DNA of 64,000 bases. It comes from Arcanobacterium ihumii. Lineage in GTDB: Bacteria > Actinomycetota > Actinomycetes > Actinomycetales > Actinomycetaceae. This document shows positions 1 through 64,000 of the stretch, piece after piece. The notes under the pieces were generated by a model. That model had not been told where the DNA came from. It worked only from the letters and a program-made list of their open reading frames with translations, and made no database searches. Numbering within the stretch: position 1 is the stretch's first letter; every line of letters starts with the position of its first letter. Both the position numbers and the translations under genes were made by a program. Location of the stretch: positions 434,001 through 498,000 of the forward strand of contig NZ_UWOS01000002.1 of the NCBI RefSeq assembly GCF_900604515.1, read 5' to 3'.

Positions 1-1
1 C

Positions 2-109
2 GTTCCATCGTTCCTTCTCACCCCAGTTGTTGCCACCAAGGACAACGCTACTGAAGTCTACAAGGATGAGCCAAAGAAGCTCGAGGTAGTAAAGAGTGCA
101 ACCAAGTAA
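2..109 (+). CDS. C-terminal end of a probable sugar ABC transporter substrate-binding protein (partial)
   Basis: The window opens inside a plus-strand reading frame whose last 35 codons read out before a TAA at 107-109. The visible tail contains LTPVVATKDNA followed by a Lys/Glu-rich end. A proline-valine strand followed by TKDN is common at the very end of ribose-type periplasmic binding proteins (RbsB family), so an extracytoplasmic sugar receptor is my best guess. Too little is present to confirm it. A strong inverted repeat follows immediately. The gene runs towards the minus-strand operon starting beyond 330, so the two are convergent and not co-transcribed. Confidence 0.45.
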   Translation, partial: VPSFLLTPVVATKDNATEVYKDEPKKLEVVKSATK

Positions 110-127
110 TTAGTTGACACAACTATT

Positions 128-164
128 GGTGGAGGGTTGGAACGTGACGTTCCAACCCTCCACC
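128..164. terminator. Perfect inverted repeat downstream of the sugar-binding protein gene
   Basis: Two 18-base arms (128-145 and 147-164) are perfectly complementary around a single base. It sits 18 bases after the stop codon of the plus-strand gene, in a convergent gap, so it most likely ends that transcript. There is no clear T-run, so the call rests on the hairpin and its position. Confidence 0.7.
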
Positions 165-265
165 CTTATGTGCTTTAAATTTTCCTACATACTTCCGCGA
201 AGTATCGTCAACAACTCTTTCCCTCTTAAAGATGCCATTAACTAATGCGTTCATAGACAAAGATT

Positions 266-314
266 GGGGGAGAAAAAGTGTGAAAGCACTTTTTCTCCCC
301 CCCCCCAAAAAAAA
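266..314. terminator. Hairpin plus C10-A8 homopolymer run
   Basis: Arms 266-280 and 287-301 pair over 15 bases around a 6-base loop. On the plus strand the right arm runs straight into ten C (297-306) and eight A (307-314). It lies between the convergent gene ends at 109 and 330 and probably terminates the minus-strand operon. The long C-tract is unusual and may vary in length between isolates. Confidence 0.55.
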
Positions 315-329
315 GCTGAGTAACTAGTC

Positions 330-884
330 TTACATGTAATAAGAGCCGAACTTAGCCTTCTTCATGACTCGACCCACAATGTTGGAAGCCAGATCAAGGA
401 CTATGCGGTTGGCGTGAAAATCAATGATCTCCACTAGGTTGCCATCCGGATCTTTCATAAAGGCCCAATGCGCACCATCTGTGAATTGGACACCGGTAAC
501 AAATTCGACGCCTTTAGCTTCCAATGTTCGTTTCACTGCTGGAACATTGGAAACACCAACTGCGGCATGCGAATAACCTGCTTGATTCCAGTGAGTAGAT
601 TGACCTAGTTCCTTTGGCTTGAATTCGAAAATCTCAAGCATTGCATTACTTTGAGTCCCTAGGAATCCGAGACGAACCGTCATCCCTTTCTGTCCATAGA
701 GACATGCCAGCTTATCGGCGGCATCACCGTCAATATGCAGCTCATTGACTAGGTGGAAACCAAACATTTTGTTGTACCATTTCACTGCGGATTCGAAGTC
801 GGATACTGTCACACCACAGTGGTTAAGTCCATGAATCTTTCCTCGAGTGACGAAAGACTTAACCATCTTTAATACGTCCTTCAT
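330..884 (-). CDS. VOC (glyoxalase/dioxygenase superfamily) metalloenzyme
   Basis: The 184-residue product has one vicinal-oxygen-chelate module. A first strand ending in the metal-binding-type GLNHCGVTV (around residues 19-27) is followed by DFESAVKWYNKMFGF. A second half contains SHAAVGVSNV, then FMKDPDGNLVEIIDF, with the usual Glu ligand around residue 152. The family includes glyoxalase I, methylmalonyl-CoA epimerase and ring-cleaving dioxygenases. The length and HCGVTVSD start look most like the epimerase/glyoxalase branch, but the substrate cannot be read from sequence. Its ATG overlaps the stop of the upstream SCP2-like gene by 4 bases (ATGA), so it is translationally coupled and is the last gene of the six-gene operon. 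Confidence 0.8.
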   Translation of the reverse strand: MKDVLKMVKSFVTRGKIHGLNHCGVTVSDFESAVKWYNKMFGFHLVNELHIDGDAADKLACLYGQKGMTVRLGFLGTQSNAMLEIFEFKPKELGQSTHWNQAGYSHAAVGVSNVPAVKRTLEAKGVEFVTGVQFTDGAHWAFMKDPDGNLVEIIDFHANRIVLDLASNIVGRVMKKAKFGSYYM

Positions 885-1699
885 TTGGCATATCCTCCAA
901 CTGTTTGCATTAATTCACCAAGCTCAGCACCGTACTCTGGAGCTCCCTGCATGACGATCTTCTGCTGAACAGTTGATTGAATCATGTCATCGACGTCGAG
1001 TAGGATTCCCAGTGCACTACGTGTTGAATCAAAGGCCATTGCGAAAAACGGCTTCGACCTTGTGTAGGAGCCTCGTACAGCCTTAGATCGTCCTCCCTTT
1101 ACACGAATGTAGGCATCAAGGTCTTCGCGCCCAACCACGGTTAGTTGGTAAACACGATCTGGCTGACGAATTGCCCAGTCACGAAAGAGTGGATGTTTCG
1201 CCTTGTTGAGCTGTGAAATTCCGCTGGTCAACAGATAGAACATGCACTTAACCAAAAGTGCCTGATCATCTGGATCGTCCGGTGGCTCCGTGGCTCCCAA
1301 AAGAGCGGACATCTTAAGCAGCGATCGAACGATGGCAACCAATAGCCTCATATTCGAAAGTGCCCCCTTCATCTTTGGAAGTTTCAAGTCTCCAGTGAAG
1401 AATCCATTAAGGTCCTCTCTCGAAGCGAATTCCAACTCAAGGTTTGGAGCTACATGTTCCCCTAGCTTGACCTCAATCTCTCCTTCCTCGACGATCAAAT
1501 GTGTTGCGATCTTTCCAGGGTGCCCGTCGTCTCCCAGTTCCCCAGTCAAAGCGGAAATCTGGACCACACCCGTCTTTCCACGAAATGCTTTCTTCAAAGC
1601 CGGAGTTTCGTTAATGATTGGCTTTAAGACGGGTACGACGGCGTTAAGAAAAACGATGGTCTGGTACCGGATATCTTCCTGAGTTTTTTCCTCAGACAT
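881..1699 (-). CDS. SCP2-like lipid-binding protein (second of two in the operon)
   Basis: This 272-residue soluble protein has no signal peptide. Residues about 38-130 carry the pattern of an SCP2 sterol-carrier domain: a strand FRGKTGVVQIS, then HLIVEEGEIEVKLG, then NLELEFASREDLNGFFTGDLKLPKMKGALSNM. That layout of a ligand-binding sheet followed by a small 'fraction' helix is typical of SCP2 domains that hold fatty-acyl or other hydrophobic groups. The C-terminal half (VYQLTVVGREDLDAYIRVKGG) looks like further SCP2-type strands. It starts 2 bases after the transketolase C-subunit stop and overlaps the VOC gene by 4 bases. I infer a carrier or scaffold role for a hydrophobic pathway intermediate. 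Catalysis is not suggested. Confidence 0.65.
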   Translation of the reverse strand: MSEEKTQEDIRYQTIVFLNAVVPVLKPIINETPALKKAFRGKTGVVQISALTGELGDDGHPGKIATHLIVEEGEIEVKLGEHVAPNLELEFASREDLNGFFTGDLKLPKMKGALSNMRLLVAIVRSLLKMSALLGATEPPDDPDDQALLVKCMFYLLTSGISQLNKAKHPLFRDWAIRQPDRVYQLTVVGREDLDAYIRVKGGRSKAVRGSYTRSKPFFAMAFDSTRSALGILLDVDDMIQSTVQQKIVMQGAPEYGAELGELMQTVGGYAK

Positions 1700-1701
1700 A
1701 A

Positions 1702-2712
1702 TCAGACCTCATCATCCCAGTCGTCGTCCTCCTCGATCTCGATGCGCATCAACTCTCGAGCAGTTTCGAGGATTCCGTTTTCATCGTAGCCGTAGTGAGC
1801 AAACAAATCTTCAGGCTGTCCGATCATTGCCCACTCATCTGGGATTCCAAGCTTACGGAACGCAAAACCTTTTCCAGTGCTCACCGCAACATCAGCAACA
1901 GCAGAGCCCAGCCCATGAGCAATGTTTGCATCCTCAACCGTGATGACCCTTCGTGTCTCAGCTACTGCTACCTTAATCGTTTCTTCATCAAGTGGTTTGA
2001 TCGAGTAAAGATCAATGACTCGTACCGAAAGTCCATCTTCAGCACGTAAACGCTCTGCTGCTTGCATTGCACGCCACACCGGAGCACCGGTTGCCATGAT
2101 GGTCAGATCCGAACCTTCCATAAGGGTATGAGATCCGCCGATGTGGAAATTTGGAATCGGTTCGGAGTAGACCTTCTGATCAAATCCGCGGTTAACACGT
2201 ACGTAAGCTGGCCCAACATGCTCGTAAACAGCTTCAACTGCCTGAGCGGTTGCCATGCCGTCTGCAGGACACAGAGTTACCAGGTTTGAGATCGAGCGCA
2301 GAATTCCGAAATCCTCTGGACTTTGGTGGGTTGATCCGGCCTGACCGAACGAAAGACCGGAGTGGGTCGCAATGACCTTAACGTTTGCGTTTCCGTAACA
2401 GATGTCAGTACGTAGTTGCTCAAGAGCACGCATCGTAGCAAAGGACGCGAACGTCGATACGAATGGAACGTATCCGCACTTTGCCATACCTGCGGCCATA
2501 CCAAACATATTCTGCTCAGCAATACCGACGTTGAAGAATCGCTCTGGGAAAGTATCAGCCAAGATTCCGATCTTCGTAGACTTTGCCAAGTCACCTGAGA
2601 ATCCAACGATCTCGGGGTGCTCCTTTGCGAGCTCAACCAAGGTACGACCATATACTTCAGCCGTCGCCATATCAGCACCATCGAGCATCGTGTAGGTTAA
2701 TCCTCCAGCCAT
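1702..2712 (-). CDS. Transketolase, C-terminal subunit (pyrimidine-binding and C-terminal domains)
   Basis: The product is 336 residues, matching the second half of a split transketolase or DXS-like enzyme. The Pyr domain carries FNVGIAEQNMFGMAAGMA (around residues 59-76), whose Glu normally activates the thiamine diphosphate aminopyrimidine ring. STFASFATMRALEQLRTDICY and THSGLSFGQAGSTHQSPEDFGILRSI follow, typical of the family. The C-terminal domain starts near residue 185, and the acidic tail ends EEDDDWDDEV. It works with the N-terminal subunit encoded immediately upstream with a 1-base gap. The pair should transfer two-carbon ketol units. Its place beside an aminotransferase and two lipid-carrier-like genes argues against a housekeeping pentose-phosphate role. 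Confidence 0.9.
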   Translation of the reverse strand: MAGGLTYTMLDGADMATAEVYGRTLVELAKEHPEIVGFSGDLAKSTKIGILADTFPERFFNVGIAEQNMFGMAAGMAKCGYVPFVSTFASFATMRALEQLRTDICYGNANVKVIATHSGLSFGQAGSTHQSPEDFGILRSISNLVTLCPADGMATAQAVEAVYEHVGPAYVRVNRGFDQKVYSEPIPNFHIGGSHTLMEGSDLTIMATGAPVWRAMQAAERLRAEDGLSVRVIDLYSIKPLDEETIKVAVAETRRVITVEDANIAHGLGSAVADVAVSTGKGFAFRKLGIPDEWAMIGQPEDLFAHYGYDENGILETARELMRIEIEEDDDWDDEV

Positions 2713-2713
2713 C

Positions 2714-3577
2714 TCACTTCTCCTTGATCTTTGCTACTCGGCTTGCATGGTATGCATCGAGTTCTTTATGACCTTCAACTGCTTGGTCTGCCCCAAATGA
2801 GCCATAGTGCCATTTGTAGTTACCAGCAATCGATCCAATACCTTCACCCTTGATGGTGTTTGCTATCACCATTACAGGTCTATCGTTGATCGTGTCGGCA
2901 GCGCGGAACGTTTCGACGAGCTGTGGAATATTGTGCCCATCGACGTCGAAAACGTCCCAGCCAAAGGCACGCCATTTGTCCGCGAACGGTTCAAGTGACA
3001 TAACGTCTTCGGTCATTCCATCGATCATCGCCTTGTTCCGATCAACGATTCCGACGAGGCTACCGAGTTTGAAGTGCGAAGCTGCCATAGCTGCTTCCCA
3101 AACCGAGCCCTCATTACACTCACCGTCGCCGAGTAGGCAGTACGTACGGAATGCCCTGCCGGATAGTTTCGCAGCTGCAGCCATTCCGGTTGCGATCGAG
3201 AGACCATGCCCCAGGGACCCAGTTGCAATTTCAACGCCCGGTACCTTCGACCCGTCTGGATGCATTCCGAGCGGGGAGCCGGTGTGGTTAAAGTTCTTCA
3301 ACCAGTCCTTTGGAAAACATCCGAGGTCTGCGAGCACCGGTGCGAAGCCGACGCCGATGTGTCCCTTGGAGAGTACGAATCGGTCACGATCAGGGCCATC
3401 TAGCTTCTTTGGATCGAAGTTCATGATCTCGTGATAGAGAACCGTAAGCACGTCCATAGCTGAAAGCGAACCACCTATGTGACCTCCTCCAGCCCAGACG
3501 ACGGTGTCAAGAGTCAATGAACGTAGTTCGTGAGCTTTGTCTTCTAGGCGTTGCCATGTCTTTGTATCGAGTGACAT
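2714..3577 (-). CDS. Transketolase, N-terminal subunit (TPP pyrophosphate-binding)
   Basis: The 287-residue product matches the PP domain of transketolase. HIGGSLSAMDVLTVLYHE lies near residues 33-50, SKGHIGVG near 69-76, and the thiamine diphosphate/Mg motif GDGECNEGSVWEAAMAASHF with VDRNK near residues 150-185. Split transketolases are well known in archaea and many bacteria. The ATG overlaps the TAA of the aminotransferase gene by one base at 3577, so the two are tightly coupled. It forms the active enzyme only together with the downstream C-terminal subunit. Confidence 0.92.
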   Translation of the reverse strand: MSLDTKTWQRLEDKAHELRSLTLDTVVWAGGGHIGGSLSAMDVLTVLYHEIMNFDPKKLDGPDRDRFVLSKGHIGVGFAPVLADLGCFPKDWLKNFNHTGSPLGMHPDGSKVPGVEIATGSLGHGLSIATGMAAAAKLSGRAFRTYCLLGDGECNEGSVWEAAMAASHFKLGSLVGIVDRNKAMIDGMTEDVMSLEPFADKWRAFGWDVFDVDGHNIPQLVETFRAADTINDRPVMVIANTIKGEGIGSIAGNYKWHYGSFGADQAVEGHKELDAYHASRVAKIKEK

Positions 3578-4860
3578 TACATTACCTTTCCGAGAAGTTG
3601 CTTAGCATTTTTGCTTACTACACGGTATGCCTCATCAGCCACGTCGAGGGTGTGCTGGATATCGTCATCCGTGAGCGATGCGTTGATGAACAGGTTGTGG
3701 TGGTTTGCGAAAAATACTCCACGTTTTACACACTCTGCGACGAATGCCTGATGGATGAAGTTATTTGGATCAACTTCACCACGGTAACCAGCGGTACGCA
3801 TGAACCACATTGAGGGTTCACCAGTAATGCGCAGATCAAATCCATGCGAGGACGCTATCTCCTTCAAACCGCCAGTGAGCTTAATACCCTTTTCTGTGCA
3901 AACCTTGGCAACGTCAATCTCACGCATCTTCTTGATACATGCAATTGCAGCAGCCATTGGTACAGCAGAGAGCCAGTATGAACCCGTGTAGAAGACGGAG
4001 GACACCGCATCCATGTATTCCTTTTTACCCACAAGAGCAGAAATGTTAAAGCCGTTGGCGAGTGCCTTGCAGTAGCAAAGCAGATCGGCATCAAATCCGT
4101 AATGAACATCTGATCCGCGAACGTCAAGGCGGAAACCGCAACGAACGTCGTCGATAATCAGTAGGATTCCTTCCTTTTTGCAAAGATCACGAACCTTTTG
4201 CCAGTAACCTTCAGGTGCCATGCGGTTATCTTCGACGATTGGGTGATGGTACGGCGTCGAAATAATCGCTGCGATCTCTCCACGGTTTTCGTATACAACC
4301 TTCTTCAGAGCTGAGAAGTCACCAAATGGTGTATACAGGTTATTAGATACGTCTGCCTTAGTAACACCGGGGTGATCAGCGTGTTGAGTCCAAGGTGCAA
4401 CACCGTGGTATCCGCCGAAGTGCATAACAATCTTGTCGCGATTGGTCGCAGCTTTAGCAGTCATAACTGCAAGGCTGGTAACGTCTCCACCATTCTTTGC
4501 GAAGAACGCCCAATCCGCATTGGCGACTGTATCGGTAAGAAGTTCTGCGAGCTCCACCATCTTCTGCGTCGGCAGGATCGTGCAGTCACCCTTTTTGTAC
4601 TGAGCCATCGCCGCAGCGTTTACATCTGGATCGTTATAACCCAAGATATTTGGACCGTAAGCACACATATAATCGATGAACTTATTGCCATCGAGATCCC
4701 AGAAGTAGGATCCCTGTGCATGATCGAGGTAAATCGGATAGTTACTTACCGGCATGAAGCAACCTTCAGCTGGTCCTAAGTGTCCATATACACCACCTGG
4801 GATTACCTTAGTGGCACGTAAGAAAAGTTCTGAGCTCTTTGGATATTTGTAGGTTTCCAT
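3577..4860 (-). CDS. Class III PLP aminotransferase (glutamate-1-semialdehyde aminomutase-like)
   Basis: The 427-residue fold-type I enzyme has the class III layout. The N-terminal part resembles HemL, with ATKVIPGGV near residue 16. FAKNGGDVTSLAVMTAKAAT binds PLP phosphate near 120-140. LIIDDVRCGFR (233-244) is where most relatives have DEVxTGFR. CYCKALANG carries the probable Schiff-base Lys265. The neighbours are a transketolase and SCP2-like proteins, not heme genes, so I infer amination of a keto or aldehyde group on a pathway-specific polyol or lipid-like substrate. The Cys in the DDVRC motif and the Cys next to the catalytic Lys are features to compare across homologues. It starts 8 bases after the first SCP2-like gene. 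Confidence 0.85.
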   Translation of the reverse strand: METYKYPKSSELFLRATKVIPGGVYGHLGPAEGCFMPVSNYPIYLDHAQGSYFWDLDGNKFIDYMCAYGPNILGYNDPDVNAAAMAQYKKGDCTILPTQKMVELAELLTDTVANADWAFFAKNGGDVTSLAVMTAKAATNRDKIVMHFGGYHGVAPWTQHADHPGVTKADVSNNLYTPFGDFSALKKVVYENRGEIAAIISTPYHHPIVEDNRMAPEGYWQKVRDLCKKEGILLIIDDVRCGFRLDVRGSDVHYGFDADLLCYCKALANGFNISALVGKKEYMDAVSSVFYTGSYWLSAVPMAAAIACIKKMREIDVAKVCTEKGIKLTGGLKEIASSHGFDLRITGEPSMWFMRTAGYRGEVDPNNFIHQAFVAECVKRGVFFANHHNLFINASLTDDDIQHTLDVADEAYRVVSKNAKQLLGKVM

Positions 4861-4868
4861 TTTTCATC

Positions 4869-5618
4869 CTAACCAAGGTAATGAGGTACAAGTCCGAGCA
4901 ACTTATTGAAGTTATCTAGGTGTGGAACAAATCCCCCGAGCTGGATTTCATCTTTTCCAACTGCTTCGAAACTCGGGATTTCTCCACGTAATACCCCGCC
5001 GGCAACATTCAAATTCTCGAAGACCATCTTCGAGCTTGGACGTTCTGAAAGCCCTTCGACGACACGGAACTTATGATCCTTGATTCGAAGGATCAAAGCT
5101 GGCCCACCAATTACTGCTAGCTGTAGGTCTCCATCGCGCATCCGGCTTGCAGCTTCTCTACCGTATTCATCATTATTTGCAATTTCCGCCACAGCGTAAG
5201 CAGCCATGTGAAGGGTGAGAATTGTATTGCGACGTCGGTATTCGTCATCGGCAAGCTTCTCAGGGGTTGGCACGAGATATTCGGTCAAAATATTCGTGAG
5301 TTCTGTAAATGGTCCAGTCAGGAACTTGATCTTACGAATCCCCTTGAGAGGAATTGGTGCGCCAGTACCTGCAAACATCTTGTTCACCATTGAAGGAGTT
5401 GGGAACGCCAAGTTCATGGTGTTCGGACCAGCGCCGACTAGATGCTTGATCGTTCCATTTTTGATGACCAGCCGAATTGTGCCTTTAGGGCTGGTAAATT
5501 GAATGATTTCATCTGCATTTGCGATGACTTGTGCAGCTTTTTCGTCGAGTTGAACCAAAGTTTCGAGCGTTCTTAACACACCGAAAAGATTGACTCGACT
5601 TAATGTTGAATTATCCAT
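4869..5618 (-). CDS. SCP2-like lipid-binding protein (first gene of the operon)
   Basis: This 249-residue protein has no signal sequence. Residues about 40-110 show the SCP2-like order: FTSPKGTIRLVIKNGTIKHLVG, then MNLAFPTPSMVNKMFAGTGAPIPLKGIRKI. The latter closely parallels FASREDLNGFFTGDLKLPKMKG in the other SCP2-like protein of the operon, suggesting an ancient duplication. A second module near residues 165-240 repeats a similar ligand-sheet pattern. ATG at 5616-5618 is preceded by a strong AGGAGG. It is the promoter-proximal gene. Role inferred: binding a hydrophobic substrate or intermediate for the aminotransferase and transketolase that follow. Confidence 0.6.
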   Translation of the reverse strand: MDNSTLSRVNLFGVLRTLETLVQLDEKAAQVIANADEIIQFTSPKGTIRLVIKNGTIKHLVGAGPNTMNLAFPTPSMVNKMFAGTGAPIPLKGIRKIKFLTGPFTELTNILTEYLVPTPEKLADDEYRRRNTILTLHMAAYAVAEIANNDEYGREAASRMRDGDLQLAVIGGPALILRIKDHKFRVVEGLSERPSSKMVFENLNVAGGVLRGEIPSFEAVGKDEIQLGGFVPHLDNFNKLLGLVPHYLG

Positions 5619-5985
5619 TTAGGTCGCCTCCTCGTTGAGCTTAAAAATAATAGTACCGAGAGTTCGCATTATTTTCGTGTTTTTGGACACGTTTCTTTAA
5701 GTAATTTTTTCTTTATCTTTTGATTACCTAATCGGCCTGCAGAACCAGCAAATATAAAAGAAATTTTGAACAATTCTAAATTTGAGCCCTAATTTTAAAT
5801 TCTGAAAGGTATTGGGTAGTCACAGATATTTTTGACGTACCACAGCTAAGAAACCTCAGAATCCGGTGGCGTCTACAAGCCAGCTCTAGCTGATAGTCAT
5901 TGTTCATTAATAGGCTCTGAGCAAAAAACACTCGGTATTTCAATAATTCTTTTCGTTTTTTGCCGAGAACTGAAACTATTAACAT
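5619..5985. promoter_or_regulatory. AT-rich divergent intergenic region with an operator-like inverted repeat
   Basis: This 367-base gap separates the minus-strand operon from the plus-strand DUF1801 gene. It is clearly AT-rich. At 5676-5691 the repeat CGTGT-N6-ACACG lies about 60 bases upstream of the first operon gene, within reach of its promoter, and could be a repressor or activator site. I see no riboswitch fold or further gene. Promoter elements are only suggested by the AT-rich stretches near 5641-5660 and 5695-5720. Confidence 0.35.
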
Positions 5986-6396
5986 ATGGCATCAATTGAA
6001 ATGAATGAAGACGACGATGTAAAGGTGTTTTTGGCACCGATTCTATCCAAAATCGCGGACTATTCACACAGGGAAAAAGCACTCTCTCTGATTCAACATA
6101 TTTTGATCGAATACCCAGAGTTAAAACTCAGGATTGCCTGGAATCAACCAATGTTTACTCGTAACTCTACATTTATCTTGGGAATATCCTTTGCAAAAGC
6201 TCATATGTCCATCAGCCCCGAACAGCAAGGAATCCTTCACTTTGCCGATGAATTGAAAGAACGGGAAATTGACTTTTCAAAGATGCTCATTCGCTTCCCT
6301 TGGAAGGACGAAGTGCCTCTTGATCTAATTCACGACATCATTGATTTTAATATTGCAGATAAAGCCAGCCTCACCACATTTTGGCGTCACAGTTAG
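5986..6396 (+). CDS. DUF1801/YdhG-like protein (putative iron-chaperone family)
   Basis: The small 136-residue cytosolic protein shows the DUF1801 pattern: two N-terminal helices, then LKLRIAWNQPMFTRNSTFILGISFAKAHMSISP (residues about 45-78), and a C-terminal LIRFPWKDEVPLDLIHDIIDFNIADK. Relatives are annotated as YdhG/YjbR-like or, from the Bacillus Fra protein, as frataxin-like iron chaperones. That function is established only for a few members. There is no convincing ribosome-binding site before the ATG. It stands alone between an AT-rich divergent region and a strong convergent terminator. Confidence 0.65.
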   Translation: MASIEMNEDDDVKVFLAPILSKIADYSHREKALSLIQHILIEYPELKLRIAWNQPMFTRNSTFILGISFAKAHMSISPEQQGILHFADELKEREIDFSKMLIRFPWKDEVPLDLIHDIIDFNIADKASLTTFWRHS

Positions 6397-6440
6397 CCTG
6401 CACCAATCGACACAGCTAAGCGCTGTGAAGCTCCACAAAG

Positions 6441-6479
6441 GGTGGTGGGTGTACAGAAATCTTCTGTACACCCACCACC
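6441..6479. terminator. Perfect 18-bp inverted repeat between convergent genes
   Basis: Arms 6441-6458 and 6462-6479 are perfectly complementary around a 3-base loop. It lies between the stop of the DUF1801 gene (6396) and the stop of kup (6502), so it can serve both transcripts. Confidence 0.75.
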
Positions 6480-6501
6480 GTAGTCAACGTTATTGAAAAT
6501 T

Positions 6502-8562
6502 TTAGAGGTAAACCGATCCACCGATGATCACTGTGCGGTGACGAGGTAACCGGAATGCTTCCATTCGCGACCCTGCGTTTCTGCTGAGGAACATATAGAG
6601 CGACCGCCTCCAACGCAGGTACCAAGGAGTCTCGTCGCTTGGCCGGAAATCCATAACAGAGAGGAAGTACCGAGCTTCATCATTCGCATAGACGAAATCC
6701 GGATCCTTACCAGAACTCCACTTGAGGTTATGCGGAATATTTTGATTGTCGTTAAACCCGAGTTGGATCGTCATACTCATAATGCCATCTGAAGCCTCAC
6801 CAATTCGTTCAATGCTCACGCGGTCAACGTGGCGAACGTGCGGAATATTACGAACCAGCACTCGCACAAACACAATTTGTTCATGCAGCGTATGGTTAAA
6901 TCGCACATTTTCCTTCAGCGCCAACGGCACAGTTCCCTTGTTCTGATGAAGGTAGATTGCCTGACCAGGAATACGAGGAAGGTTGAGCGCACGGATCTTT
7001 GTAAGCCAATCGTCGAGCGGCATCTCCAGCTCAGCACGAAGTTTATGAATAGCGTGCGAACCCCACATCCACGTCGTCATAATGATGACCACCGTGGTGG
7101 CGATAACGATTGGTAGCCAACCACCGGTGGGAATCTTCATAACGTTAGCAGCGAAATATAGTACCTCGAGCCCTCCAACGACGATCAGGATTGGGAGTAA
7201 GCGAGCAATTGACCACTTCCATACCATATGTGCATACGATGCAAAGAGCGTCATAGTGAGGATTTCAGTGCCGGTCACGGCCAAACCGTAGGCACTAGAA
7301 AGCGCCTCGGAGGACCTAAATCCAAGAATCAAAGTAGCAACGCCCACCATGAGCATTACATTGATGGTTGGAATGAAGATCTGGCCACCTTCGGACTTTG
7401 ACGTATGAAGGATTCGCATGCGCGGAACCAAACCGAGGTTCAGTGCTTGCTGCGTTACCGAGAACGCTCCGGAAATTACAGCTTGCGATGCAATCACAGT
7501 TGCCGTCGTCGCAATAAAGACGATCGGCCACAAGAGTACGTCTGGCACCAAATTGAAAAATGGGTTTGCGATCGCTTTTGGATTATTGACTAGAAGGGCG
7601 CCTTGACCCAAGTAGTTGATAATCAAGCAGGGGAACACAAGGAACAACCATGAACGCACAATTGGCTTTCTCCCGAAATGTCCCATATCAGCATAGAGAG
7701 TTTCTGCACCGGTAATCGCCAAAACAGATGCACCAAGTGCAACGAACGCCATCACAGGATGATGAACAGCGAAAAGCACTGCATGGTGAGGAGAAACAGC
7801 GGCAAGGATACCCGGATGCTCCAGAATATGAGGAATTCCAAGCAATGCAACCGTAAGGAACCAACAAACCATCACCGGTCCGAAGAAGCGCCCCACTTTA
7901 CCGGTGCCAAACTTCTGGATTGAAAAAAGCACAATCAGAATTACTAAGGAAATCGGCACAACCACGTGGCTAGCTGAAGGTGAAATAAGTTCAAGACCTT
8001 CAACTGCAGACATGACCGAAATCGCCGGGGTAATGATCGAGTCACCGTAAAACAATGACGCACCCAAAATTCCCAAGAACGTAAAGAGGCCGAATAGTTT
8101 CGTGCCCTTCGTCGTCTTCCTTAACAAAGCAGTCAAGGCAAGGATTCCACCTTCGCCATCGTTATCCGCACGCATCACCAAGAAAAGGTACTCAAAAGTA
8201 ACAACCAAGGTGATGGACCAAAATACCAAAGAAATTATTCCGTAAATATTCTCTTGGGTAGGGGTAATCAAACCATGGTCAAGATTAAAGACTGCGTGCA
8301 TAGCATAAAGCGGTGAAGTACCGATATCACCAAAAATAACGCCTAGAGCGGCAAGCATAAGAGCTGCTTGGCTCGATTTTGCTACGGGAAGGCGCGTCAT
8401 GGTTATTTCCCCAGTTTGCGCGGGATCAGATTTAGGAACTTCAGGTTCCGATGGTTGGATAGCCTTATCCGTATCTTCAAGAGAATCCACAGTGAGTGCG
8501 TTTGGTTTGGATTCTTCTTCAGATTCTTGCTGATCATCTAATTCATCGAATGCATACTGCAT
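6502..8562 (-). CDS. kup: Kup-type potassium uptake transporter
   Basis: Kup/HAK/KT proteins import K+ with H+ through about 12 membrane helices and end in a cytosolic domain. The Kup start signature ALGVIFGDIGTSPLYA (about residues 72-87) is clear. VTFEYLFLVMRADNDGEGGILALTALL and FYGDSIITPAISVMSAVEGLE follow, and the C-terminal soluble part ends at SVYL. Full length is 686 residues. The first 54 residues are acidic and not conserved in the family. A second ATG at 8398-8400, preceded by GGGGA, would give a 632-residue form and may be the true start. It is transcribed alone, and its 3' end faces the DUF1801 gene. Confidence 0.93.
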   Translation of the reverse strand: MQYAFDELDDQQESEEESKPNALTVDSLEDTDKAIQPSEPEVPKSDPAQTGEITMTRLPVAKSSQAALMLAALGVIFGDIGTSPLYAMHAVFNLDHGLITPTQENIYGIISLVFWSITLVVTFEYLFLVMRADNDGEGGILALTALLRKTTKGTKLFGLFTFLGILGASLFYGDSIITPAISVMSAVEGLELISPSASHVVVPISLVILIVLFSIQKFGTGKVGRFFGPVMVCWFLTVALLGIPHILEHPGILAAVSPHHAVLFAVHHPVMAFVALGASVLAITGAETLYADMGHFGRKPIVRSWLFLVFPCLIINYLGQGALLVNNPKAIANPFFNLVPDVLLWPIVFIATTATVIASQAVISGAFSVTQQALNLGLVPRMRILHTSKSEGGQIFIPTINVMLMVGVATLILGFRSSEALSSAYGLAVTGTEILTMTLFASYAHMVWKWSIARLLPILIVVGGLEVLYFAANVMKIPTGGWLPIVIATTVVIIMTTWMWGSHAIHKLRAELEMPLDDWLTKIRALNLPRIPGQAIYLHQNKGTVPLALKENVRFNHTLHEQIVFVRVLVRNIPHVRHVDRVSIERIGEASDGIMSMTIQLGFNDNQNIPHNLKWSSGKDPDFVYANDEARYFLSVMDFRPSDETPWYLRWRRSLYMFLSRNAGSRMEAFRLPRHRTVIIGGSVYL

Positions 8563-8655
8563 GCCGAAAGCCTAACACCGCATAGTTAAAAACAAGACAT
8601 TTGGCGACCTATTTTACAGGTAATTTTTTAAAATGCTCACCACTTAACGCGATCT

Positions 8656-9237
8656 TTACGGGCAATCTTCCCACGTCAATACGTCTACTACTCCACGAAT
8701 AAGTGATAGAGGGAACATCTCTTTTCCCCCTGTTTCCCGCCTATGCAGAGCTAGCAATTGCGCAATAATCGTCAATCCATCAGATGTGGTGTGATCCATT
8801 CCAGCTACTCCGATGCCCACACCATCTGATGAAATAATCACTCCAGGTCTCCCGCCAAAACGTGCGGTGAGACCTCGGCGTATCTTTGCAGCTTCGGCAT
8901 CACCCTCAATAACAGGGTCAAGGTCAAGACCAGCAGGAATCCCAGAACGACTAACAAATCCACTCGGCCGTTCGCCAAAACGGAACCAACGCCCCTGTGC
9001 CTTTGCAACAAGTTTGCTAGAAATCACCACGATATCCGTTCCGCGCATACCACAAGTACCGTTTTCCCACCTCACACGCGCGATTGGAGCGGCGACAACA
9101 GCAGCCAAATCATCACCGCTCGCCACCATCGGAATATTCGGAACGGCTTGGCAAATCACCGATGCTAATTCAGGTGCGTTGTTTTCATGAGGCATATTCA
9201 TCGTTTTGATTCTATCTTGCCGCAGCCTTGAGATCAT
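8656..9237 (-). CDS. CofE-like protein (F420-0:gamma-glutamyl ligase family), short and divergent
   Basis: The product is at most 193 residues, shorter than typical CofE (about 245). Recognisable CofE-family elements are IPMVASGDDLAAVV near 35-48, RGTDIVVISSKLVAKAQGRW near 65-84 and GVGIGVAGMD near 140-149. The usual D-FGR metal motif is reduced to RFGGRPGVIISSDG. CofE adds glutamates to coenzyme F420. Whether this protein does so is uncertain, because no other F420 gene is in the window and the catalytic region is altered. A later ATG at 9199-9201 is an equally plausible start. The gene is divergent from valS. Confidence 0.55.
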   Translation of the reverse strand: MISRLRQDRIKTMNMPHENNAPELASVICQAVPNIPMVASGDDLAAVVAAPIARVRWENGTCGMRGTDIVVISSKLVAKAQGRWFRFGERPSGFVSRSGIPAGLDLDPVIEGDAEAAKIRRGLTARFGGRPGVIISSDGVGIGVAGMDHTTSDGLTIIAQLLALHRRETGGKEMFPLSLIRGVVDVLTWEDCP

Positions 9238-9331
9238 ATCCCTGTATCAGTGAGGAGTTGTAGAGGCACTAGTCAATTTTCCATCCCATATATAGGAAAC
9301 CGCACGGTGAACCACACCACGCGGCCAGACG

Positions 9332-9346
9332 AGAATTCTGAATTCT
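9332..9346. repeat. 15-base palindrome in the valS leader
   Basis: AGAATTC-T-GAATTCT is a perfect palindrome 25 bases upstream of the valS start codon. It could be an operator or a small leader hairpin. No T-box antiterminator sequence is recognisable in this leader. Confidence 0.35.
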
Positions 9347-9370
9347 TAACATTCGTGGGAGAATAGAACC

Positions 9371-12031
9371 ATGACTGAAAACAACTCCGCATTGCTCGAT
9401 CACACCGAGGTTCCGGAAAGGGCCGCTCTTGAAGGTCTAGAAGACCGCTGGGGCAAGACTTGGGCCGAAACTGGCACCTATTCATTTAATCGCGATACCA
9501 GCCGCGACCAAGTATTTTCGGTGGATACACCACCGCCAACAGTTTCTGGTTCACTCCACGTAGGCCATGTTTTTAGCTATACACACACCGACGTCGTTGC
9601 TCGATACAAGCGCATGCAGGGAATGAACGTCTTCTATCCGATGGGTTGGGACGATAACGGTCTTCCAACCGAACGTCGTGTTCAAAACTACTACGGTGTG
9701 CGTTGTGATCCTTCGCTCCCCTACGTCGAGGACTTCGTCCCTCCGCACGACGGCGGAGACGGAAAATCGATTAAGTACGCCGATCAAAAACCTATTTCAC
9801 GCCGTAACTTCATTGAGTTGTGTTGGAAGCTAACTGCTGAAGATGAAAAGCAGTTCGAGAATCTCTGGCGCTACCTTGGCCTTTCCGTAGATTGGCAGCA
9901 GAATTATCAAACCATCGGCGCGAAAGCGCAAAAGGTTGCTCAAGCAGCATTTTTGAAGAACCTTGAACGTGGGGAAGCTTACCAAGCTCAGGCACCAGGA
10001 TTGTGGGATGTAACCTTCCAAACCGCTGTTGCACAGGCCGAACTCGAAGCCCGCGACTACCCCGGCGCTTACCACGCACTCACTTTTCACTCCGCCTCTG
10101 GTGAGAATGTAGTGATTGAAACTACCCGTCCAGAGCTACTCCCAGCCTGTGTTGCGCTGATTGCCCACCCAGACGATGAGCGCTACCAGCATCTATTTAA
10201 TACAACCGTTACTTCACCTGTTTTCAACGTTGAACTTCCAGTGCTCGCCCACCCTGCCGCTGAAATAGACAAGGGTGCCGGAATTGCGATGTGCTGTACT
10301 TTCGGCGACCTGACCGACGTACAGTGGTGGCGCGAGCTTTCCCTTCCGATGCGCTCAGTGCTCGGCAAGGACGGTCGTTTGCTCAACACCACTCCAGACT
10401 GGATCACCGATCCTCGAGGCATAGCAATGTACGAAGAGATGGCTGGAAAGACCACTTTCTCTGCACGCAAAGCTCTAGTTGAGAAGCTCAAGGAAACCGG
10501 CGAAATGGTAGGCGATGAAAAGCCAACCACCCGCAAAACAAACTTCTTCGAGAAGGGCGATAAGCCGCTTGAAATCGTCACTTCACGCCAGTGGTACATC
10601 CGTAACGGTGGACACCCATACACCGAGTCCAACGGCATCGACTTGCGCGATAACCTTCTATTCCGCGGTAAGGAAGTGGACTTTCACCCTGAATTCATGC
10701 GCGTCCGCTACGAAAACTGGGTCCAGGGTCTCAACACCGATTGGTTAGTATCTCGCCAGCGCTTCTTCGGCGTTCCAATCCCATTGTGGTATCGCATCGA
10801 TGAATCAGGCGATGTTGATTACGACGACGTTTTGGTGCCGAGCATCGACCAACTTCCGGTTGATCCTTCAACCGATTGCCCTCCGGGATTCGATGAATCA
10901 AAACGCAATTCCTCGGGTGGATTTGCCGCTGAAATCGACATTATGGATACGTGGGCAACGTCGTCACTTACGCCTCAGATCGCCGGCGGGTGGCTCACTG
11001 ATGAGGATCTTTTCCAAAAGGTCTACCCGATGGATGTTCGACCGCAAGGTCAGGACATTATTCGTACTTGGCTTTTCTCGACGATGGTTCGTGCCCACTT
11101 GGAATTCGGAGAAGTTCCCTGGAAACACGCTGCAATTTCGGGATGGATTCTTGATCCTGATCGCAAGAAAATGTCGAAATCCAAGGGTAATGTGGTTACC
11201 CCTATGGGCTTACTTGAAAAGCACGGATCCGACGCAGTCCGTTACTGGGCGACGTCGGCACGACTTGGTACGGATGCTGCATTTGACGAGCAGCAGATGA
11301 AAATTGGTCGTCGCTTAGCTATGAAGGTTCTTAACGGATCGAAATTCGCAATGCAGACGGCAGGGATTGGAGCTGCAGTTGAACTTGATCCAAGCGCAGT
11401 GACCAACCCGCTTGATCAGTCAATGCTTGCAGAACTCGCCACTGTTGTTGCACAAGCAACCGAAGCTTTAGAAGGTTTCGACCACACCAAGGCACTAGAG
11501 GTTTCTGAAACCTGTTTCTGGACTTTCTGTGATGACTATCTTGAGCTAGTCAAGGAGCGCGCGAACGATCGTGAAGAAAAGTACGCCACCGAGGGGCGTG
11601 AAGATGAGGTCCGCTCAGCTCGCGTAGCTTTGAATATCGCTGTCGATACCTTTGTTCGACTTTTCGCTCCGTTCCTCCCATACGCAACTGAAGAAGTTTG
11701 GTCTTGGTACCGTACCGGTTCAGTCCACCGTGCTCCATGGCCCACGGTTTCGGAGCTGGAGCCAGCTTTTGGTAACGCTACTTCTGACGTTTTGGTCGCT
11801 TCAGGTGAAGCTCTTTCAGCTTTGCGTAAGGTTAAGACCGAACAGAAAGTGAGCCAACGTACTGCGTATTCATCAGTCACTCTGGTGGTTCCTGAAAGTA
11901 TTATGGAATCTGTTGAAGCCGCTCGTGAAGACATCGCCAACTCCACTCATATCAATGGAGGATTCACAATAACACATGAAAATGCCGAAGGAGATCTAGT
12001 TCTCGTTTCCGCATTTGAACTGGAACAATAA
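9371..12031 (+). CDS. valS: Valyl-tRNA synthetase
   Basis: The 886-residue class I aminoacyl-tRNA synthetase charges tRNA-Val. The HIGH box appears as HVGH at residues 63-66, in PTVSGSLHVGHVFSYTHTD. KMSKS is present exactly at residues 600-604. Editing-domain motifs occur between (IETTRPELLPACVAL and GAGIAMCCTFGD), and the anticodon-binding domain follows. GMNVFYPMGWDDNGLPTERRVQNYYGVRCDPSLPY resembles the archaeal-like ValRS form found in many actinobacteria. The start has GGGAGA upstream at a good distance. The next plus-strand gene lies 70 bases downstream. Confidence 0.96.
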   Translation: MTENNSALLDHTEVPERAALEGLEDRWGKTWAETGTYSFNRDTSRDQVFSVDTPPPTVSGSLHVGHVFSYTHTDVVARYKRMQGMNVFYPMGWDDNGLPTERRVQNYYGVRCDPSLPYVEDFVPPHDGGDGKSIKYADQKPISRRNFIELCWKLTAEDEKQFENLWRYLGLSVDWQQNYQTIGAKAQKVAQAAFLKNLERGEAYQAQAPGLWDVTFQTAVAQAELEARDYPGAYHALTFHSASGENVVIETTRPELLPACVALIAHPDDERYQHLFNTTVTSPVFNVELPVLAHPAAEIDKGAGIAMCCTFGDLTDVQWWRELSLPMRSVLGKDGRLLNTTPDWITDPRGIAMYEEMAGKTTFSARKALVEKLKETGEMVGDEKPTTRKTNFFEKGDKPLEIVTSRQWYIRNGGHPYTESNGIDLRDNLLFRGKEVDFHPEFMRVRYENWVQGLNTDWLVSRQRFFGVPIPLWYRIDESGDVDYDDVLVPSIDQLPVDPSTDCPPGFDESKRNSSGGFAAEIDIMDTWATSSLTPQIAGGWLTDEDLFQKVYPMDVRPQGQDIIRTWLFSTMVRAHLEFGEVPWKHAAISGWILDPDRKKMSKSKGNVVTPMGLLEKHGSDAVRYWATSARLGTDAAFDEQQMKIGRRLAMKVLNGSKFAMQTAGIGAAVELDPSAVTNPLDQSMLAELATVVAQATEALEGFDHTKALEVSETCFWTFCDDYLELVKERANDREEKYATEGREDEVRSARVALNIAVDTFVRLFAPFLPYATEEVWSWYRTGSVHRAPWPTVSELEPAFGNATSDVLVASGEALSALRKVKTEQKVSQRTAYSSVTLVVPESIMESVEAAREDIANSTHINGGFTITHENAEGDLVLVSAFELEQ

Positions 12032-12101
12032 TAGTCATTGTTATTTAATTGTGAATAAATAGGCCTTCATCGAGGCGCTCGTATAACGGAGAGGACTGTT
12101 C

Positions 12102-13940
12102 ATGAGTGAATTTTTGGAAGAAGACGGCATATCGTTTACGCCCGGAAAGATCCAAGTCACGGAGCCGATGTCTGTACCGGCACTTTTACGGCGCCTCGGT
12201 GAAGAAACACCAAAGCGCGTAATTATTGAACGAAAATCAACATTTTCCAATCAGTGGGTATCGGTAACCTTTGGTCAATTTATAAATGAAATCCGAGAGG
12301 TTGCATGTGGCTTGATTGCTTCTGGAATTAAACCAGGGGATAAAATAGCCATCATGGCCCACACGTCATACGAATGGTCGCTATTCGATTTTGCAATTCA
12401 GTTTGCCGGCGCACACGCTATTCCTATTTATGAAACATCATCAACAGAACAAGCAAAATGGATCATTAGCGATGCAGGAATTAAAGCTGCATTTGTTGAG
12501 AACTCAAGTCTGAAAGCGGTATTAGATCCCCTCGTAGACAAAGTTAAAGGTTTCAAAACGATTTGGGTTATTGCAGACGACGCTCAAGGAAAGCTCACAA
12601 AACTCGGATCTGGAGTCGATGACTCGATAATCGATACTCGCATTGACGCAATTCGGGCTGATGACCTTTGGACGATTATTTATACTTCTGGGACAACCGG
12701 TCGTCCAAAGGGAGTCGAACTCACCCATCGTAATGTACTCCATGTTGTTATGAATGGTTGTACTCACAGTGGGCTTATTAAGATCATTTCGATTAAAGGC
12801 TCACGTACGGTTCTTTTCTTACCGATGGCCCACGTTTTCGCTAGATTTATTAACCTTGTAGCATTCTTTGGAAGTAGCGTCATCGGATACATTCCAGATA
12901 CTCGTAATCTTGTTTCCGATATGCAAACTTTTAAACCAACTTTTGTTTTGGCTGTTCCACGTGTATTTGAAAAAATCTACAATGCTGCCGATGCAAAAGC
13001 CGGAAGTGGGTTAAAGTTACGCACTTTCCGTAAATTTGCTCGAGTAGCAATTAACTATTCTCGCGCGTTAGATACTCCTGAAGGTCCTTCAAAAGCGCTT
13101 ACACTACAACGGCAGCTGGGCGATAAACTCGTTTATTCGACGATACGTGAGTTAATGGGCGGTCGGCTAAAGTATGCTATTTCTGGAGGCGCTCCCCTAG
13201 GTGAGCGCCTCGGACACTTCTTCCGAGGATCAGGTCTCACCGTTTTTGAGGGATATGGCCTAACTGAAACAAGCGCCCCGACCACAGTCAATCGCCCAGA
13301 CAAAATCAAGATCGGGTCGGTAGGAGCCGCCTACCCTGGTTGCTATGTAAAAGTAGATGACGACGGCGAAATTCTTGTTAAAGGCGATCATATTTTTAAG
13401 CGTTATTTCAACAATCCAAAAGCAACCGAAGAAGCTTTCACAGAAGATGGATGGTTCAAAACCGGAGATATCGGTCGAATCGATGACGAAGAATATGTAT
13501 GGATCACCGGTCGCAAGAAAGAACTAATTGTTACAGCCGGCGGAAAAAATGTTGCCCCCGCCGAACTTGAAGATCGACTTCGTGGTCATCCATTAATTTC
13601 ACAAGTGGTAGTAGTTGGAGATCAGAAACCATTTATCGGAGCTCTCATCACGCTTGATAGCGATGCCCTCCCCCAGTGGTTAACCAACCACGGTTTTGAT
13701 CCAATGCCGCTTTCACAAGCTATTTCGGATCCACAGGTACTGGCAGCAATCGACCGTGCTATTAAGCGAACGAATACGCACGTTTCACGAGCCGAATCAA
13801 TTCGTAAGTTTGTTATTCTACCAAGTGACTTTACGATCGAAAACGGCTATCTCACTCCGTCTCTGAAGGTACGTAGAAACCAAGTTCTTCAGGATTTTGC
13901 TTACGCAATTGAAGATATTTACGGACCTGAAAAGAAATAA
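12102..13940 (+). CDS. Long-chain fatty acid-CoA ligase (AMP-forming)
   Basis: The 612-residue member of the ANL superfamily activates a fatty acid as acyl-AMP and transfers it to CoA. The P-loop motif YTSGTTGRPKGVELTHRN starts near residue 194. GYGLTETSAPTT lies near 382-393, WFKTGDIGRID near 448-458, and the C-terminal hinge/Lys region GRKKELIVTAGGKNVAP near 470-486. It resembles the FadD15-type ligases of actinobacteria. The ATG has GGAGAGGA upstream. It lies behind valS in the same direction but with its own spacing, and ends before a very long inverted repeat. Confidence 0.9.
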   Translation: MSEFLEEDGISFTPGKIQVTEPMSVPALLRRLGEETPKRVIIERKSTFSNQWVSVTFGQFINEIREVACGLIASGIKPGDKIAIMAHTSYEWSLFDFAIQFAGAHAIPIYETSSTEQAKWIISDAGIKAAFVENSSLKAVLDPLVDKVKGFKTIWVIADDAQGKLTKLGSGVDDSIIDTRIDAIRADDLWTIIYTSGTTGRPKGVELTHRNVLHVVMNGCTHSGLIKIISIKGSRTVLFLPMAHVFARFINLVAFFGSSVIGYIPDTRNLVSDMQTFKPTFVLAVPRVFEKIYNAADAKAGSGLKLRTFRKFARVAINYSRALDTPEGPSKALTLQRQLGDKLVYSTIRELMGGRLKYAISGGAPLGERLGHFFRGSGLTVFEGYGLTETSAPTTVNRPDKIKIGSVGAAYPGCYVKVDDDGEILVKGDHIFKRYFNNPKATEEAFTEDGWFKTGDIGRIDDEEYVWITGRKKELIVTAGGKNVAPAELEDRLRGHPLISQVVVVGDQKPFIGALITLDSDALPQWLTNHGFDPMPLSQAISDPQVLAAIDRAIKRTNTHVSRAESIRKFVILPSDFTIENGYLTPSLKVRRNQVLQDFAYAIEDIYGPEKK

Positions 13941-13969
13941 GATCAAGTAGAGACAATTCGTTACTAAAT

Positions 13970-14026
13970 CTAAATAGTTCTGTGGAGTGGAAAGATTAAA
14001 TCTTTCCACTCCACAGAACTATTTAG
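13970..14026. terminator. 57-base near-perfect palindrome between convergent genes
   Basis: Two 28-base arms (13970-13997 and 13999-14026) are perfectly complementary around one A. It sits between the acyl-CoA ligase stop (13940) and the chorismate mutase stop (14078) and probably terminates both transcripts. It is the longest such repeat in the window. Confidence 0.75.
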
Positions 14027-14077
14027 TAAATCTCAGAGTCAGAATAATAACCTTGGTAGTAATCAAAGAATGTAATT

Positions 14078-14398
14078 TTAGTAGTTGTCAGCAATATCTT
14101 CGTGATGATGGATGACTTCTGCAACGATAAACCTTAGGAACTTCTCAGCAAAAACTGGGTCTAGACCAGTTTCGTTGGCAAGGCGTTTGAGTCGCTCCAC
14201 CTGACGAGCTTCTCTCTGTGGATCGGACGCAGGAAGGGCTTTTTGTGCTTTAAGTAGACCTACCTGTTTTGTACAGCGAAAACGTTCAGCCAAGATGTGG
14301 ATCAACGCGGCATCAAGGTTGTCAATAGTTGCTCTATATAGCTCAAGTTCTCTTGGGATTTCAGCCACGACATCACTTACCGTTCGAGTTTTGCCCAA
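14078..14398 (-). CDS. Chorismate mutase, AroQ type
   Basis: The 106-residue all-helical protein matches AroQ chorismate mutase, which converts chorismate to prephenate for Phe/Tyr synthesis in the cytosol. Active-site elements are [19 protein letters not shown] (about residues 22-41), KQVGLLKA (45-51), R62 in the [15 protein letters not shown] helix, and the last helix [18 protein letters not shown]. The ATG lies inside the end of clpX, and the frames overlap by 26 bases, so translation is probably coupled. This position behind clpX occurs in other actinobacteria to my recollection, but no functional link is visible. Confidence 0.9.
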
Positions 14399-15707
14399 CA
14401 GCTTGAGCGATCTTCCCTGACAGAACTAAAGTCGGCTCAGCTTTGCCCTCAACTACCTCACCCGTGATAACTACCTTATCGATATCGCTACGCGAAGGAA
14501 TTTCGAACATCAATTCACGCAAGATATTTTCAAGGATTGAACGTAACCCACGAGCTCCAGTTCCCCGAGCAATTGCCTCTTGGGCAATGCTTCGTAGGGC
14601 ATCATCCGTCATTTCAAGCTTAACGCCATCTAGTTCAAACATTTTTTGGTATTGCTTGAGCAACGCATTCTTAGGTTTAGTGAGAATATTGACCAAATCA
14701 TCTTCGGTCAAGCCCTCAACAGAAGCGATAATTGGCAAACGCCCAACCAATTCCGGAATTAGACCAAATTTGTGGAGATCATCAGGTGTGACCTCTTTGA
14801 AAACGTCTGCTCCGGCGTCGGACTCATGAAGTTTGGCACCAAAGCCAATGCCACGTCTTCCGGCGCGAGTCGAGACAATATCTTCCATCCCCGCAAATGC
14901 TCCGGCAAGAATAAAGAGCACGTTAGAGGTATCAATTTGGAGGAACTCTTGCTGCGGGTGCTTACGTCCACCCGAGGGGGGAACCGAAGCAACCGTACCT
15001 TCGATAATCTTTAAAAGTGCCTGCTGGACACCTTCACCAGAAACATCCCTAGTGATTGAAGGGTTCTCAGATTTACGCGAGATTTTATCAATTTCATCGA
15101 TATAAATAATTCCCTTTTGAGCACGTGGAATATCGTCGTCGGCAGCCTGAATCAGCTTGAGAAGAATATTTTCTACATCTTCTCCTACGTATCCTGCTTC
15201 AGTAAGAGCTGTAGCATCGGCGATCGCAAAAGGCACGTTGAGCATACGGGCAAGCGACTGAGCAAGGTAGGTCTTTCCGGTTCCGGTTGGACCCATCAAA
15301 AGGATATTAGATTTGCCAATTTCCACGTGTTCTGGAACAGATTTGCCGGACTTCGATTCACTCTTTGAACTTGCCTTCGCAGGCTTAGCCGTCGCCATCG
15401 ATTCTTGGGCACGAATTCGCTTGTAATGGTTGTAAACCGCTACTGCCAGAGTACGCTTTGCGTTCGTCTGCCCAACCACATACTCGTTGAGGAAGTCATA
15501 GATTTCCTGTGGCTTTGGAAGCTCTGCCGAATTCTGAGAATCCGATGCTTCACTTCCGAATTCTTCTTCGATGATCTCGTTACACAGTTCAATACATTCA
15601 TTACAAATGTATACACCTGATCCTGTAATGAGTTTACGCACCTGACGCTGGCTCTTTTGGCAAAAAGAGCACTTCAAAATATCTGCCGCGTCAGCAGTTG
15701 GCATCAT
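14373..15707 (-). CDS. clpX: ClpX, ATPase subunit of ClpXP protease
   Basis: The 444-residue AAA+ unfoldase feeds substrates to ClpP. An N-terminal C4 zinc finger ([11 protein letters not shown] to CNEC, residues about 13-40) is followed by [25 protein letters not shown]. Walker A GPTGTGKT and Walker [12 protein letters not shown] come next, and the RRGIGFG segment carries the IGF loop that docks on ClpP. A Lys/Ser-rich insert lies near residues 105-125. It lies downstream of clpP1-clpP2 in the same direction, separated by a hairpin at 15819-15859. It overlaps chorismate mutase at its 3' end. Confidence 0.96.
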
Positions 15708-15818
15708 TTCTCATCACCTTTCAGAACAGACTTCCTTCCCCTATTTCACACCATTAGGAGCAAATCTTCCACTGCGCCACGCTCAGCTCCGCAGTCATCC
15801 CGTTGGCGAGAAAGAACA

Positions 15819-15859
15819 CAGCGGGGCATTTACCAGATTCCCTGACGAATGCCCCGCTG
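15819..15859. terminator. Hairpin terminator downstream of clpP2
   Basis: Arms 15819-15830 and 15848-15859 pair over 12 G/C-rich bases around a 17-base loop. It lies 21 bases beyond the clpP2 stop codon and upstream of clpX, so it probably separates or attenuates the two transcription units. Confidence 0.65.
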
Positions 15860-15879
15860 TTGAAAACTATCTAGATAAA

Positions 15880-16560
15880 TCAGATCGTAGCTTTACGTGA
15901 AGTAAGCACCTGGTCAACCAAACCGTAGGCCTTTGCCTGTTCAGCGGTAAGGATCTTATCACGAGCAATATCCTTTTCGATCTGCTCAGCAGGAGTTCCC
16001 GAATGCTTAGACAAAGTATCAATCAACCACTTATTCATACGGTCGATTTCATCGGCAACAATCGCAATATCCGATGCCTGTCCCTGGACACCTTCCATGG
16101 CTGGCTGGTGAATCAAAATACGAGCATTGGGAAGCGCCAAACGACGTCCAGGTGAACCAGCTGCCAACAAAATTGCAGCAGCCGATGCAGCCTGACCCAA
16201 ACAAACCGTTTGGATCTGTGGCTTAATGTACTGCATGGTGTCGTAGATAGCAGTCAATGCAGTAAACGAACCACCTGGGGAGTTGATGTACATCGTGATT
16301 GGAGACTCTGGATCGATTGATTCCAGGACCAACAGCTGAGCCATAATGTCATCCGCTGAAGCATCATCAACTTGTACGCCTAAGAAGACGATGCGATCCT
16401 CAAATAGTTTCGCGTACGGATCTTGGCGCTTGTAGCCATAGGGGGTACGTTCTTCAAAATTCGGCAAAATATAACGATTTGTTGGCATCGCCGGAGCAAC
16501 GCCTCCCGGCATCATCGAGTTATATGCCTGCATGGAGGCTTGTGGAACAAAGCTATTCAT
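15880..16560 (-). CDS. clpP2: ClpP2, ATP-dependent Clp protease proteolytic subunit
   Basis: The 226-residue serine peptidase has the catalytic triad Ser126 (GQAASAAA), His151 (ILIHQP) and Asp201 (ARDK). Actinobacteria assemble mixed ClpP1-ClpP2 tetradecamers, with ClpX or ClpC docking on ClpP2. The roughly 25 residues before the conserved start are Met/Pro-rich and probably processed or disordered. It follows clpP1 after 16 bases in one operon. Confidence 0.95.
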   Translation of the reverse strand: MNSFVPQASMQAYNSMMPGGVAPAMPTNRYILPNFEERTPYGYKRQDPYAKLFEDRIVFLGVQVDDASADDIMAQLLVLESIDPESPITMYINSPGGSFTALTAIYDTMQYIKPQIQTVCLGQAASAAAILLAAGSPGRRLALPNARILIHQPAMEGVQGQASDIAIVADEIDRMNKWLIDTLSKHSGTPAEQIEKDIARDKILTAEQAKAYGLVDQVLTSRKATI

Positions 16561-16576
16561 TTCTCGCTGGCCTCCT

Positions 16577-17221
16577 TCAGTTCGACTCTTCTTGACTTGG
16601 TACCGTGCGATCTACTCCCCCGCCACCAATAACGGACGAAGAATTCGTGATGATATGGTCAGCAAATCCATATTCAACTGCTTCAGTTGCAGTGAACCAG
16701 TGATCACGATCAGAATCTTCAAGAATCTGTTCAACCGTCTTTCCGGTATGCTTAGCGTTGAGTTCGGAGAGTTCTTGCTTCATCTGCAAAATCAGATCTG
16801 CATTAATACGGATCTCAGTCGCTGTACCTCCAGCACCACCAAGTGGCTGGTGCATAAGCACACGAGTGTGTGGAGTAATATAACGCTTCCCTTTAGCTCC
16901 TGCTGAAAGCAAGAACTGCCCCATCGAAGCTGCAAGACCCATTCCAACAGTGGCAACATCAGGCTTGATGTATTCCATAGTGTCAAAGATCGCCATACCT
17001 GCAGTCACTGAGCCACCAGGTGAGTTAATGTAAAGATAGATATCTTTATCTGGATCTTCAGCTGCAAGAAGGAGCAACTGCGCACAAATCATATTGGCAT
17101 TCTCGTCACGCACTTGGTCTCCGAGCCAGATAATTCGTTCCTTGAGTAGTCGATTATAAATTGAGTCTCCAAGGCCCAAACCTTGGTGGCCGTCCCCAGC
17201 AAGTTGTGGCACGTCGGTCAC
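16577..17221 (-). CDS. clpP1: ClpP1, ATP-dependent Clp protease proteolytic subunit
   Basis: The 214-residue partner of ClpP2 has triad residues Ser99 (GLAASMGQ), His124 (VLMHQPLGG) and Asp173 (DSDRD). The [25 protein letters not shown] segment is canonical. It is the first gene of the clpP1-clpP2 pair. A ClgR-type box lies about 145 bases upstream at 17364-17381, consistent with the stress-responsive control known for clpP operons in Streptomyces and Corynebacterium. Confidence 0.95.
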
Positions 17222-17363
17222 GTGAACTCCTTAAAAATTCGTCTTTCCATATTGGTATACATCGATTGCAATGGCATCGCCATTGCAACAAAACCAGCCA
17301 AAAGGATGTGTTCCTTAGTAAAGATTAGCTGTTTTTCATGAAAACTCTTAGTTTCATTGTGCT

Positions 17364-17381
17364 CTTTCGCTGATGGCGCAG
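17364..17381. promoter_or_regulatory. ClgR-like operator upstream of clpP1P2
   Basis: The core CGC-TGATG-GCG at 17368-17378 fits the CGCYNANRGCG consensus recalled for ClgR sites of actinobacterial clp genes. The flanking W positions match only in part. Its position about 145 bases before clpP1 supports the call. Confidence 0.5.
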
Positions 17382-17431
17382 GATACGTAGAGGAGCTTTC
17401 TCGCCACTAGTCTTCTTCTGGGTTAAAGAGT

Positions 17432-17460
17432 GGAGGGAAGAGATTTCCTCTCTCCCCTCC
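17432..17460. terminator. Hairpin terminator downstream of tig
   Basis: Arms of 12 bases (17432-17443 and 17449-17460) pair with one mismatch. It lies 60 bases beyond the trigger factor stop on the minus strand, in the 298-base gap before clpP1. Confidence 0.55.
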
Positions 17461-17519
17461 GTCTATGTCCAATGACGCTATCAGCTCAAACTAACAATAT
17501 TCGTCATCACTGTCGAAAA

Positions 17520-19082
17520 TCATGCACCAAAGTTAACCAATTCGTCCTTGGTCATCTTCTTTGCTTCAGCTTCAGTTAGCTCGCCCGTTGCAACGCGGTA
17601 AGCAATCCACTCAGCCTTAAGTGCCGACTTTGCAGGTGCTTCAACAGCAGAACCCTCAACAGGAGCTTCCTTTGTTTCAGCTTCCTCCACTGCAGCTTCC
17701 TTTGTGGCCTTCTTAGGAGTAGCCTTCTTGGTTACCTTGCGGGTAGCCTTCTTGTTGAACTCTGGGGTCTTCTCGTCTTCAGGAGCTTCACCCAAAACTG
17801 CAGCTACGTCAACTGCCTTACCCTTATCATCAACAACATTTGCAAGCCGCATTGCAGCGATAACACCCTTATTGCGGGCAAGTTCGCCAGCGAATGCGTT
17901 GAGCTGATTAGCCTGAGCAGCCGCCTGGATAAACTGGTTCGGATCCATGCCATACATCTGAGCTTGCTGAAGCAGGAAGTTCAAAAGCTCATCTTGCCCA
18001 ACGTTAACACCGAAACCTTCAGCATACTCGTCCAAAAGAAGCTGAAGCTTGAGCTGCTTCTCAATTTCTGCACGGATTTCCTTACCGTGCTCATCTTCTG
18101 CATCCTTGCCTTCATTCTGAAGGTGGTTTGCAACTTCTTCGTCGATAACAGCCTGTGGAAGTGGGAAATCAGCAAGCTTTTCAATTTCCTCGATGAACTT
18201 CTGCTCTGCACCCATGAGTTGCTCGTCTGCCTTGGACTTAGCAGCAGATTCGCGCAGATCGTTCTTGAGTTCCTCAATTGTGTCAAATTCAGAAGCAAGC
18301 TGTGCGAACTCATCGTCAGCTTCAGGAAGAACGGATTCCTTTACCGAGTGAACGGTTACAGTAACGTTTGCTTCTTCACCTTCGTGGTCACCACCGGCAA
18401 GCTTAGCAGTGAATTCGACGACGTCGCCCGCCTTCGCGCCCGTAAGAGCTTCGTCTTGACCTTCTAGCATGTTTCCATCACCGATACGGTAAGAAACTCC
18501 TGCAACGTCATCAACTTCTTCGTCGCCAATCTTTGCAACGAGATCAAGATTCACATAGTCACCCTTAGCAGCCTTGCGCTTTACTTCGGTGAGCGTTGCG
18601 AAACGTTCCTGAAGGTCAACAAGAGCTGATTCGACGTCTTCATCGGTAACTTCGGTGGAAGGAACTTCGATGGTGATGTCCGCTGGATTGGGAAGTGAAA
18701 TCTCTGGGCGAACCTCAACTTCAACGGTGAACTTGAGCTCGGTGGTGTCGCCCTTGCCGTTCATTTCAGGAACTTCGTTGATTGAAACCTCTGGACGCGA
18801 CATCGGGCGAACATCAGCTTCAACAACTGCTTGCTGATAGTAAGTATCAAGGTTGTCGTTGATTGCTTGCTCAATAATGTATCCCTTGCCAATATTGGCT
18901 TCAAGAACACGGCGAGGTGCTTTGCCTGGGCGGAATCCAGGAATGTTTACCTGCTTTGCGAGGGACTTTGCAGCCTTCTCATAGGCTGGCTGAAACTCTT
19001 CAGCTGAAACAGCAACGTCCAACTGAACGCGGGTCTCGCTGAGATACTCGACGGAATTCTTCACTGAGATTTCTCCACTCAT
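17520..19082 (-). CDS. tig: Trigger factor, with an added Lys/Ala-rich C-terminal tail
   Basis: The ribosome-associated chaperone is longer (520 residues) than most trigger factors (about 430-460). Ribosome-docking GFRPGKAP lies at about 50-57. The PPIase domain occupies about 160-245 (GDYVNLDLVAKIG, GDVVEFTAKLAGG), and the C-terminal arm runs to about 430. After that comes a Lys/Ala/Thr-rich repeat (KKATRKVTKKATPKKATKE), an acidic Ala/Glu stretch, and a short final segment AEWIAYRVATGELTEAEA that looks helical and SAP/Rho-N-like. The tail could bind nucleic acid, but that is inference. It is transcribed in the same direction as, and upstream of, clpP1P2, separated by a hairpin. Confidence 0.93.
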   Translation of the reverse strand: MSGEISVKNSVEYLSETRVQLDVAVSAEEFQPAYEKAAKSLAKQVNIPGFRPGKAPRRVLEANIGKGYIIEQAINDNLDTYYQQAVVEADVRPMSRPEVSINEVPEMNGKGDTTELKFTVEVEVRPEISLPNPADITIEVPSTEVTDEDVESALVDLQERFATLTEVKRKAAKGDYVNLDLVAKIGDEEVDDVAGVSYRIGDGNMLEGQDEALTGAKAGDVVEFTAKLAGGDHEGEEANVTVTVHSVKESVLPEADDEFAQLASEFDTIEELKNDLRESAAKSKADEQLMGAEQKFIEEIEKLADFPLPQAVIDEEVANHLQNEGKDAEDEHGKEIRAEIEKQLKLQLLLDEYAEGFGVNVGQDELLNFLLQQAQMYGMDPNQFIQAAAQANQLNAFAGELARNKGVIAAMRLANVVDDKGKAVDVAAVLGEAPEDEKTPEFNKKATRKVTKKATPKKATKEAAVEEAETKEAPVEGSAVEAPAKSALKAEWIAYRVATGELTEAEAKKMTKDELVNFGA

Positions 19083-19389
19083 AAGTTATTGGGGGTGGTT
19101 TCCCACCCGTTTTAGCTCACCGTCCTGCGACTTCGTGATAGAAGCGAGCCGAGGGTGGTGACGTTTTTCCAAGGCGCAGCTCAACCCAAAACCGCTAATC
19201 TTCACTCTTTGTTACACAACGAGCCGAAGACGAACCGTAACGAGCCTTACACGCATACTGTCTAATGATAAAACAAAACCGCCAGTTTACGCCTAATTAT
19301 CATCCATGAGAGTAAACACAAGTTTATGAGCGCAGGGTAATGAAAAGCCCGAGAAATCTTTTTCTTTGATTTCTCGGGCTTTCGCACCG
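19083..19389. other. Intergenic region: tig upstream region and tRNA-Pro terminator
   Basis: This 307-base gap holds the presumed tig promoter (19083-19260, no clear boxes) and, at 19344-19382, a tRNA terminator hairpin. I see no further gene. A short ORF crossing tRNA-Pro is not credible. Confidence 0.5.
19344..19382 (-). terminator. Intrinsic terminator of tRNA-Pro
   Basis: Arms AAAGCCCGAGAAATC (19344-19358) and its complement (19368-19382) pair perfectly over 15 bases. In the minus-strand direction the stem ends in a run of four T. It lies 8 bases beyond the tRNA. Confidence 0.85.
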
Positions 19390-19463
19390 TCGGGGTAGCG
19401 GGATTTGAACCCACGGCCTTCCGCTCCCAAAGCGGACGCGCTACCAAACTGCGCCATACCCCG
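19390..19463 (-). tRNA. tRNA-Pro (anticodon TGG)
   Basis: The minus strand folds into a full cloverleaf: 7-bp acceptor CGGGGTA/TACCCCG, D-stem GCGC, anticodon stem TCCGC/GCGGA around TTTGGGA (anticodon TGG), T-arm GTGGG-TTCAAAT-CCCGC, and discriminator A. CCA is not encoded. Confidence 0.96.
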
Positions 19464-19626
19464 TGCTCAATAAATACTAGACAATGAATTTGATTTTGAC
19501 CAATCACATTTCAATGTGTGACCTACACGTCACTCGCCTGCAAAAATGTGAGCCACGCGTCACGAAGTCAAATTTTCTTTAATTCGTATTTCTTGCTAAA
19601 CTCTTACAGTCGGCTTAGCTGGCAAC

Positions 19627-19697
19627 GCGAGTGTAGCTTAATGGTAAAGCCTCTGCCTTCCAAGCAGATGACGCGGGTTCGATTCCCGTCACTCGCT
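19627..19697 (+). tRNA. tRNA-Gly (anticodon TCC)
   Basis: The sequence folds as a standard cloverleaf: acceptor GCGAGTG/CACTCGC, D-loop AATGGTAAA, anticodon stem TCTGC/GCAGA around CTTCCAA (anticodon TCC), T-loop TTCGATT, and discriminator T. CCA is not encoded. Confidence 0.96.
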
Positions 19698-19869
19698 CTC
19701 TTTATATTTTCGGCGTAATATTTACGAAACCTTTTGGCTGGCACCTTGAATTTGGGCGGGGTATTTTCACTAATTCCTACCATCGCCCCACCACGATCCT
19801 TAAAGTTCCACCTTTCACACTGTTTCTCCACACAAGCGAAGCTACTAGCCGGATATTTCTAGATAGTTC

Positions 19870-19969
19870 ACAAAAAGCGAGCCGCACCACATATCCAATC
19901 CTCTTCATGTAATGCAGCTCTTTCGCGCAAGATTCGCTTCCCTTTTCACGCGCACGAAGTCTGTGTTAG
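19870..19969. repeat. Hairpin-pair repeat, copy A (downstream of the protease gene)
   Basis: This stretch matches 20860-20959 over its whole length without gaps, with about 8 mismatches in 99 bases. In this copy the two internal hairpins are partly degraded. It lies 54 bases beyond the stop codon of the minus-strand protease gene, so it may be that gene's terminator. The rest of the gap from tRNA-Gly to the protease (19698-20022) holds nothing else I recognise. Confidence 0.8.
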
Positions 19970-20022
19970 AACCGCTTTACCATCCTCGTCACACCAAATC
20001 TAATATCGTGAGACCCTAGGAT

Positions 20023-20784
20023 TCAGACTCCAGTTACTCCCCTAATCCATTCACGGTAAACCGCAACGTCAACCGCCTTAGATGGCGCATAAGGATCAGA
20101 CCAGACGGAGTGCGAACCAATCACATTAACACCAATAATTTCCCCATCGCTATTAACTACCGGACCACCAGAATCTCCATGATTCGATCCTCCAGTGACT
20201 CCCTTTAGCTGGAGCACCTCACCAGCATTAAATTGAGAGAACGCACCAATAACCTTTAACTTAGCGCTACGAAGTGTTTTCACTTCAGTATCTTGAAAGC
20301 CACGTCCATACCCATAAAGAGTTACTTCTTCACCCTCAACAAACTCATGCACATCCACCAAAGTCCCATACTTCGTTAGGACATGAGGGATGGCGAGATG
20401 TAAAAGGACCATATCTGTATTCTTTGCAATTTCAAATCTGTCAACGTCATAAGCCGGCCCCGGCCGTTCTTTACTGTTCGAAAAATGCACTTTAACAGCC
20501 GACGGAGATGCGTTTGTATCTTCGTAAGTTTCACCCTCCACGCAGTGCCCTGCTGTAAGGATCCATTCTTCAGAAATCGCAGTTCCAGTGCACTTATAAG
20601 CACTACCGTCAGGCTTATTCCAGATTTGCACCTGTACGATTTCTTCAGCACGAGCTTCCTCCCCCAAAGTTACTGCCTGCGACGTCGTTACCAACCCCAA
20701 CATCGCAAAACAAAGGGCAACAAGAAAACCAAGCACAACTGAGGGAAAACCCACCGAATTGTTAGACCTTTTTAGAGCTGTCAC
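20023..20784 (-). CDS. Secreted trypsin-like serine protease
   Basis: The 253-residue S1-family protease has an N-terminal hydrophobic segment (about residues 12-35) fitting a signal peptide or anchor, ending near TTSQA. The catalytic triad is complete: His80 in TAGHC, Asp124 in NTDMVLL and Ser205 in GDSGGP. Cys65 and Cys81 probably form the first disulfide. A position-189-type Asp is not obvious, so specificity is unclear. It stands alone, bracketed by two copies of a 99-base hairpin repeat. The upstream stretch holds GAGAA-CGA-TTCTC at 20805-20817, a weak metal-regulator-like palindrome. Likely an extracellular or surface protease. Confidence 0.88.
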   Translation of the reverse strand: MTALKRSNNSVGFPSVVLGFLVALCFAMLGLVTTSQAVTLGEEARAEEIVQVQIWNKPDGSAYKCTGTAISEEWILTAGHCVEGETYEDTNASPSAVKVHFSNSKERPGPAYDVDRFEIAKNTDMVLLHLAIPHVLTKYGTLVDVHEFVEGEEVTLYGYGRGFQDTEVKTLRSAKLKVIGAFSQFNAGEVLQLKGVTGGSNHGDSGGPVVNSDGEIIGVNVIGSHSVWSDPYAPSKAVDVAVYREWIRGVTGV

Positions 20785-20859
20785 AGATTCACCACTTCCT
20801 TATTGAGAACGATTCTCTTTTAGAATAGAGCTGCTAACAGGTGTTTTTCCAGGAAGGAA

Positions 20860-20959
20860 ACAAAAAGCGAGCTGCACCACATGTCCAATCCTCTTCATGT
20901 GATGCAGCTCATTCGTGCGAGATTCCCTTCCCTTTTCACTCGCACGAAGTCTGTGTTAG
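20860..20959. repeat. Hairpin-pair repeat, copy B (downstream of the metal transporter operon)
   Basis: This better-preserved copy contains two successive hairpins. The first has arms 20869-20883 and 20896-20910 (15 bases, one mismatch). The second has arms 20912-20921 and 20939-20948 (10 bases, perfect). It lies 33 bases beyond the stop codon of the last permease gene on the minus strand and probably terminates that operon. The partner copy is 990 bases away on the other side of the protease gene. Confidence 0.8.
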
Positions 20960-20991
20960 CTTTGCCTATGCCCAATGAGCACCACAGGCGC

Positions 20992-21966
20992 TCACCCCTG
21001 CAAAATCGGCTCATGGGAGAGAACTAGTTCTTGGCGGCGAACCCACCTCCTACTGGCTACAATTTGTTCGTCGACCTGTTCAAAAGCCCGCGTACGGTCT
21101 GTTATTTTGCTACGTTTTCGGCGTCGCCTCCATAGAAGTTGCGTGCCTCCAAACACACCTAGGAACACTAGCCCGTCGACCGTAGCCATCATCGCTGAAG
21201 TAGCAAGATCGAATTGATAGGAAATCACAAACCCGAAGAAAGCAACGATTAATGAGACTACGATGGTTACAGCAAGCATTGGAGCCATACGTTTGGTAAT
21301 TAGCCGAGCTGTCGCAGCCGGTACAATCAATAGCGCAACCACTAATACGGCGCCCGCCATTTTAAAAGCAGCCGTAATCGTTATAGATACAATAAACATA
21401 AGTGTGTAATTGATTGCACGGACTGGGTAGCCTTGGATTTTCGCCAGTTGCGGGTCAAATGTTGCAGCGATCAATGGCCTCCACAGCAATGAAATACCAA
21501 GAATGTCAAAGATCAGCACCGCTAGCATGATCCAAAAATAAGTTGGACCATAGTCAATTCCATTAACCACTAGATGGTTGATCGAAGCAATATTTAAATC
21601 TCCCTCCAATACAGCATCTTCATGAAGGTCAATCTTTGAAAAAATCGTAGATAGCATCACCACACCCAAGGAGAACAGTGCAGGGAAAAACACTCCAATC
21701 GTTGCGTCAGCATTGACAAGGCCAGTGTGACGAAGCCCTTCCGAGGTAAAAACAATCACCATCCCCATAAGTGCAGCTCCAATAATGAGCAACGGTGAAT
21801 CAATTGAGCCAACCGCCCATGCGGCTAAAACAATTCCAGGTAGCATGCCGTGGCTCATCGCGTCAGCAAACATTGATTGGTGGCGTACCACTAGAAAAAC
21901 TCCTGGAATTGCACAGGTAATTGATGTAATCACAGCTAAGAGCAAAACGGAAGCAGCTACACTCAT
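20992..21966 (-). CDS. Metal ABC transporter permease (second of two)
   Basis: The 324-residue integral membrane protein of the ABC-3 family (MntB/ZnuB type) has about eight hydrophobic helices. The family region HQSMFADAMSHGMLPGIVLA is near residues 29-48 and VGAVLVVALLIVPAATARLI near 205-225. A basic cytosolic tail follows from residue 285. It overlaps the preceding permease gene by 4 bases (ATGA). It is the last gene of the SBP-ATPase-permease-permease operon and should pair with the other permease as a heterodimer for Mn, Zn or Fe uptake. Confidence 0.92.
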   Translation of the reverse strand: MSVAASVLLLAVITSITCAIPGVFLVVRHQSMFADAMSHGMLPGIVLAAWAVGSIDSPLLIIGAALMGMVIVFTSEGLRHTGLVNADATIGVFFPALFSLGVVMLSTIFSKIDLHEDAVLEGDLNIASINHLVVNGIDYGPTYFWIMLAVLIFDILGISLLWRPLIAATFDPQLAKIQGYPVRAINYTLMFIVSITITAAFKMAGAVLVVALLIVPAATARLITKRMAPMLAVTIVVSLIVAFFGFVISYQFDLATSAMMATVDGLVFLGVFGGTQLLWRRRRKRSKITDRTRAFEQVDEQIVASRRWVRRQELVLSHEPILQG

Positions 21967-22904
21967 CGCGCATTCCTAACGTGGGAGAGAATAGCTTTCC
22001 TCAGCTCTCGCCGCTTTCGCGAGCGTTTTATTCTTTGGACGACTACGGATCGTTGCGGCGAAACGAGAAGCGATAGGAGCAAGAATCCAGTCAATATCAA
22101 AACGATCACGGGTCCAGTAGGAACGTTTCCTAGTGATACGGACAGCCACGTTCCTAATACCGAACTCAGACCACCAATCAGCCCCGATAAAACCACCATC
22201 GAACCGAAGCGGTTCGTCCACTGACGCGCTGTAGCTGGAGGAACAATTGTGAACGCAACCATTAAGATCAACCCAACCGCTTTAACACCAAGCACAACTG
22301 CAACCACCATGGAGCTAAGTAAAAGTGGTGTTAATACCGACGACGAAAATCCAAGCACGTGGCTAAACTGCCTATCAAAACAAAAGGAAGTAAATTCTTT
22401 TCGAAACATCGTTACAATCAGCAAGCAAAGCAAGCTCAAAATGGCAATCGTGATTACATCGGCGATAGTAAGGGAAGTTGCCGAGCCAAGTAGCGCCGAA
22501 GAAATTCCGCCTTTACCCGGGTACTTCCCATGAATAATGACCCGTAAAAGGACCAGTCCACCCCCGTAGAACAAGGCAAGCATGACGGCCATTGTTGCGT
22601 CATCACCTAGCGGCGTTGAGCGAGCGATCCAATCGGAGAGCAACACCGCAAGCAAAGCAGCGATCACCGACCCAACCACCAGTACAATCAGCGATCTCCC
22701 ATCGACTCCAAAAACGATCGAACTGATAAGAAAAGCTGCCATTACACCAAGCGTAGAAGCATGCCCAATCACGTCTGAGAGTAATGATTGACGCCGAGTA
22801 TAAAGGAAACTCCCCAATATTCCACATACCAGCCCGATAAGAAATGTTCCCAGAGAGATTATTCGATAGGAATAAGTTGATAGAAAGACAAGGATATCCA
22901 TCAT
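21963..22904 (-). CDS. Metal ABC transporter permease (first of two)
   Basis: The 313-residue ABC-3 family permease carries RQSLLSDVIGHASTLGVMAAF (about residues 38-58) and VGLILMVAFTIVPPATARQW (about 210-229), equivalent to the same stretches in its neighbour. A Lys/Arg-rich C-terminus follows. The start codon directly abuts the ATPase stop. Substrate is inferred as Mn or Zn from the family and from the upstream regulatory boxes. Confidence 0.92.
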   Translation of the reverse strand: MMDILVFLSTYSYRIISLGTFLIGLVCGILGSFLYTRRQSLLSDVIGHASTLGVMAAFLISSIVFGVDGRSLIVLVVGSVIAALLAVLLSDWIARSTPLGDDATMAVMLALFYGGGLVLLRVIIHGKYPGKGGISSALLGSATSLTIADVITIAILSLLCLLIVTMFRKEFTSFCFDRQFSHVLGFSSSVLTPLLLSSMVVAVVLGVKAVGLILMVAFTIVPPATARQWTNRFGSMVVLSGLIGGLSSVLGTWLSVSLGNVPTGPVIVLILTGFLLLSLLVSPQRSVVVQRIKRSRKRRELRKAILSHVRNAR

Positions 22905-23765
22905 TCACCAATCCATCGCCAGCTTTTGACTGGATTTCAATTCAGAACAAGGCTCTGAGCCGGTATCCGTTTTTATCTGCTGTTCCGTCTGTGTTTCCGT
23001 TTCTACTTTCATCTCCGACGACGACGCCAGATTGAGTTGCCGCATAACACCGTACGTTTTTTCAACATTTTCCCTCTTGAATACATCATGAAGAGGTCCT
23101 ACAGCAATTACTTCTTTATTAATAAAGAGTACCCACGTACAAAAGTTAGAAAGCGTTGCGAGATCATGATGGACGACGACGATTGTTTTACCAAGTGCTT
23201 GCAGGCTTAAGAGAACCTCGATAATCGCTTTCTCAGAAGCAGCATCAACTCCCGAAAATGGCTCATCCATGAGGATAAGGTCCGGATTCGATACCAGTGT
23301 TCGCGCTAAAAAGGTGCGTTGCTTTTGTCCGCCCGACAGCTGACCAATCTGACGATTTGCTAAATCAACCAAGCCAACTTGCTCAAGAGCTTTCCAAACT
23401 GCCTCTTTTTGAGCAGCTTTCGGGCGGCGCAACCAACCCAGCGAACCGTATGTCCCCATAAGGACGACGTCGTAAACAGTTGCCGGAAAATCCCAATCAA
23501 CCTCGGATTGTTGTGGCATATATCCAATCCGCTTACGAACGTGACGTAACTGTTCACCAAAGAAAGTTGCACCGCCCACGAGCGAAGGAAGTAGACCGAG
23601 CATCGATCGCATCAATGTTGATTTTCCGGCACCATTCGGACCAACGATCCCCAGGATTTCCCCTTCGGGCAAATCAAAAGAAACATGGTCAAGAACTAGT
23701 TCTTCACGGTAAGCAACACATAAATTCGAAACGCTCAACACCGCTGTCATAGTATTTTCCTCCAC
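22905..23765 (-). CDS. Metal ABC transporter ATP-binding protein
   Basis: The 286-residue ATPase has Walker A GPNGAGKST (about residues 39-47), the Q-loop YMPQQSEVDWDFP, signature LSGGQKQR, Walker B LILMDEPFSGVD and switch His in VVVHHDL. WDFPATVYDVVLMGTYG is typical of Mn/Zn importers. The last 40 residues are Glu/Thr/Ser-rich and not part of the ABC fold. It powers the two permeases encoded downstream. The gene follows the binding-protein gene after 57 bases. Confidence 0.94.
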   Translation of the reverse strand: MEENTMTAVLSVSNLCVAYREELVLDHVSFDLPEGEILGIVGPNGAGKSTLMRSMLGLLPSLVGGATFFGEQLRHVRKRIGYMPQQSEVDWDFPATVYDVVLMGTYGSLGWLRRPKAAQKEAVWKALEQVGLVDLANRQIGQLSGGQKQRTFLARTLVSNPDLILMDEPFSGVDAASEKAIIEVLLSLQALGKTIVVVHHDLATLSNFCTWVLFINKEVIAVGPLHDVFKRENVEKTYGVMRQLNLASSSEMKVETETQTEQQIKTDTGSEPCSELKSSQKLAMDW

Positions 23766-23822
23766 AGCTAGCTACTTAAGGCTGTAACATTCTTGAGGAT
23801 TTAGTTTGTTAAAACTAAATCC

Positions 23823-24782
23823 TTACTTTCCGAGACCCTTAGCAATAGCCTCGGTATTATGCTTCAGAACTCCCAAGTAGGTATTAACTGGATCTTTGTC
23901 TCCCAAAGAATCAGCAAACAGTTCATCATCGGATGCTGCAACATTCCAGCCCTTCGACTTCACGTTTTCCTGCAAAGACTTAACTGCTTGTGGATTTTGA
24001 AGATTGTCTACGAAAATCGTCTTGACCTTCTTATCTGCAATTAACTGAGCTAGATCATTAAGTTCACTTGCCGACTTTTCTGCTTCCGAAGTAACAAAAT
24101 CAGTTGCGTAGACCTTTAAGTCATAACGCTTACCCAAATAGTTGAAGGCATCATGGCCGGTAACCAGATTACGCTGATCCGCTGGAATCTTCGCTAGAAC
24201 TTCCTTGGCAGCCTTATCTGCAGAATCAATCTTCTCATTGTACTTTTCTGCGTTGTCTTTGTATTTGTCTGCATTATCAGGATCGATCTTGCCAAGATGC
24301 TTCGCCACTTCGGTAACAACAATCTTCCAGTTTTCTGGTGAATTCCAAATATGTGGATCGAAGAGGTCATTTCCGGCATCATCCTTTTCGGGCCATGGCA
24401 ACAGCATATCTTTAGGAAGCTTACTTCCAACCGCAATTTGCTTTGATCCTAGCCCTTCGAGCTGCTTCGTCATCAACGCTTCAAGATGAAGACCATTCCA
24501 AATTACAGCATCGGCTGAATTAAGTTCTTCAATATCTTTTGTGCTGGGTTGGTACGTATGAGGATCTCCCCCGGGCTTGACCATCGTATAAACATCTACT
24601 CCGGGCGCAATGTTTTCAACTGCATCAGCTAAATATCCAGTAGTTGCGAATACGTGTAGAGAATGCTTGCCCGAGCCAGGCTTGGGTGAATCCTTCGAAT
24701 CAGCTGTTGAACAAGCGCCGATTGCAAATGCCATTAACGAAGCCGTCACCAAGGCAAAAGAACGCTTTAGCTTACGATGCAT
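23823..24782 (-). CDS. Metal-binding lipoprotein of an ABC transporter (cluster A-I)
   Basis: The 319-residue ZnuA/MntC-type receptor has a signal sequence ending in a lipobox (AIGAC, Cys24), so it should be lipid-anchored outside the membrane. Probable metal ligands are His75 (GGDPH), His144 (DPHIW), His210 (TGHDA) and an Asp near 285 (ASDDE). Between about 160 and 190 lies the Lys/Asp/Glu-rich helix usual in this family. It has no His-rich loop, which slightly favours Mn over Zn. It is the first gene of the operon, with DtxR-like and Zur/Fur-like boxes just upstream. Confidence 0.92.
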   Translation of the reverse strand: MHRKLKRSFALVTASLMAFAIGACSTADSKDSPKPGSGKHSLHVFATTGYLADAVENIAPGVDVYTMVKPGGDPHTYQPSTKDIEELNSADAVIWNGLHLEALMTKQLEGLGSKQIAVGSKLPKDMLLPWPEKDDAGNDLFDPHIWNSPENWKIVVTEVAKHLGKIDPDNADKYKDNAEKYNEKIDSADKAAKEVLAKIPADQRNLVTGHDAFNYLGKRYDLKVYATDFVTSEAEKSASELNDLAQLIADKKVKTIFVDNLQNPQAVKSLQENVKSKGWNVAASDDELFADSLGDKDPVNTYLGVLKHNTEAIAKGLGK

Positions 24783-24798
24783 GTGTATCCTTCCGGTA

Positions 24799-24815
24799 AA
24801 ATGAGAATCATAGTC
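24799..24815. promoter_or_regulatory. Zur/Fur-like box upstream of the metal transporter
   Basis: TGAGAATCATAGTCA matches 12 of 15 positions of a TGATAATCATTATCA-type Fur-family palindrome. It lies about 20 bases before the start codon, between that codon and the DtxR-like box. Confidence 0.35.
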
Positions 24816-24827
24816 AAGTTAAACTAC

Positions 24828-24846
24828 TTAGGCTAGCCTAACCTCA
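24828..24846. promoter_or_regulatory. DtxR/IdeR-like operator
   Basis: TTAGGCTAGCCTAACCTCA matches 17 of 19 positions of the DtxR consensus TTAGGTTAGSCTAACCTAA. It lies 46 bases upstream of the metal-binding lipoprotein start, where promoter occlusion is expected. DtxR-family proteins respond to Fe(II) or Mn(II). Confidence 0.75.
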
Positions 24847-24910
24847 CTCACAATAAATTAGTAATGACTTTTACCCCAACCGGCGTTTTAGTGTTCCATT
24901 ACACAAATAA

Positions 24911-24956
24911 AGCAGGGAGGGCGATGCCTATTAATTGAGGCATCGCCCTCCCTGCT
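24911..24956 (-). terminator. Intrinsic terminator of putA
   Basis: Arms 24911-24929 and 24938-24956 pair perfectly over 19 bases around an 8-base loop. In the minus direction it is followed by TTTATTTGTG. It lies 47 bases beyond the putA stop. Confidence 0.85.
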
Positions 24957-25002
24957 GCACTGAACTCAAGGTTCAAATAAAGCTCAGCCAACTAAGATGA
25001 AC

Positions 25003-28000
25003 TCAGATATTTACTTCATTGCTCAACTGAGTAGGATTTCCAAAGCGATGGTTTGTAAACGAAACAGCTTGCTCTTGCAAGAACGGAACCAATTCAACCC
25101 GTCCATTAAGAGTTACCTGTCCGCTCCATACTGCAACATCCGCAACCACTTCTGGCGAAAGCACGGAAGCCAATGCGGAAGCATCTCCACCAATTAGACG
25201 AATTCGGGCATCAAAACCAGCACGATGTGCCCATTGGGTCGAAGACTTTAGGAAATCATCATCGCTTTCAATCGTCAATTCAACATCGTTTTCACCAAGG
25301 AACGCCTTAACGTTTCCAGATAGTGAAGCCGGAGCAGAAACCGTGACATCCGAGCCAACTGCAAGTCCCGCAGCTACAAGAGCAACAAGTTGCCACTCCT
25401 CTTCCCCTTCGGACAACCGAACGGTTATCGGGAGCGGACGGTAACGCAATACGTTCCGTTCAACTCCCAGAGCCGACGGGTCGTGACCGATTCCAAATTC
25501 AGTTGCGATTGCGTCGTCGGCAGAATGCAGCAGCGAGGTTAGGGATGATCCGTGATCAACATCCTCAGCCAGTCCAGCCGCCTTAGATAGCACCGCTCTT
25601 CTCAATGATCCCTTGGTATCAACCTGCGCTACTTCGTCTCGCACAAAAGTACCCAAACCAAACAGGTAGGATGGTCCGCCAGCCTTGGTTCCCGCTCCTA
25701 CAGCCGAGCGCTTCCATCCACCGAATGGCTGTCTGCGCACAATAGCACCCGTAATTCCACGGTTGATATAGACGTTTCCAGCCTTGACGTGCTCTAGCCA
25801 GAGGTTGATTTCATCGGCATCTAACGAATGAATGCCAGCAGTCAAACCGAAGTCAGTCGCATTTTGGAGTTCAATAGCCTCTTCAAGCGTCTCAGCCGTC
25901 ATTACTCCAAGAATCGGTCCAAAGTATTCAGTCAAATGATACTCCGATCCCGGTTTCACACCGCTGCGAACGCCTGGGCTCCAGAGTTTTCCTGATTCAT
26001 CAAGCTGTTTAGGCTTTATCGCCCATGTCTCGCCTTCACCCAGCGTCGTTAGACCACGCAGAAGTTTGCCTGCTGCTGGCATAACAAGTGGTCCCATTTC
26101 GGTTTCAAGGTCCCATGGCCAGCCGACGTTCAATGACTTAACACCGTCAAGGAGCTGGCGCCGGAAACGCTCGGAGCGAGCAACTGATCCCACCAAAATC
26201 ACAGTCGAACAGGCCGAACATTTCTGTCCGGCATGCCCAAATGCGGAGGTGATGACATCCTTAACAGCCAAATCCAAATCGGCGTGTGGAGTAACAATGA
26301 TCGAATCCTTGCCAGAGGTTTCAGCAAGGAGACCAAGGTCAGGGCGCCAGGATTTAAAGAGCTTTGCGGTATCGATAGATCCCGTCAAAATTACTCGATC
26401 TACCAGCGGGTGGGTAATGAGCTCCTTACCCAATTCTCCCTCTGAGATATCTACAAATTTAAGTAGCTCTCGAGGCACACCTGCATCCCACATAATTTGC
26501 GCAAGAACAGCACCAGTTCGTGCCGCTTCAGGTGATGGTTTGAATACAACACCAGCTCCTGAAGCGAGTGCCGCTAACACGCCACCAGCTGGAATTGCCA
26601 TCGGGAAGTTCCATGGTGGAGTCACAACGATGACGCGCGAGGATTCATATTTAGCACCCGGCAAATTATCGAGTTGCTTTGCCTGCTCAGCATAGTAGTG
26701 AGCAAAGTCCGTTGCTTCGGAAACTTCCACGTCGCCCTGATCAAGCGCTTTTCCGGCCTCTGATCCAGCAACTTCGATAAGTTCCCCACGGCGCTTTGCC
26801 AATTCAATTCCAACTTTGTGGATTAACTCGGCACGCTCAGCACCCGACTTTTCAGCCCATTTAGCGCCGGCATCTGCAGCTTCAGAAACAATTTTGTTGA
26901 GAGAATCGATATCGGAAACACGTGCTTTTTCTAGAACTTCTTTTCCAAGCTTAGAATCCTTCATCCGGCTAGCAATCTCACGCGCCCACTTCTGATTCGC
27001 TGGCAACGACGGATCGGAATCTGGGGTGTTTTCGAACGTCCAGTTCCCATCGGCGTCGGACACCAGGGCACGGAGATCGTCATCGGACTCGTTATTTCGA
27101 TCTTGGAGACGGCGCGGCCCCACTGGATCCGTGAAAGCGTGCGAGAGAGCAGCTTGGAAACGGCCCTGCTCGCGTGCAAGAAGATCGTCGTTTTCAGCAA
27201 TCTCAAAGATGGAGGACATAAAGTTAGCTGGAAGAGCATTTTCCTCAAGGCGACGCACCAGGTATGCAATAGCAACGTCGTATTCCTCCGGGTTAACCAC
27301 TGGGACGTAGTATAGAAGATGACCTACATCCTTGGTCATCGCAGCTGCCTGCGGAGCCGCCATACCCGATAGCATTTCAAATTCAACGTCATTCCCATTG
27401 AGAATTCCACGCTCTTTAGCAAGTTCAAAAGCGAAAGCCGCCGTGAAGAGGTTCATTCCTGCAACACCAATGTTAACGTTCTTAATGTGTTCAGGGCGAA
27501 GCGCATATTCGAGTACGCGAATGTAGTTCGCATCCGTATTCTCTTTGCTTGGTTGAGTAACAAGTTCCCAGCCGTGAATTGCCGATGCAACGCGTTCCAT
27601 TGAAAGGTTTGCACCCTTAACCACACGAACCTTGATTGGTGCTCCACCGCTGCTAACTCGCTTGGAAGCCCACTTTTGAAGTCCTTCCATCGCAGGCAAA
27701 GCGTCTGGAAGGTAAGCCTGGAGAACAATTCCAGCACGTAGCTCGTGAAACTCGGGGCGCTCAAGGATACGTTTAAAAACGTCGATAGTCATATGGAGGT
27801 CGTGATACTCCTCCATGTCCAGGTTGACGAACTTCTTTGGAGAATATGAATTGGCTCGCTCATACAGTGGGAGCAAAGCATTTACGGCATTTTCAACTGC
27901 CTCTTCATATGCCCACGGATTGTGTGGGCCAATAACAGCCGAAACCTTCATCGAGACGTAGTCGACGTCGTCACGCTCAAGAAGCTTGATAGTATCGGCC

Positions 28001-28467
28001 ATGCGCTTCTCGGCTTCCTTATTTCCGAGCACAGCTTCACCGAGGAGGTTCATATTCAGCCGTGCGCCCTTTGCTTTGAGGCGCGCAATCGATTTCGTGA
28101 GTCCCTTCCCCTTAGCATCAAGCACAAGATCACCCACAAGCTGCTGGAATACCTTTGTTGCAGCTGGAACGACGACGTCGGGCAACACCGGCGCCACTGC
28201 TCCACCAAGTTTCAACGGAGCACGCAAGTAATTCGGTAGGAAGCTCGGTCCTTGCGAGGCAAGTTTAGCAATCGTGTGGGCCGCGACTTTGCGGTCTTCT
28301 GGGCGGATCACACCGTCAACGAATTCAACCGTAAAATCAAGACCGTTGGGATCTTGCAAAGTTTTGGCAAGAAGAAGAGCTGCCCGATCGTCCGGGTAGT
28401 TTTTAGAGTCTTCAAGCCAATTCTTCGCCCTGGCTTCGGCTCTACGACCAATTTCTTCAAAGTTCAT
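25003..28467 (-). CDS. putA: PutA, bifunctional proline dehydrogenase / L-glutamate-gamma-semialdehyde dehydrogenase
   Basis: The product is about 1154 residues and oxidises proline to glutamate. The N-terminal FAD-dependent proline dehydrogenase barrel (about 80-450) includes DDVDYVSMKVSAVIGPHNPW, KFVNLDMEEYHDLHMT and KVRVVKGANLSMER. The aldehyde dehydrogenase half (about 500-980) carries VVTPPWNFPMAIPAGG, the Glu motif LAETSGKDSIIV and the catalytic Cys in GQKCSACS. There is no N-terminal ribbon-helix-helix DNA-binding domain, so it is not a PutA repressor of the E. coli kind. I chose ATG 28465-28467, with AAAGAG at good spacing, over an in-frame GTG nine bases upstream. putP follows upstream on the same strand. 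Confidence 0.95.
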   Translation of the reverse strand: MNFEEIGRRAEARAKNWLEDSKNYPDDRAALLLAKTLQDPNGLDFTVEFVDGVIRPEDRKVAAHTIAKLASQGPSFLPNYLRAPLKLGGAVAPVLPDVVVPAATKVFQQLVGDLVLDAKGKGLTKSIARLKAKGARLNMNLLGEAVLGNKEAEKRMADTIKLLERDDVDYVSMKVSAVIGPHNPWAYEEAVENAVNALLPLYERANSYSPKKFVNLDMEEYHDLHMTIDVFKRILERPEFHELRAGIVLQAYLPDALPAMEGLQKWASKRVSSGGAPIKVRVVKGANLSMERVASAIHGWELVTQPSKENTDANYIRVLEYALRPEHIKNVNIGVAGMNLFTAAFAFELAKERGILNGNDVEFEMLSGMAAPQAAAMTKDVGHLLYYVPVVNPEEYDVAIAYLVRRLEENALPANFMSSIFEIAENDDLLAREQGRFQAALSHAFTDPVGPRRLQDRNNESDDDLRALVSDADGNWTFENTPDSDPSLPANQKWAREIASRMKDSKLGKEVLEKARVSDIDSLNKIVSEAADAGAKWAEKSGAERAELIHKVGIELAKRRGELIEVAGSEAGKALDQGDVEVSEATDFAHYYAEQAKQLDNLPGAKYESSRVIVVTPPWNFPMAIPAGGVLAALASGAGVVFKPSPEAARTGAVLAQIMWDAGVPRELLKFVDISEGELGKELITHPLVDRVILTGSIDTAKLFKSWRPDLGLLAETSGKDSIIVTPHADLDLAVKDVITSAFGHAGQKCSACSTVILVGSVARSERFRRQLLDGVKSLNVGWPWDLETEMGPLVMPAAGKLLRGLTTLGEGETWAIKPKQLDESGKLWSPGVRSGVKPGSEYHLTEYFGPILGVMTAETLEEAIELQNATDFGLTAGIHSLDADEINLWLEHVKAGNVYINRGITGAIVRRQPFGGWKRSAVGAGTKAGGPSYLFGLGTFVRDEVAQVDTKGSLRRAVLSKAAGLAEDVDHGSSLTSLLHSADDAIATEFGIGHDPSALGVERNVLRYRPLPITVRLSEGEEEWQLVALVAAGLAVGSDVTVSAPASLSGNVKAFLGENDVELTIESDDDFLKSSTQWAHRAGFDARIRLIGGDASALASVLSPEVVADVAVWSGQVTLNGRVELVPFLQEQAVSFTNHRFGNPTQLSNEVNI

Positions 28468-28537
28468 TGTTAGCACTCTTTTCTTTGATTTTTGAATATA
28501 GCTTCGTTGTTACAAATTGAAATAAATCCACAGCGCA

Positions 28538-28581
28538 CCAAATTCCCCGCCCTACCCTTGCGGACAAAACGGGGAATTTGG
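28538..28581 (-). terminator. Terminator between putP and putA
   Basis: Arms 28538-28549 and 28570-28581 pair perfectly over 12 bases around a 20-base loop. It lies 19 bases past the putP stop, suggesting putP and putA are separate transcripts. Confidence 0.7.
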
Positions 28582-28599
28582 CTTTACGTTAGCAGAAAT

Positions 28600-30159
28600 T
28601 TAGCGGGCAATCTGACCATCTGGATTCAACTTGATTGCATCATATTCAGCACCAAGCCCATATTCGGCATCGATTTCCTCGCCGGATGCGCGCGAAAGCC
28701 TAACAGCAGCGGTAAATTCGGCATCGATTTCAGGATCAAATTTGTACGTTAAGTTCGATACGAGATAAGCAATCAGCATTGCAAAAATGAAGCCTGGGAC
28801 GATTTCGTAGAGACCGAAGAGTTTGAAGGTTCCCCATACTCCTACCGTTACCGCACCAGTGAGCATTCCCGCTAGCGCGCCTTGCCACGTGAGCTTACGC
28901 CAGTAAAGTGCCAGGAGAACGATCGGTCCGAAGGCCGCTCCGAAGCCCGCCCAAGCAAATGCAACCAGGTTAAGGATCGAGTCAGTCTTGAACCATGCAA
29001 ACAGTGCCGCCAAAACCGAAACTGCCAAAACGGTGATTCGGCTGATGGTAAGACCATAAGACGCATCGTGCTTACGGTTACCTTTCGCGTTGAAGATATC
29101 TTCGACCACTGCAGACGATGTTACGAGTAACTGAGAAGAAATCGTGGACATGATTGCCGCCAAGATCGCAGCAAGCATGAAGCCTGCAATGATCGAAGGG
29201 AACATGTGCTGGCCAGCAATGATGAAGACGGATTCAGCTTTGTCTTTTCCAACCTTGAATAATCCACTACTGTCTGCAGCGATACCAATCATTGCAGTAC
29301 CGCCAGCCCCGATAACGGAAAGAAGCATCCAGCCGATTCCAATGCGACGAGCCTGTTGAGCTTCGGCCGGACTACGCAACGCCATGAATCGAACGATGAT
29401 GTGTGGTTGTCCAAAATACCCTAAACCCCACGCTAGAGCTGAAATAACGCCAACAACTGTCGCCCCACCGAAAGGAGAAAGGAAGTGAGGATTTTCCGCG
29501 GCGATACCTTCAGCAACATTGCCAAATCCACCAAGCGCAATAACACCTGCGACCGGCACAGCCACTAGAGCAGCCAACATCATGAGGCCCTGGACCATGT
29601 CGGTCCACGATACTGCCAAGAACCCGCCAACCAGTGTGTAGAGAACAACAACACCCGCCACGATCGTCATTCCAAGGTGGTAATCCATGTGGAATGCCGA
29701 TTCAAAGAAAACGCCACCAGCGACCATGCCAGATGAAACGTAGAACGTGAAGAATACGAAGATGATCAGACCCGCAACGATGCGAACTGATCGACTGGAG
29801 TCCCGAAGGCGATTTCCCAGGAAGGAAGGAACCGTGATTGAGTTTCCTGCGATTTGGGTGTAGGAGCGCAGACGCGGAGCAACAACTTTCCAGTTCACCC
29901 ATGCGCCAACGGTCAAGCCGACTGCGATCCAAGCCTCAACAAGCCCACTGACATAAAGAGCTCCTGGCAAGCCCATGAGAAGCCAACCAGACATATCTGA
30001 TGCTCCTGCAGAGAGCGCAGCAACGGTCGGGTTGAGGTCACGTCCGCCGAGCATGTAATCATCTAGGTTTTTCGTGCGTGTATACGCCCATATTCCAATA
30101 ATCACCATCGCTACAAAATAGATGATCATTGCAATTGCTTGACCAGTTGTTTGATCCAA
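28600..30159 (-). CDS. putP: PutP, sodium/proline symporter
   Basis: The 519-residue sodium:solute symporter family protein has about 13 membrane helices. Family features are DYMLGGRDLNPTVAALSAGASDMSGWLLMGLPG near residues 31-63, with the GGR and ASDMSGWL stretches conserved for Na+ and proline binding in PutP. ALAWGLGYFGQPHIIVRFMA (about 240-259) and AAILAAIMSTISSQLLVTSSAVVEDI follow. The ATG is followed by a short periplasmic N-terminus. It lies directly upstream of putA, so import and catabolism of proline are encoded together. Confidence 0.94.
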   Translation of the reverse strand: MDQTTGQAIAMIIYFVAMVIIGIWAYTRTKNLDDYMLGGRDLNPTVAALSAGASDMSGWLLMGLPGALYVSGLVEAWIAVGLTVGAWVNWKVVAPRLRSYTQIAGNSITVPSFLGNRLRDSSRSVRIVAGLIIFVFFTFYVSSGMVAGGVFFESAFHMDYHLGMTIVAGVVVLYTLVGGFLAVSWTDMVQGLMMLAALVAVPVAGVIALGGFGNVAEGIAAENPHFLSPFGGATVVGVISALAWGLGYFGQPHIIVRFMALRSPAEAQQARRIGIGWMLLSVIGAGGTAMIGIAADSSGLFKVGKDKAESVFIIAGQHMFPSIIAGFMLAAILAAIMSTISSQLLVTSSAVVEDIFNAKGNRKHDASYGLTISRITVLAVSVLAALFAWFKTDSILNLVAFAWAGFGAAFGPIVLLALYWRKLTWQGALAGMLTGAVTVGVWGTFKLFGLYEIVPGFIFAMLIAYLVSNLTYKFDPEIDAEFTAAVRLSRASGEEIDAEYGLGAEYDAIKLNPDGQIAR

Positions 30160-30286
30160 AGCAATCTCCTCTCCGAGTGAGGCACCACAAAAGTACCATT
30201 TCTCGGAAGAATATACGCTTAGGCCCTAAGTCACAAGCGAATCAGGAAAATATCTCAATATTGAGATAAAATAAATCCCTTTTTAC

Positions 30287-31522
30287 TTAGTAAGACGTAT
30301 CTGTCGGCTTTGGATAATATTGCGCAAATTTGCGGAAATGATTGAGTTTCTGCAAGCGAACCATCATGTTTCGGCGTACCGACTTTTCAAATGTGCTGAA
30401 AAGTGGATCGAAGATTTTTTTCTCACGTTTTAAGACGTGGATCCGCTCCGATAGATCTGATTCTTGAACATACTTCGTTAGAAGGCGGAACGGAACCAGC
30501 GAATAGAGAATTTCACGATCCATTACTCGTAGCGGCAACGACTCACCGAACACATGATCACGAACCATGATTTCCATCGGATTCACACCACCCGCAGCAA
30601 CGTAGTACGAGTTTCTACCTATTCGAGGATTAACTTCGAAGAATACTTCCCTACCCGTGCGAGGATCAACCTTGACATCAAAATTAGCGAATCCACGATA
30701 GCCAACATGTTGTAAGTATTTACGAGCGCTTTCGAAAAGATCATTAAAAGGCTGGGTGATCATCGCAACCGGATTTCCAATCATGGTTGGAAGATGATCT
30801 TCCAAGAGCACGTGCGCTGAAGCGAGCATAGTAACTTCACCATTTGAGTCAACATAAGCCGTAACTGACCGCATTGCAGTATTACCACCTGGAATCAGCT
30901 CTTGTAATAGGAAAGTCGACCTAAACCCAGCGTGCTTCAATGCCCCCCAAAGCCGATCTAATTCTGCCTGATCCTCAATAAAGTAGATCTTCTTCTTCCC
31001 AGCGAATTTCGTCTCCGCGTAAGCGGCGCTTGATGAGGTCTTTGCCACCAGAGGAAATGGAATCGAGGTTTGCGGGACCTGCCATTCATCACTGTCCGCA
31101 TTGGCAAAGTCAACAACTTGGGTACGAGGGATATCGATCCCTAACTCCGCACAGTCTTCATAGAATTTTTGTTTATCACTCACCCTGTTCATCGTGGTGA
31201 GGTCTGGGAAGGGTACCACCCAACGATCAGAGAGTTCAGGAGCAAGGGTCGCAAGAGTATGCGCCGTGGCATCGAAATTAGCCATCGTCACGAAAACACC
31301 GTCGCTAACCTCGTTTTCAAGGTCAACAAACGCACGTTTAACCATTTGTGGATCATGAGTATTAGCAAGAGGTCGAACCTCACAGATCGCAGACTGAGTG
31401 ATCGCCGGGATCGGGTTACTCGTTAAGCAGATCGACGTCGTACCAAATGCCTCGAAAAACTCTCGTGCAATTGCATAAACACCGATATCTCCGCCTAGGA
31501 GAACTGGCGTTATTTGAGTCAT
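30287..31522 (-). CDS. ATP-grasp carboxylate-amine ligase, D-aspartate ligase (Aslfm)-like
   Basis: The 411-residue protein starts with PVLLGGDIGVYAIAREFFEAFG and contains LLQELIPGGNTAMRSVTAYVD and LLEDHLPTMIGNP. The ATP-grasp metal motif is GFANFDVKVDPRTGREVFFEVNPRIGR (about residues 285-312). From memory these align well with the enterococcal D-aspartate ligase that attaches D-Asp to the peptidoglycan lysine side chain. I infer a cytosolic peptidoglycan cross-bridge enzyme adding D-Asp or D-Glu. An unrelated amide-forming role is possible. It is transcribed alone, divergent in spacing from rpmF upstream on the same strand. Confidence 0.7.
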   Translation of the reverse strand: MTQITPVLLGGDIGVYAIAREFFEAFGTTSICLTSNPIPAITQSAICEVRPLANTHDPQMVKRAFVDLENEVSDGVFVTMANFDATAHTLATLAPELSDRWVVPFPDLTTMNRVSDKQKFYEDCAELGIDIPRTQVVDFANADSDEWQVPQTSIPFPLVAKTSSSAAYAETKFAGKKKIYFIEDQAELDRLWGALKHAGFRSTFLLQELIPGGNTAMRSVTAYVDSNGEVTMLASAHVLLEDHLPTMIGNPVAMITQPFNDLFESARKYLQHVGYRGFANFDVKVDPRTGREVFFEVNPRIGRNSYYVAAGGVNPMEIMVRDHVFGESLPLRVMDREILYSLVPFRLLTKYVQESDLSERIHVLKREKKIFDPLFSTFEKSVRRNMMVRLQKLNHFRKFAQYYPKPTDTSY

Positions 31523-31645
31523 AGTCTCACTCCTGAATCCAGAATTAGAATTACGTCTAGTTTATCAGCGTAAGGAAAACGATCACGAAAATAAAAATCT
31601 GGCCCCATCAATAGACGGAGCCAGAAAAAGTTTAGGAGAGAAAGC

Positions 31646-31807
31646 TCAGTCGAGCAGACCCTTCTGTGCAGCCTTAGCCAAACGGCGTGGGATTCGCACC
31701 TCGCGACCACCGAAGCGAACGGTCTGAAGCTCGGTAAGCTCAGCCTTCCACTGGGAGCGGCGAGAGCGGGTGTTGCTGCGAGACATCTTGCGCTTTGGAA
31801 CTGCCAT
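31646..31807 (-). CDS. rpmF: 50S ribosomal protein bL32
   Basis: The 53-residue basic protein begins [22 protein letters not shown], the classic bL32 N-terminus. It is the Cys-free form, lacking the zinc ribbon (C-minus), common among actinobacteria. The chosen ATG at 31805-31807 has AAGGAGCGG upstream. A longer in-frame start would add 14 non-conserved residues. Confidence 0.95.
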
Positions 31808-32023
31808 TCCAACCGCTCCTTCCATAATTGGGGGTTCATTCGAACCCATTTGAGACCTGAGGGCTCAGCGTGTTAACACTTGAGCAGACAAACGTCTACT
31901 TTAGCCCAGTTTGCATGTGATTATCTACTTCACAGGTGCTATTTGTGCTGAGGAACACCACACATTTCACCGCGCGGAGCATCCACATATCGACTTTATT
32001 ACAGGACCTGCGATAATAATTCC

Positions 32024-32680
32024 ATGCCTGCTCTGCGCCTTGCTCACTTTACTCCAATAGTTCACGAGATCGAAGTGAAGAAATCTCGTTTTATTACGTG
32101 TGCCCGACGTGTAGAAAGTGTCGACGACGCACGCTCCTTCATCACCGAAATCAGAGCTCAGTTCCCGGATGCTCGCCATCACTGTAGCGCATTCGTTGTT
32201 TCAGTTCCTGGCGCCAACGATATTCTTCATTCGTCCGACGACGGCGAGCCCTCCGGAACAGCTGGACGCCCAATGCTCGACATCCTCACCGGCTTCGAAC
32301 TCACCGACGTCGTCGCCGTCGTCGTACGCTACTTCGGGGGCACGTTACTCGGCACCGGAGGTTTGGTACGTGCGTACGGTGACTCGGTGCGAGAATGTCT
32401 ACTTGGCACAGAAATTTCTCTCCGATCGGAACTGCAGTTAGTAAACGTTGCACTTCCCCATGCTACCGCGGGGAAAATCGAAGCCGATCTAAGAGTACGC
32501 GGGTATGATGTCGTTGGCGTTGAATACCAAGCTCGAAACGCAATTCTCTCGCTGGCTGTCCTTAACATCGATCAATGCCAAAACGATCTCGCGGAACTTA
32601 CCGCTGGAAATGTGAGGCTTGAACTTCGTAACACGATCAATCGTGAACAAATCTGTGGGGAGCTAGGTATGGCACGCTGA
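32024..32680 (+). CDS. YigZ/IMPACT (UPF0029) family protein
   Basis: The 218-residue protein matches YigZ. KKSRFITCARRVESVDDARSFI lies near residues 19-40. The hallmark block HHCSAFVV, SSDDGEPSGTAGRPMLDIL and VVRYFGGTLLGTGGLVRAY lies near 52-118. The C-terminal part is the DUF1949-type ferredoxin-like domain. The eukaryotic relative IMPACT binds a translation regulator. The bacterial role is not settled. It runs divergently from rpmF. Confidence 0.88.
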   Translation: MPALRLAHFTPIVHEIEVKKSRFITCARRVESVDDARSFITEIRAQFPDARHHCSAFVVSVPGANDILHSSDDGEPSGTAGRPMLDILTGFELTDVVAVVVRYFGGTLLGTGGLVRAYGDSVRECLLGTEISLRSELQLVNVALPHATAGKIEADLRVRGYDVVGVEYQARNAILSLAVLNIDQCQNDLAELTAGNVRLELRNTINREQICGELGMAR

Positions 32681-33057
32681 GTACCGGCGGCGAGGAATCG
32701 TAGTATCCGAGGAAGTCACCAAAGCCGTGGACGTTATAACCCTGCCACAACTCAGCGCGTTCACTGAACGAGAATATCTGGCTCAAAGCGCCATCTTTAT
32801 TTGAGAAAAATAAGGTAATGCGAGAAAATTTTTAAAGTTAATAATTCAATGAATTTAGGAGAGGCTCGTGACGTTCACAAATACGAACACCGGCACTGCT
32901 CCTTCATTGCGCACTTTTACGCTTTGTACCTGTCGCTAGAGCGCCAGGCTTTAGTTGTGCACACTTACTGCATGCCTGTCGCTCATCGGTTTTTAGTTCT
33001 GGGAAATCCCTTTATTCTTCTCGAGCCAATTTATTTTCCAAAGAAAGAAAAGAAGTC
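32681..33057. promoter_or_regulatory. cysK leader region with candidate cysteine attenuator
   Basis: This is a 377-base gap before cysK. A possible promoter lies in the AT-rich stretch 32797-32850 (TTGAGA at 32801). A 23-codon leader ORF lies at 32868-32939. The 9-base sequence CCTGTCGCT occurs twice, at 32929-32937 and 32975-32983. GAGCGCCAGGC (32939-32949) can pair with either copy, so the two stems exclude each other. The downstream stem (32939-32949 with 32974-32984, 10 of 11 pairs) is followed by a T5 run at 32989-32993. The upstream stem overlaps the second Cys codon and the leader stop. The cysK ribosome-binding region is weak (AGAAAAGAAG). Confidence 0.55.
32868..32939 (+). CDS. Putative cysteine leader peptide (23 aa)
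   Basis: A GTG start 6 bases after AGGAG opens a 23-codon frame ending TAG. The peptide is Thr-rich and ends FTLCTCR, with both Cys codons (32925 and 32931) within five codons of the stop. Position ahead of cysK-cysE and the overlapping alternative RNA stems suggest a regulatory leader that senses Cys-tRNA supply. Cys-rich upstream ORFs controlling sulfur genes have been described in mycobacteria. The claim here is inference from sequence. It is too short for a structured protein. Confidence 0.55.
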   Translation: MTFTNTNTGTAPSLRTFTLCTCR

Positions 33058-33990
33058 ATGACTATTTACAATTCCATCACCGAAATCACCGGTAAGACTC
33101 CACTCGTTAAGATCAATCAACTCGTTTCCAAAGAGCAGGGAACGGTTCTTGCGAAGCTTGAATTCTATAATCCGGCAAATTCAGTTAAGGACCGTATCGG
33201 GGTTGCCATCGTTGACGCCGCAGAGAAAGCCGGAGCGCTTAAACCTGGCGGGATGATTGTTGAAGCAACTTCAGGAAATACCGGTATTGCACTAGCGTGG
33301 GTAGGCGCTGCTCGTGGCTACAAAGTTGTGTTAACGATGCCTGCATCGATGTCTAAAGAGCGTCGAGCCCTCCTCCGCGGATTTGGTGCCGAACTCGTCT
33401 TGACTGAACCGTCTCAGGGGATGCAAGGAGCTGTAGATCGCGCAAAAGAAATCGTTGCTGAGAATCCTGGTTCGGTTTTGGCCTCACAGTTCGCCAATGA
33501 AGCTAATCCACAAATCCACGAAAATTCCACCGGTCCAGAAATCTGGAATGACACCGAGGGAAACATCGATGTATTTGTAGCAGGAATTGGCACCGGTGGA
33601 ACACTGACCGGCGTTGGACGATACTTGCGGTCGCAAAACCCCGATATCAAGATCGTTGCGGTTGAGCCCTCCGACTCCCCACTACTATCTGAAGGAAAAG
33701 CTGGTTCGCATAAGATTCAAGGAATCGGAGCAAACTTCGTTCCTGAGGTATTGGACACGAACATATATGACGAAGTAATTGCAGTCGAGTTCGACGACGC
33801 ATTGAATACCGCTCGTCAAGTAGCGCACAAAGAAGGAATCCTTGCTGGTCTTTCAGGAGGTGCCGCATTGTGGGCAGCGATGGAAATCGCTAAACGACCT
33901 GAATTCACGAACAAGACAATCGTTACCGTGCTTCCAGATTTTGGTGAGCGCTACGTCTCCACTGCGTTATTCGAGGGATTGGCTGAGTAA
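33058..33990 (+). CDS. cysK: Cysteine synthase (O-acetylserine sulfhydrylase)
   Basis: The 310-residue fold-type II PLP enzyme makes cysteine from O-acetylserine and sulfide. The Schiff-base Lys44 lies in NSVKDRIG. EATSGNTGIALAW (about 69-81) is the substrate loop, GIGTGGTLTGVGRYL (about 177-191) binds PLP phosphate, and the C-terminus has LSGGAALWAA. The next gene, cysE, makes O-acetylserine and starts 9 bases later, so both steps are co-expressed. The ATG overlaps the TGA of an unconvincing upstream 70-codon frame. Confidence 0.96.
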   Translation: MTIYNSITEITGKTPLVKINQLVSKEQGTVLAKLEFYNPANSVKDRIGVAIVDAAEKAGALKPGGMIVEATSGNTGIALAWVGAARGYKVVLTMPASMSKERRALLRGFGAELVLTEPSQGMQGAVDRAKEIVAENPGSVLASQFANEANPQIHENSTGPEIWNDTEGNIDVFVAGIGTGGTLTGVGRYLRSQNPDIKIVAVEPSDSPLLSEGKAGSHKIQGIGANFVPEVLDTNIYDEVIAVEFDDALNTARQVAHKEGILAGLSGGAALWAAMEIAKRPEFTNKTIVTVLPDFGERYVSTALFEGLAE

Positions 33991-33999
33991 ACTCGGATC

Positions 34000-34575
34000 A
34001 TGCACAACAGAATTAGCTTTACGGAGCAACTGAAAGAAGATCTTCAAGCCGCTGTTAATCATGACCCAGCGGCACGGAGCACCTTCGAAGTTGCGCTAGT
34101 TTACCCAGGAGTTCACGCTCTTTGGGCGTATCGTTTATCCCATATCATGTGGACGAAAAGCATTCTCCTCAAGCTCCCAGCACGCCTTCTTTCGCAAATA
34201 GTGCGATCTGTGACGGGAATCGAGATTCATCCAGGAGCTCAGCTTGGTCGAAGACTCTTTATCGACCATGGGATGGGAGTCGTCATCGGTGAAACCGCGG
34301 AAGTCGGCGAAGACGTTACAATTTTTCATGGCACCACTCTTGGAGGTACCTCGATGAAAAAAGGGAAGCGTCACCCAACGATTGGCAACCGAGTTACGAT
34401 CGGTTCGGGTGCGAAGGTTTTGGGACCGATCGTCGTCGGAGATGACGTGCAAATCGGCGCGAATGCAGTAGTCGTTAAAGATGTGCCAGACGGAATGGTT
34501 GCTGTAGGTATTCCAGCTAAGAATCGAAATGCTGCGGGCATGGATATTAACATCGACCCAGCGATCTATATCTAA
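34000..34575 (+). CDS. cysE: Serine O-acetyltransferase
   Basis: The 191-residue left-handed beta-helix acetyltransferase makes O-acetylserine from serine and acetyl-CoA. The N-terminal helical part contains [13 protein letters not shown]. The hexapeptide region has [44 protein letters not shown], with catalytic His residues in DHG and FHG. It is the short actinobacterial/plant-like form. It follows cysK in the same operon and is closed by a strong terminator. Confidence 0.95.
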
Positions 34576-34610
34576 GCTGTCAAAAACTGAAATCATCTCG
34601 TTAATTGTTA

Positions 34611-34655
34611 ATGGGTGGGTATGAACAAAGGAAAACCTCGTTCACACCCACCCAT
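34611..34655. terminator. Terminator between convergent cysE and rpiB
   Basis: Arms 34611-34626 and 34640-34655 pair at 15 of 16 positions around a 13-base loop, midway between the stops at 34575 and 34686. Confidence 0.75.
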
Positions 34656-34685
34656 GCATTTATGCACTGGTATTTGTTTAAGTTA

Positions 34686-35135
34686 CTATCGCTGTGATTC
34701 GAAGTCTGCAATCATGTCGATACGCGATTGGTGGCGTGACTCTACGTCATAGCCCGTGTTAAGGAAGATCTCAACTAGATGCGTTGCCTCGTCAATCGTG
34801 TGCTGACGAGCACCAATGGAAATGACGTTAGCGTTGTTGTGCTCACGAGCAAGCTCAGCAGTGGATTCATTCCATGCCAATGCCGCACGTATGCCTGGAA
34901 CCTTGTTCGCCGCAATCTGCTCACCGTTACCTGAACCTCCGATGACGATTCCAAGCGAACCGGCGTCTTCAACGACTGCCTGTGCACACTCGAAGCACAC
35001 CGGCGGATATGCGTCGAGTTTGTCATAAACTCGGTAGCCGTGGTCCACCACCTCGAAACCAAGATTGGTCAAGTGCTCAACAAGATGATTTTTTAATTCG
35101 AAACCAGCGTGGTCTGTTGCTATATGTACTCGCAT
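34686..35135 (-). CDS. rpiB: Ribose-5-phosphate isomerase B-type protein
   Basis: The product, 149 residues from ATG 35133-35135, interconverts ribose-5-P and ribulose-5-P. RpiB signatures are MRVHIATDHAGFELK (1-15), GIVIGGSGNGEQIAANKVPGIRAAL (about 64-88) and NANVISIGARQ. The usual catalytic Cys in GTGIG is here Ser/Gly in IGGSGNG, as in the actinobacterial branch that uses a downstream Glu. A longer start would overlap the divergent peptidase gene and add non-conserved residues. Confidence 0.92.
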   Translation of the reverse strand: MRVHIATDHAGFELKNHLVEHLTNLGFEVVDHGYRVYDKLDAYPPVCFECAQAVVEDAGSLGIVIGGSGNGEQIAANKVPGIRAALAWNESTAELAREHNNANVISIGARQHTIDEATHLVEIFLNTGYDVESRHQSRIDMIADFESQR

Positions 35136-35198
35136 GCTCTCAGCATAACTAAGAAATGGATGAAGATTCGAATAATCTGAAAAGATACAATTATCTGT

Positions 35199-37202
35199 AT
35201 GACTCAATTAGATCGCACTACACAAGAAGTTGTGTCGCATTTTGACACATCAGTTCGCCCACAAGATGACCTATTCCGTTACGTAAACGGAACGTGGATT
35301 TCCAAGACAGAAATCCCTGCAGATCAAGCATCAGCAGGTTCCTTTATTGATTTACGAAACGCTTCAGAAAAACATGTTCAAGAAATTATCCATGAACTCT
35401 CTGAAAATGGCGGAAGCAATGACGAGGCTCAGAAAATTGGTGACCTCTTCACCTCTTTCATGGATGCGGACCGCATTGAGGGCCTCGGCGCTGGGCCACT
35501 CGCAGAAGATCTCGCGGTTATCGATGAAGCGAAAGATAAGGCACAGCTGGCCCTAGCACTCGCACAGCTAGGCGCCACCGGCGTAGATATGCCATTTAGC
35601 ATCACAGTTGAGGCAAACCGTAATAATCCACGCGAGTACATCACCTGGATTTTCCAATCTGGAATTGGTATGCCTGACGAAGCGTTTTACCGCGCCCCTG
35701 AATACGCACAGATATTTGAGGCATATAAAACCTTCGTTCCTACGCTTTATTCCCTTGCAATGTCCCATGAATCAGAGCACGCACACGACGCTGCTGCGAA
35801 GATCATTGCTTTCGAAACCAAGATTGCATCCTCGCACTTCTCAGTAGTTGAATCACGCGATGCTGAGAAGACGAATAACATCATGGCCTTCGAGGACTTC
35901 GTTACTTCAGCTCCTGGATTCGATTGGATTCCGGCTCTCCAAGTATTGGGTATCACCCAAGAAAACGCGTCTGAACTTCTTGTTTATACCCCTCGTGCAC
36001 TGACAGGTTTTGCTCAGGTGTGGGAAGACGCCGATCTAGAAGAGTTGCGTGAATATTTACGTTGGCTGGTAATTCGTGCACGTGCCCCATATTTGTCCAG
36101 CCCGATTGTGCAGGCGAATTTCAACTTCTATGGACGCACTCTCAACGGTCAAGAGGAGATGCGCGACCGATGGAAGCGCGGCGTCGGCCTAGTTGACGGA
36201 GTTCTTGGCGAAGCAGTGGGAAAGGAATACGTTGCACGCCACTTCCCTCCCGCTTACAAGGCCAAGATGGAGCAGCTCGTTGCTGATCTTCTGGAGGCTT
36301 ATCGCGAATCGATCACGGACCTCGATTGGATGACTGAGGAGACGAAGAAAAAAGCTCTTGAGAAATTATCGACCTTCGTAACGAAGATCGGGTATCCAGA
36401 GACCTGGAAAGATTACAGCGAATTAGTCATCGATCCGGAAGATCTAGTTGGCAACGTTCGCCATTCCGCACGCTTCGAGCTTAATAAAGAAATCAAGAAG
36501 CTCGGCACCGAGGTTGACCGCAATGAATGGCATATGTACCCTCAGACGGTCAATGCCTACTACAATCCGGTAGCGAACGAGATCGTATTCCCGGCGGCTA
36601 TTTTACAGCCACCTTTCTTTGATCCCGACGCCGATGCCGCATGGAACTACGGAGGCATTGGTGCCGTAATCGGTCACGAAATTGGTCACGGATTCGACGA
36701 TCAGGGTTCGAAGTACGACGGCGAAGGAAAGCTCAATAACTGGTGGACCGAAACCGATCGCCAAGAGTTCGAAAAGAGAACAAAAGCTCTTGTTGACCAA
36801 TACGAATCCTATGTTCCTGCCCAGTTTAACGCTGATTCTCCACACCACGTTCAAGGTGCGCTTACGCTTGGCGAAAATATCGGGGATCTTGGTGGACTAA
36901 CTATCGCGCTGAAGGCATACAACATTGCCATGAAGCGTGAAGGTTTTGCGTCTTCGTTAGATGTTCCAGAAATTGAAAGTTTTAACGGCGTACAACGAGT
37001 GCTTCTATCCTTTGCTCGAATCTGGCAAGAAAAGCGTCGCGATGAGTTAATGATCCAGCGTGTAGCAACGGATCCACACTCCCCTGCTGAATTCCGATGC
37101 AATGGCGTTGTTAAGAACGTTGATGCTTTTGCCGAAGAATTTAATGTTTGTGAAGGAGACGATCTTTACCTAGCTCCAGAAGAACGAGTGCGTATTTGGT
37201 GA
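35199..37202 (+). CDS. M13-family zinc metallopeptidase (neprilysin/PepO-like)
   Basis: The 667-residue peptidase has HEIGHGFDDQG with zinc ligands His493 and His497 and catalytic Glu494. The third ligand is probably Glu559 in GENIGDLGG. NAYYNPVANEIVFPAAILQPPF, conserved in M13, precedes the zinc motif. No signal peptide or membrane helix is visible, so it is probably a cytosolic oligopeptidase like lactococcal PepO. It is divergent from rpiB and ends before a strong inverted repeat. Confidence 0.94.
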   Translation: MTQLDRTTQEVVSHFDTSVRPQDDLFRYVNGTWISKTEIPADQASAGSFIDLRNASEKHVQEIIHELSENGGSNDEAQKIGDLFTSFMDADRIEGLGAGPLAEDLAVIDEAKDKAQLALALAQLGATGVDMPFSITVEANRNNPREYITWIFQSGIGMPDEAFYRAPEYAQIFEAYKTFVPTLYSLAMSHESEHAHDAAAKIIAFETKIASSHFSVVESRDAEKTNNIMAFEDFVTSAPGFDWIPALQVLGITQENASELLVYTPRALTGFAQVWEDADLEELREYLRWLVIRARAPYLSSPIVQANFNFYGRTLNGQEEMRDRWKRGVGLVDGVLGEAVGKEYVARHFPPAYKAKMEQLVADLLEAYRESITDLDWMTEETKKKALEKLSTFVTKIGYPETWKDYSELVIDPEDLVGNVRHSARFELNKEIKKLGTEVDRNEWHMYPQTVNAYYNPVANEIVFPAAILQPPFFDPDADAAWNYGGIGAVIGHEIGHGFDDQGSKYDGEGKLNNWWTETDRQEFEKRTKALVDQYESYVPAQFNADSPHHVQGALTLGENIGDLGGLTIALKAYNIAMKREGFASSLDVPEIESFNGVQRVLLSFARIWQEKRRDELMIQRVATDPHSPAEFRCNGVVKNVDAFAEEFNVCEGDDLYLAPEERVRIW

Positions 37203-37254
37203 GCTAACGGATACTACCTTTTCACGTGATCAAAACTCGTGTTCAACATATTGC

Positions 37255-37296
37255 GGGTGGTATGGATTCGATCTAATTATCGATTTCATACCACCC
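37255..37296. terminator. Terminator between convergent genes
   Basis: Arms 37255-37272 and 37279-37296 pair at 16 of 18 positions around a 6-base loop, between stops at 37202 and 37318. Confidence 0.7.
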
Positions 37297-37317
37297 ACAA
37301 TGTGCCTTAGATACGTT

Positions 37318-37917
37318 TCAGCTAAAAATCGGGTCAGTATCTCGAGTTCGTTTCAGCTCAAAGAAACCTGGTATCTGAGCAAGCGCAAGAGTGCCGTCCC
37401 ATAGCTTGATAGCGTCGTCGCCATGAGGTGCGGGAGAAAGGACCGGACCAAAGAAGGCAACGTCACCAACAGCGATGATCGGTACTCCGACGTCTTCCCC
37501 TACCAGCGCTAAACCACGTTTCGTCGATTCGTTTCCAAGCCCGTCAAATTCACCGGTAGCTGCCTGGTCAAGGATTGAGGTATCGAGCTCCACAGCCGCT
37601 AGCGCCGCTGCACAGGTAGCTGCATCCTTTGGCATCCCCTCATCAAAATGGAGTTTCCCAAGCTCGCTATAGAATTCCCCGAGTTTTTGCGGGAACAACG
37701 CGAATACACCGGAGGCAACTTGGGCTCCGATCATTGCTTCTTCAAGGTGGGTGCGATATTCCTGAGGAATATCTTTATCTTCGTTGAGATGCCAGAGTCT
37801 AAATGGATTCCAAACGATGTCAAAATCACGCAGTTGCGAAACCTCTACCAGCCATCTAGACGTTATCCACGTCCACGGGCAGGATGGGTCGAACCAAAAT
37901 TCCACTTTCTGTGCCAT
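37318..37917 (-). CDS. DsbA-like thioredoxin-fold protein, Rv2466c (mycothiol-dependent nitroreductase) family
   Basis: The 199-residue protein starts VEFWFDPSCPWTWITSRWLVEV, matching the N-terminus of Mycobacterium Rv2466c, a mycothiol-dependent thioredoxin-fold reductase. In that protein the active site is CPWC. Here the second Cys is Thr (CPWT, Cys13-Thr16), so a one-thiol mechanism is expected. The helical insert and a cis-Pro loop VGVPIIAVGDVAFFGPVLSPAP follow. Cytosolic, no signal peptide. Role inferred: reduction or deglutathionylation-like reactions with mycothiol. Single gene. Confidence 0.82.
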   Translation of the reverse strand: MAQKVEFWFDPSCPWTWITSRWLVEVSQLRDFDIVWNPFRLWHLNEDKDIPQEYRTHLEEAMIGAQVASGVFALFPQKLGEFYSELGKLHFDEGMPKDAATCAAALAAVELDTSILDQAATGEFDGLGNESTKRGLALVGEDVGVPIIAVGDVAFFGPVLSPAPHGDDAIKLWDGTLALAQIPGFFELKRTRDTDPIFS

Positions 37918-38059
37918 CTGTGCCTCCCAAATAAATTCTAAAACTTTGATCAGTAGTTTCAGTATTTCATATTTAGTATTTACCGAGCTTAAACTTCGCT
38001 AGGCGCCAACTTTAAGCGTAGGCTTAAGAAGAATAATCCCCCTTGAAGAGAGGAAACAC

Positions 38060-40618
38060 GTGCCAGGAGAAAACTTATCCAGGGTCGAAGCCGCTGAACG
38101 CGCTGCACTGGTAACCACGCATTCTTATCGAGTAGAGCTTGATCTAACCGGAACAGAAACATTCACTTCCCGATCAACAATTAAGTTCTCCGCTAAAGAG
38201 GGGGCATCAACGTTTGTTGATCTCATCGCTAAATCTGTGGAAAAGATTTCCCTCAATGGGAGAGAGGTTTCCGTTGAAAACTACCAAGGTTCTCGCATTG
38301 TACTTTCAGAGCTTGCCGACGAAAACGAATTGGTTGTTGAAGCGGTTTGTGAGTACTCCCATACCGGTGAAGGATTACATCGTGCGATCGATCCCGCTGA
38401 CGGCCAGGCATATCTATACTCTCAGTTCGAAGTGCCGGATTCACGACGTATGTACGCCGTTTTTGAACAGCCTGACCTCAAGGCAAACTTCACCTTCGTG
38501 GTAACCACGCCAGATCACTGGAACGTGTTCTCTGTATCCCCAACGCCGGAACCAGAGTTACTGGGCGATGGTATCGCGCGCTGGGAGTTTACTCCCACTG
38601 AAACAATTTCTTCCTACCTCACCTGCATCGTTGCCGGTCCTTATCAAGGAGTTGAGGGAAGCTATACTTCGGTTGATGGCCGCACCATCCCAATGGGTGT
38701 TTACGTGCGTGAGTCGTTGCATGAGTACCTTGATGGTGAAGAAATCATCGAAATTACCAAGGCAGGAATGCCGTTCTTTGAGAAAGCCTTCGATCAGCCA
38801 TATCCATTCCGCAAATACGATCAGATCTTTGTGCCCGAGTATAACGCCGGAGCAATGGAACACCCCGGCTGCGTCACCATCCTTGACGATTATATCTTCC
38901 GTTCACGCCCTTCGGAGGCCATCATTGAACGCCGAGCGATCACAGTTCTACACGAGCTTGCTCACATGTGGTTCGGCGATCTAGTCACCATGAAATGGTG
39001 GGATGACCTGTGGCTTAACGAATCCTTTGCTGAGTATATGAGTCATGTTGCTACCGCTGAAACAACTCGCTGGACTGATGCTTGGGTAACGTTTAACTCT
39101 TCGGAGAAGTCTTGGGCACAAGCTCAAGATCAGCTTCCTTCCACCCACCCAATTGCCGCAGATATCCGCGATCTTGAAGACGTAATGGTCAACTTTGATG
39201 GAATCACCTACGGAAAAGGCGCTTCAGTATTCCAGCAACTCGTTGCATACGTTGGCTGGAAAGGCTTTATCACCGGTGTTCAAAAGTACCTGGCAAAGAA
39301 AGCTTGGGGAAATGCAACGCTCAATGACCTCTTAGTTGAGCTCGAGGCGGCGTCGGGGCGCGATCTTAAAGAATGGTCAAAGCTTTGGCTCGAAGAATCT
39401 GGAATCAATATCCTCAAACCTGAAATTGAGGAAGAAGCCGGTATAATAACCTCGCTTTCTATCCGTCAGGAATCTGACGGAAGGTCTTCGCTACGCCATC
39501 ATCGAATTGGCATAGGCGGATACAGCTTGGTCGATGGAAAGTATGAGCGGGTTGCTCACACTGAACTCGATATTGCTGGTGAGCTAACCGGAGTAAAAGA
39601 ATTCGAAGGAATCAAGCGGCCCGATCTGATCCTGATCAACGATGGCGACCTCGCTTACGCTAAGGTTCGATTAGATGAGGTTTCCTTGGCAAATGCAGTT
39701 GAGAATATTAACTCGTTTACCGATCGTCTTGCCCGCACCCTCGTTCTGTTCTCTGCTTGGGATATGTGCCGCGATGGCGAAATGCCGGCAACAGATTTCG
39801 CTCACCTTATTTTGAAAGCAGTTGAAACCGAAGATCACGGAACCGTTTTACGCACGATCCTTAACCAGCTTACAACGGCAACGAATCTGTATTCGGCGCC
39901 AACCAATCGCGAAAGCTTGCAGCTTGAAGTCGGAAATCATCTAGCTAAAATTGCCCAGACGACCGAGCCCGGTTCAGATCGCCAACTCCAGATCGCGACT
40001 TCTGCGGTTACCCTCGCTTATACTGATGAGCAACTCGATTTTATCGCAGGCTGGCTCGACGGCATCGCAGTCCCAGATGGATTAGTCATGGACAATGCAA
40101 TGCGCTGGTCTGTTATTCAGCGTCTAGCTATCGCTGGTCGCGTTACTGAAGATGATGTCGAAGCCGAACGCTTAGAACGCGACAACACCGCATCGGGCGC
40201 GGTAGCAGCAGCGCGAGCACGTGCATCGATTGCCAATTCGGCGGCTAAAGAACGCGCATGGCGAGATCTGACCGGTGGTGAAGTTCCAAACTCAGTTCAG
40301 CGTGGGTTGGCTTTAGGCTTCTCTGGTGGAGATGCCGCGCTTCTCGTTCCATTCGTCGAAAAGTATTTCGCAACTGTGGAACAGCAGTGGGCCGAGCGCA
40401 CGAAGGAAATTGCCTCAAATATGATTTCCTATTCATTCCCCACTAAGCTGGCTGGACGAACCGACCTTGGCATCGACATCGTTACTTATGGCAAAGAGTG
40501 GATTTCTAATCATAGCAATGCGGCACCTGCCATGCTCCGACTAGTTTCGGAAGCTCTTGACGGAGCGCGACGTGCAATTGCTGCTCAAGAATGTGATGCT
40601 CAAGGAGCTAAAGCTTAA
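38060..40618 (+). CDS. pepN: Aminopeptidase N (M1 family)
   Basis: The 852-residue zinc aminopeptidase starts at GTG 38060 after GAGAGGA. The exopeptidase motif is GAMEHPGCVTI, with GAMEH in place of GAMEN as in many actinobacteria. The zinc site is HELAHMWFGDLVTMKWWDDLWLNESFAEY, with His298, Glu299, His302 and Glu321. The C-terminal ERAP1-like helical domain follows from about residue 530. Cytosolic. It removes N-terminal residues from peptides, fitting downstream of ClpP and PepO-type peptidases. It is closed by a perfect 21-bp terminator. Confidence 0.95.
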   Translation: MPGENLSRVEAAERAALVTTHSYRVELDLTGTETFTSRSTIKFSAKEGASTFVDLIAKSVEKISLNGREVSVENYQGSRIVLSELADENELVVEAVCEYSHTGEGLHRAIDPADGQAYLYSQFEVPDSRRMYAVFEQPDLKANFTFVVTTPDHWNVFSVSPTPEPELLGDGIARWEFTPTETISSYLTCIVAGPYQGVEGSYTSVDGRTIPMGVYVRESLHEYLDGEEIIEITKAGMPFFEKAFDQPYPFRKYDQIFVPEYNAGAMEHPGCVTILDDYIFRSRPSEAIIERRAITVLHELAHMWFGDLVTMKWWDDLWLNESFAEYMSHVATAETTRWTDAWVTFNSSEKSWAQAQDQLPSTHPIAADIRDLEDVMVNFDGITYGKGASVFQQLVAYVGWKGFITGVQKYLAKKAWGNATLNDLLVELEAASGRDLKEWSKLWLEESGINILKPEIEEEAGIITSLSIRQESDGRSSLRHHRIGIGGYSLVDGKYERVAHTELDIAGELTGVKEFEGIKRPDLILINDGDLAYAKVRLDEVSLANAVENINSFTDRLARTLVLFSAWDMCRDGEMPATDFAHLILKAVETEDHGTVLRTILNQLTTATNLYSAPTNRESLQLEVGNHLAKIAQTTEPGSDRQLQIATSAVTLAYTDEQLDFIAGWLDGIAVPDGLVMDNAMRWSVIQRLAIAGRVTEDDVEAERLERDNTASGAVAAARARASIANSAAKERAWRDLTGGEVPNSVQRGLALGFSGGDAALLVPFVEKYFATVEQQWAERTKEIASNMISYSFPTKLAGRTDLGIDIVTYGKEWISNHSNAAPAMLRLVSEALDGARRAIAAQECDAQGAKA

Positions 40619-40674
40619 GTAAAAGCCTTTCATCGCTTAATTCTTCTTTGACGTTGAGCAGTGAAAGAACTTAG

Positions 40675-40724
40675 TTTATGGGCTTGTCTCACGATACAGA
40701 TAGATCGTGAGACAAGCCCATAAA
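40675..40724. terminator. Perfect 21-bp inverted repeat after pepN
   Basis: Arms 40675-40695 and 40704-40724 are perfectly complementary around an 8-base loop, between convergent stops at 40618 and 40804. Confidence 0.8.
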
Positions 40725-40785
40725 CGTACCCATTGTTGTGAGTCGAAGTGACGAACGATCAAACCACGAAGATCCTTCGGTCGTC

Positions 40786-40809
40786 ACAGGACTAGTAACA
40801 GGACTAGTA
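40786..40809. repeat. 12-base tandem duplication overlapping a stop codon
   Basis: ACAGGACTAGTA occurs twice in direct succession (40786-40797 and 40798-40809). The second copy contains the TAG stop of the EIIB-like gene. Confidence 0.6.
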
Positions 40810-41085
40810 TTCGTCCATCGGCTCAGTGTTAAGTTCAAGAGCCAAATCGTTTAGTAACGACTGCGCTTGGGCTCCAATAATTAGTTGAACTCGGCCACGT
40901 TGAATGACTACGCTGAGAATTCCTTCAGCTCTCAACCGAGATACGTCTACTGCACTAGTATCGTTTACCGTGAGTTCAATTCTTGAGATGGCTCCATCAA
41001 CTTTGATAATGTTCTCGGATCCACCACACAAATTTATAATTTTATCTCGAGTGATATGTTCTGTTGTTTCAGCTCCTTGAATCAC
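40804..41085 (-). CDS. Stand-alone PTS EIIB-like domain lacking the phosphocysteine
   Basis: The 93-residue protein follows the glucose-family EIIB pattern: ITRDKIINLCGGSENIIKVDGAISRIELTV, then VDVSRLRAEGILSVVIQRGRVQLIIGAQAQSL. In active EIIB the motif is DaCiTRLR with a phosphorylated Cys. Here it reads DGAISRIE, so the Cys is Gly and it cannot be phosphorylated there. A Cys at position 20 is elsewhere on the fold. It lies 11 bases after malQ and is likely co-transcribed. I infer a regulatory or decoy EIIB, perhaps linking sugar status to glucan metabolism. Confidence 0.7.
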   Translation of the reverse strand: MIQGAETTEHITRDKIINLCGGSENIIKVDGAISRIELTVNDTSAVDVSRLRAEGILSVVIQRGRVQLIIGAQAQSLLNDLALELNTEPMDEY

Positions 41086-41096
41086 AAATAAGCCAC

Positions 41097-43238
41097 CTAT
41101 TCCCGGTTTTCTAGATTGTTTTTGAAAGTCTGGATCAAGGATATCAACCTTGGATTGGTGGAAAGGTCTTCCACAAGCACAACCTTTTCAGTGCCGTCAG
41201 CAAGTGGAATCTTCCAGTTTGGATACTCTTGGTCAGTGCCAGGTTGATTTTGGCTACGCCGCTCGCCAACGGCGTCGGTAAGTGAAATTCCGAGTAAGTC
41301 GGACGGCGTCGTCGTAATATAAGCGTGCAAGGCTTCGATAATCTCGCGCTCAGAAGCATCTTCCTTCATAAAGCCGTACTCGCGTAGTCGCTCGAACACA
41401 AGTGCGCGTTCATGGCGCGCATTTTGCCTGGTTTTTTCCTCTGAGTCTTCAAGCAAACCAAGGCGAGCACGCAGATCAACATGTTCTTCAGCCAAGTACC
41501 CTGCGGCTGGAGGTAGATCATGCGTATCGACTGTGACCAACACATTGCGTCGGAAATCGCGCCCGTGCTTGGGGTGCCCATCATCGTCTTTCTCAAACCA
41601 GAACACCGAGGTCCCCAAGATACCACGCTCGCCCAGGTAGTCGCGTACCCAAGGTTCAACTGTTCCCAAATCTTCGCCAATGATCACAGCGCCCGAACGA
41701 TAGGCTTCAAGCAAGAGAATTCCCACCATTGCTTCGTGGTTAAACCGGACGTATGTTCCTTCCACTGGCATACATCCAGTAGGAATCCACCACAACCGGA
41801 ATAGACCCATCACATGATCAATACGCAAAGCCCCAGCATGGCGCAAAACGGTCCTAACCATGTCTCGCAAAGGTGCGTAATCGAGGTCTTCCAGTTCATT
41901 TGGCTTCCAAGGTGGCTGGTGCCAGTTCTGTCCAATCTGGTTGTACATATCTGGTGGTGCACCCACCCCCATATTCGGAGCAAAGGCATGCGGAATCGTC
42001 CACGTATCGGCACCCATCGGATGAACGCCAACGGCAAGATCATGGCAGATACCGTATTCCATCCCCGCAGCCTTGGCAATACGCTGAGCATCGCGTAGCT
42101 GTTCGTCCATAATCCACTGCAACCACGCCCAAAAATCTATTCGATCAGCTAGACGCAAACGCTCCTGTGCAACGAACGGAGATTGGATATCCCGCAAATG
42201 AGAAGGGATCTTTCCATCATATGCTTCATTGATAGCGCACCAGAGTGCGAAATCTTCAAGGCCTTCTCCCTCGATCTCACGGAAACGATCAAAGGCTCGT
42301 TGACGGCCTTCCGAACGTTCCACTTGAAAAATCACTTCAAGTGCCTCACGCTTGGATTCCCAAGATCGATCGCGATCGATTAAAGTGTTTTCCAGCGAAG
42401 CTTTCTTTACGTCTTCACCTGCCCAGAGCACTAGTGAACGCTGAGGCGCCGTCATATAAGCTACTTCGCGGATGTTTTCTGGACGGATATAGATTGGATT
42501 GAAAAAACGTCTAGTAACTGGAAGATACGGCGAAGGGGACATAGCCCCCACGACTTCGGCCGCATGAAGTGGATTAATCAAAAGAAAATCAGCGCCTAGG
42601 TTACCGAATATTGAGCCCATTTCAGCCAGATCGTCCAGATCACCAATTCCCCACGAATTACGCGAACGCACCGAGTACAACTGAGCCATCATTCCCCATG
42701 ATCGCCCCCAAGCTCTCTTACCATCTGGGAGTCGGTGTGGAGCTACGACCAGCGTTTCTTCATATTCTTCGGATTCACCCGCTTGGGTTTCCACTACAGC
42801 GCGAAGCTTGTGATATCCAAGTTGCGTGCCTTCGCCGATATAAAAAGTTGCTTGACCAGTGAGGACTCCATCGATCATGCGCGGCTCAGTGTAATCATCG
42901 CCTTGGTTGAGCGCTAACCGACCGCCGTCTTCCAACAACAGTTCCAAACGAACTCGCGCACCGTGCGGTACATGAACATGGATCGGCGTTGCACAATTAT
43001 TTCGCACAACTGGGCACTTAGGAAGGACAGAATACCATTCTTGATGAAGACGACGCTGCAATTGTGTCGCGATCGCTTCTTCCGAATCTATGTGGAGTCC
43101 CATCGATTCAAGCACAGCAACGAGGGTATGGTCTTCAACTTGACGTAAGTTACCATCGTATCCCCAGAATTCAGTGGAGATACCGTAGGCCTGGGCGAGT
43201 TGAACCAATAATTCGCGATCTTGAACGTAAGTAACCAT
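41097..43238 (-). CDS. malQ: 4-alpha-glucanotransferase (amylomaltase)
   Basis: The GH77 enzyme transfers maltodextrin units between glucans. From ATG 43236-43238, with GAGGAAG upstream, it has 713 residues, the long actinobacterial/E. coli-like form with an extra N-terminal domain. The catalytic region holds GALRIDHVMGLFRLWWIP (nucleophile Asp), VIIGEDLGTVE (acid/base Glu) and VLVTVDTHDLPPAAGY. SRNSWGIGDLDDLAEMG is the typical start of the barrel. A longer ORF would add 32 Cys/Leu-rich residues and is rejected. The EIIB-like gene follows. Confidence 0.95.
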   Translation of the reverse strand: MVTYVQDRELLVQLAQAYGISTEFWGYDGNLRQVEDHTLVAVLESMGLHIDSEEAIATQLQRRLHQEWYSVLPKCPVVRNNCATPIHVHVPHGARVRLELLLEDGGRLALNQGDDYTEPRMIDGVLTGQATFYIGEGTQLGYHKLRAVVETQAGESEEYEETLVVAPHRLPDGKRAWGRSWGMMAQLYSVRSRNSWGIGDLDDLAEMGSIFGNLGADFLLINPLHAAEVVGAMSPSPYLPVTRRFFNPIYIRPENIREVAYMTAPQRSLVLWAGEDVKKASLENTLIDRDRSWESKREALEVIFQVERSEGRQRAFDRFREIEGEGLEDFALWCAINEAYDGKIPSHLRDIQSPFVAQERLRLADRIDFWAWLQWIMDEQLRDAQRIAKAAGMEYGICHDLAVGVHPMGADTWTIPHAFAPNMGVGAPPDMYNQIGQNWHQPPWKPNELEDLDYAPLRDMVRTVLRHAGALRIDHVMGLFRLWWIPTGCMPVEGTYVRFNHEAMVGILLLEAYRSGAVIIGEDLGTVEPWVRDYLGERGILGTSVFWFEKDDDGHPKHGRDFRRNVLVTVDTHDLPPAAGYLAEEHVDLRARLGLLEDSEEKTRQNARHERALVFERLREYGFMKEDASEREIIEALHAYITTTPSDLLGISLTDAVGERRSQNQPGTDQEYPNWKIPLADGTEKVVLVEDLSTNPRLISLIQTFKNNLENRE

Positions 43239-43499
43239 CAAAAGCTTCCTCGCTGCATGGGTAAGGTTTTCGATTAAAGAAAGCTTTGCAAGACTATGAA
43301 AAATTTTGCAACAACTGCAGTTCACTCTACTCAATCATCTGGCATAAACCTAGTTGGAAACGCAAATTTCTCAATGATTTTTCTAAATTTCGCATTTCGA
43401 GTATCGATGCGTCAGCTTCGTTCACCAATATCGGAATATTTTCATTGCTCTTTAAGAAATCTGTAAAGTTAGGTGTGCATTGCCAAGCAGGAGATGAAG

Positions 43500-44396
43500 A
43501 TGAAAATTTCGGTACCAACGACGAATGATGAACCACTAGCGTCTATCCTTAGCACGCTACGAATGCATGTGAAAGAAAACGACTCTTTCGAGGGAACAAA
43601 TCTTCCGCAGTTCTCCGGCAGGGTCTATGGCGGGCAAGTTTTCGCCCAAGCTGTGATCGCAGCAGGCACGAGCTTAGCCGATGCTGGGCACCCTAACCGG
43701 AACATCCATTCGATTACCGCAGCTTTTCTGCGCCCAGGGGTACTCGATGAACCGATCGTATTTGACGTCGAAGATGTACTCGATGGCCGATCGTTTTCAA
43801 CGCGCAGAATTTACGCTTCTCAGTTCGGACAGACGATCTTAAGTGCGCGGGCGTCCTTCCAAGAAGACCAGCCTGGCGTATCACATCAATCCGCAGTACC
43901 CAGTGCTCCTAATCCTGATGAATTAGAATCCTCGGTTGATTTCTTTGCTTCCCTCGATCTTCCGATTGCCCGTTTCATGAGCTCTACAAATGCCATCGAT
44001 ATGCGGCATGTTCACGGAGCTATCTGGGCAAAACCACAAAAAGAAGCATCTGATTCCACACTGATTTGGTTCAAGTTGCGCAACCCGATGCCCGAAGAGT
44101 CAAATCAGTTGTTGCATCGCGCAATCCTTGCCTATGCCACCGACCAGTTTATGCTCGAACCAATTTTGCGAATGCACAATATGTCGTGGTTAAATCCGGA
44201 TCTCTCACTCGCAACACTTGATCACACTATTTGGTGGCATCGTAACGTAAATATGTCTGATTGGATCCTCACAGAATTGAAGTCTCCCTCCGCGCAAGGT
44301 GGTCGTGGCCTTTCAATCGCAAAGTTCTTCCAAAACGGTGAACACATTGCAACCATGGCTCAAGAAGGAATGGTTCGCGCTCGCCACCTGCAATAG
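43500..44396 (+). CDS. tesB: Acyl-CoA thioesterase II
   Basis: The 298-residue double-hotdog thioesterase releases CoA from acyl-CoA. GRVYGGQVFAQAVIAAG is near residues 31-47 and the second half has HRAILAYATDQFMLEPIL and LATLDHTIWWHRNV with the catalytic Asp region. ATG 43500 has AGGAG six bases upstream and is preferred to an in-frame ATG nine codons earlier. It is divergent from malQ. Confidence 0.93.
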   Translation: MKISVPTTNDEPLASILSTLRMHVKENDSFEGTNLPQFSGRVYGGQVFAQAVIAAGTSLADAGHPNRNIHSITAAFLRPGVLDEPIVFDVEDVLDGRSFSTRRIYASQFGQTILSARASFQEDQPGVSHQSAVPSAPNPDELESSVDFFASLDLPIARFMSSTNAIDMRHVHGAIWAKPQKEASDSTLIWFKLRNPMPEESNQLLHRAILAYATDQFMLEPILRMHNMSWLNPDLSLATLDHTIWWHRNVNMSDWILTELKSPSAQGGRGLSIAKFFQNGEHIATMAQEGMVRARHLQ

Positions 44397-44464
44397 TACT
44401 AGTTCGTATTCGTTTTTGCAGGAGATCCCATCACCATGAAATAGAAATATCGAACCAAAAGGAA

Positions 44465-44495
44465 GTGGGGTGCGATCATTGCGATTGCACCCCAC
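44465..44495. terminator. Hairpin between convergent tesB and the small membrane protein gene
   Basis: Arms 44465-44477 and 44483-44495 pair over 13 bases, including one G-U, with a 5-base loop. Confidence 0.7.
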
Positions 44496-44520
44496 CTTTG
44501 AGTCAAACCAGAGTTAGCCC

Positions 44521-44682
44521 CTATTCATTGTCAAGATATATTCGGATCGGAGCCTCTAAGTCTTGAACATACTCGGAGTGCCGATTGCGAATCATATGAA
44601 CGATTGCCACAACAACCGCAACTGTAATGATGATTCCCGCTCCGATAAGGAGAATTGACGTGAACAAATAGAGATTAGCCAT
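44521..44682 (-). CDS. Small single-span membrane protein (53 aa)
   Basis: ATG 44680-44682 follows AAGGAA, which overlaps the TAA stop of the ettA-like gene. The 53-residue product has a Leu/Ile/Val-rich segment of about 25 residues (positions 5-30), then HMIRNRHSEY and an acidic-basic tail. By the positive-inside rule the tail is probably cytosolic. I do not recognise a family. Location 13 bases after an ABC-F gene points to co-transcription. A longer overlapping ORF that would start inside the ABC-F gene is not supported. Confidence 0.6.
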   Translation of the reverse strand: MANLYLFTSILLIGAGIIITVAVVVAIVHMIRNRHSEYVQDLEAPIRIYLDNE

Positions 44683-44695
44683 GGATGCGGATTCC

Positions 44696-46378
44696 TTAGT
44701 CGCGAGTGAGCTTGCGGTAAGCCATCGCACTTGGACGTGCAGCATCTGCTCCAAGACGCTCAATCTTGTTCTTCTCATATGATTCAAAGTTTCCTTCGAA
44801 CCAGTACCAGTTATAAGGCTCTTCTTCAGTGCCTTCCCACGCAAGGATATGCGTGGCAACACGGTCAAGGAACCAGCGATCATGGGTAATGACGACGGCG
44901 CATCCAGGAAATTCAAGAAGCGCGTTTTCCAGCGATCCCAGAGTTTCAACGTCAAGGTCGTTGGTTGGTTCGTCAAGCAGGATCAGGTTTCCACCCTGCT
45001 TAAGGGTAAGTGCAAGATTCAATCGGTTGCGTTCTCCACCTGAGAGTACCCCAGCAGGTTTTTGCTGATCAGCACCTTTAAATCCAAAAGCGGAAACATA
45101 TGCGCGAGATGGCATCTCTACGTTCCCAACCTTGATAAAGTCAAGCCCGTCGGAAACGACTTCCCATAGGTTCTTGTTCGGATCAATACCAGCACGGTTC
45201 TGATCAACGTAGGAAATCTTTACGGTTTCACCGATCTTGAGGTCGCCACCGTCAAGCGGCTCTAAACCAACAATCGTCTTGAACAGAGTCGTTTTTCCAA
45301 CGCCGTTCGGACCGATAATTCCCACAATGCCGTTACGCGGCAAGGAGAATGATAAGTCCTTTATCAGAGTACGATCACCGAAGCCTTTGAGAAGGTCTTT
45401 AGCTTCGATCACAACATTCCCAAGACGTGGTCCTGGTGGAATCTGAATCTCTTCAAAATCGAGCTTGCGCGTACGCTCAGCCTCTGCAGCCATTTCCTCA
45501 TAGCGAGCCAGACGAGCCTTCGACTTTGCTTGCCGGCCCTTTGCGGAGCTACGAACCCACTCAAGTTCTTCCTTGAGACGCTTTTGCAGCTTGGCATCTT
45601 TCTTACCTTGAACCTGCAAGCGATCCTGCTTCTTCTCCAAGTAAGTTGAGTAGTTGCCCTCGTATGGGTAAAGCTGACCGCGGTCTACTTCCGCAATCCA
45701 CTCTGCAACATGATCTAGGAAGTAACGGTCGTGGGTAACCGCGATAACGGCACCCGGATACTTTGCCAAATGCTGTTCGAGCCATTCAACTGATTCGGCA
45801 TCCAAGTGGTTGGTAGGCTCGTCAAGAAGAAGAAGATCCGGTGCTTCAAGTAGCAATTTACAAAGCGCTACGCGGCGACGTTCACCACCGGAAAGGACTT
45901 TGACCGGTGTATCAGGTGGTGGGCAACGAAGCGCGTCCATAGCTTGAGCAAGCTGAGCATCCAAGTCCCATGCATTAGCTGCATCGATCTCAGTTTGTAA
46001 CTTACCCATTTCTTCCATAAGGGCATCAAAATCAGCGTCTGGCTCAGCCATTTCAAGTCCGATTTGGTTGAAACGCTCAACCTTGGCAAACATATCACCA
46101 GCAGCTTCTTGGACGTTTTCCAAAACCGTTTTGGATTCATTCAACGGTGGTTCTTGGAGCAAAATGCCAACTGAGTATCCTGGTGAAAGTCGAGCCTCAC
46201 CATTAGAAGCTTCGTCCAAACCAGCCATGATCTTCAAAATCGTCGACTTACCAGCACCGTTAGGACCGACCATACCGATCTTTGCACCAGGCAAGAATGC
46301 CATGGTCACATCGTTCAAAATGACCTTGTCCCCTACGGTTTTACGAGCTCGAACCATGGAGTAAATATATTCAGCCAC
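44696..46378 (-). CDS. ettA: ABC-F protein, EttA type (energy-dependent translational throttle)
   Basis: The 560-residue protein has two ABC ATPase domains and no membrane helices. Walker A motifs are GPNGAGKST (near residue 39) and GPNGVGKTT (near 362). Signatures are LSGGERRRVAL and LSGGERNRLNLA. Walker B Glu residues in LLLLDEPTNHLD and LILLDEPTNDLD are intact. The arm motif and linker (about 240-310, EWVRSSAKGRQAKSKARLARYEEM) match EttA, which binds the ribosomal E site and gates translation by ADP/ATP ratio. Confidence 0.93.
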   Translation of the reverse strand: MAEYIYSMVRARKTVGDKVILNDVTMAFLPGAKIGMVGPNGAGKSTILKIMAGLDEASNGEARLSPGYSVGILLQEPPLNESKTVLENVQEAAGDMFAKVERFNQIGLEMAEPDADFDALMEEMGKLQTEIDAANAWDLDAQLAQAMDALRCPPPDTPVKVLSGGERRRVALCKLLLEAPDLLLLDEPTNHLDAESVEWLEQHLAKYPGAVIAVTHDRYFLDHVAEWIAEVDRGQLYPYEGNYSTYLEKKQDRLQVQGKKDAKLQKRLKEELEWVRSSAKGRQAKSKARLARYEEMAAEAERTRKLDFEEIQIPPGPRLGNVVIEAKDLLKGFGDRTLIKDLSFSLPRNGIVGIIGPNGVGKTTLFKTIVGLEPLDGGDLKIGETVKISYVDQNRAGIDPNKNLWEVVSDGLDFIKVGNVEMPSRAYVSAFGFKGADQQKPAGVLSGGERNRLNLALTLKQGGNLILLDEPTNDLDVETLGSLENALLEFPGCAVVITHDRWFLDRVATHILAWEGTEEEPYNWYWFEGNFESYEKNKIERLGADAARPSAMAYRKLTRD

Positions 46379-46567
46379 GTTTCCTCATCATCTCTTGATA
46401 TGCACTGCGAATTGCAGAATTTTCCGTGTTCAAGCCTAACGAAAATACGCTACGAATCAAAGCTCATCGAACAAAGGCTCACATCCGCGTTAGCTTAGTC
46501 CAATGAGCTTCAACCCTATGCGCATCCGAATCACGTTTCGCGGCGAAATACCGTTTATCGGTTTATA

Positions 46568-47113
46568 CTAGACCCCCATCAAAGCACCTGTGGGATCTAG
46601 AGAATCTACGTTTTCTTCCTCAGGATTTTCATCTTCGAGTTCGGATTCATTTTCTCCCTCAGGAAGTATGGAGTCGCGTCCCACTTCCCAATGATTAGGT
46701 TCACCCGGAACCGGCAGAAGTTGGCTTTGAGAGATCTTTGCGTAGGATGCGATTCCATTGTTGAGATCAATCCCTACCGAATCCGCCATGATAATATGGG
46801 AGATGCGAGAAACGTTTTCTTTATCTACATAAGTTCGGGTCACTAAGCGCCCACGAACTAAAAGCGGAGTACCTTTGTGAACACACATCGATACATGACG
46901 CGCTAGGGCTCCATAGCAACGTACGGAGTACCACATGGTGTTTCCGTCCTCAAATTGCCCGGTCTTCTTGTTAAACACCCGCGGAGTCACCCCTACGTTG
47001 ACGACGGCGGTAGAGATTTTAGCGCGTTCGTCATGCGTAGCATCGGAATTCGAATAGACAACTGGTTCGTTTCCAGCCCATCCCCGAACCGAAATCGTTG
47101 TTTCATTAGACAT
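46568..47113 (-). CDS. ssb: Single-stranded DNA-binding protein
   Basis: The 181-residue OB-fold protein starts MSNETTISVRGWAGNEPVV. TMWYSVRCYGALARHVSMCVHKGTPLLVRGRLVTRTY is the SSB core (about residues 58-95). The C-terminal third is acidic (ELEDENPEEENVDSLD) but ends GALMGV instead of the DDDIPF-type tip that recruits partners. This suggests an accessory SSB paralogue. ATG 47111-47113 has AAAGGAGACGAC upstream, and a longer in-frame ORF start is rejected. Confidence 0.88.
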   Translation of the reverse strand: MSNETTISVRGWAGNEPVVYSNSDATHDERAKISTAVVNVGVTPRVFNKKTGQFEDGNTMWYSVRCYGALARHVSMCVHKGTPLLVRGRLVTRTYVDKENVSRISHIIMADSVGIDLNNGIASYAKISQSQLLPVPGEPNHWEVGRDSILPEGENESELEDENPEEENVDSLDPTGALMGV

Positions 47114-47242
47114 GTCGTCTCCTTTGATAGTTGCTTGACATGTCTTAGTGTTATCTGAATGCAAATGGTTCCGTACACACCAAAAACAAACTGTGGAAAC
47201 AGTGCTCCGTTTGCGTGGATGTGGACAATCACTTCATATTCT

Positions 47243-48745
47243 TTAGCTTCGGAGTAGCTCCCGAGCACGTCGATGCTTCTGCACAACTTCATTTGGCCCC
47301 TGAACCAAGTGCTCACGCAAGGTTGTTTGAAGAGCCGCACGAACGTCGTCGTCATATTCATGTGCGAGGCGACGCACAGACTTCTTGTGATGAAGGCTGA
47401 TTCCAAAGAACAAAGCCAGAGCTAAAACAAATGCCACGGCGGCAATACCGGCTCTGCTAGCAACGCTCGCTGCTGGAATACCGAGCACGGCAAGTGTTAC
47501 TCCCCCTGCGAATATCAACAAAGCTAGAACTAACCCCAACCAAAGCGGCGTACGCGAGATCCGAGGAAGAGGTGTGGACTTCAGCGCCGTTCCAATCACT
47601 CGCCTAATTCGATCAGCAGAAGAAACATTTTCAACTACCGGGTTCTTCCAATCATCAGGCATCGTTTCACGGAGATAGTTCAGCCAAGCATCTCTGATCG
47701 CTACGACCATCGTGTTTGACGGTTGATCAGGCATAGTAAGCGCAGTTTTCGATAGTTTCCCACCGGCGTCGTTAATCGAAGTGACAACCGCGGGCACACC
47801 CGATGCCCTCATAACCTGGTCCGTCATTTCATTGAACTTTTCTCCGCTGAAATCAGGTTCTCGCAAGGCTAAATGCTGGGAAAGACGCGATGCAATTGCT
47901 TCGAGTTCGGCTACTGCCGTTCGGGCGGTTGTGGCGCTTGCCTGAACAGCCGACTTAAGGACGGTGTAAACCGGCGTCAGACCGATCTTGTGAAGAGCAG
48001 AAATGGGGAAAATAGGAACTTGGCCCAAACCATCCTTTGCCATAAGATTCGCCAAATCCGCAATTAACTCATCGACGTGTTCGGGTGGGACTGTGTCAAT
48101 ATGGTTTAGCACAACAATCATGGATTCACTACGTTGACGCAGATTTTCCAAGTACTGCTGATGGAGAACTTGATCTGCATACTTTTGTGGATCTAATACC
48201 CACACTAATACGTCAATCATTGGAATCAGACGGCTGACCAGCACTGAATGCGCCACCTGGATTGAATCATGATCGGGAAGATCTAAGAGCACGAGTCCCT
48301 GAAGATCGGAGTCATCAACCAAAATCGATGAATGGTTGATTCTGCGGTGTTCATCAACCTCAAGGTAGTCCAAGAGATCCGAAGCCGAATCTCCCCACGT
48401 GCAAGCCGTGGCACGTTCCGTAGTCGGGCGTAACTCACCGGCATCGGCAAATTCAAACCCTGTGAGGGCGTTAAATAACGTTGACTTACCTGAACCTGTG
48501 CCACCCACCAGTGCGACGACGGTATTACCAGCACCAAAGCGCGTGCGTTCACTGACCTTGGCAACGTCTATCCGCGAGCGCTGAACCAAGGCGGTGTTAA
48601 TGAACGGCTCCATCGATTGCAGGGCTTGGTTCAATTCCTCCACCCGCTGGCGAACATAGGCGTCATCAATCTCAACATGTGAAGACACTGAATACCTACC
48701 AGCTTCACCCATGCCCATTTCCTTCATTGTTGACTCACTTTGCAT
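47243..48745 (-). CDS. Dynamin-like GTPase with C-terminal membrane segments (second of a pair)
   Basis: The 500-residue protein has P-loop GGTGSGKST (81-89), a G3-type LLDLPDHDSIQ and G4 NHIDTV. Two hydrophobic helices (about residues 393-415 and 422-445) precede a basic C-terminal region. The layout fits bacterial dynamin-like or YfjP-type GTPases. It overlaps its partner gene by 11 bases, and the two probably work together at the membrane, as paired bacterial dynamins do. Substrate process unknown: membrane remodelling, septation or stress are possible. Confidence 0.75.
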   Translation of the reverse strand: MQSESTMKEMGMGEAGRYSVSSHVEIDDAYVRQRVEELNQALQSMEPFINTALVQRSRIDVAKVSERTRFGAGNTVVALVGGTGSGKSTLFNALTGFEFADAGELRPTTERATACTWGDSASDLLDYLEVDEHRRINHSSILVDDSDLQGLVLLDLPDHDSIQVAHSVLVSRLIPMIDVLVWVLDPQKYADQVLHQQYLENLRQRSESMIVVLNHIDTVPPEHVDELIADLANLMAKDGLGQVPIFPISALHKIGLTPVYTVLKSAVQASATTARTAVAELEAIASRLSQHLALREPDFSGEKFNEMTDQVMRASGVPAVVTSINDAGGKLSKTALTMPDQPSNTMVVAIRDAWLNYLRETMPDDWKNPVVENVSSADRIRRVIGTALKSTPLPRISRTPLWLGLVLALLIFAGGVTLAVLGIPAASVASRAGIAAVAFVLALALFFGISLHHKKSVRRLAHEYDDDVRAALQTTLREHLVQGPNEVVQKHRRARELLRS

Positions 48746-50330
48746 AGTCTGAAAATTCGCTAGCTCGTAACCTCAGGATAAAGCTATCACCGATATCAAG
48801 TTTAGCTAGCGGCTCATAATATGCTTGAACCAAAGAATCCATCGCGTTTCTCACCACTTTCGCAAGGTGAGCTCGAGCATCCCAGACACTCTTTTCCATT
48901 CCGAGCGCAGCGGCCGCTTTCATGGCGCCGGCAATTCCCCCTGCGGCGGAGCCAATAAGTGCAGCGTTTCCGGCATGCCCAAACCACGGATTTTCAGGAA
49001 CAGTTTTCCCTAGCCTTGATAATTCTTGTTTCCATTCAGAAAGTGCACCCTGAACAATCGCTTCCCTATCGACGCTGGTCCTAGCTTGTTCTAAAAACTG
49101 TTCGGTATCGACGATATCACTTTTCCATGTATCGCTTATTTCGTTTTCTGAGGCAACGAGCCCTTGCGTAAGTGCAACTTGCGCTGAGGTTAGAACCGAG
49201 TCAAAAAGCAAGGTGGCGGCATTATCGCGCCCTTCGGTACGTTTTTGGAATAGATTTGGCTTTTTACCGGAAACTAACGATGCTAAGGGACCACCTGTGG
49301 AGGCCAAAGACAGCCAGGCAGTAGTCGGGGCACCTTGCCCAAATCTTCCGGCCGAAATATTAGTTGCCAGCTTTTCGATTGGAGCCTGCGCACCTTCATA
49401 AGCTTTGTCTTTAAGATCCACAATCGCATTTTCTTGGAGTTCAACCGCATCGGCAAGGTTGAGAAGATCTGAGCGCAGAATCGGCAGAGTGGCAGCAGTG
49501 GTTCGATCAACCAACGTATTTCCCATCCGTGATTGAGCAATCGCTTTGAGCCATGCGCGGATTTCCGTAACAGTTACGTCCGGAAGTAAACCATTCATCG
49601 GCCCTTGATCCGGCACGATGAAGAGTGGGTTATTGGCTAAACCAACTGAATACATCCGTCGAGTGAGATCAGCACGCACTGGTTTCAACGCCCGTTCAGA
49701 GACTCTGTTCAGTACCACACCGCAAGTCAGACCACGACTCTGGGCGAGGTCAAGAACAGTCCAAGCTAAGGCATCTCCGTAGCGCGCCGCCGTCGTAACG
49801 AATAACCAAAGGTCGGCGGAATCAAGGAGACGATTCGATAGCTCACGGTTGGTATCCTCAACTGAATCGAGATCCGGCGCATCAACAATTACAATGCCAG
49901 GAAGTGCATACTCACTAACTACATAAGAACTAAAAGTTTTCAAGACATGGGAGCTCATCGAGGAAAGGTCTGACGGATGCAACACGGCAACCGGAGTACG
50001 AGTAGTGGGCCTCAGCACTGATGCCTCGGTTACTTCCTCACCAACTAGCGAGTTGACCAAGGTAGATTTACCTGCGCCTGAGGACCCTCCCAACACAATA
50101 ATCGCAGGCAGGTTTGTAACCTCTAGGTGAGGCAAGATGCGAGCTTCAAGTTGGGTGATCAATTTTTGCTGCGCAGCTTTAATTTCGTGAGTTCCCGGCA
50201 AATCCAACGGCAAGTCAGTTTTGCGCAAGACATCAAGCGTCCTACGCACAAGGTTTGCAAGTTCAGCACGATTATTCACTGAGGTATTCACCCCTCTATT
50301 CTTACGCATTTTTCGAAAATATGTTTTCAT
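48735..50330 (-). CDS. Dynamin-like GTPase (first of a pair)
   Basis: The 531-residue protein has P-loop GGSSGAGKST (81-90), switch region TEASVLRPTTRTPVAVLHP, G3 IVDAPDLDSVED and a G4-like VLNRVSE. A long helical region follows (about 260-520), with a Gly/Ala-rich hydrophobic stretch near 455-475 (ALIGSAAGGIAGAM) that could insert in a membrane. The partner gene downstream overlaps by 11 bases. The start is uncertain: the first 17 residues are very basic and two GTG codons nearby are alternatives. Confidence 0.75.
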   Translation of the reverse strand: MKTYFRKMRKNRGVNTSVNNRAELANLVRRTLDVLRKTDLPLDLPGTHEIKAAQQKLITQLEARILPHLEVTNLPAIIVLGGSSGAGKSTLVNSLVGEEVTEASVLRPTTRTPVAVLHPSDLSSMSSHVLKTFSSYVVSEYALPGIVIVDAPDLDSVEDTNRELSNRLLDSADLWLFVTTAARYGDALAWTVLDLAQSRGLTCGVVLNRVSERALKPVRADLTRRMYSVGLANNPLFIVPDQGPMNGLLPDVTVTEIRAWLKAIAQSRMGNTLVDRTTAATLPILRSDLLNLADAVELQENAIVDLKDKAYEGAQAPIEKLATNISAGRFGQGAPTTAWLSLASTGGPLASLVSGKKPNLFQKRTEGRDNAATLLFDSVLTSAQVALTQGLVASENEISDTWKSDIVDTEQFLEQARTSVDREAIVQGALSEWKQELSRLGKTVPENPWFGHAGNAALIGSAAGGIAGAMKAAAALGMEKSVWDARAHLAKVVRNAMDSLVQAYYEPLAKLDIGDSFILRLRASEFSDYAK

Positions 50331-50446
50331 TCGCTATGGAAACCCACATAAATCCATGAAGATCCGCACAAGCTCACACCATTCCCCTAACCTGTTGGTT
50401 AGCGGTTTTCCTGTAAAGGCGGTAAATTAGTGGTGGATTTCCGCTT

Positions 50447-50519
50447 GCCTCCATAGCTCAATGGATAGAGCACCAGACTTCTAATCTGTAGGTTGTGGGT
50501 TCGAGTCCCGCTGGGGGCG
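50447..50519 (+). tRNA. tRNA-Arg (anticodon TCT)
   Basis: Acceptor GCCTCCA/TGGGGGC, D-arm GCTC-AATGGATA-GAGC, anticodon loop CTTCTAA (anticodon TCT), T-loop TTCGAGT and discriminator G. The first anticodon-stem pair is C-T mismatched. Confidence 0.94.
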
Positions 50520-50529
50520 CAAATCTCAG

Positions 50530-50566
50530 GATTCTCCCACCAAAGTAATGTTTTGGTGGGAGAATC
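50530..50566 (+). terminator. Terminator of tRNA-Arg
   Basis: Arms 50530-50544 and 50552-50566 pair perfectly over 15 bases around a 7-base loop, starting 11 bases after the tRNA. Confidence 0.75.
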
Positions 50567-50594
50567 TGCTTGTCTGATTTGCTATTCTTGATAG

Positions 50595-51263
50595 GTGAGT
50601 AATTTTCCAGCACAGAATACGCCGATCGTTTGGATCGACTGTGAAATGACAGGTCTTGACCTTGAGAAGGACGATCTCGTTGAGATCGCAGTAGTGATCA
50701 CCGACGCGGAACTTAATCCGCTTGATACCGGACTTGACCTAGTGATTCGTCCTTCCGAATCCGCAGTTGCAAATATGAATTCATTTGTGCGCAATATGCA
50801 TACCGTCACCAATTTAATTAATGAATGGGACGACGGTTTAACGATGGAAGAAGCCCAAGCACAGACGCTCGCCTACATCAAGCGTTTTATTCCCGACGCC
50901 GGGAAGGCTCCTTTAGGTGGGAATTCAGTTGGGACCGACCGCACCTTCTTAGCTCGCGATATGCCTGAGCTAGTCGAGCACTTACATTACCGAGTCGTTG
51001 ATGTGTCGTCGGTAAAAGAATTGGCTAAGCGCTGGTTCCCACGAACCTATTTCGCTGCCCCAGAAAAGACTGGCAATCACCGAGCTCTGGGCGATATCTA
51101 CGACTCTATCGATGAACTTCGCTATTACCGTAGCGTGCTTTTCCCCAGTGGCGATGGTCCAACTTCGGACGAATCCCGTGCTATAGCGGCAAAGATCTTA
51201 ACCGATCTAACCGTTGATCGTGCGGAACGTGCACACGAGGCATTGGAAGCCTCGAAAGCGTAA
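50595..51263 (+). CDS. orn: Oligoribonuclease
   Basis: The 222-residue DEDDh 3'-5' exoribonuclease degrades very short RNAs (and pGpG). WIDCEMTGLD carries the first Asp and Glu. GNSVGTDRTFL carries the next Asp, and NHRALGDIYDSIDEL carries His and the last Asp. GTG 50595 has no ribosome-binding site. A TATTCT -10-like box ends 6 bases before it, so the mRNA may be leaderless. It ends in a perfect 26-bp terminator. Confidence 0.95.
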   Translation: MSNFPAQNTPIVWIDCEMTGLDLEKDDLVEIAVVITDAELNPLDTGLDLVIRPSESAVANMNSFVRNMHTVTNLINEWDDGLTMEEAQAQTLAYIKRFIPDAGKAPLGGNSVGTDRTFLARDMPELVEHLHYRVVDVSSVKELAKRWFPRTYFAAPEKTGNHRALGDIYDSIDELRYYRSVLFPSGDGPTSDESRAIAAKILTDLTVDRAERAHEALEASKA

Positions 51264-51301
51264 CTGTCGCAGGTTATCCTTAATTAAATCACCGTGTAGG
51301 C

Positions 51302-51355
51302 GCTGATGTGGGTGGGGGCTAAACCCAAATGGGTTTAGCCCCCACCCACATCAGC
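51302..51355 (+). terminator. Perfect 26-bp terminator after orn
   Basis: Arms 51302-51327 and 51330-51355 are perfectly complementary around an AA loop and are followed by TTTGTTTTTG, a good intrinsic terminator for the plus strand. Confidence 0.9.
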
Positions 51356-51476
51356 TTTGTTTTTGCAAGATGCATGCCTCCGATTGCGTTTGGCCACTTT
51401 AAGCAACACTTCCACTAGTCACGACCCCAATAACAAAGCGTTAAATGCCAAGCCGCTACCCCGGTAACGAATATGC

Positions 51477-51504
51477 AAAAAGCCCGTCCGAAGACGAGCT
51501 TTTT
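51477..51504 (-). terminator. Terminator of tRNA-Lys
   Basis: In the minus direction a stem with a TTCG tetraloop (arms 51493-51504 and 51477-51488, one mismatch) ends in TTTTT, six bases past the tRNA. Confidence 0.85.
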
Positions 51505-51510
51505 GTTTCG

Positions 51511-51583
51511 TACACCGCCTGGGACTTGAACCCAGAACCCTCTGATTAAGAGTCAGATGCTCTGCCAGTTGAGCTAGCGGTGC
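51511..51583 (-). tRNA. tRNA-Lys (anticodon CTT)
   Basis: The minus strand folds as acceptor GCACCGC/GCGGTGT (G-U closing), D-arm GCTC/GAGC, anticodon stem TCTGA/TCAGA around CTCTTAA (anticodon CTT), T-loop TTCAAGT and discriminator A. Confidence 0.95.
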
Positions 51584-51787
51584 GCAACGAGTTATAGCTT
51601 AGCGAAAGGAAATTAAATTATGCAAGTTTGGGACCAACTTCAAGCCTGTGACCTCACGCACAACCTCCATGAATGCAATATATATAACCATTTTCCGGAC
51701 TTTACGGTGTCACGTCGCATTTTGTACCCCAGACCGATAAACTTAGTTCGAATTCGACATTCAGATGCTATTTTGACGAGGAAAAGC

Positions 51788-52717
51788 GTGTCTACACCTA
51801 TTGTTACGCTCGCAACGAGCTCACAGTTCCCACAACTAGATCCTGACGAGCAGGGGCTCCCCGACGCACTGCGTGAACGAGGAATTGAACCACGTATTGC
51901 GATCTGGGATGATCCAGACGTAAATTGGGACGACGCCGGTGTTGTTGTCGTTCGTTCCGTTCGCGACTATGCACGCGACCCACAGAAGTTCATTTCGTGG
52001 GCACAATCTGTACCACGCATCCTCAACTCTGCTGAGACAATGGCATGGAATACGGACAAACATTACCTCCAGAACCTAGCGAAGCGCGGACTTCCAACCA
52101 TCCCAACTACCTGGCTGGAACCTGAACAGAATCTATCCAAGCAGCAGATCCACTCTCGCTTCCCCGCTTCTGGCGATTTCGTCGTCAAGCCAACGATTTC
52201 CTCAGGTGGTCGTGGAACAGGTCGTTACACCTCAACCGATGCCGCCTCACGCTCTGAAGCAATTGAGCACGCCATGTACGAACTCTCCGAGGGGCGTGCA
52301 GTAATGGTGCAGCGCTACCTCGACGTTATCGATCGCCAGGGCGAAACTTCGTTGATTTACTTAAACGGCTTGGCATCATACCAGGTTGAAAAGGAGCCAA
52401 TGCTTCACCCACGGTTCCGCTCCGCTCAGGATTCGCATGTTGTGGACGAAGTGGCACGCCTTGCCGACGCTTCTGAAGAGACGTGGCGTTGGGGTGAGGA
52501 AATCCGTAAGGCTCTGCACGGCTACATCAAGGATGTCACCGGACGCGATGAGCTGTTGCTTTTCAACCGAGTAGACATCGTTCGTGGCGATGAAGAATCC
52601 GATTCAGAGTTCTACGTGATGGAAGTATCGCTCATTGACGGCTCCCTTTACCTTGGAGCAGACGACGACTTCGTAGGGCGTTTTGCAGATGCCATCCAGA
52701 CTCGGGTCACGTGGTAA
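51788..52717 (+). CDS. ATP-grasp domain protein (glutathione-synthetase/DcsG-like)
   Basis: From GTG 51788 with GAGGAAAAG upstream the product has 309 residues. TLATSSQFPQLDPDEQGLPDALRERGIEPRIAIWDDP is the family N-terminus. WNTDKHYLQNLAKRGLPTIPTTW follows, then the ATP-binding Lys in FVVKPTISSGGRGTGRY and a metal site in EFYVMEVSLIDGSLYLG. Relatives form amide or related bonds using a carboxyl phosphate. DcsG makes cycloserine, but most members have unknown substrates. The longer ORF start would add 56 residues without family resemblance. Confidence 0.78.
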   Translation: MSTPIVTLATSSQFPQLDPDEQGLPDALRERGIEPRIAIWDDPDVNWDDAGVVVVRSVRDYARDPQKFISWAQSVPRILNSAETMAWNTDKHYLQNLAKRGLPTIPTTWLEPEQNLSKQQIHSRFPASGDFVVKPTISSGGRGTGRYTSTDAASRSEAIEHAMYELSEGRAVMVQRYLDVIDRQGETSLIYLNGLASYQVEKEPMLHPRFRSAQDSHVVDEVARLADASEETWRWGEEIRKALHGYIKDVTGRDELLLFNRVDIVRGDEESDSEFYVMEVSLIDGSLYLGADDDFVGRFADAIQTRVTW

Positions 52718-52747
52718 GGCACTACATTCTTCGTTAATAACATTGTG

Positions 52748-52795
52748 ACCGTCACCAACATCAACAATCTGAAGATTTTACCAGTTGGTGACGGT
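52748..52795 (+). terminator. Hairpin after the ATP-grasp gene
   Basis: Arms 52748-52759 and 52784-52795 pair perfectly over 12 bases around a 24-base loop, 31 bases past the stop. Confidence 0.5.
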
Positions 52796-52868
52796 GATCA
52801 CTGATCGGAAATTTATCCCTTGACGCAAATCCTTGATATAGTTTCTAATCGTTGCGAAAGCAATATAT

Positions 52869-52941
52869 GGTGGCTATAGCTCAGCGGTAGAGCACCTGGT
52901 TGTGGTCCAGGGGGTCGCGGGTTCAATCCCCGTTAGCCACC
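52869..52941 (+). tRNA. tRNA-His (anticodon GTG)
   Basis: Acceptor GTGGCTA/TAGCCAC with the extra G-1 (52869) opposite C73 (52941), as required in tRNA-His. The anticodon loop is TTGTGGT (anticodon GTG), and the T-loop is TTCAATC. Confidence 0.96.
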
Positions 52942-52946
52942 CAAAT

Positions 52947-52974
52947 AAAACCAGCGATAGTCATCGCTGGTTTT
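52947..52974 (+). terminator. Terminator of tRNA-His
   Basis: AAAACCAGCGAT pairs perfectly with 52963-52974 around AGTC, and the T-rich tail TTTCTTTT follows. Confidence 0.9.
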
Positions 52975-53099
52975 TCTTTTCCATAATTTGCTTACGGACT
53001 CATCAACGTATTCTCGAATCTAGGGGCAGGTGTTCCGATCCCTCAGCGTCAGGATCGCCGCTGGTCGATTACCTCCATAATTACGGGTAACCTTAAAGG

Positions 53100-55814
53100 G
53101 TGAACGATCAAACTAGTCCTGCGCCGTCTTCATCCTCTAACGAGATTGCACCGCAACCGGCACTCAACCTTGCACTTGATGCTCTAGAAGATTCCTTCGG
53201 CCTGTCCCCTTCTCCAGAAGCGATTGTTGACGCGTTCACCGAGTGGATGTCTTCAACTGGGAAAACGATGTACCCTCACCAAGAGGAAGCGCTGCTTGCA
53301 ATCGTCTCCAGCGATCACGTCATTGTTGCCACCCCCACCGGATCGGGCAAATCCTTGATCGCGATGCAGGCTCTTTTCACCGCACTAGCCACCGGCAGAA
53401 CCGCCTACTACACAGCTCCTCTTAAAGCACTTGTCTCTGAAAAGTTCTTCGAACTCATCCGGCTCTTCGGGGCTCACAACGTCGGCATGGTTACGGGAGA
53501 TTCATCAATCAACGCCGATGCCCCAATAATCTGTGCCACTGCGGAGATTCTTGCCAATATTGCTCTGCGGGAAGGTGATAGAGCCGACGTCGGCGTCGTG
53601 ATCATGGACGAATTCCACTTCTACGCTGATCCACAGCGTGGCTGGGCTTGGCAGGTTCCGCTTCTGGAACTTCCTCAAGCACAACACATCCTTCTATCCG
53701 CAACTTTGGGAGACACCACCTTCCTTGAAAAGGACCTCACCGAACGCACGGGCAGGTCAGTTAGCGTCATTGACGACGCGGTTCGCCCAGTTCCACTGCA
53801 CTTTTCATGGTCCACCTATCCTATCCATGAGGTGATCCAGGACCTGGTTGCAACACATATGGCACCGGTTTACGTTGTCCATTTCTCACAGCGCGAAGCA
53901 GTGAGTCAAGCTCAGTCCCTCCTTCCACTGTCACTGATTTCTAAAGAACAGAAAGAAAAGATTACCAAAGCACTAGGTAGTTTTAAGTTCGGACCAGGAT
54001 TCGGCGCACTACTTTCCAAGTTGCTACGCTCAGGTATCGCCGTTCACCACGCTGGTCTTTTGCCACGGTATCGGCGCCTTGTCGAGAAACTAACGCAACA
54101 GGGTCTCCTCAGTGTCATCTGCGGTACAGACACCCTCGGCGTCGGAATTAACGTTCCGATTCGAACGGTACTTATCACTTCACTCACCAAGTTTGACGGC
54201 AGCAAAATGCGTCACCTTACCGCACGCGAATTCCATCAAATTGCCGGTCGTGCGGGAAGGGCTGGCTTCGACACTGTGGGATACGTCGTGGTCCAAGCTC
54301 CTGAACACGAGATCGAAAATGCACGCAGAATACGCAAAGCTGGAGATGATCCAGTTAAGCAAAAACGCGTGCAAAAGGTAAAGCCCGAGGAGGGCAAACT
54401 TCAATGGTCAGAAAAGACGTTTGAGCAACTCAAGGACCGCGAACCTGAAACCTTAAAATCTCAGCTTCGTATCAATCACGCAACAATACTCAACCTATTG
54501 CAACGTCCTGATCCGGTTGAAGCCGCGGTTCACCTCCTTACTAAGAACCACGAACCGCAGTCAGAGCGAAACCGCCTAGTTCGCGAAGCAATCGATATTT
54601 ATTCTTCGCTACGATTGGCAGGCGTCATCGTTCATGAGGACAGGGTGTGGAGACGCGAACATCCGCAGCAACCAGCTATTCACTTCGCCAAAGAAGTTCC
54701 ATCAGACTTCGCACTTAACGCCCCACTTTCACCGTTTGCGCTGTCTGCACTGGACCTTCTTGAACCGGAATCGCCTAGCTATGCTCTTGATCTTTTATCT
54801 GTCATTGAGTCGGTTCAAGAAGATCCCACCACGGTTCTAGTTGCTCAGAAGAAAGCACTCAAGGGTGAACTCATTAATCGTCTCAAGGCACAGGGAATGG
54901 ACTACACCGAGCGGATGCAGCTCGCTGACGAAGTCACTTGGCCGATGCCACTAGCCGAGCTTCTCCAACCTGCCTTGGAGATCTATGCCCAAACGAATCC
55001 GTGGGTGAAGGGTTATGAGCTGTCACCGAAATCTATCGTCCGTGCAATGATCGAAGAGGCAATGACTTTTTCTGAGTTCATTTCACGCTACGATCTTGCC
55101 CGTTCTGAGGGGATTTTGTTGCGCTATTTAACCGATACGTATCGCGCGTTGAAGCAAATAATTCCACTGGATGCACGAACCGAGGAAGTCGATAACATAA
55201 TTTCTTGGCTCGGCAGACTGGTTCGATCCGTTGATTCCTCGCTTCTAGACGAGTGGGAGGCACTCGCAGATGGACGAGTGACGCTCGACGAGCTCGACGC
55301 ACTTGGAGACGACGATGCCAGCACGGGTGAGGAGGCGGCATTCGGTGCCGACGAGAACGGCAACGTAGTTTTCAGTCGAAATAAACACGCACTTCGAACC
55401 ATTATTAGAAATGCTCTGTTTGATAGAATCATCGCCTTTGATCGTGAGGACTATGATCTCCTGGGCGAGTGGGATGCCTCTTCCGGATGGAATAGTGACC
55501 GCTGGGCAGATGCCGGAGATGACTACTACGACGAGTACGAATACGTTGGAACAGACACGAATGCCCGTTCCGCTAAGTATTTCCAGATCCTCACCGATCC
55601 TTCTCTTGCCGATCTTATCCAAGCAGGTTTGGATGACGACGCCGCAACCACCTTGCTCGAGACGCATCAGCCCGAACGCCTCTGGCTCGCGATTCAGATT
55701 ATCGACGACGGTGAAGACGACCTTGCCTGGGCACTATGGGCAACAATTGACCTCGATAAATCTGACGAAACTGATTCACTAGCATTGAGTATCATCAATG
55801 TGGGAGCTCGATAG
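53100..55814 (+). CDS. DEAD/DEAH-box RNA helicase with DUF3516 C-terminus
   Basis: The 904-residue superfamily 2 helicase has motif I ATPTGSGKS (about residues 77-85), motif Ia TAPLKALVSEKF, motif II as MDEFHFY (DEFH), motif III SATLGD, and motif VI HQIAGRAGRAGFDT. The C-terminal half from about 430 matches the actinobacterial DUF3516 helicase family (Ski2-like overall). The function is not well defined, and RNA remodelling is likely. GTG 53100 lacks a spaced ribosome-binding site, and TAACCT lies 7 bases before it, so the transcript may be leaderless. Confidence 0.88.
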   Translation: MNDQTSPAPSSSSNEIAPQPALNLALDALEDSFGLSPSPEAIVDAFTEWMSSTGKTMYPHQEEALLAIVSSDHVIVATPTGSGKSLIAMQALFTALATGRTAYYTAPLKALVSEKFFELIRLFGAHNVGMVTGDSSINADAPIICATAEILANIALREGDRADVGVVIMDEFHFYADPQRGWAWQVPLLELPQAQHILLSATLGDTTFLEKDLTERTGRSVSVIDDAVRPVPLHFSWSTYPIHEVIQDLVATHMAPVYVVHFSQREAVSQAQSLLPLSLISKEQKEKITKALGSFKFGPGFGALLSKLLRSGIAVHHAGLLPRYRRLVEKLTQQGLLSVICGTDTLGVGINVPIRTVLITSLTKFDGSKMRHLTAREFHQIAGRAGRAGFDTVGYVVVQAPEHEIENARRIRKAGDDPVKQKRVQKVKPEEGKLQWSEKTFEQLKDREPETLKSQLRINHATILNLLQRPDPVEAAVHLLTKNHEPQSERNRLVREAIDIYSSLRLAGVIVHEDRVWRREHPQQPAIHFAKEVPSDFALNAPLSPFALSALDLLEPESPSYALDLLSVIESVQEDPTTVLVAQKKALKGELINRLKAQGMDYTERMQLADEVTWPMPLAELLQPALEIYAQTNPWVKGYELSPKSIVRAMIEEAMTFSEFISRYDLARSEGILLRYLTDTYRALKQIIPLDARTEEVDNIISWLGRLVRSVDSSLLDEWEALADGRVTLDELDALGDDDASTGEEAAFGADENGNVVFSRNKHALRTIIRNALFDRIIAFDREDYDLLGEWDASSGWNSDRWADAGDDYYDEYEYVGTDTNARSAKYFQILTDPSLADLIQAGLDDDAATTLLETHQPERLWLAIQIIDDGEDDLAWALWATIDLDKSDETDSLALSIINVGAR

Positions 55815-55855
55815 ATTCTGTAGAGGATAGCAAGTAAAGAAAAAGAGGATGTCCA

Positions 55856-56605
55856 ATGACTACGATCGACATCGAAGGAAATATCGCGGCTTTGCGTGAG
55901 CGGATGGCAGAAGCTGCCGTGAATAACGACCGTGATCCTCATAGCGTAAAGCTCATGCTGGCGGCCAAGTATCAGCCACTGGAAAATCTTATCCGTGCCA
56001 TCGAATGTGGCGAAACTTTGTTTGGCCACAATCTCATTAACCAGCTTGAGGATTCGGAATCGGCATTGCGTTTTGCGGCTACCAAAATGCCTTCTGATCT
56101 AAGCCACCGCACCACAGTTATCGGTCACGTACAGTCCAATAAACTGAGCACTGCTATGGAGTATGCGCAGCGAATTGACACGGTTGATTCACTCAAAAAT
56201 GCCAAACGAATTAACCGTAGGCAGGAAGCCAAGGTCGAATCAGGAGAAACGAGCCTACCTTATCCAATTCTGCTCCAAGTTAATTCATCAGGTGCACAGA
56301 CTCAGTTCGGATGCGATCCAAAAGACCTTTTGGAGCTTGCGGCTCATGTAGCAAGCTTGCCATTCGTCTCCGTCGAAGGGTTAATGACAATCGGTGCGAA
56401 CTCCTCTGATCCCATGGTTGTTGATCGCAGCTTCGAGATTACTCAGAGCCTGCTTACCGAGATGAAGAAAATCGCTGGGCTCGAAAATGCGTCTGAGCTG
56501 TCTATGGGCATGACGAACGACGTCGAGAACGCAATTAAATACGGTTCAACCGTTGTGCGCGTAGGAACAGCAATTTTCGGTCCTAGGCAGACCACCGCTA
56601 ATTAA
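55856..56605 (+). CDS. YggS/PLPBP-type pyridoxal phosphate-binding protein
   Basis: The 249-residue PLP protein has the alanine-racemase-like barrel. Schiff-base Lys38 lies in MLAAKYQP, the HVQSNK block is near residue 92, and the C-terminal phosphate-binding block SMGMTNDVENAIKYGSTVVRVGTAIFG is intact. The family balances PLP and amino acid pools and has no known catalytic activity. The usual GEN motif after strand 3 is here GHN (FGHNLINQL), a visible departure. It is not beside ftsZ/sepF as most actinobacterial yggS genes are, so it may be a second paralogue. Confidence 0.85.
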   Translation: MTTIDIEGNIAALRERMAEAAVNNDRDPHSVKLMLAAKYQPLENLIRAIECGETLFGHNLINQLEDSESALRFAATKMPSDLSHRTTVIGHVQSNKLSTAMEYAQRIDTVDSLKNAKRINRRQEAKVESGETSLPYPILLQVNSSGAQTQFGCDPKDLLELAAHVASLPFVSVEGLMTIGANSSDPMVVDRSFEITQSLLTEMKKIAGLENASELSMGMTNDVENAIKYGSTVVRVGTAIFGPRQTTAN

Positions 56606-56665
56606 CAGTGTATGAGTTACCTCTATAAGAGAAGAGGCAACCATTAGTGACATAAAACTAAAAGG

Positions 56666-56687
56666 GCCCGGACTCCGTTGTCCGGGC
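56666..56687. terminator. Short G/C hairpin after the YggS-type gene
   Basis: GCCCGGAC (56666-56673) pairs with 56680-56687 around 6 bases. No T-run follows, so activity as a terminator is uncertain. The rest of the 295-base gap to pflA holds only the pflA terminator. Confidence 0.45.
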
Positions 56688-56847
56688 TAACATGTTACTT
56701 TCAGCCTAACCGCCTTTGACTTATATCACAAATTAGCAATGCCCTTTGAGAAATGGTGCGCCGAAATTGTAACGATATTTCAGTTGTTAGTACGCCATGT
56801 AAGATAACAAGAAGTTGATTTAGTGCAAGAGCAATAAGAAAAGATAA

Positions 56848-56887
56848 AAGTGATAGCTCTTCGATTGTTTTCGAAGAGCTATCACTT
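56848..56887 (-). terminator. Terminator of the pfl operon
   Basis: Arms 56848-56864 and 56871-56887 pair perfectly over 17 bases around TTGTTT. It lies 13 bases beyond the pflA stop on the minus strand and is followed by TTATCTTTTC. Confidence 0.8.
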
Positions 56888-56900
56888 AAACATCTTGAAA

Positions 56901-57788
56901 TCAGTGAACGGACAATCCTCGTGAACGGAAGATTTCGCGCACAGCTTCTGTTTCTTCGTTAGAAGGCGGCGTCACATCGTCTAATTCATATTCCATTCCA
57001 AGGGTCTCCCACTTATCGCGCCCCATTTGGTGAAATGGCAAAACCTCAACACGCTCAACCGTTGACCACTTGCTAACAATGTCAGCAACAGCATTAACGT
57101 TTTCTGGTGAATCAGTCAAAGTTGGTACTAAAACGAAACGAATCCAGATCTTCTTTCCTGCAGCAGCTAGGCGATCACCAAATCGAAGTGTTGGCTCTAG
57201 CTCACGACCCGTCGTCTTCTTATAAATTTCGGGAATTCCGCTCTTGACATCGAGTAACACTAAATCAATGTTGTCCATCATGTCATCGGTAAGCGCTGAG
57301 CCGAGGAATCCAGAGGTATCAATTGCCGTATGAATACCCATTTCTTTACAACCACGCAATAATTTCGCCAAGAACGCTGGTTGAAACAATGGCTCACCAC
57401 CTGAGAAGGTGACTCCACCGTCGGTGGCCTTGAACACAGAGCGATAGCGCTTGATTCGATTCAGCAAGTCTTCAGTACGGACCGCTGTACCGTCACGCAT
57501 CTTCATCGTATCTGGATTATGGCAGTAGAGGCAGCGAAGTGGGCAACCGGCGAAGAACGTCGTCATACGAGTTCCTGGCCCATCCACTGCGGTAACGAGC
57601 TCCCAAGAATGAACCGATCCAACTTCTCCGGCACGAACTGCCATCATCTGTTCGGAATGACTCATCTGCCCGGCGAAAGTAACACCTGAAAGCCCAGCTC
57701 CTCCAAGTCGAGGAACTTCGATATCAAGAGGCTCGGGACGGTACTCCCCTGTTGAACCCTCAGTTGCCCGAGTCTTTAACATAGTCAT
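56901..57788 (-). CDS. pflA: Pyruvate formate-lyase activating enzyme (radical SAM)
   Basis: The 295-residue radical SAM enzyme generates the glycyl radical on PFL. The 4Fe-4S motif is CPLRCLYC with Cys82, Cys86 and Cys89. Downstream are GGVTFSGGEPLFQ and DTSGF. About 50 residues precede the region where E. coli PflA starts. ATG codons near residue 42 or 48 are alternative starts. It follows the small glycyl-radical gene after 68 bases. In this operon its substrate should be the separate 83-residue glycyl-radical protein, not a single full-length PFL. Confidence 0.95.
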   Translation of the reverse strand: MTMLKTRATEGSTGEYRPEPLDIEVPRLGGAGLSGVTFAGQMSHSEQMMAVRAGEVGSVHSWELVTAVDGPGTRMTTFFAGCPLRCLYCHNPDTMKMRDGTAVRTEDLLNRIKRYRSVFKATDGGVTFSGGEPLFQPAFLAKLLRGCKEMGIHTAIDTSGFLGSALTDDMMDNIDLVLLDVKSGIPEIYKKTTGRELEPTLRFGDRLAAAGKKIWIRFVLVPTLTDSPENVNAVADIVSKWSTVERVEVLPFHQMGRDKWETLGMEYELDDVTPPSNEETEAVREIFRSRGLSVH

Positions 57789-57856
57789 ACCGCCCCGATC
57801 CTTGAAATGAATGATTATAGGTCACTACACAGCTACAAGAGTTGCGTAGGTAAATC

Positions 57857-58108
57857 TCACATACCTTGGTGGAAGGTACGAGAGATGACGTCGAGTTGCT
57901 GCTCGCGGGTCAAACGAACGAAGTTCACTGCGTAACCCGAGACGCGCACAGTAAGCTGTGGGTATTTCTCTGGATGTTCCATAGCATCCTCAAGGGTGTC
58001 GCGGTTAAGAACGTTAATGTTTGCGTGATAAAGACCTTGGATACCGCCCTTAACTTCGCGGCTAGCCTTCATCGAAGCTTCGCGCTCTGCGTATGATTTT
58101 GTTGCCAT
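57857..58108 (-). CDS. Stand-alone glycyl-radical domain of pyruvate formate-lyase (GrcA-like, 83 aa)
   Basis: Residues 22-83 ([20 protein letters not shown] to SRTFHQGM) match the last 60 or so residues of full-length PFL. The radical motif RVSGYAV has Gly58 as the expected radical site. E. coli GrcA/YfiD (127 residues) is related but longer. The first 21 residues ([20 protein letters not shown]) are extra and highly charged. A strong GAGGAG precedes its ATG. Its residues begin almost exactly where the upstream 700-residue PflB stops, so it supplies the missing radical domain. Acts in the cytosol with PflB and PflA. Confidence 0.9.
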
Positions 58109-58163
58109 TGGATTCTCCTCAACAATCTTTATTTTTTACGTTTTTCCTATAACCGAGTCTAGC

Positions 58164-58193
58164 TGGTTGGCAGCATCTAAATGCCACCAACCA
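58164..58193. other. Hairpin between pflB and the glycyl-radical gene
   Basis: Arms 58164-58176 and 58181-58193 pair at 11 of 13 positions around CTAA. There is no T-run on the minus strand. It may stabilise the pflB mRNA or tune the ratio of the two subunits. Confidence 0.45.
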
Positions 58194-58207
58194 ACGTGTT
58201 CTCTGAC

Positions 58208-60310
58208 TCAGTCTTGCTTAATGAAGCCTGCATCCATGATGCCGACAAGGTTTTCGATTTGCTCCTGCTGGGTACGACCGAGCGAGGAAGGAACAATTGT
58301 GTTCGTCAATGAGATGCCATCGAGAGCATCGTCGTAGTCGAGTTTGCCGACCGAAAGCATCGAAGCAAGCATTCCGTGGGTATCTGCACCATTTTCTGGG
58401 TTTGCACCTGGAGCGAATGGAGTACCTGCACGATGACCCGATGGGAAGTTACCCGTTGCCTTGCCGTAGACGACGTTCGAAGTAATCGTCAAAACGGACT
58501 GGGTTGGAATTGCATCGCGATACATCGGAATGGACTTGATCTTGCTCATTACGGTGTGAACGATGGTTGCAGCGATATCATCTGCACGATCGTCGTCATT
58601 TCCGTAACGCGGGAAGTCGCCTTCGGTCTTGTAGTCAACGATTAGACCGGACTCGTCACGAATCGGAGTTACCTTTGCATACTTAATTGCGGAAAGCGAA
58701 TCGGCAACGATGGATAGGCCAGCGATTCCACAACCCATCGTGCGAACGATGTCAGAATCATGAAGAGCCATTTCCATTGCTTCGTAGGCGTACTTGTCAT
58801 GGCTGTAGTGGATGATGTTGAGTGCCTCAACGTAGGTTCCAACTACCCAATCAAGCATGTCTTCATACTTCTCCCAAACCTGGTCGAAGTCGAGTGGAGC
58901 ATCGCCCTCAACTGGGTCATATCCGGTAACGATTTGCTTACCGGACATTTCATCGCGTCCACCGTTCATAGCGTAGAGAAGAGCCTTAGCGGCATTCACA
59001 CGAGCACCGAAGAACTGCATCTGCTTTCCCACACGCATTGGGGAAACACAGCAAGCGATCGCGGCGTCGTCACCCCAGTGACAACGAATTTGCTCGTCCG
59101 CTTCGTACTGAATCGACGAGGTTTCGATCGAAACGCGTGCACAGAAGTTCTTGTATCCAACTGGGAGCTGAGCGGACCAGAAAATCGTGATGTTTGGCTC
59201 TGGTGCTGGGCCGAGGTTCATCAGAGTCTGGAGCAAGCGGAAAGAAGTCTTGGTAACGAGGGTACGACCGTCTTCTGAGAAGCCACCGTCCGACCAAGTC
59301 GCCCAGTAAGGATCACCGGAGAAGATCTGGTCGTAAGCTTCGGTACGAAGGAAACGAACAATTCGGAGCTTAATAACAAGTGCATCGATAATTTCCTGAG
59401 CTTCAGACTCTGTAAGGATTCCACGCTTGAAGTCACGCTCGAAGTAAACATCAAAGAAGCCGGAGAGACGACCAAAGCTCATCGCTGCTCCGTCTTGGGA
59501 CTTCACAGAAGCGAGATAACCGAAATAGGTCCACTGTACTGCTTCTTTAGCAGTGGTTGCTGGTTCAGAAATATCAAAACCGTATGATTCAGCCATACGC
59601 TTGAGTTTCTTGAGTGCCTTGATCTGCTCTGAGTGCTCTTCGCGATAACGAGCCCAGTGCTCTGAGAAAGGCTGATCAGCAACGGCGTCGCGAGCAGCAG
59701 CTTTCTCGTTGATTAGATAGTCAACACCGTAAAGTGCAACACGGCGGTAATCGCCGATGATGCGGCCACGGCCGTATGCGTCTGGCAAACCGGTGATGAT
59801 GTGCGAAGAACGAGCTGCACGAATGCGTGGAGTGTAGATATCAAACACGCCTTCGTTGTGGGTCTTACGGTACTTCGTGAAGATTTCCTTCACGCGTGGG
59901 TTAACCTCTTTGCCAGCTTCGTTAATAGCCGCCTCAACCATGCGCCATCCGCCGTTAGGCATCATCGCACGCTTCAATGGAACATCGGTTTGAAGACCAA
60001 CGACGACGTCGTCTTCTTCACAGATGTATCCGGGGCCGAACGCGTCGACATCGGCGGGGGTGTCTACGTCAACGTCGTAGACACGCTTTTCACGCTCAAC
60101 CGAAAGGTACTTCTCATCGAGAGTCTTCCATAGATTAAGTGTCTTGTCTGTTGGTCCAGCCAAGAAGGAATCATCACCTTCATAAGGTGTGTAGTTTTCT
60201 TGGATGAAGTCACGGACATCAATTTCTGATTTCCAGGTTTCTCCGGCGAAACCTTCCCATCCAGCAAACTGTGCCTCTTCAGCTGAGTTTAGACCTGCAT
60301 TCACGCTCAC
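58208..60310 (-). CDS. pflB: Pyruvate formate-lyase catalytic chain lacking the glycyl-radical domain
   Basis: The 700-residue product aligns with the catalytic barrel of PFL (about 760 residues in E. coli), which splits pyruvate plus CoA into formate and acetyl-CoA without oxygen. The active-site pair is Cys420-Cys421 in AIACCVSPMR. The N-terminal region (EEAQFAGWEGF), PRIRAARSSHIITGLPDAYGRGRIIGDYRR and SVLTITSNVVYGKATGN-PSGHR are canonical. The chain ends NLVGIMDAGFIKQD, just before the position of the glycyl-radical domain, which has no match here. That domain is encoded separately 99 bases downstream. GTG start with AAGGAG upstream. Confidence 0.95.
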   Translation of the reverse strand: MSVNAGLNSAEEAQFAGWEGFAGETWKSEIDVRDFIQENYTPYEGDDSFLAGPTDKTLNLWKTLDEKYLSVEREKRVYDVDVDTPADVDAFGPGYICEEDDVVVGLQTDVPLKRAMMPNGGWRMVEAAINEAGKEVNPRVKEIFTKYRKTHNEGVFDIYTPRIRAARSSHIITGLPDAYGRGRIIGDYRRVALYGVDYLINEKAAARDAVADQPFSEHWARYREEHSEQIKALKKLKRMAESYGFDISEPATTAKEAVQWTYFGYLASVKSQDGAAMSFGRLSGFFDVYFERDFKRGILTESEAQEIIDALVIKLRIVRFLRTEAYDQIFSGDPYWATWSDGGFSEDGRTLVTKTSFRLLQTLMNLGPAPEPNITIFWSAQLPVGYKNFCARVSIETSSIQYEADEQIRCHWGDDAAIACCVSPMRVGKQMQFFGARVNAAKALLYAMNGGRDEMSGKQIVTGYDPVEGDAPLDFDQVWEKYEDMLDWVVGTYVEALNIIHYSHDKYAYEAMEMALHDSDIVRTMGCGIAGLSIVADSLSAIKYAKVTPIRDESGLIVDYKTEGDFPRYGNDDDRADDIAATIVHTVMSKIKSIPMYRDAIPTQSVLTITSNVVYGKATGNFPSGHRAGTPFAPGANPENGADTHGMLASMLSVGKLDYDDALDGISLTNTIVPSSLGRTQQEQIENLVGIMDAGFIKQD

Positions 60311-60693
60311 AGCGCTTCTCTCCTTAGATAAAGTTTTACCTTCAATCCCATCCTAAGAACACCAGTTCAAAGGTTCTAAAGCTCAGACGCAGATCACATT
60401 CTCCATTTAGTACATTTCCGACTTTTCGGACAGAGCTATATTTTCCATTTAGTTTTAACAGGACTATCGGCCCTAACATGCGTTGATGCTGATCACAAAG
60501 AAACGCACTTTCCCCACTAAAACTCGCATTTTTTCGCAAAATCCAAGCTGAACGAATTATCTGGGACCTTTTGTGAATTCGCTCAACTTTTACTACTCGA
60601 ATAAAGAATAAGGCATATCAGAGTCGTCAATACTGTCCATAGCGCCGATATACCAGCAATATGTGAACGTTGCCCGAGCCTAATTCGCCATTC
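60311..60693. promoter_or_regulatory. pfl promoter region with an FNR/CRP-like site
   Basis: This 383-base gap separates cimA (3' end) and pflB (5' end). TTGAT-GCTG-ATCAC at 60483-60496 is one base from the FNR palindrome TTGAT-N4-ATCAA and lies about 175 bases before pflB. A GlxR/CRP-type reading is also possible. Several AT-rich stretches could be promoters. No obvious terminator for cimA is visible. Confidence 0.4.
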
Positions 60694-62304
60694 TCAAATT
60701 TGTGGCTTTACGTGGTTACGTAACAGTCCAAAGATGTAGCCATCAGTTAGCGCTTCCAACGAAGCTTCAATAACGTCAACCCCAACTCCAACCGTGGTCC
60801 ACGTACCTGATCCATCTTTCAATGTGATCAGGACCCGGGTGGTTGCCCCAGTACCACTCTTTGAGTCCAAAATACGTACTTTGAAGTCGATCAACTCGAA
60901 GGTTTTCAGTAGAGGGTAGACGTTTTTCAAGGCCGTCTTCAATGCCGAATCAAGAGCGTTAACTGGACCAACACCTTCTCCGATACGCATAATACGCCGT
61001 CCACCAGCGTGGATTTTTACGTTCGCTTCAGAATAAGTTTCAGATACATCGTGGCGAGTCGTTGCCACATGGGTAGACCAAGATTCGATTTCGAAGAACT
61101 TCGGTCGCTTCCCTTCTACGATTTCGCGAGTCAGCAACTCGAATGAAGCATCAGCAGCGTCAAAAGTATAACCTTGCGCCTCAGCGGCTTTTACGTGGTC
61201 AGTAATCCGTACAACTGCCTCTGGGTTGAATTTTAGATCGATTCCGAATTCTTTGGCTTTTAACTCGACGGAGGCTCGGCCAGCCATATCCGATACCAAC
61301 ATCCGCATACCATTACCAACTGCCATTGGATCAATATGTTGATAGAGATCTGGATTTACTCGGATTGCCGAGGCGTGGAGTCCAGCTTTGTGCGCGAAAG
61401 CGGAAATACCAATATACGGCTGACGCGATGCCGGCGAGATATTGGTTATCTCGGACACCGCGAACGCAACACGGGCGAAATTCGATAGTTCTTCAGCCGT
61501 GACCAACGAATAGTTCGCCTTCATCTGAAGATTTGCCACACAAGTAATGAGGTTAGCGTTTCCTGTGCGCTCCCCATAGCCGTTAATCGTTCCTTGGATC
61601 TGGCGGCATCCAGCTTCAACAGCAGCAATGGTATTCGCAACCGCACATCCACCGTCGTCATGGGTATGGATGCCTAGCTGTGGATCAGAAATACCGTTCG
61701 CACCTAAAACGGCTCGAAGCTGAGTTACGATTTCGGTGATTTGCGATGGCAAGCATCCACCATTGGTATCACATAGAATCACCCACGTCGCACCCGCATT
61801 GAGGGCAGCCATCGCAGCCGCAGAAGCATAGTCAGGATCATATGTAAATCCGTCGAAAAAGTGCTCGAGGTCAATCATCACTTCGCGTCCGAGGGAACGT
61901 AGGTACTGAACAGACTCAGAAATCATTGCCAGGTTTTCTTCACCTGATGTGCGTAATGCCTGCTCAACGTGGCGAATATCTGATTTCGCAACAAGGCACA
62001 GAGCTGGGGCTCCAGAGTCAATGAGCGCCTGGAGCTGAGGATCATCTTGCGCACCGATTCCAACTTTTCGGGTTGCACCGAACGCCACTAATTTCGCGGT
62101 CTTAAGGGGATTATAAAGCCGAACCTGATCGAAGAACTCTGTATCGCGTGGAATCGCACCGGGCCAACCACCCTCTATAAAGTCAGCACCCATTGATTCG
62201 ATGATCGGAAGCATCGCGATTTTATCGGCTACAGACAAGTTAATACCTTCTTGCTGAGCACCATCGCGCATAGTGGTGTCGTAGACGAATACCTTTTCGG
62301 TCAT
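60694..62304 (-). CDS. cimA: (R)-citramalate synthase
   Basis: The 536-residue DRE-TIM enzyme condenses pyruvate with acetyl-CoA to citramalate, the first step of the threonine-independent route to 2-oxobutyrate and isoleucine. DTTMRDGAQQEG (9-20) supplies metal and substrate residues, and HTHDDGGCAVANT (about 214-226) the metal ligands. NGYGERTGNANL is conserved. The C-terminal LeuA-type regulatory domain covers about 410-530 and probably binds an end product. The length and start MTEKVFVYDTTMRDG match CimA more than 2-isopropylmalate synthase. It follows ilvE after 3 bases, in operon with ilvE and leuB. Confidence 0.88.
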   Translation of the reverse strand: MTEKVFVYDTTMRDGAQQEGINLSVADKIAMLPIIESMGADFIEGGWPGAIPRDTEFFDQVRLYNPLKTAKLVAFGATRKVGIGAQDDPQLQALIDSGAPALCLVAKSDIRHVEQALRTSGEENLAMISESVQYLRSLGREVMIDLEHFFDGFTYDPDYASAAAMAALNAGATWVILCDTNGGCLPSQITEIVTQLRAVLGANGISDPQLGIHTHDDGGCAVANTIAAVEAGCRQIQGTINGYGERTGNANLITCVANLQMKANYSLVTAEELSNFARVAFAVSEITNISPASRQPYIGISAFAHKAGLHASAIRVNPDLYQHIDPMAVGNGMRMLVSDMAGRASVELKAKEFGIDLKFNPEAVVRITDHVKAAEAQGYTFDAADASFELLTREIVEGKRPKFFEIESWSTHVATTRHDVSETYSEANVKIHAGGRRIMRIGEGVGPVNALDSALKTALKNVYPLLKTFELIDFKVRILDSKSGTGATTRVLITLKDGSGTWTTVGVGVDVIEASLEALTDGYIFGLLRNHVKPQI

Positions 62305-62307
62305 TTT

Positions 62308-63450
62308 TCACTCCGAAATCTTGTACAGCCACCCAAATCGATCTTCTGCTTTTCCAAGCTGAATCGACGTGAGCTCGTCATAGACGTGGCGCGTCATATC
62401 GCCGGTTGGAATAGTTATATCAAAGTTCTCACCAGCAATGCGACCGATGGCCGTGACCACAGCCGCAGTTCCACAGGCAAAAACCTCCTTCACTTCGCCG
62501 CTTCGAAGCCCATCAACCAGCCAATCGATATTGATGGTAGCTTCTTCAACCGCGATCCTTTCATCTTCAAGGAACTGAATAATTGATGAACGCGTACCAC
62601 CCGGCAGAATGTTACCGGTGAGCTTCGGTGTCTTTACACTTCCGTCGGCCATGACGATGAATACGTTCATCCCTCCCAACTCATCGACGTTTGAGTTAGT
62701 TTGAGCGTCAAGGAACATCACTTCGTCAAAGCCGTGGTGATGTGCTTCAATCTTAGGGAGCAAGGATGCGGCATAGTTTCCGCCGGTCTTGGCATCGCCC
62801 ATGCCTCCAGGACCCGCGCGATGATACTTTTGATCCACCCACACGTCGATCGGCTGGAAACCATGTGCAAAATATGGGCCTGAAGGAGAAGCTATCACTA
62901 CATATTCGTAGCGCGAAGCGGCTCGTACGCCGAGGAAGGATTCCGAGGCGATAATAAATGGACGCAGGTAGAGCGAGGTACCCTCCCCTTCTGGAACCCA
63001 ACGTTGATCCATTCGAATAAGATCGACGATCGATGCTAAGAAATCATCTACAGGGAGCTCCGGAATCGCTAATCGCCCACTAGAATAGTTGAGGCGAACC
63101 GCGTTATAAGACGGTCTAAAAGTCCAAATCGACCCATCTGCGTGGCGGTAGGCTTTCAGCCCTTCGAACACTTCTTGCCCATAGTGAAGCACCGACGAAC
63201 CCGGATCAAGGCTGAGCGGCCCATACGGTTCGATAACCTTGTTATGCCAGCCTTCAGGCTCAGTCCACGTAGCATGAGCCATATAATCAGTAAAATCTAT
63301 GCCGAAACCGAGGTTATCCATTACATGGGCGTATTGGGCATCGGATTTCTTATGGTCGTGCGTTTGGACGGCAAAAATTCCAGCAACCTCATCCGCCGTT
63401 GGAATCATTTGTGCAGCTTGGAGTTCAAGTTCCGTCTGTTGGTGCGCCAT
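62308..63450 (-). CDS. ilvE: Branched-chain amino acid aminotransferase
   Basis: The 380-residue fold-type IV PLP enzyme catalyses the last step of Ile, Leu and Val synthesis. YGQEVFEGLKAYRHADGSIWTFRP (about residues 90-113) is the substrate loop. YLRPFIIASE follows, GDAKTGGNYAASLLP carries the Schiff-base Lys, and DELGGMNVF is conserved. Length fits the actinobacterial IlvE class. leuB lies upstream (105-base gap) and cimA downstream, forming a branched-chain gene set. Confidence 0.95.
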   Translation of the reverse strand: MAHQQTELELQAAQMIPTADEVAGIFAVQTHDHKKSDAQYAHVMDNLGFGIDFTDYMAHATWTEPEGWHNKVIEPYGPLSLDPGSSVLHYGQEVFEGLKAYRHADGSIWTFRPSYNAVRLNYSSGRLAIPELPVDDFLASIVDLIRMDQRWVPEGEGTSLYLRPFIIASESFLGVRAASRYEYVVIASPSGPYFAHGFQPIDVWVDQKYHRAGPGGMGDAKTGGNYAASLLPKIEAHHHGFDEVMFLDAQTNSNVDELGGMNVFIVMADGSVKTPKLTGNILPGGTRSSIIQFLEDERIAVEEATINIDWLVDGLRSGEVKEVFACGTAAVVTAIGRIAGENFDITIPTGDMTRHVYDELTSIQLGKAEDRFGWLYKISE

Positions 63451-63555
63451 GAGAATACCTTTCCCTAATAAACGAGCTGGGGCTACCGTCGTCTTAATTG
63501 TAAATTAGTGTTCGTGCCAAAAATCGAAGCTGCTGTGCACGCAACAAATCGGCTA

Positions 63556-64000
63556 TTAGAGCTTCGAGCAAATGTCGTCACCGATGCAAGAGGTGGATCG
63601 AATAAGTTCCTCGCCATTGGCAATTGCTGCGGCACGCGCTTTCATATCGCTTTCTACCGCAGCTGTAATTTTCGCGGCCAGCTCAGGAAACTCTAAAAAT
63701 TCCACCATCATCGCCACGGAGAGGATTGTGGCGGTTGGATCTGCGATTCCCTTACCTGCAATGTCCGGTGCTGAGCCATGGACGGGTTCGAACATCGATG
63801 GATAAGTACGGTCCGGATTAATGTTTCCAGAGGCAGCGAGCCCGATTCCGCCTGTGATTGCCCCAGCTTCGTCGGTCAAAATATCTCCGAACAGATTGTC
63901 TGTCACGATTACGTCAAACCGTTGCGGATCTGTGACCAGGTAAATCGTTGCAGCATCGACGTGGGTGTAGTCCACTTCTACCTGTGGATACTCTTTACCA
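63556..64000 (-). CDS. leuB: 3-isopropylmalate dehydrogenase, C-terminal part (runs off the window)
   Basis: The visible 147 residues contain [46 protein letters not shown] (metal-binding Asp residues, part of the isopropylmalate/isocitrate dehydrogenase signature), and [29 protein letters not shown]. These identify LeuB or a close relative. The 5' end lies beyond base 64000. With CimA, LeuB would also act on 3-methylmalate in the citramalate route. First visible gene of the leuB-ilvE-cimA set. Confidence 0.9.

Follow-up and report, generated by a model that had tools for sequence, protein, structure and literature searches.

Pyruvate formate-lyase (PFL) serves as a model for the study of protein radicals and of the damage that oxygen does to them. 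In the window, by which we mean the whole 64,000-nucleotide stretch of Arcanobacterium ihumii DNA analysed here, the glycyl radical loop RVSGYAV is absent from the large PFL chain, PflB, and is found only on a separate 83-residue protein. The locus raises the question of whether PFL works here as an enzyme of two obligate subunits and, if so, how the break arose. We assign a probability of roughly 0.85 to the reading that the window's enzyme is an obligate two-subunit PFL made by gene fission. That it would work as two subunits is well supported by genomics: it is the sole PFL of its genome, its genes are under purifying selection and its break is common to the relatives.

Table 1 Features of the three-gene PFL locus, with positions counted from the first letter of the window
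Feature	Position	Strand	Details
pflB, large catalytic chain	58208..60310	-	700 aa; GTG start; Cys420-Cys421
Small glycyl-radical subunit	57857..58108	-	83 aa; Gly58; NCBIfam GrcA2
pflA, radical SAM activating enzyme of PFL	56901..57788	-	295 aa; TIGR02493
Gap between both PFL genes	58109..58207	-	99 nt; codon reading
GAGGAG ribosome-binding site of small gene	58115..58120	-	sequence; SD-like site in 81/83 loci
15-bp RNA hairpin directly after pflB	58162..58195	-	no T run behind; weak, three sequences

The sequence-only reading had described this arrangement, and its descriptive part is borne out. The open reading frame calls agree with a 700-residue PflB carrying the Cys420-Cys421 pair and with a small protein carrying Gly58 within RVSGYAV, and the GAGGAG site, the 99-nt gap and the pflA that comes next are all seen in the sequence. 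The two PFL frames are in the same frame in the window, with two stops between them: the TGA of pflB and a second in-frame stop, TAA, inside the gap. PflA matches TIGR02493 with 317.5 bits against a cut-off of 231.75. We take Cys420-Cys421 to be the catalytic pair and Gly58 the radical glycine, following established knowledge of PFL.

Alignment to E. coli PFL, proposed earlier as a check, gives zero overlap between the two chains: PflB covers positions 7-693 and ends there with a short tail added, and residues 21 onward of the small protein cover 697-759. It had also been claimed that PflB stops where the glycyl-radical domain starts; a separate radical chain is indeed present, but the break lies inside the Pfam Gly_radical profile, of which positions 1-65 are in PflB and 50-106 in the small protein.

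PflB passes the PFL equivalog TIGR01255 (1007.8 bits, cut-off 994.2), and all 184 chains aligned, fused PFLs among them, have the adjacent catalytic cysteines in the motif ACCVS. Across the 62 genomes with a split PFL, the TIGR01255 cut-off is passed in 43, in some only with both parts counted. These results speak against a two-subunit enzyme whose substrate or kinetics have changed relative to PFL, an explanation that draws on 41 residues that are invariant across 66 split chains but seldom seen among 48 fused PFLs (the fused sister chain L130 has 40 of the 41), including Trp339 at the site of E. coli Glu336 and the change of TPDGRRAG to FPSGHRAG, and on the long stem branch (0.78) of the clade that holds the window's type of split, called the first type hereafter. 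Formate secretion by Actinomyces naeslundii (PMC6493303) and Mobiluncus mulieris (PMC12208373) also counts against such a change, provided that their genomes carry the clade, and we regard the explanation as unlikely. The 41 fixed unusual residues of the large chain nevertheless leave the PFL activity of the first-type clade not beyond doubt.

The gene content of the window's organism is in line with a PFL. The genome contains aceE (1301.6 bits), and a search for PFOR gave nothing over the cut-off (best 21.9 bits); PFL is therefore the likely route to acetyl-CoA under anaerobic conditions. In the available text of PMC12208373, M. mulieris (Actinomycetaceae) and Fannyhessea (formerly Atopobium) vaginae (Coriobacteriia) secrete formate, with a drop of about 90% upon addition of the PFL inhibitor hypophosphite, and that of PMC6493303 reports formate secretion by A. 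naeslundii. Should these genomes carry the split, secretion by the three species would be in vivo evidence. For Varibaculum cambriense, one paper reports that no PFL was found, as far as its available text goes (PMC4177395).

The genome of the window (2.0 Mb, rated 100% complete) holds one PF02901 protein, and the proposed genome-wide search, with PF02901 and TIGR01255, found no second full-length PFL in it. Its sole other Gly_radical match is a single 732-aa frame on another contig, which resembles NrdD in having a Cys4 site and a neighbouring activase-like ORF. We extended the TIGR01255 search to the 62 split genomes, comprising the window's, 60 fetched relatives and one order-mate. None of the 62 contained a full-length PFL or a PFL with its own glycyl residue; each has one large and one small match, with none spanning both, and the extra weak matches in three of them (≤174 bits) are not full-length PFLs.

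These results bear on the possibility that the small protein is a spare part of the GrcA/YfiD type, which only repairs a large chain that has lost its C-terminus. The small protein does pass the NCBIfam GrcA2 equivalog NF008341 (157.9 against 145), and two Bacillota genomes have a second, unlinked small gene of another split type, described below. All 62 split genomes, however, lack an intact PFL on which it could act; the small protein falls short of the cut-off of TIGR04365, the GrcA model of the E. coli type (93.9 against 170); and a separate small match occurs in none of the at least 32 family genomes with a fused PFL, among the matches listed. A mere repair function is, on this evidence, very unlikely. 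The contrast with GrcA that the sequence-only reading had drawn stands in that no intact PFL exists here, but it is less sharp than claimed, as NCBI already files the small protein under GrcA2, an autonomous glycyl radical cofactor.

That the enzyme always works as two subunits holds across the split genomes (62/62) but not across the family, where fused PFLs occur. Among 151 family genomes, 135 have a Gly_radical match; counted by hand among the matches listed, at least 70 genomes have a match to its C-terminal part only and at least 32 match the profile in full, in frames roughly 755-812 codons long, and the two sets are disjoint. Within the window's genus the split is found in 5 of 10 genomes, and the other 5 show no PFL-type match among the matches listed. 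The GrcA2 cut-off is passed in 42 of 297 genomes of the order, and 20 loci fetched from this survey comprised 11 split and 9 fused PFLs; two genomes that appeared fused by listing proved split once their loci were fetched. A scan of named genomes, which kept at least 80 loci and left out near relatives, listed 68 fused and 12 short-frame loci. Five of these 12, from Corynebacterium, are of the window's type and three, from Bacillota MAGs, of the other type; three more resemble truncated or interrupted fused genes, and at the last locus the flank fetched with the small gene contains no pflB.

We compared the break across 61 loci, the window and 60 relatives of the same family that had been chosen for a listed separate small match and are not a random sample. 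The same break in the protein is present in 60 of 60 fetched relatives, as is the order pflB, small gene, pflA that the proposed survey had looked for. The large chains share one end point followed by a short variable tail, and the small ORFs are 81-84 residues long. The gap, unlike the break point in the protein, is not conserved: it persists in close relatives, but its length varies from 4 to 227 nt (median 61) and is not a constant 99. The frame relation of the two ORFs is 1 in 33 loci, 2 in 17 and 0 in 11, and 81 of 83 loci, those of the second split type included, have an SD-like site in front of the small gene. A sequencing error joining the frames, raised earlier as a possible artefact, is excluded by the two stops and by the recurrence of the break in 60/60 relatives in all three frames. 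Against two congeners, both genes show a dN of 0.02-0.03 and a dS of 1.2-2.0, dS being partly saturated for pairs more distant than these. Both PFL genes are under strong purifying selection.

A single full-length chain made through stop readthrough or frameshifting is suggested by the shared frame in the window and by a read-through chain that models well, but the two stops and the occurrence of all three frames among the 61 loci rule it out, the SD-like sites of the small gene also stand against it, and we give it practically no weight. An open-frame value of 831 listed for the window had hinted at readthrough, but the codons show that this frame is interrupted by stops.

The hairpin after pflB was considered separately. 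It is also present in two congeners, where 14 of 15 pairs are standard in every sequence; its covariation score was equalled in 79 of 500 shuffles of these three sequences, and its conservation is suggestive only. As a general element it was rejected: z falls below -2 in 16 of 50 gaps of at least 35 nt, with a median of -0.94 (mononucleotide shuffles).

If the two chains form one enzyme, the small chain has to be held without a covalent bond. Ahead of its radical domain, it carries the motif [TS][YF]xERxxxMKAxR..GG, of which R, M and R, spaced i, i+4 and i+8, are invariant in 62 of 62 small chains; the motif is absent from the 30 aligned fused PFLs in which it was sought. It is a candidate docking helix, and structure prediction places a helix there with modest confidence, at 740-753 of the read-through model and at 6-19 of the small chain alone. 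MAFFT aligns the motif with the PFL helix that precedes the glycyl domain, but descent from a copy of that helix is not supported, as a column-shuffle test gives P = 0.096. The read-through model, one artificial chain in which the stops are read as Gly and the linker 699-737 has pLDDT < 50, reaches a mean pLDDT of 84.8 and a pTM of 0.87, and its superposition with E. coli PFL spans 808 columns at a TM of 0.95-0.96 and an rmsd of 2.0-2.5. This fit is consistent with a PFL fold but expected from homology. The small protein modelled alone folds poorly (mean pLDDT 68.4, pTM 0.48).

The window's break falls at a region of E. coli PFL that is sensitive to protease and at the site of an artificial cut. 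According to the available text of PMC8683613, protease cuts purified E. coli PFL at 690-695, and Andorfer and colleagues split the enzyme artificially by combining tPFL (1-695) with YfiD lacking residues 1-60. This pair is fully active once the radical is installed (kcat 204 per s), but radical uptake is weak: 0.5 uM for tPFL and 2.7 uM for tPFL with shortened YfiD, against 15.9 uM for cPFL with YfiD. Binding of tPFL to full-length YfiD was undetectable (PMC8683613). The weak binding and radical uptake of tPFL in that text imply that a natural split would need better docking, which we assume here.

The sequences show that the large chain retains the body of PFL and its cysteine pair and has no glycyl residue; the strand that it lacks, the loop bearing Gly58 and the final helix are all on the small chain. 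In our preferred reading of an obligate two-subunit PFL, the small chain would dock into the groove that is filled by the covalent C-terminus in E. coli PFL, held partly by the split-specific N-terminal helix with its invariant Arg, Met and Arg. PflA would put the radical on Gly58, from which it would move to Cys421 and Cys420, and pyruvate and CoA would be converted to acetyl-CoA and formate. Oxygen would cut the small chain at Gly58, and an intact large chain could then take up a new small chain with no leftover stub to displace; E. coli YfiD must displace the 696-733 stub of cleaved PFL. The work on E. coli YfiD makes it reasonable to suppose that a damaged small chain could be exchanged in this way. 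If true, the only part destroyed by oxygen would be a cheap, separately translated 83-residue subunit.

A second type of split was found at 21 loci from two further families of the same phylum, probably Coriobacteriia. Here the break lies about 15-20 positions upstream of the window's: the large chain ends after ALGK and a tail of 16-52 residues. The tail contains Cys in 19 of 21, and the helix left on the large chain in the window is here part of the small chain, which has 83 aa. TIGR01255 matches end accordingly at 663-670 in these large chains, versus mostly 676-690 in the first type. All 21 second-type genomes, and four Bacillota genomes checked, have the split PFL only; two Bacillota genomes (G552 and G555) carry the additional unlinked small gene mentioned above. 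The NCBIfam model GrcA3 (NF038360) is passed by 4 of 4 second-type small proteins tested. PDB entry 38lb aligns with a Cys-tailed second-type large chain up to the tail, and 38la ends at ALGK; neither entry is among the matches listed from the April 2026 structure library.

The tree built from 88 large chains places the first type among the PFLs of Actinomycetota and the second among those of Bacillota. A common origin of the two was rejected, as forcing them together costs 449 log-likelihood units (p-AU 1e-49). The second split seems, from these sequences, to have arisen independently in another lineage, which argues that the two-chain arrangement works. The first type sits inside a strongly supported clade with fused members (L130, L203-L205, L215 and L216), at the base of which lie three further fused chains, L201, L202 and L214, probably of Bifidobacteriaceae. 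On this tree, two changes of state are required within the first type, and grouping all its split chains in one clade is not rejected (p 0.786). The junction of the fused members, DAG-xGx-GL[YF]H, is of one length, an argument, not a test, that favours a fused ancestral state followed by fission. The sequence L[YF]HANINV occurs both in the glycyl-radical domain (GRD) of the small chain and in fused members of this clade. Over 53 residues the window's GRD shows 81% identity with L130 but as much as 89% with fused PFLs outside the clade, and a GRD tree of 53 columns is unresolved, with one starred branch; the case for fission from a member of the clade is therefore built on this common motif and the large-chain tree.

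Taking both types together, we lean slightly towards a broader view: PFL would have become an obligate two-subunit enzyme with an exchangeable oxygen-sensitive subunit on two or more occasions, with two different break points, an N-terminal docking helix would have replaced the covalent bond in the window's type, and GrcA2 and GrcA3 would be essential subunits. Genes annotated as autonomous cofactors in many genomes, those of Corynebacterium and of human-associated groups included, would then probably be essential parts of the main enzyme, and inventories that seek a full-length PFL can misjudge the enzyme. With an enzyme that nature has already cut at the hinge of E. coli PFL, the movement of the radical domain in and out during activation could be tested directly. 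One could also ask whether the free domain or the bound one is the target of the activase, and whether keeping the fragile part separate is an advantage in microaerobic life.

We found no description of a split or obligate two-chain PFL in the open-access literature searched, which did not include the bioRxiv collection, and the available part of PMC11528403 makes no mention of YfiD, GrcA or a split GRE. The parts are already catalogued, as GrcA2, GrcA3 and 38la/38lb, and the recency of these PDB entries suggests that others are at work on split PFL.

Among known systems, E. coli PflB (PDB 1h16, 2pfl, 1mzo) resembles the window's enzyme in sequence over both chains, in the Cys pair, the RVSGYAV loop, the fold and the type of activase, but it is one chain and the window's is two, cut between 693 and 697. 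E. coli YfiD/GrcA (TIGR04365; PDB 6owr) is likewise a small free protein with a glycyl-radical domain, and residues 55-125 of its 127 are matched by the window's small protein; it backs up an intact PFL, which does not exist here, and according to the available text of PMC8683613 it has a longer N-terminal region (residues 1-60) where the window's small protein has a short conserved motif. The GrcA2 cut-off is passed by the window's small protein and by one from Corynebacterium; the family is named an autonomous cofactor, and the hits to it give no sign that the PFL partner is without a glycine of its own. GrcA3 and PDB 38la/38lb belong to the second split type, with its upstream break, its mostly Cys-rich tail and its place on another branch of the PFL tree. 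The artificial E. coli split of tPFL and truncYfiD has nearly the same cut and is active with the radical in place, but, as described in the available text of PMC8683613, it is engineered, weakly activated and made without the natural N-terminal motif.

Directly 3' of pflB lies an RNA hairpin, which is also present in the loci of two congeners, L009 and L022 (three sequences in all), with base changes that keep the pairs; across the sequences one pair reads G-C, C-G and U-A. Setting unequal amounts of the two PFL chains is a candidate role that this hairpin could have.

In the second split type, whose break lies upstream in another PFL lineage, most of the 21 large chains (L093-L113) carry a Cys-rich C-terminal tail, such as DCSCC or DCACEAD. 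Two Bacillota genomes with this type encode an additional, unlinked small-subunit gene, possibly a true spare.

Coordinates of the features discussed
Feature	Location	Strand	Remark
PflB	58208-60310	-	large chain
RNA hairpin	58162-58195	-	15 bp
Unlinked small-subunit gene	G552:C44:22849-23082		Bacillota
Unlinked small-subunit gene	G555:C22:25852-26079 (L188)		Bacillota

Relatives of the glycyl-radical domain are encoded in 1533 of 50,697 phage records, many from enterobacterial phages (for example PP925842.1:29374-29610). Among the matches listed, three congeners that lack a split PFL (G098, G123 and G137) instead contain an open frame some 900 codons long that matches Gly_radical and represents another glycyl radical enzyme.

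The large chain of the window and its clade share 41 fixed residues that are rare among 48 other PFLs, and 40 of them also occur in the fused sister L130. Clade-fixed differences include FPSGHRAG versus TPDGRRAG, and Trp339, which occupies the site of E. coli Glu336.
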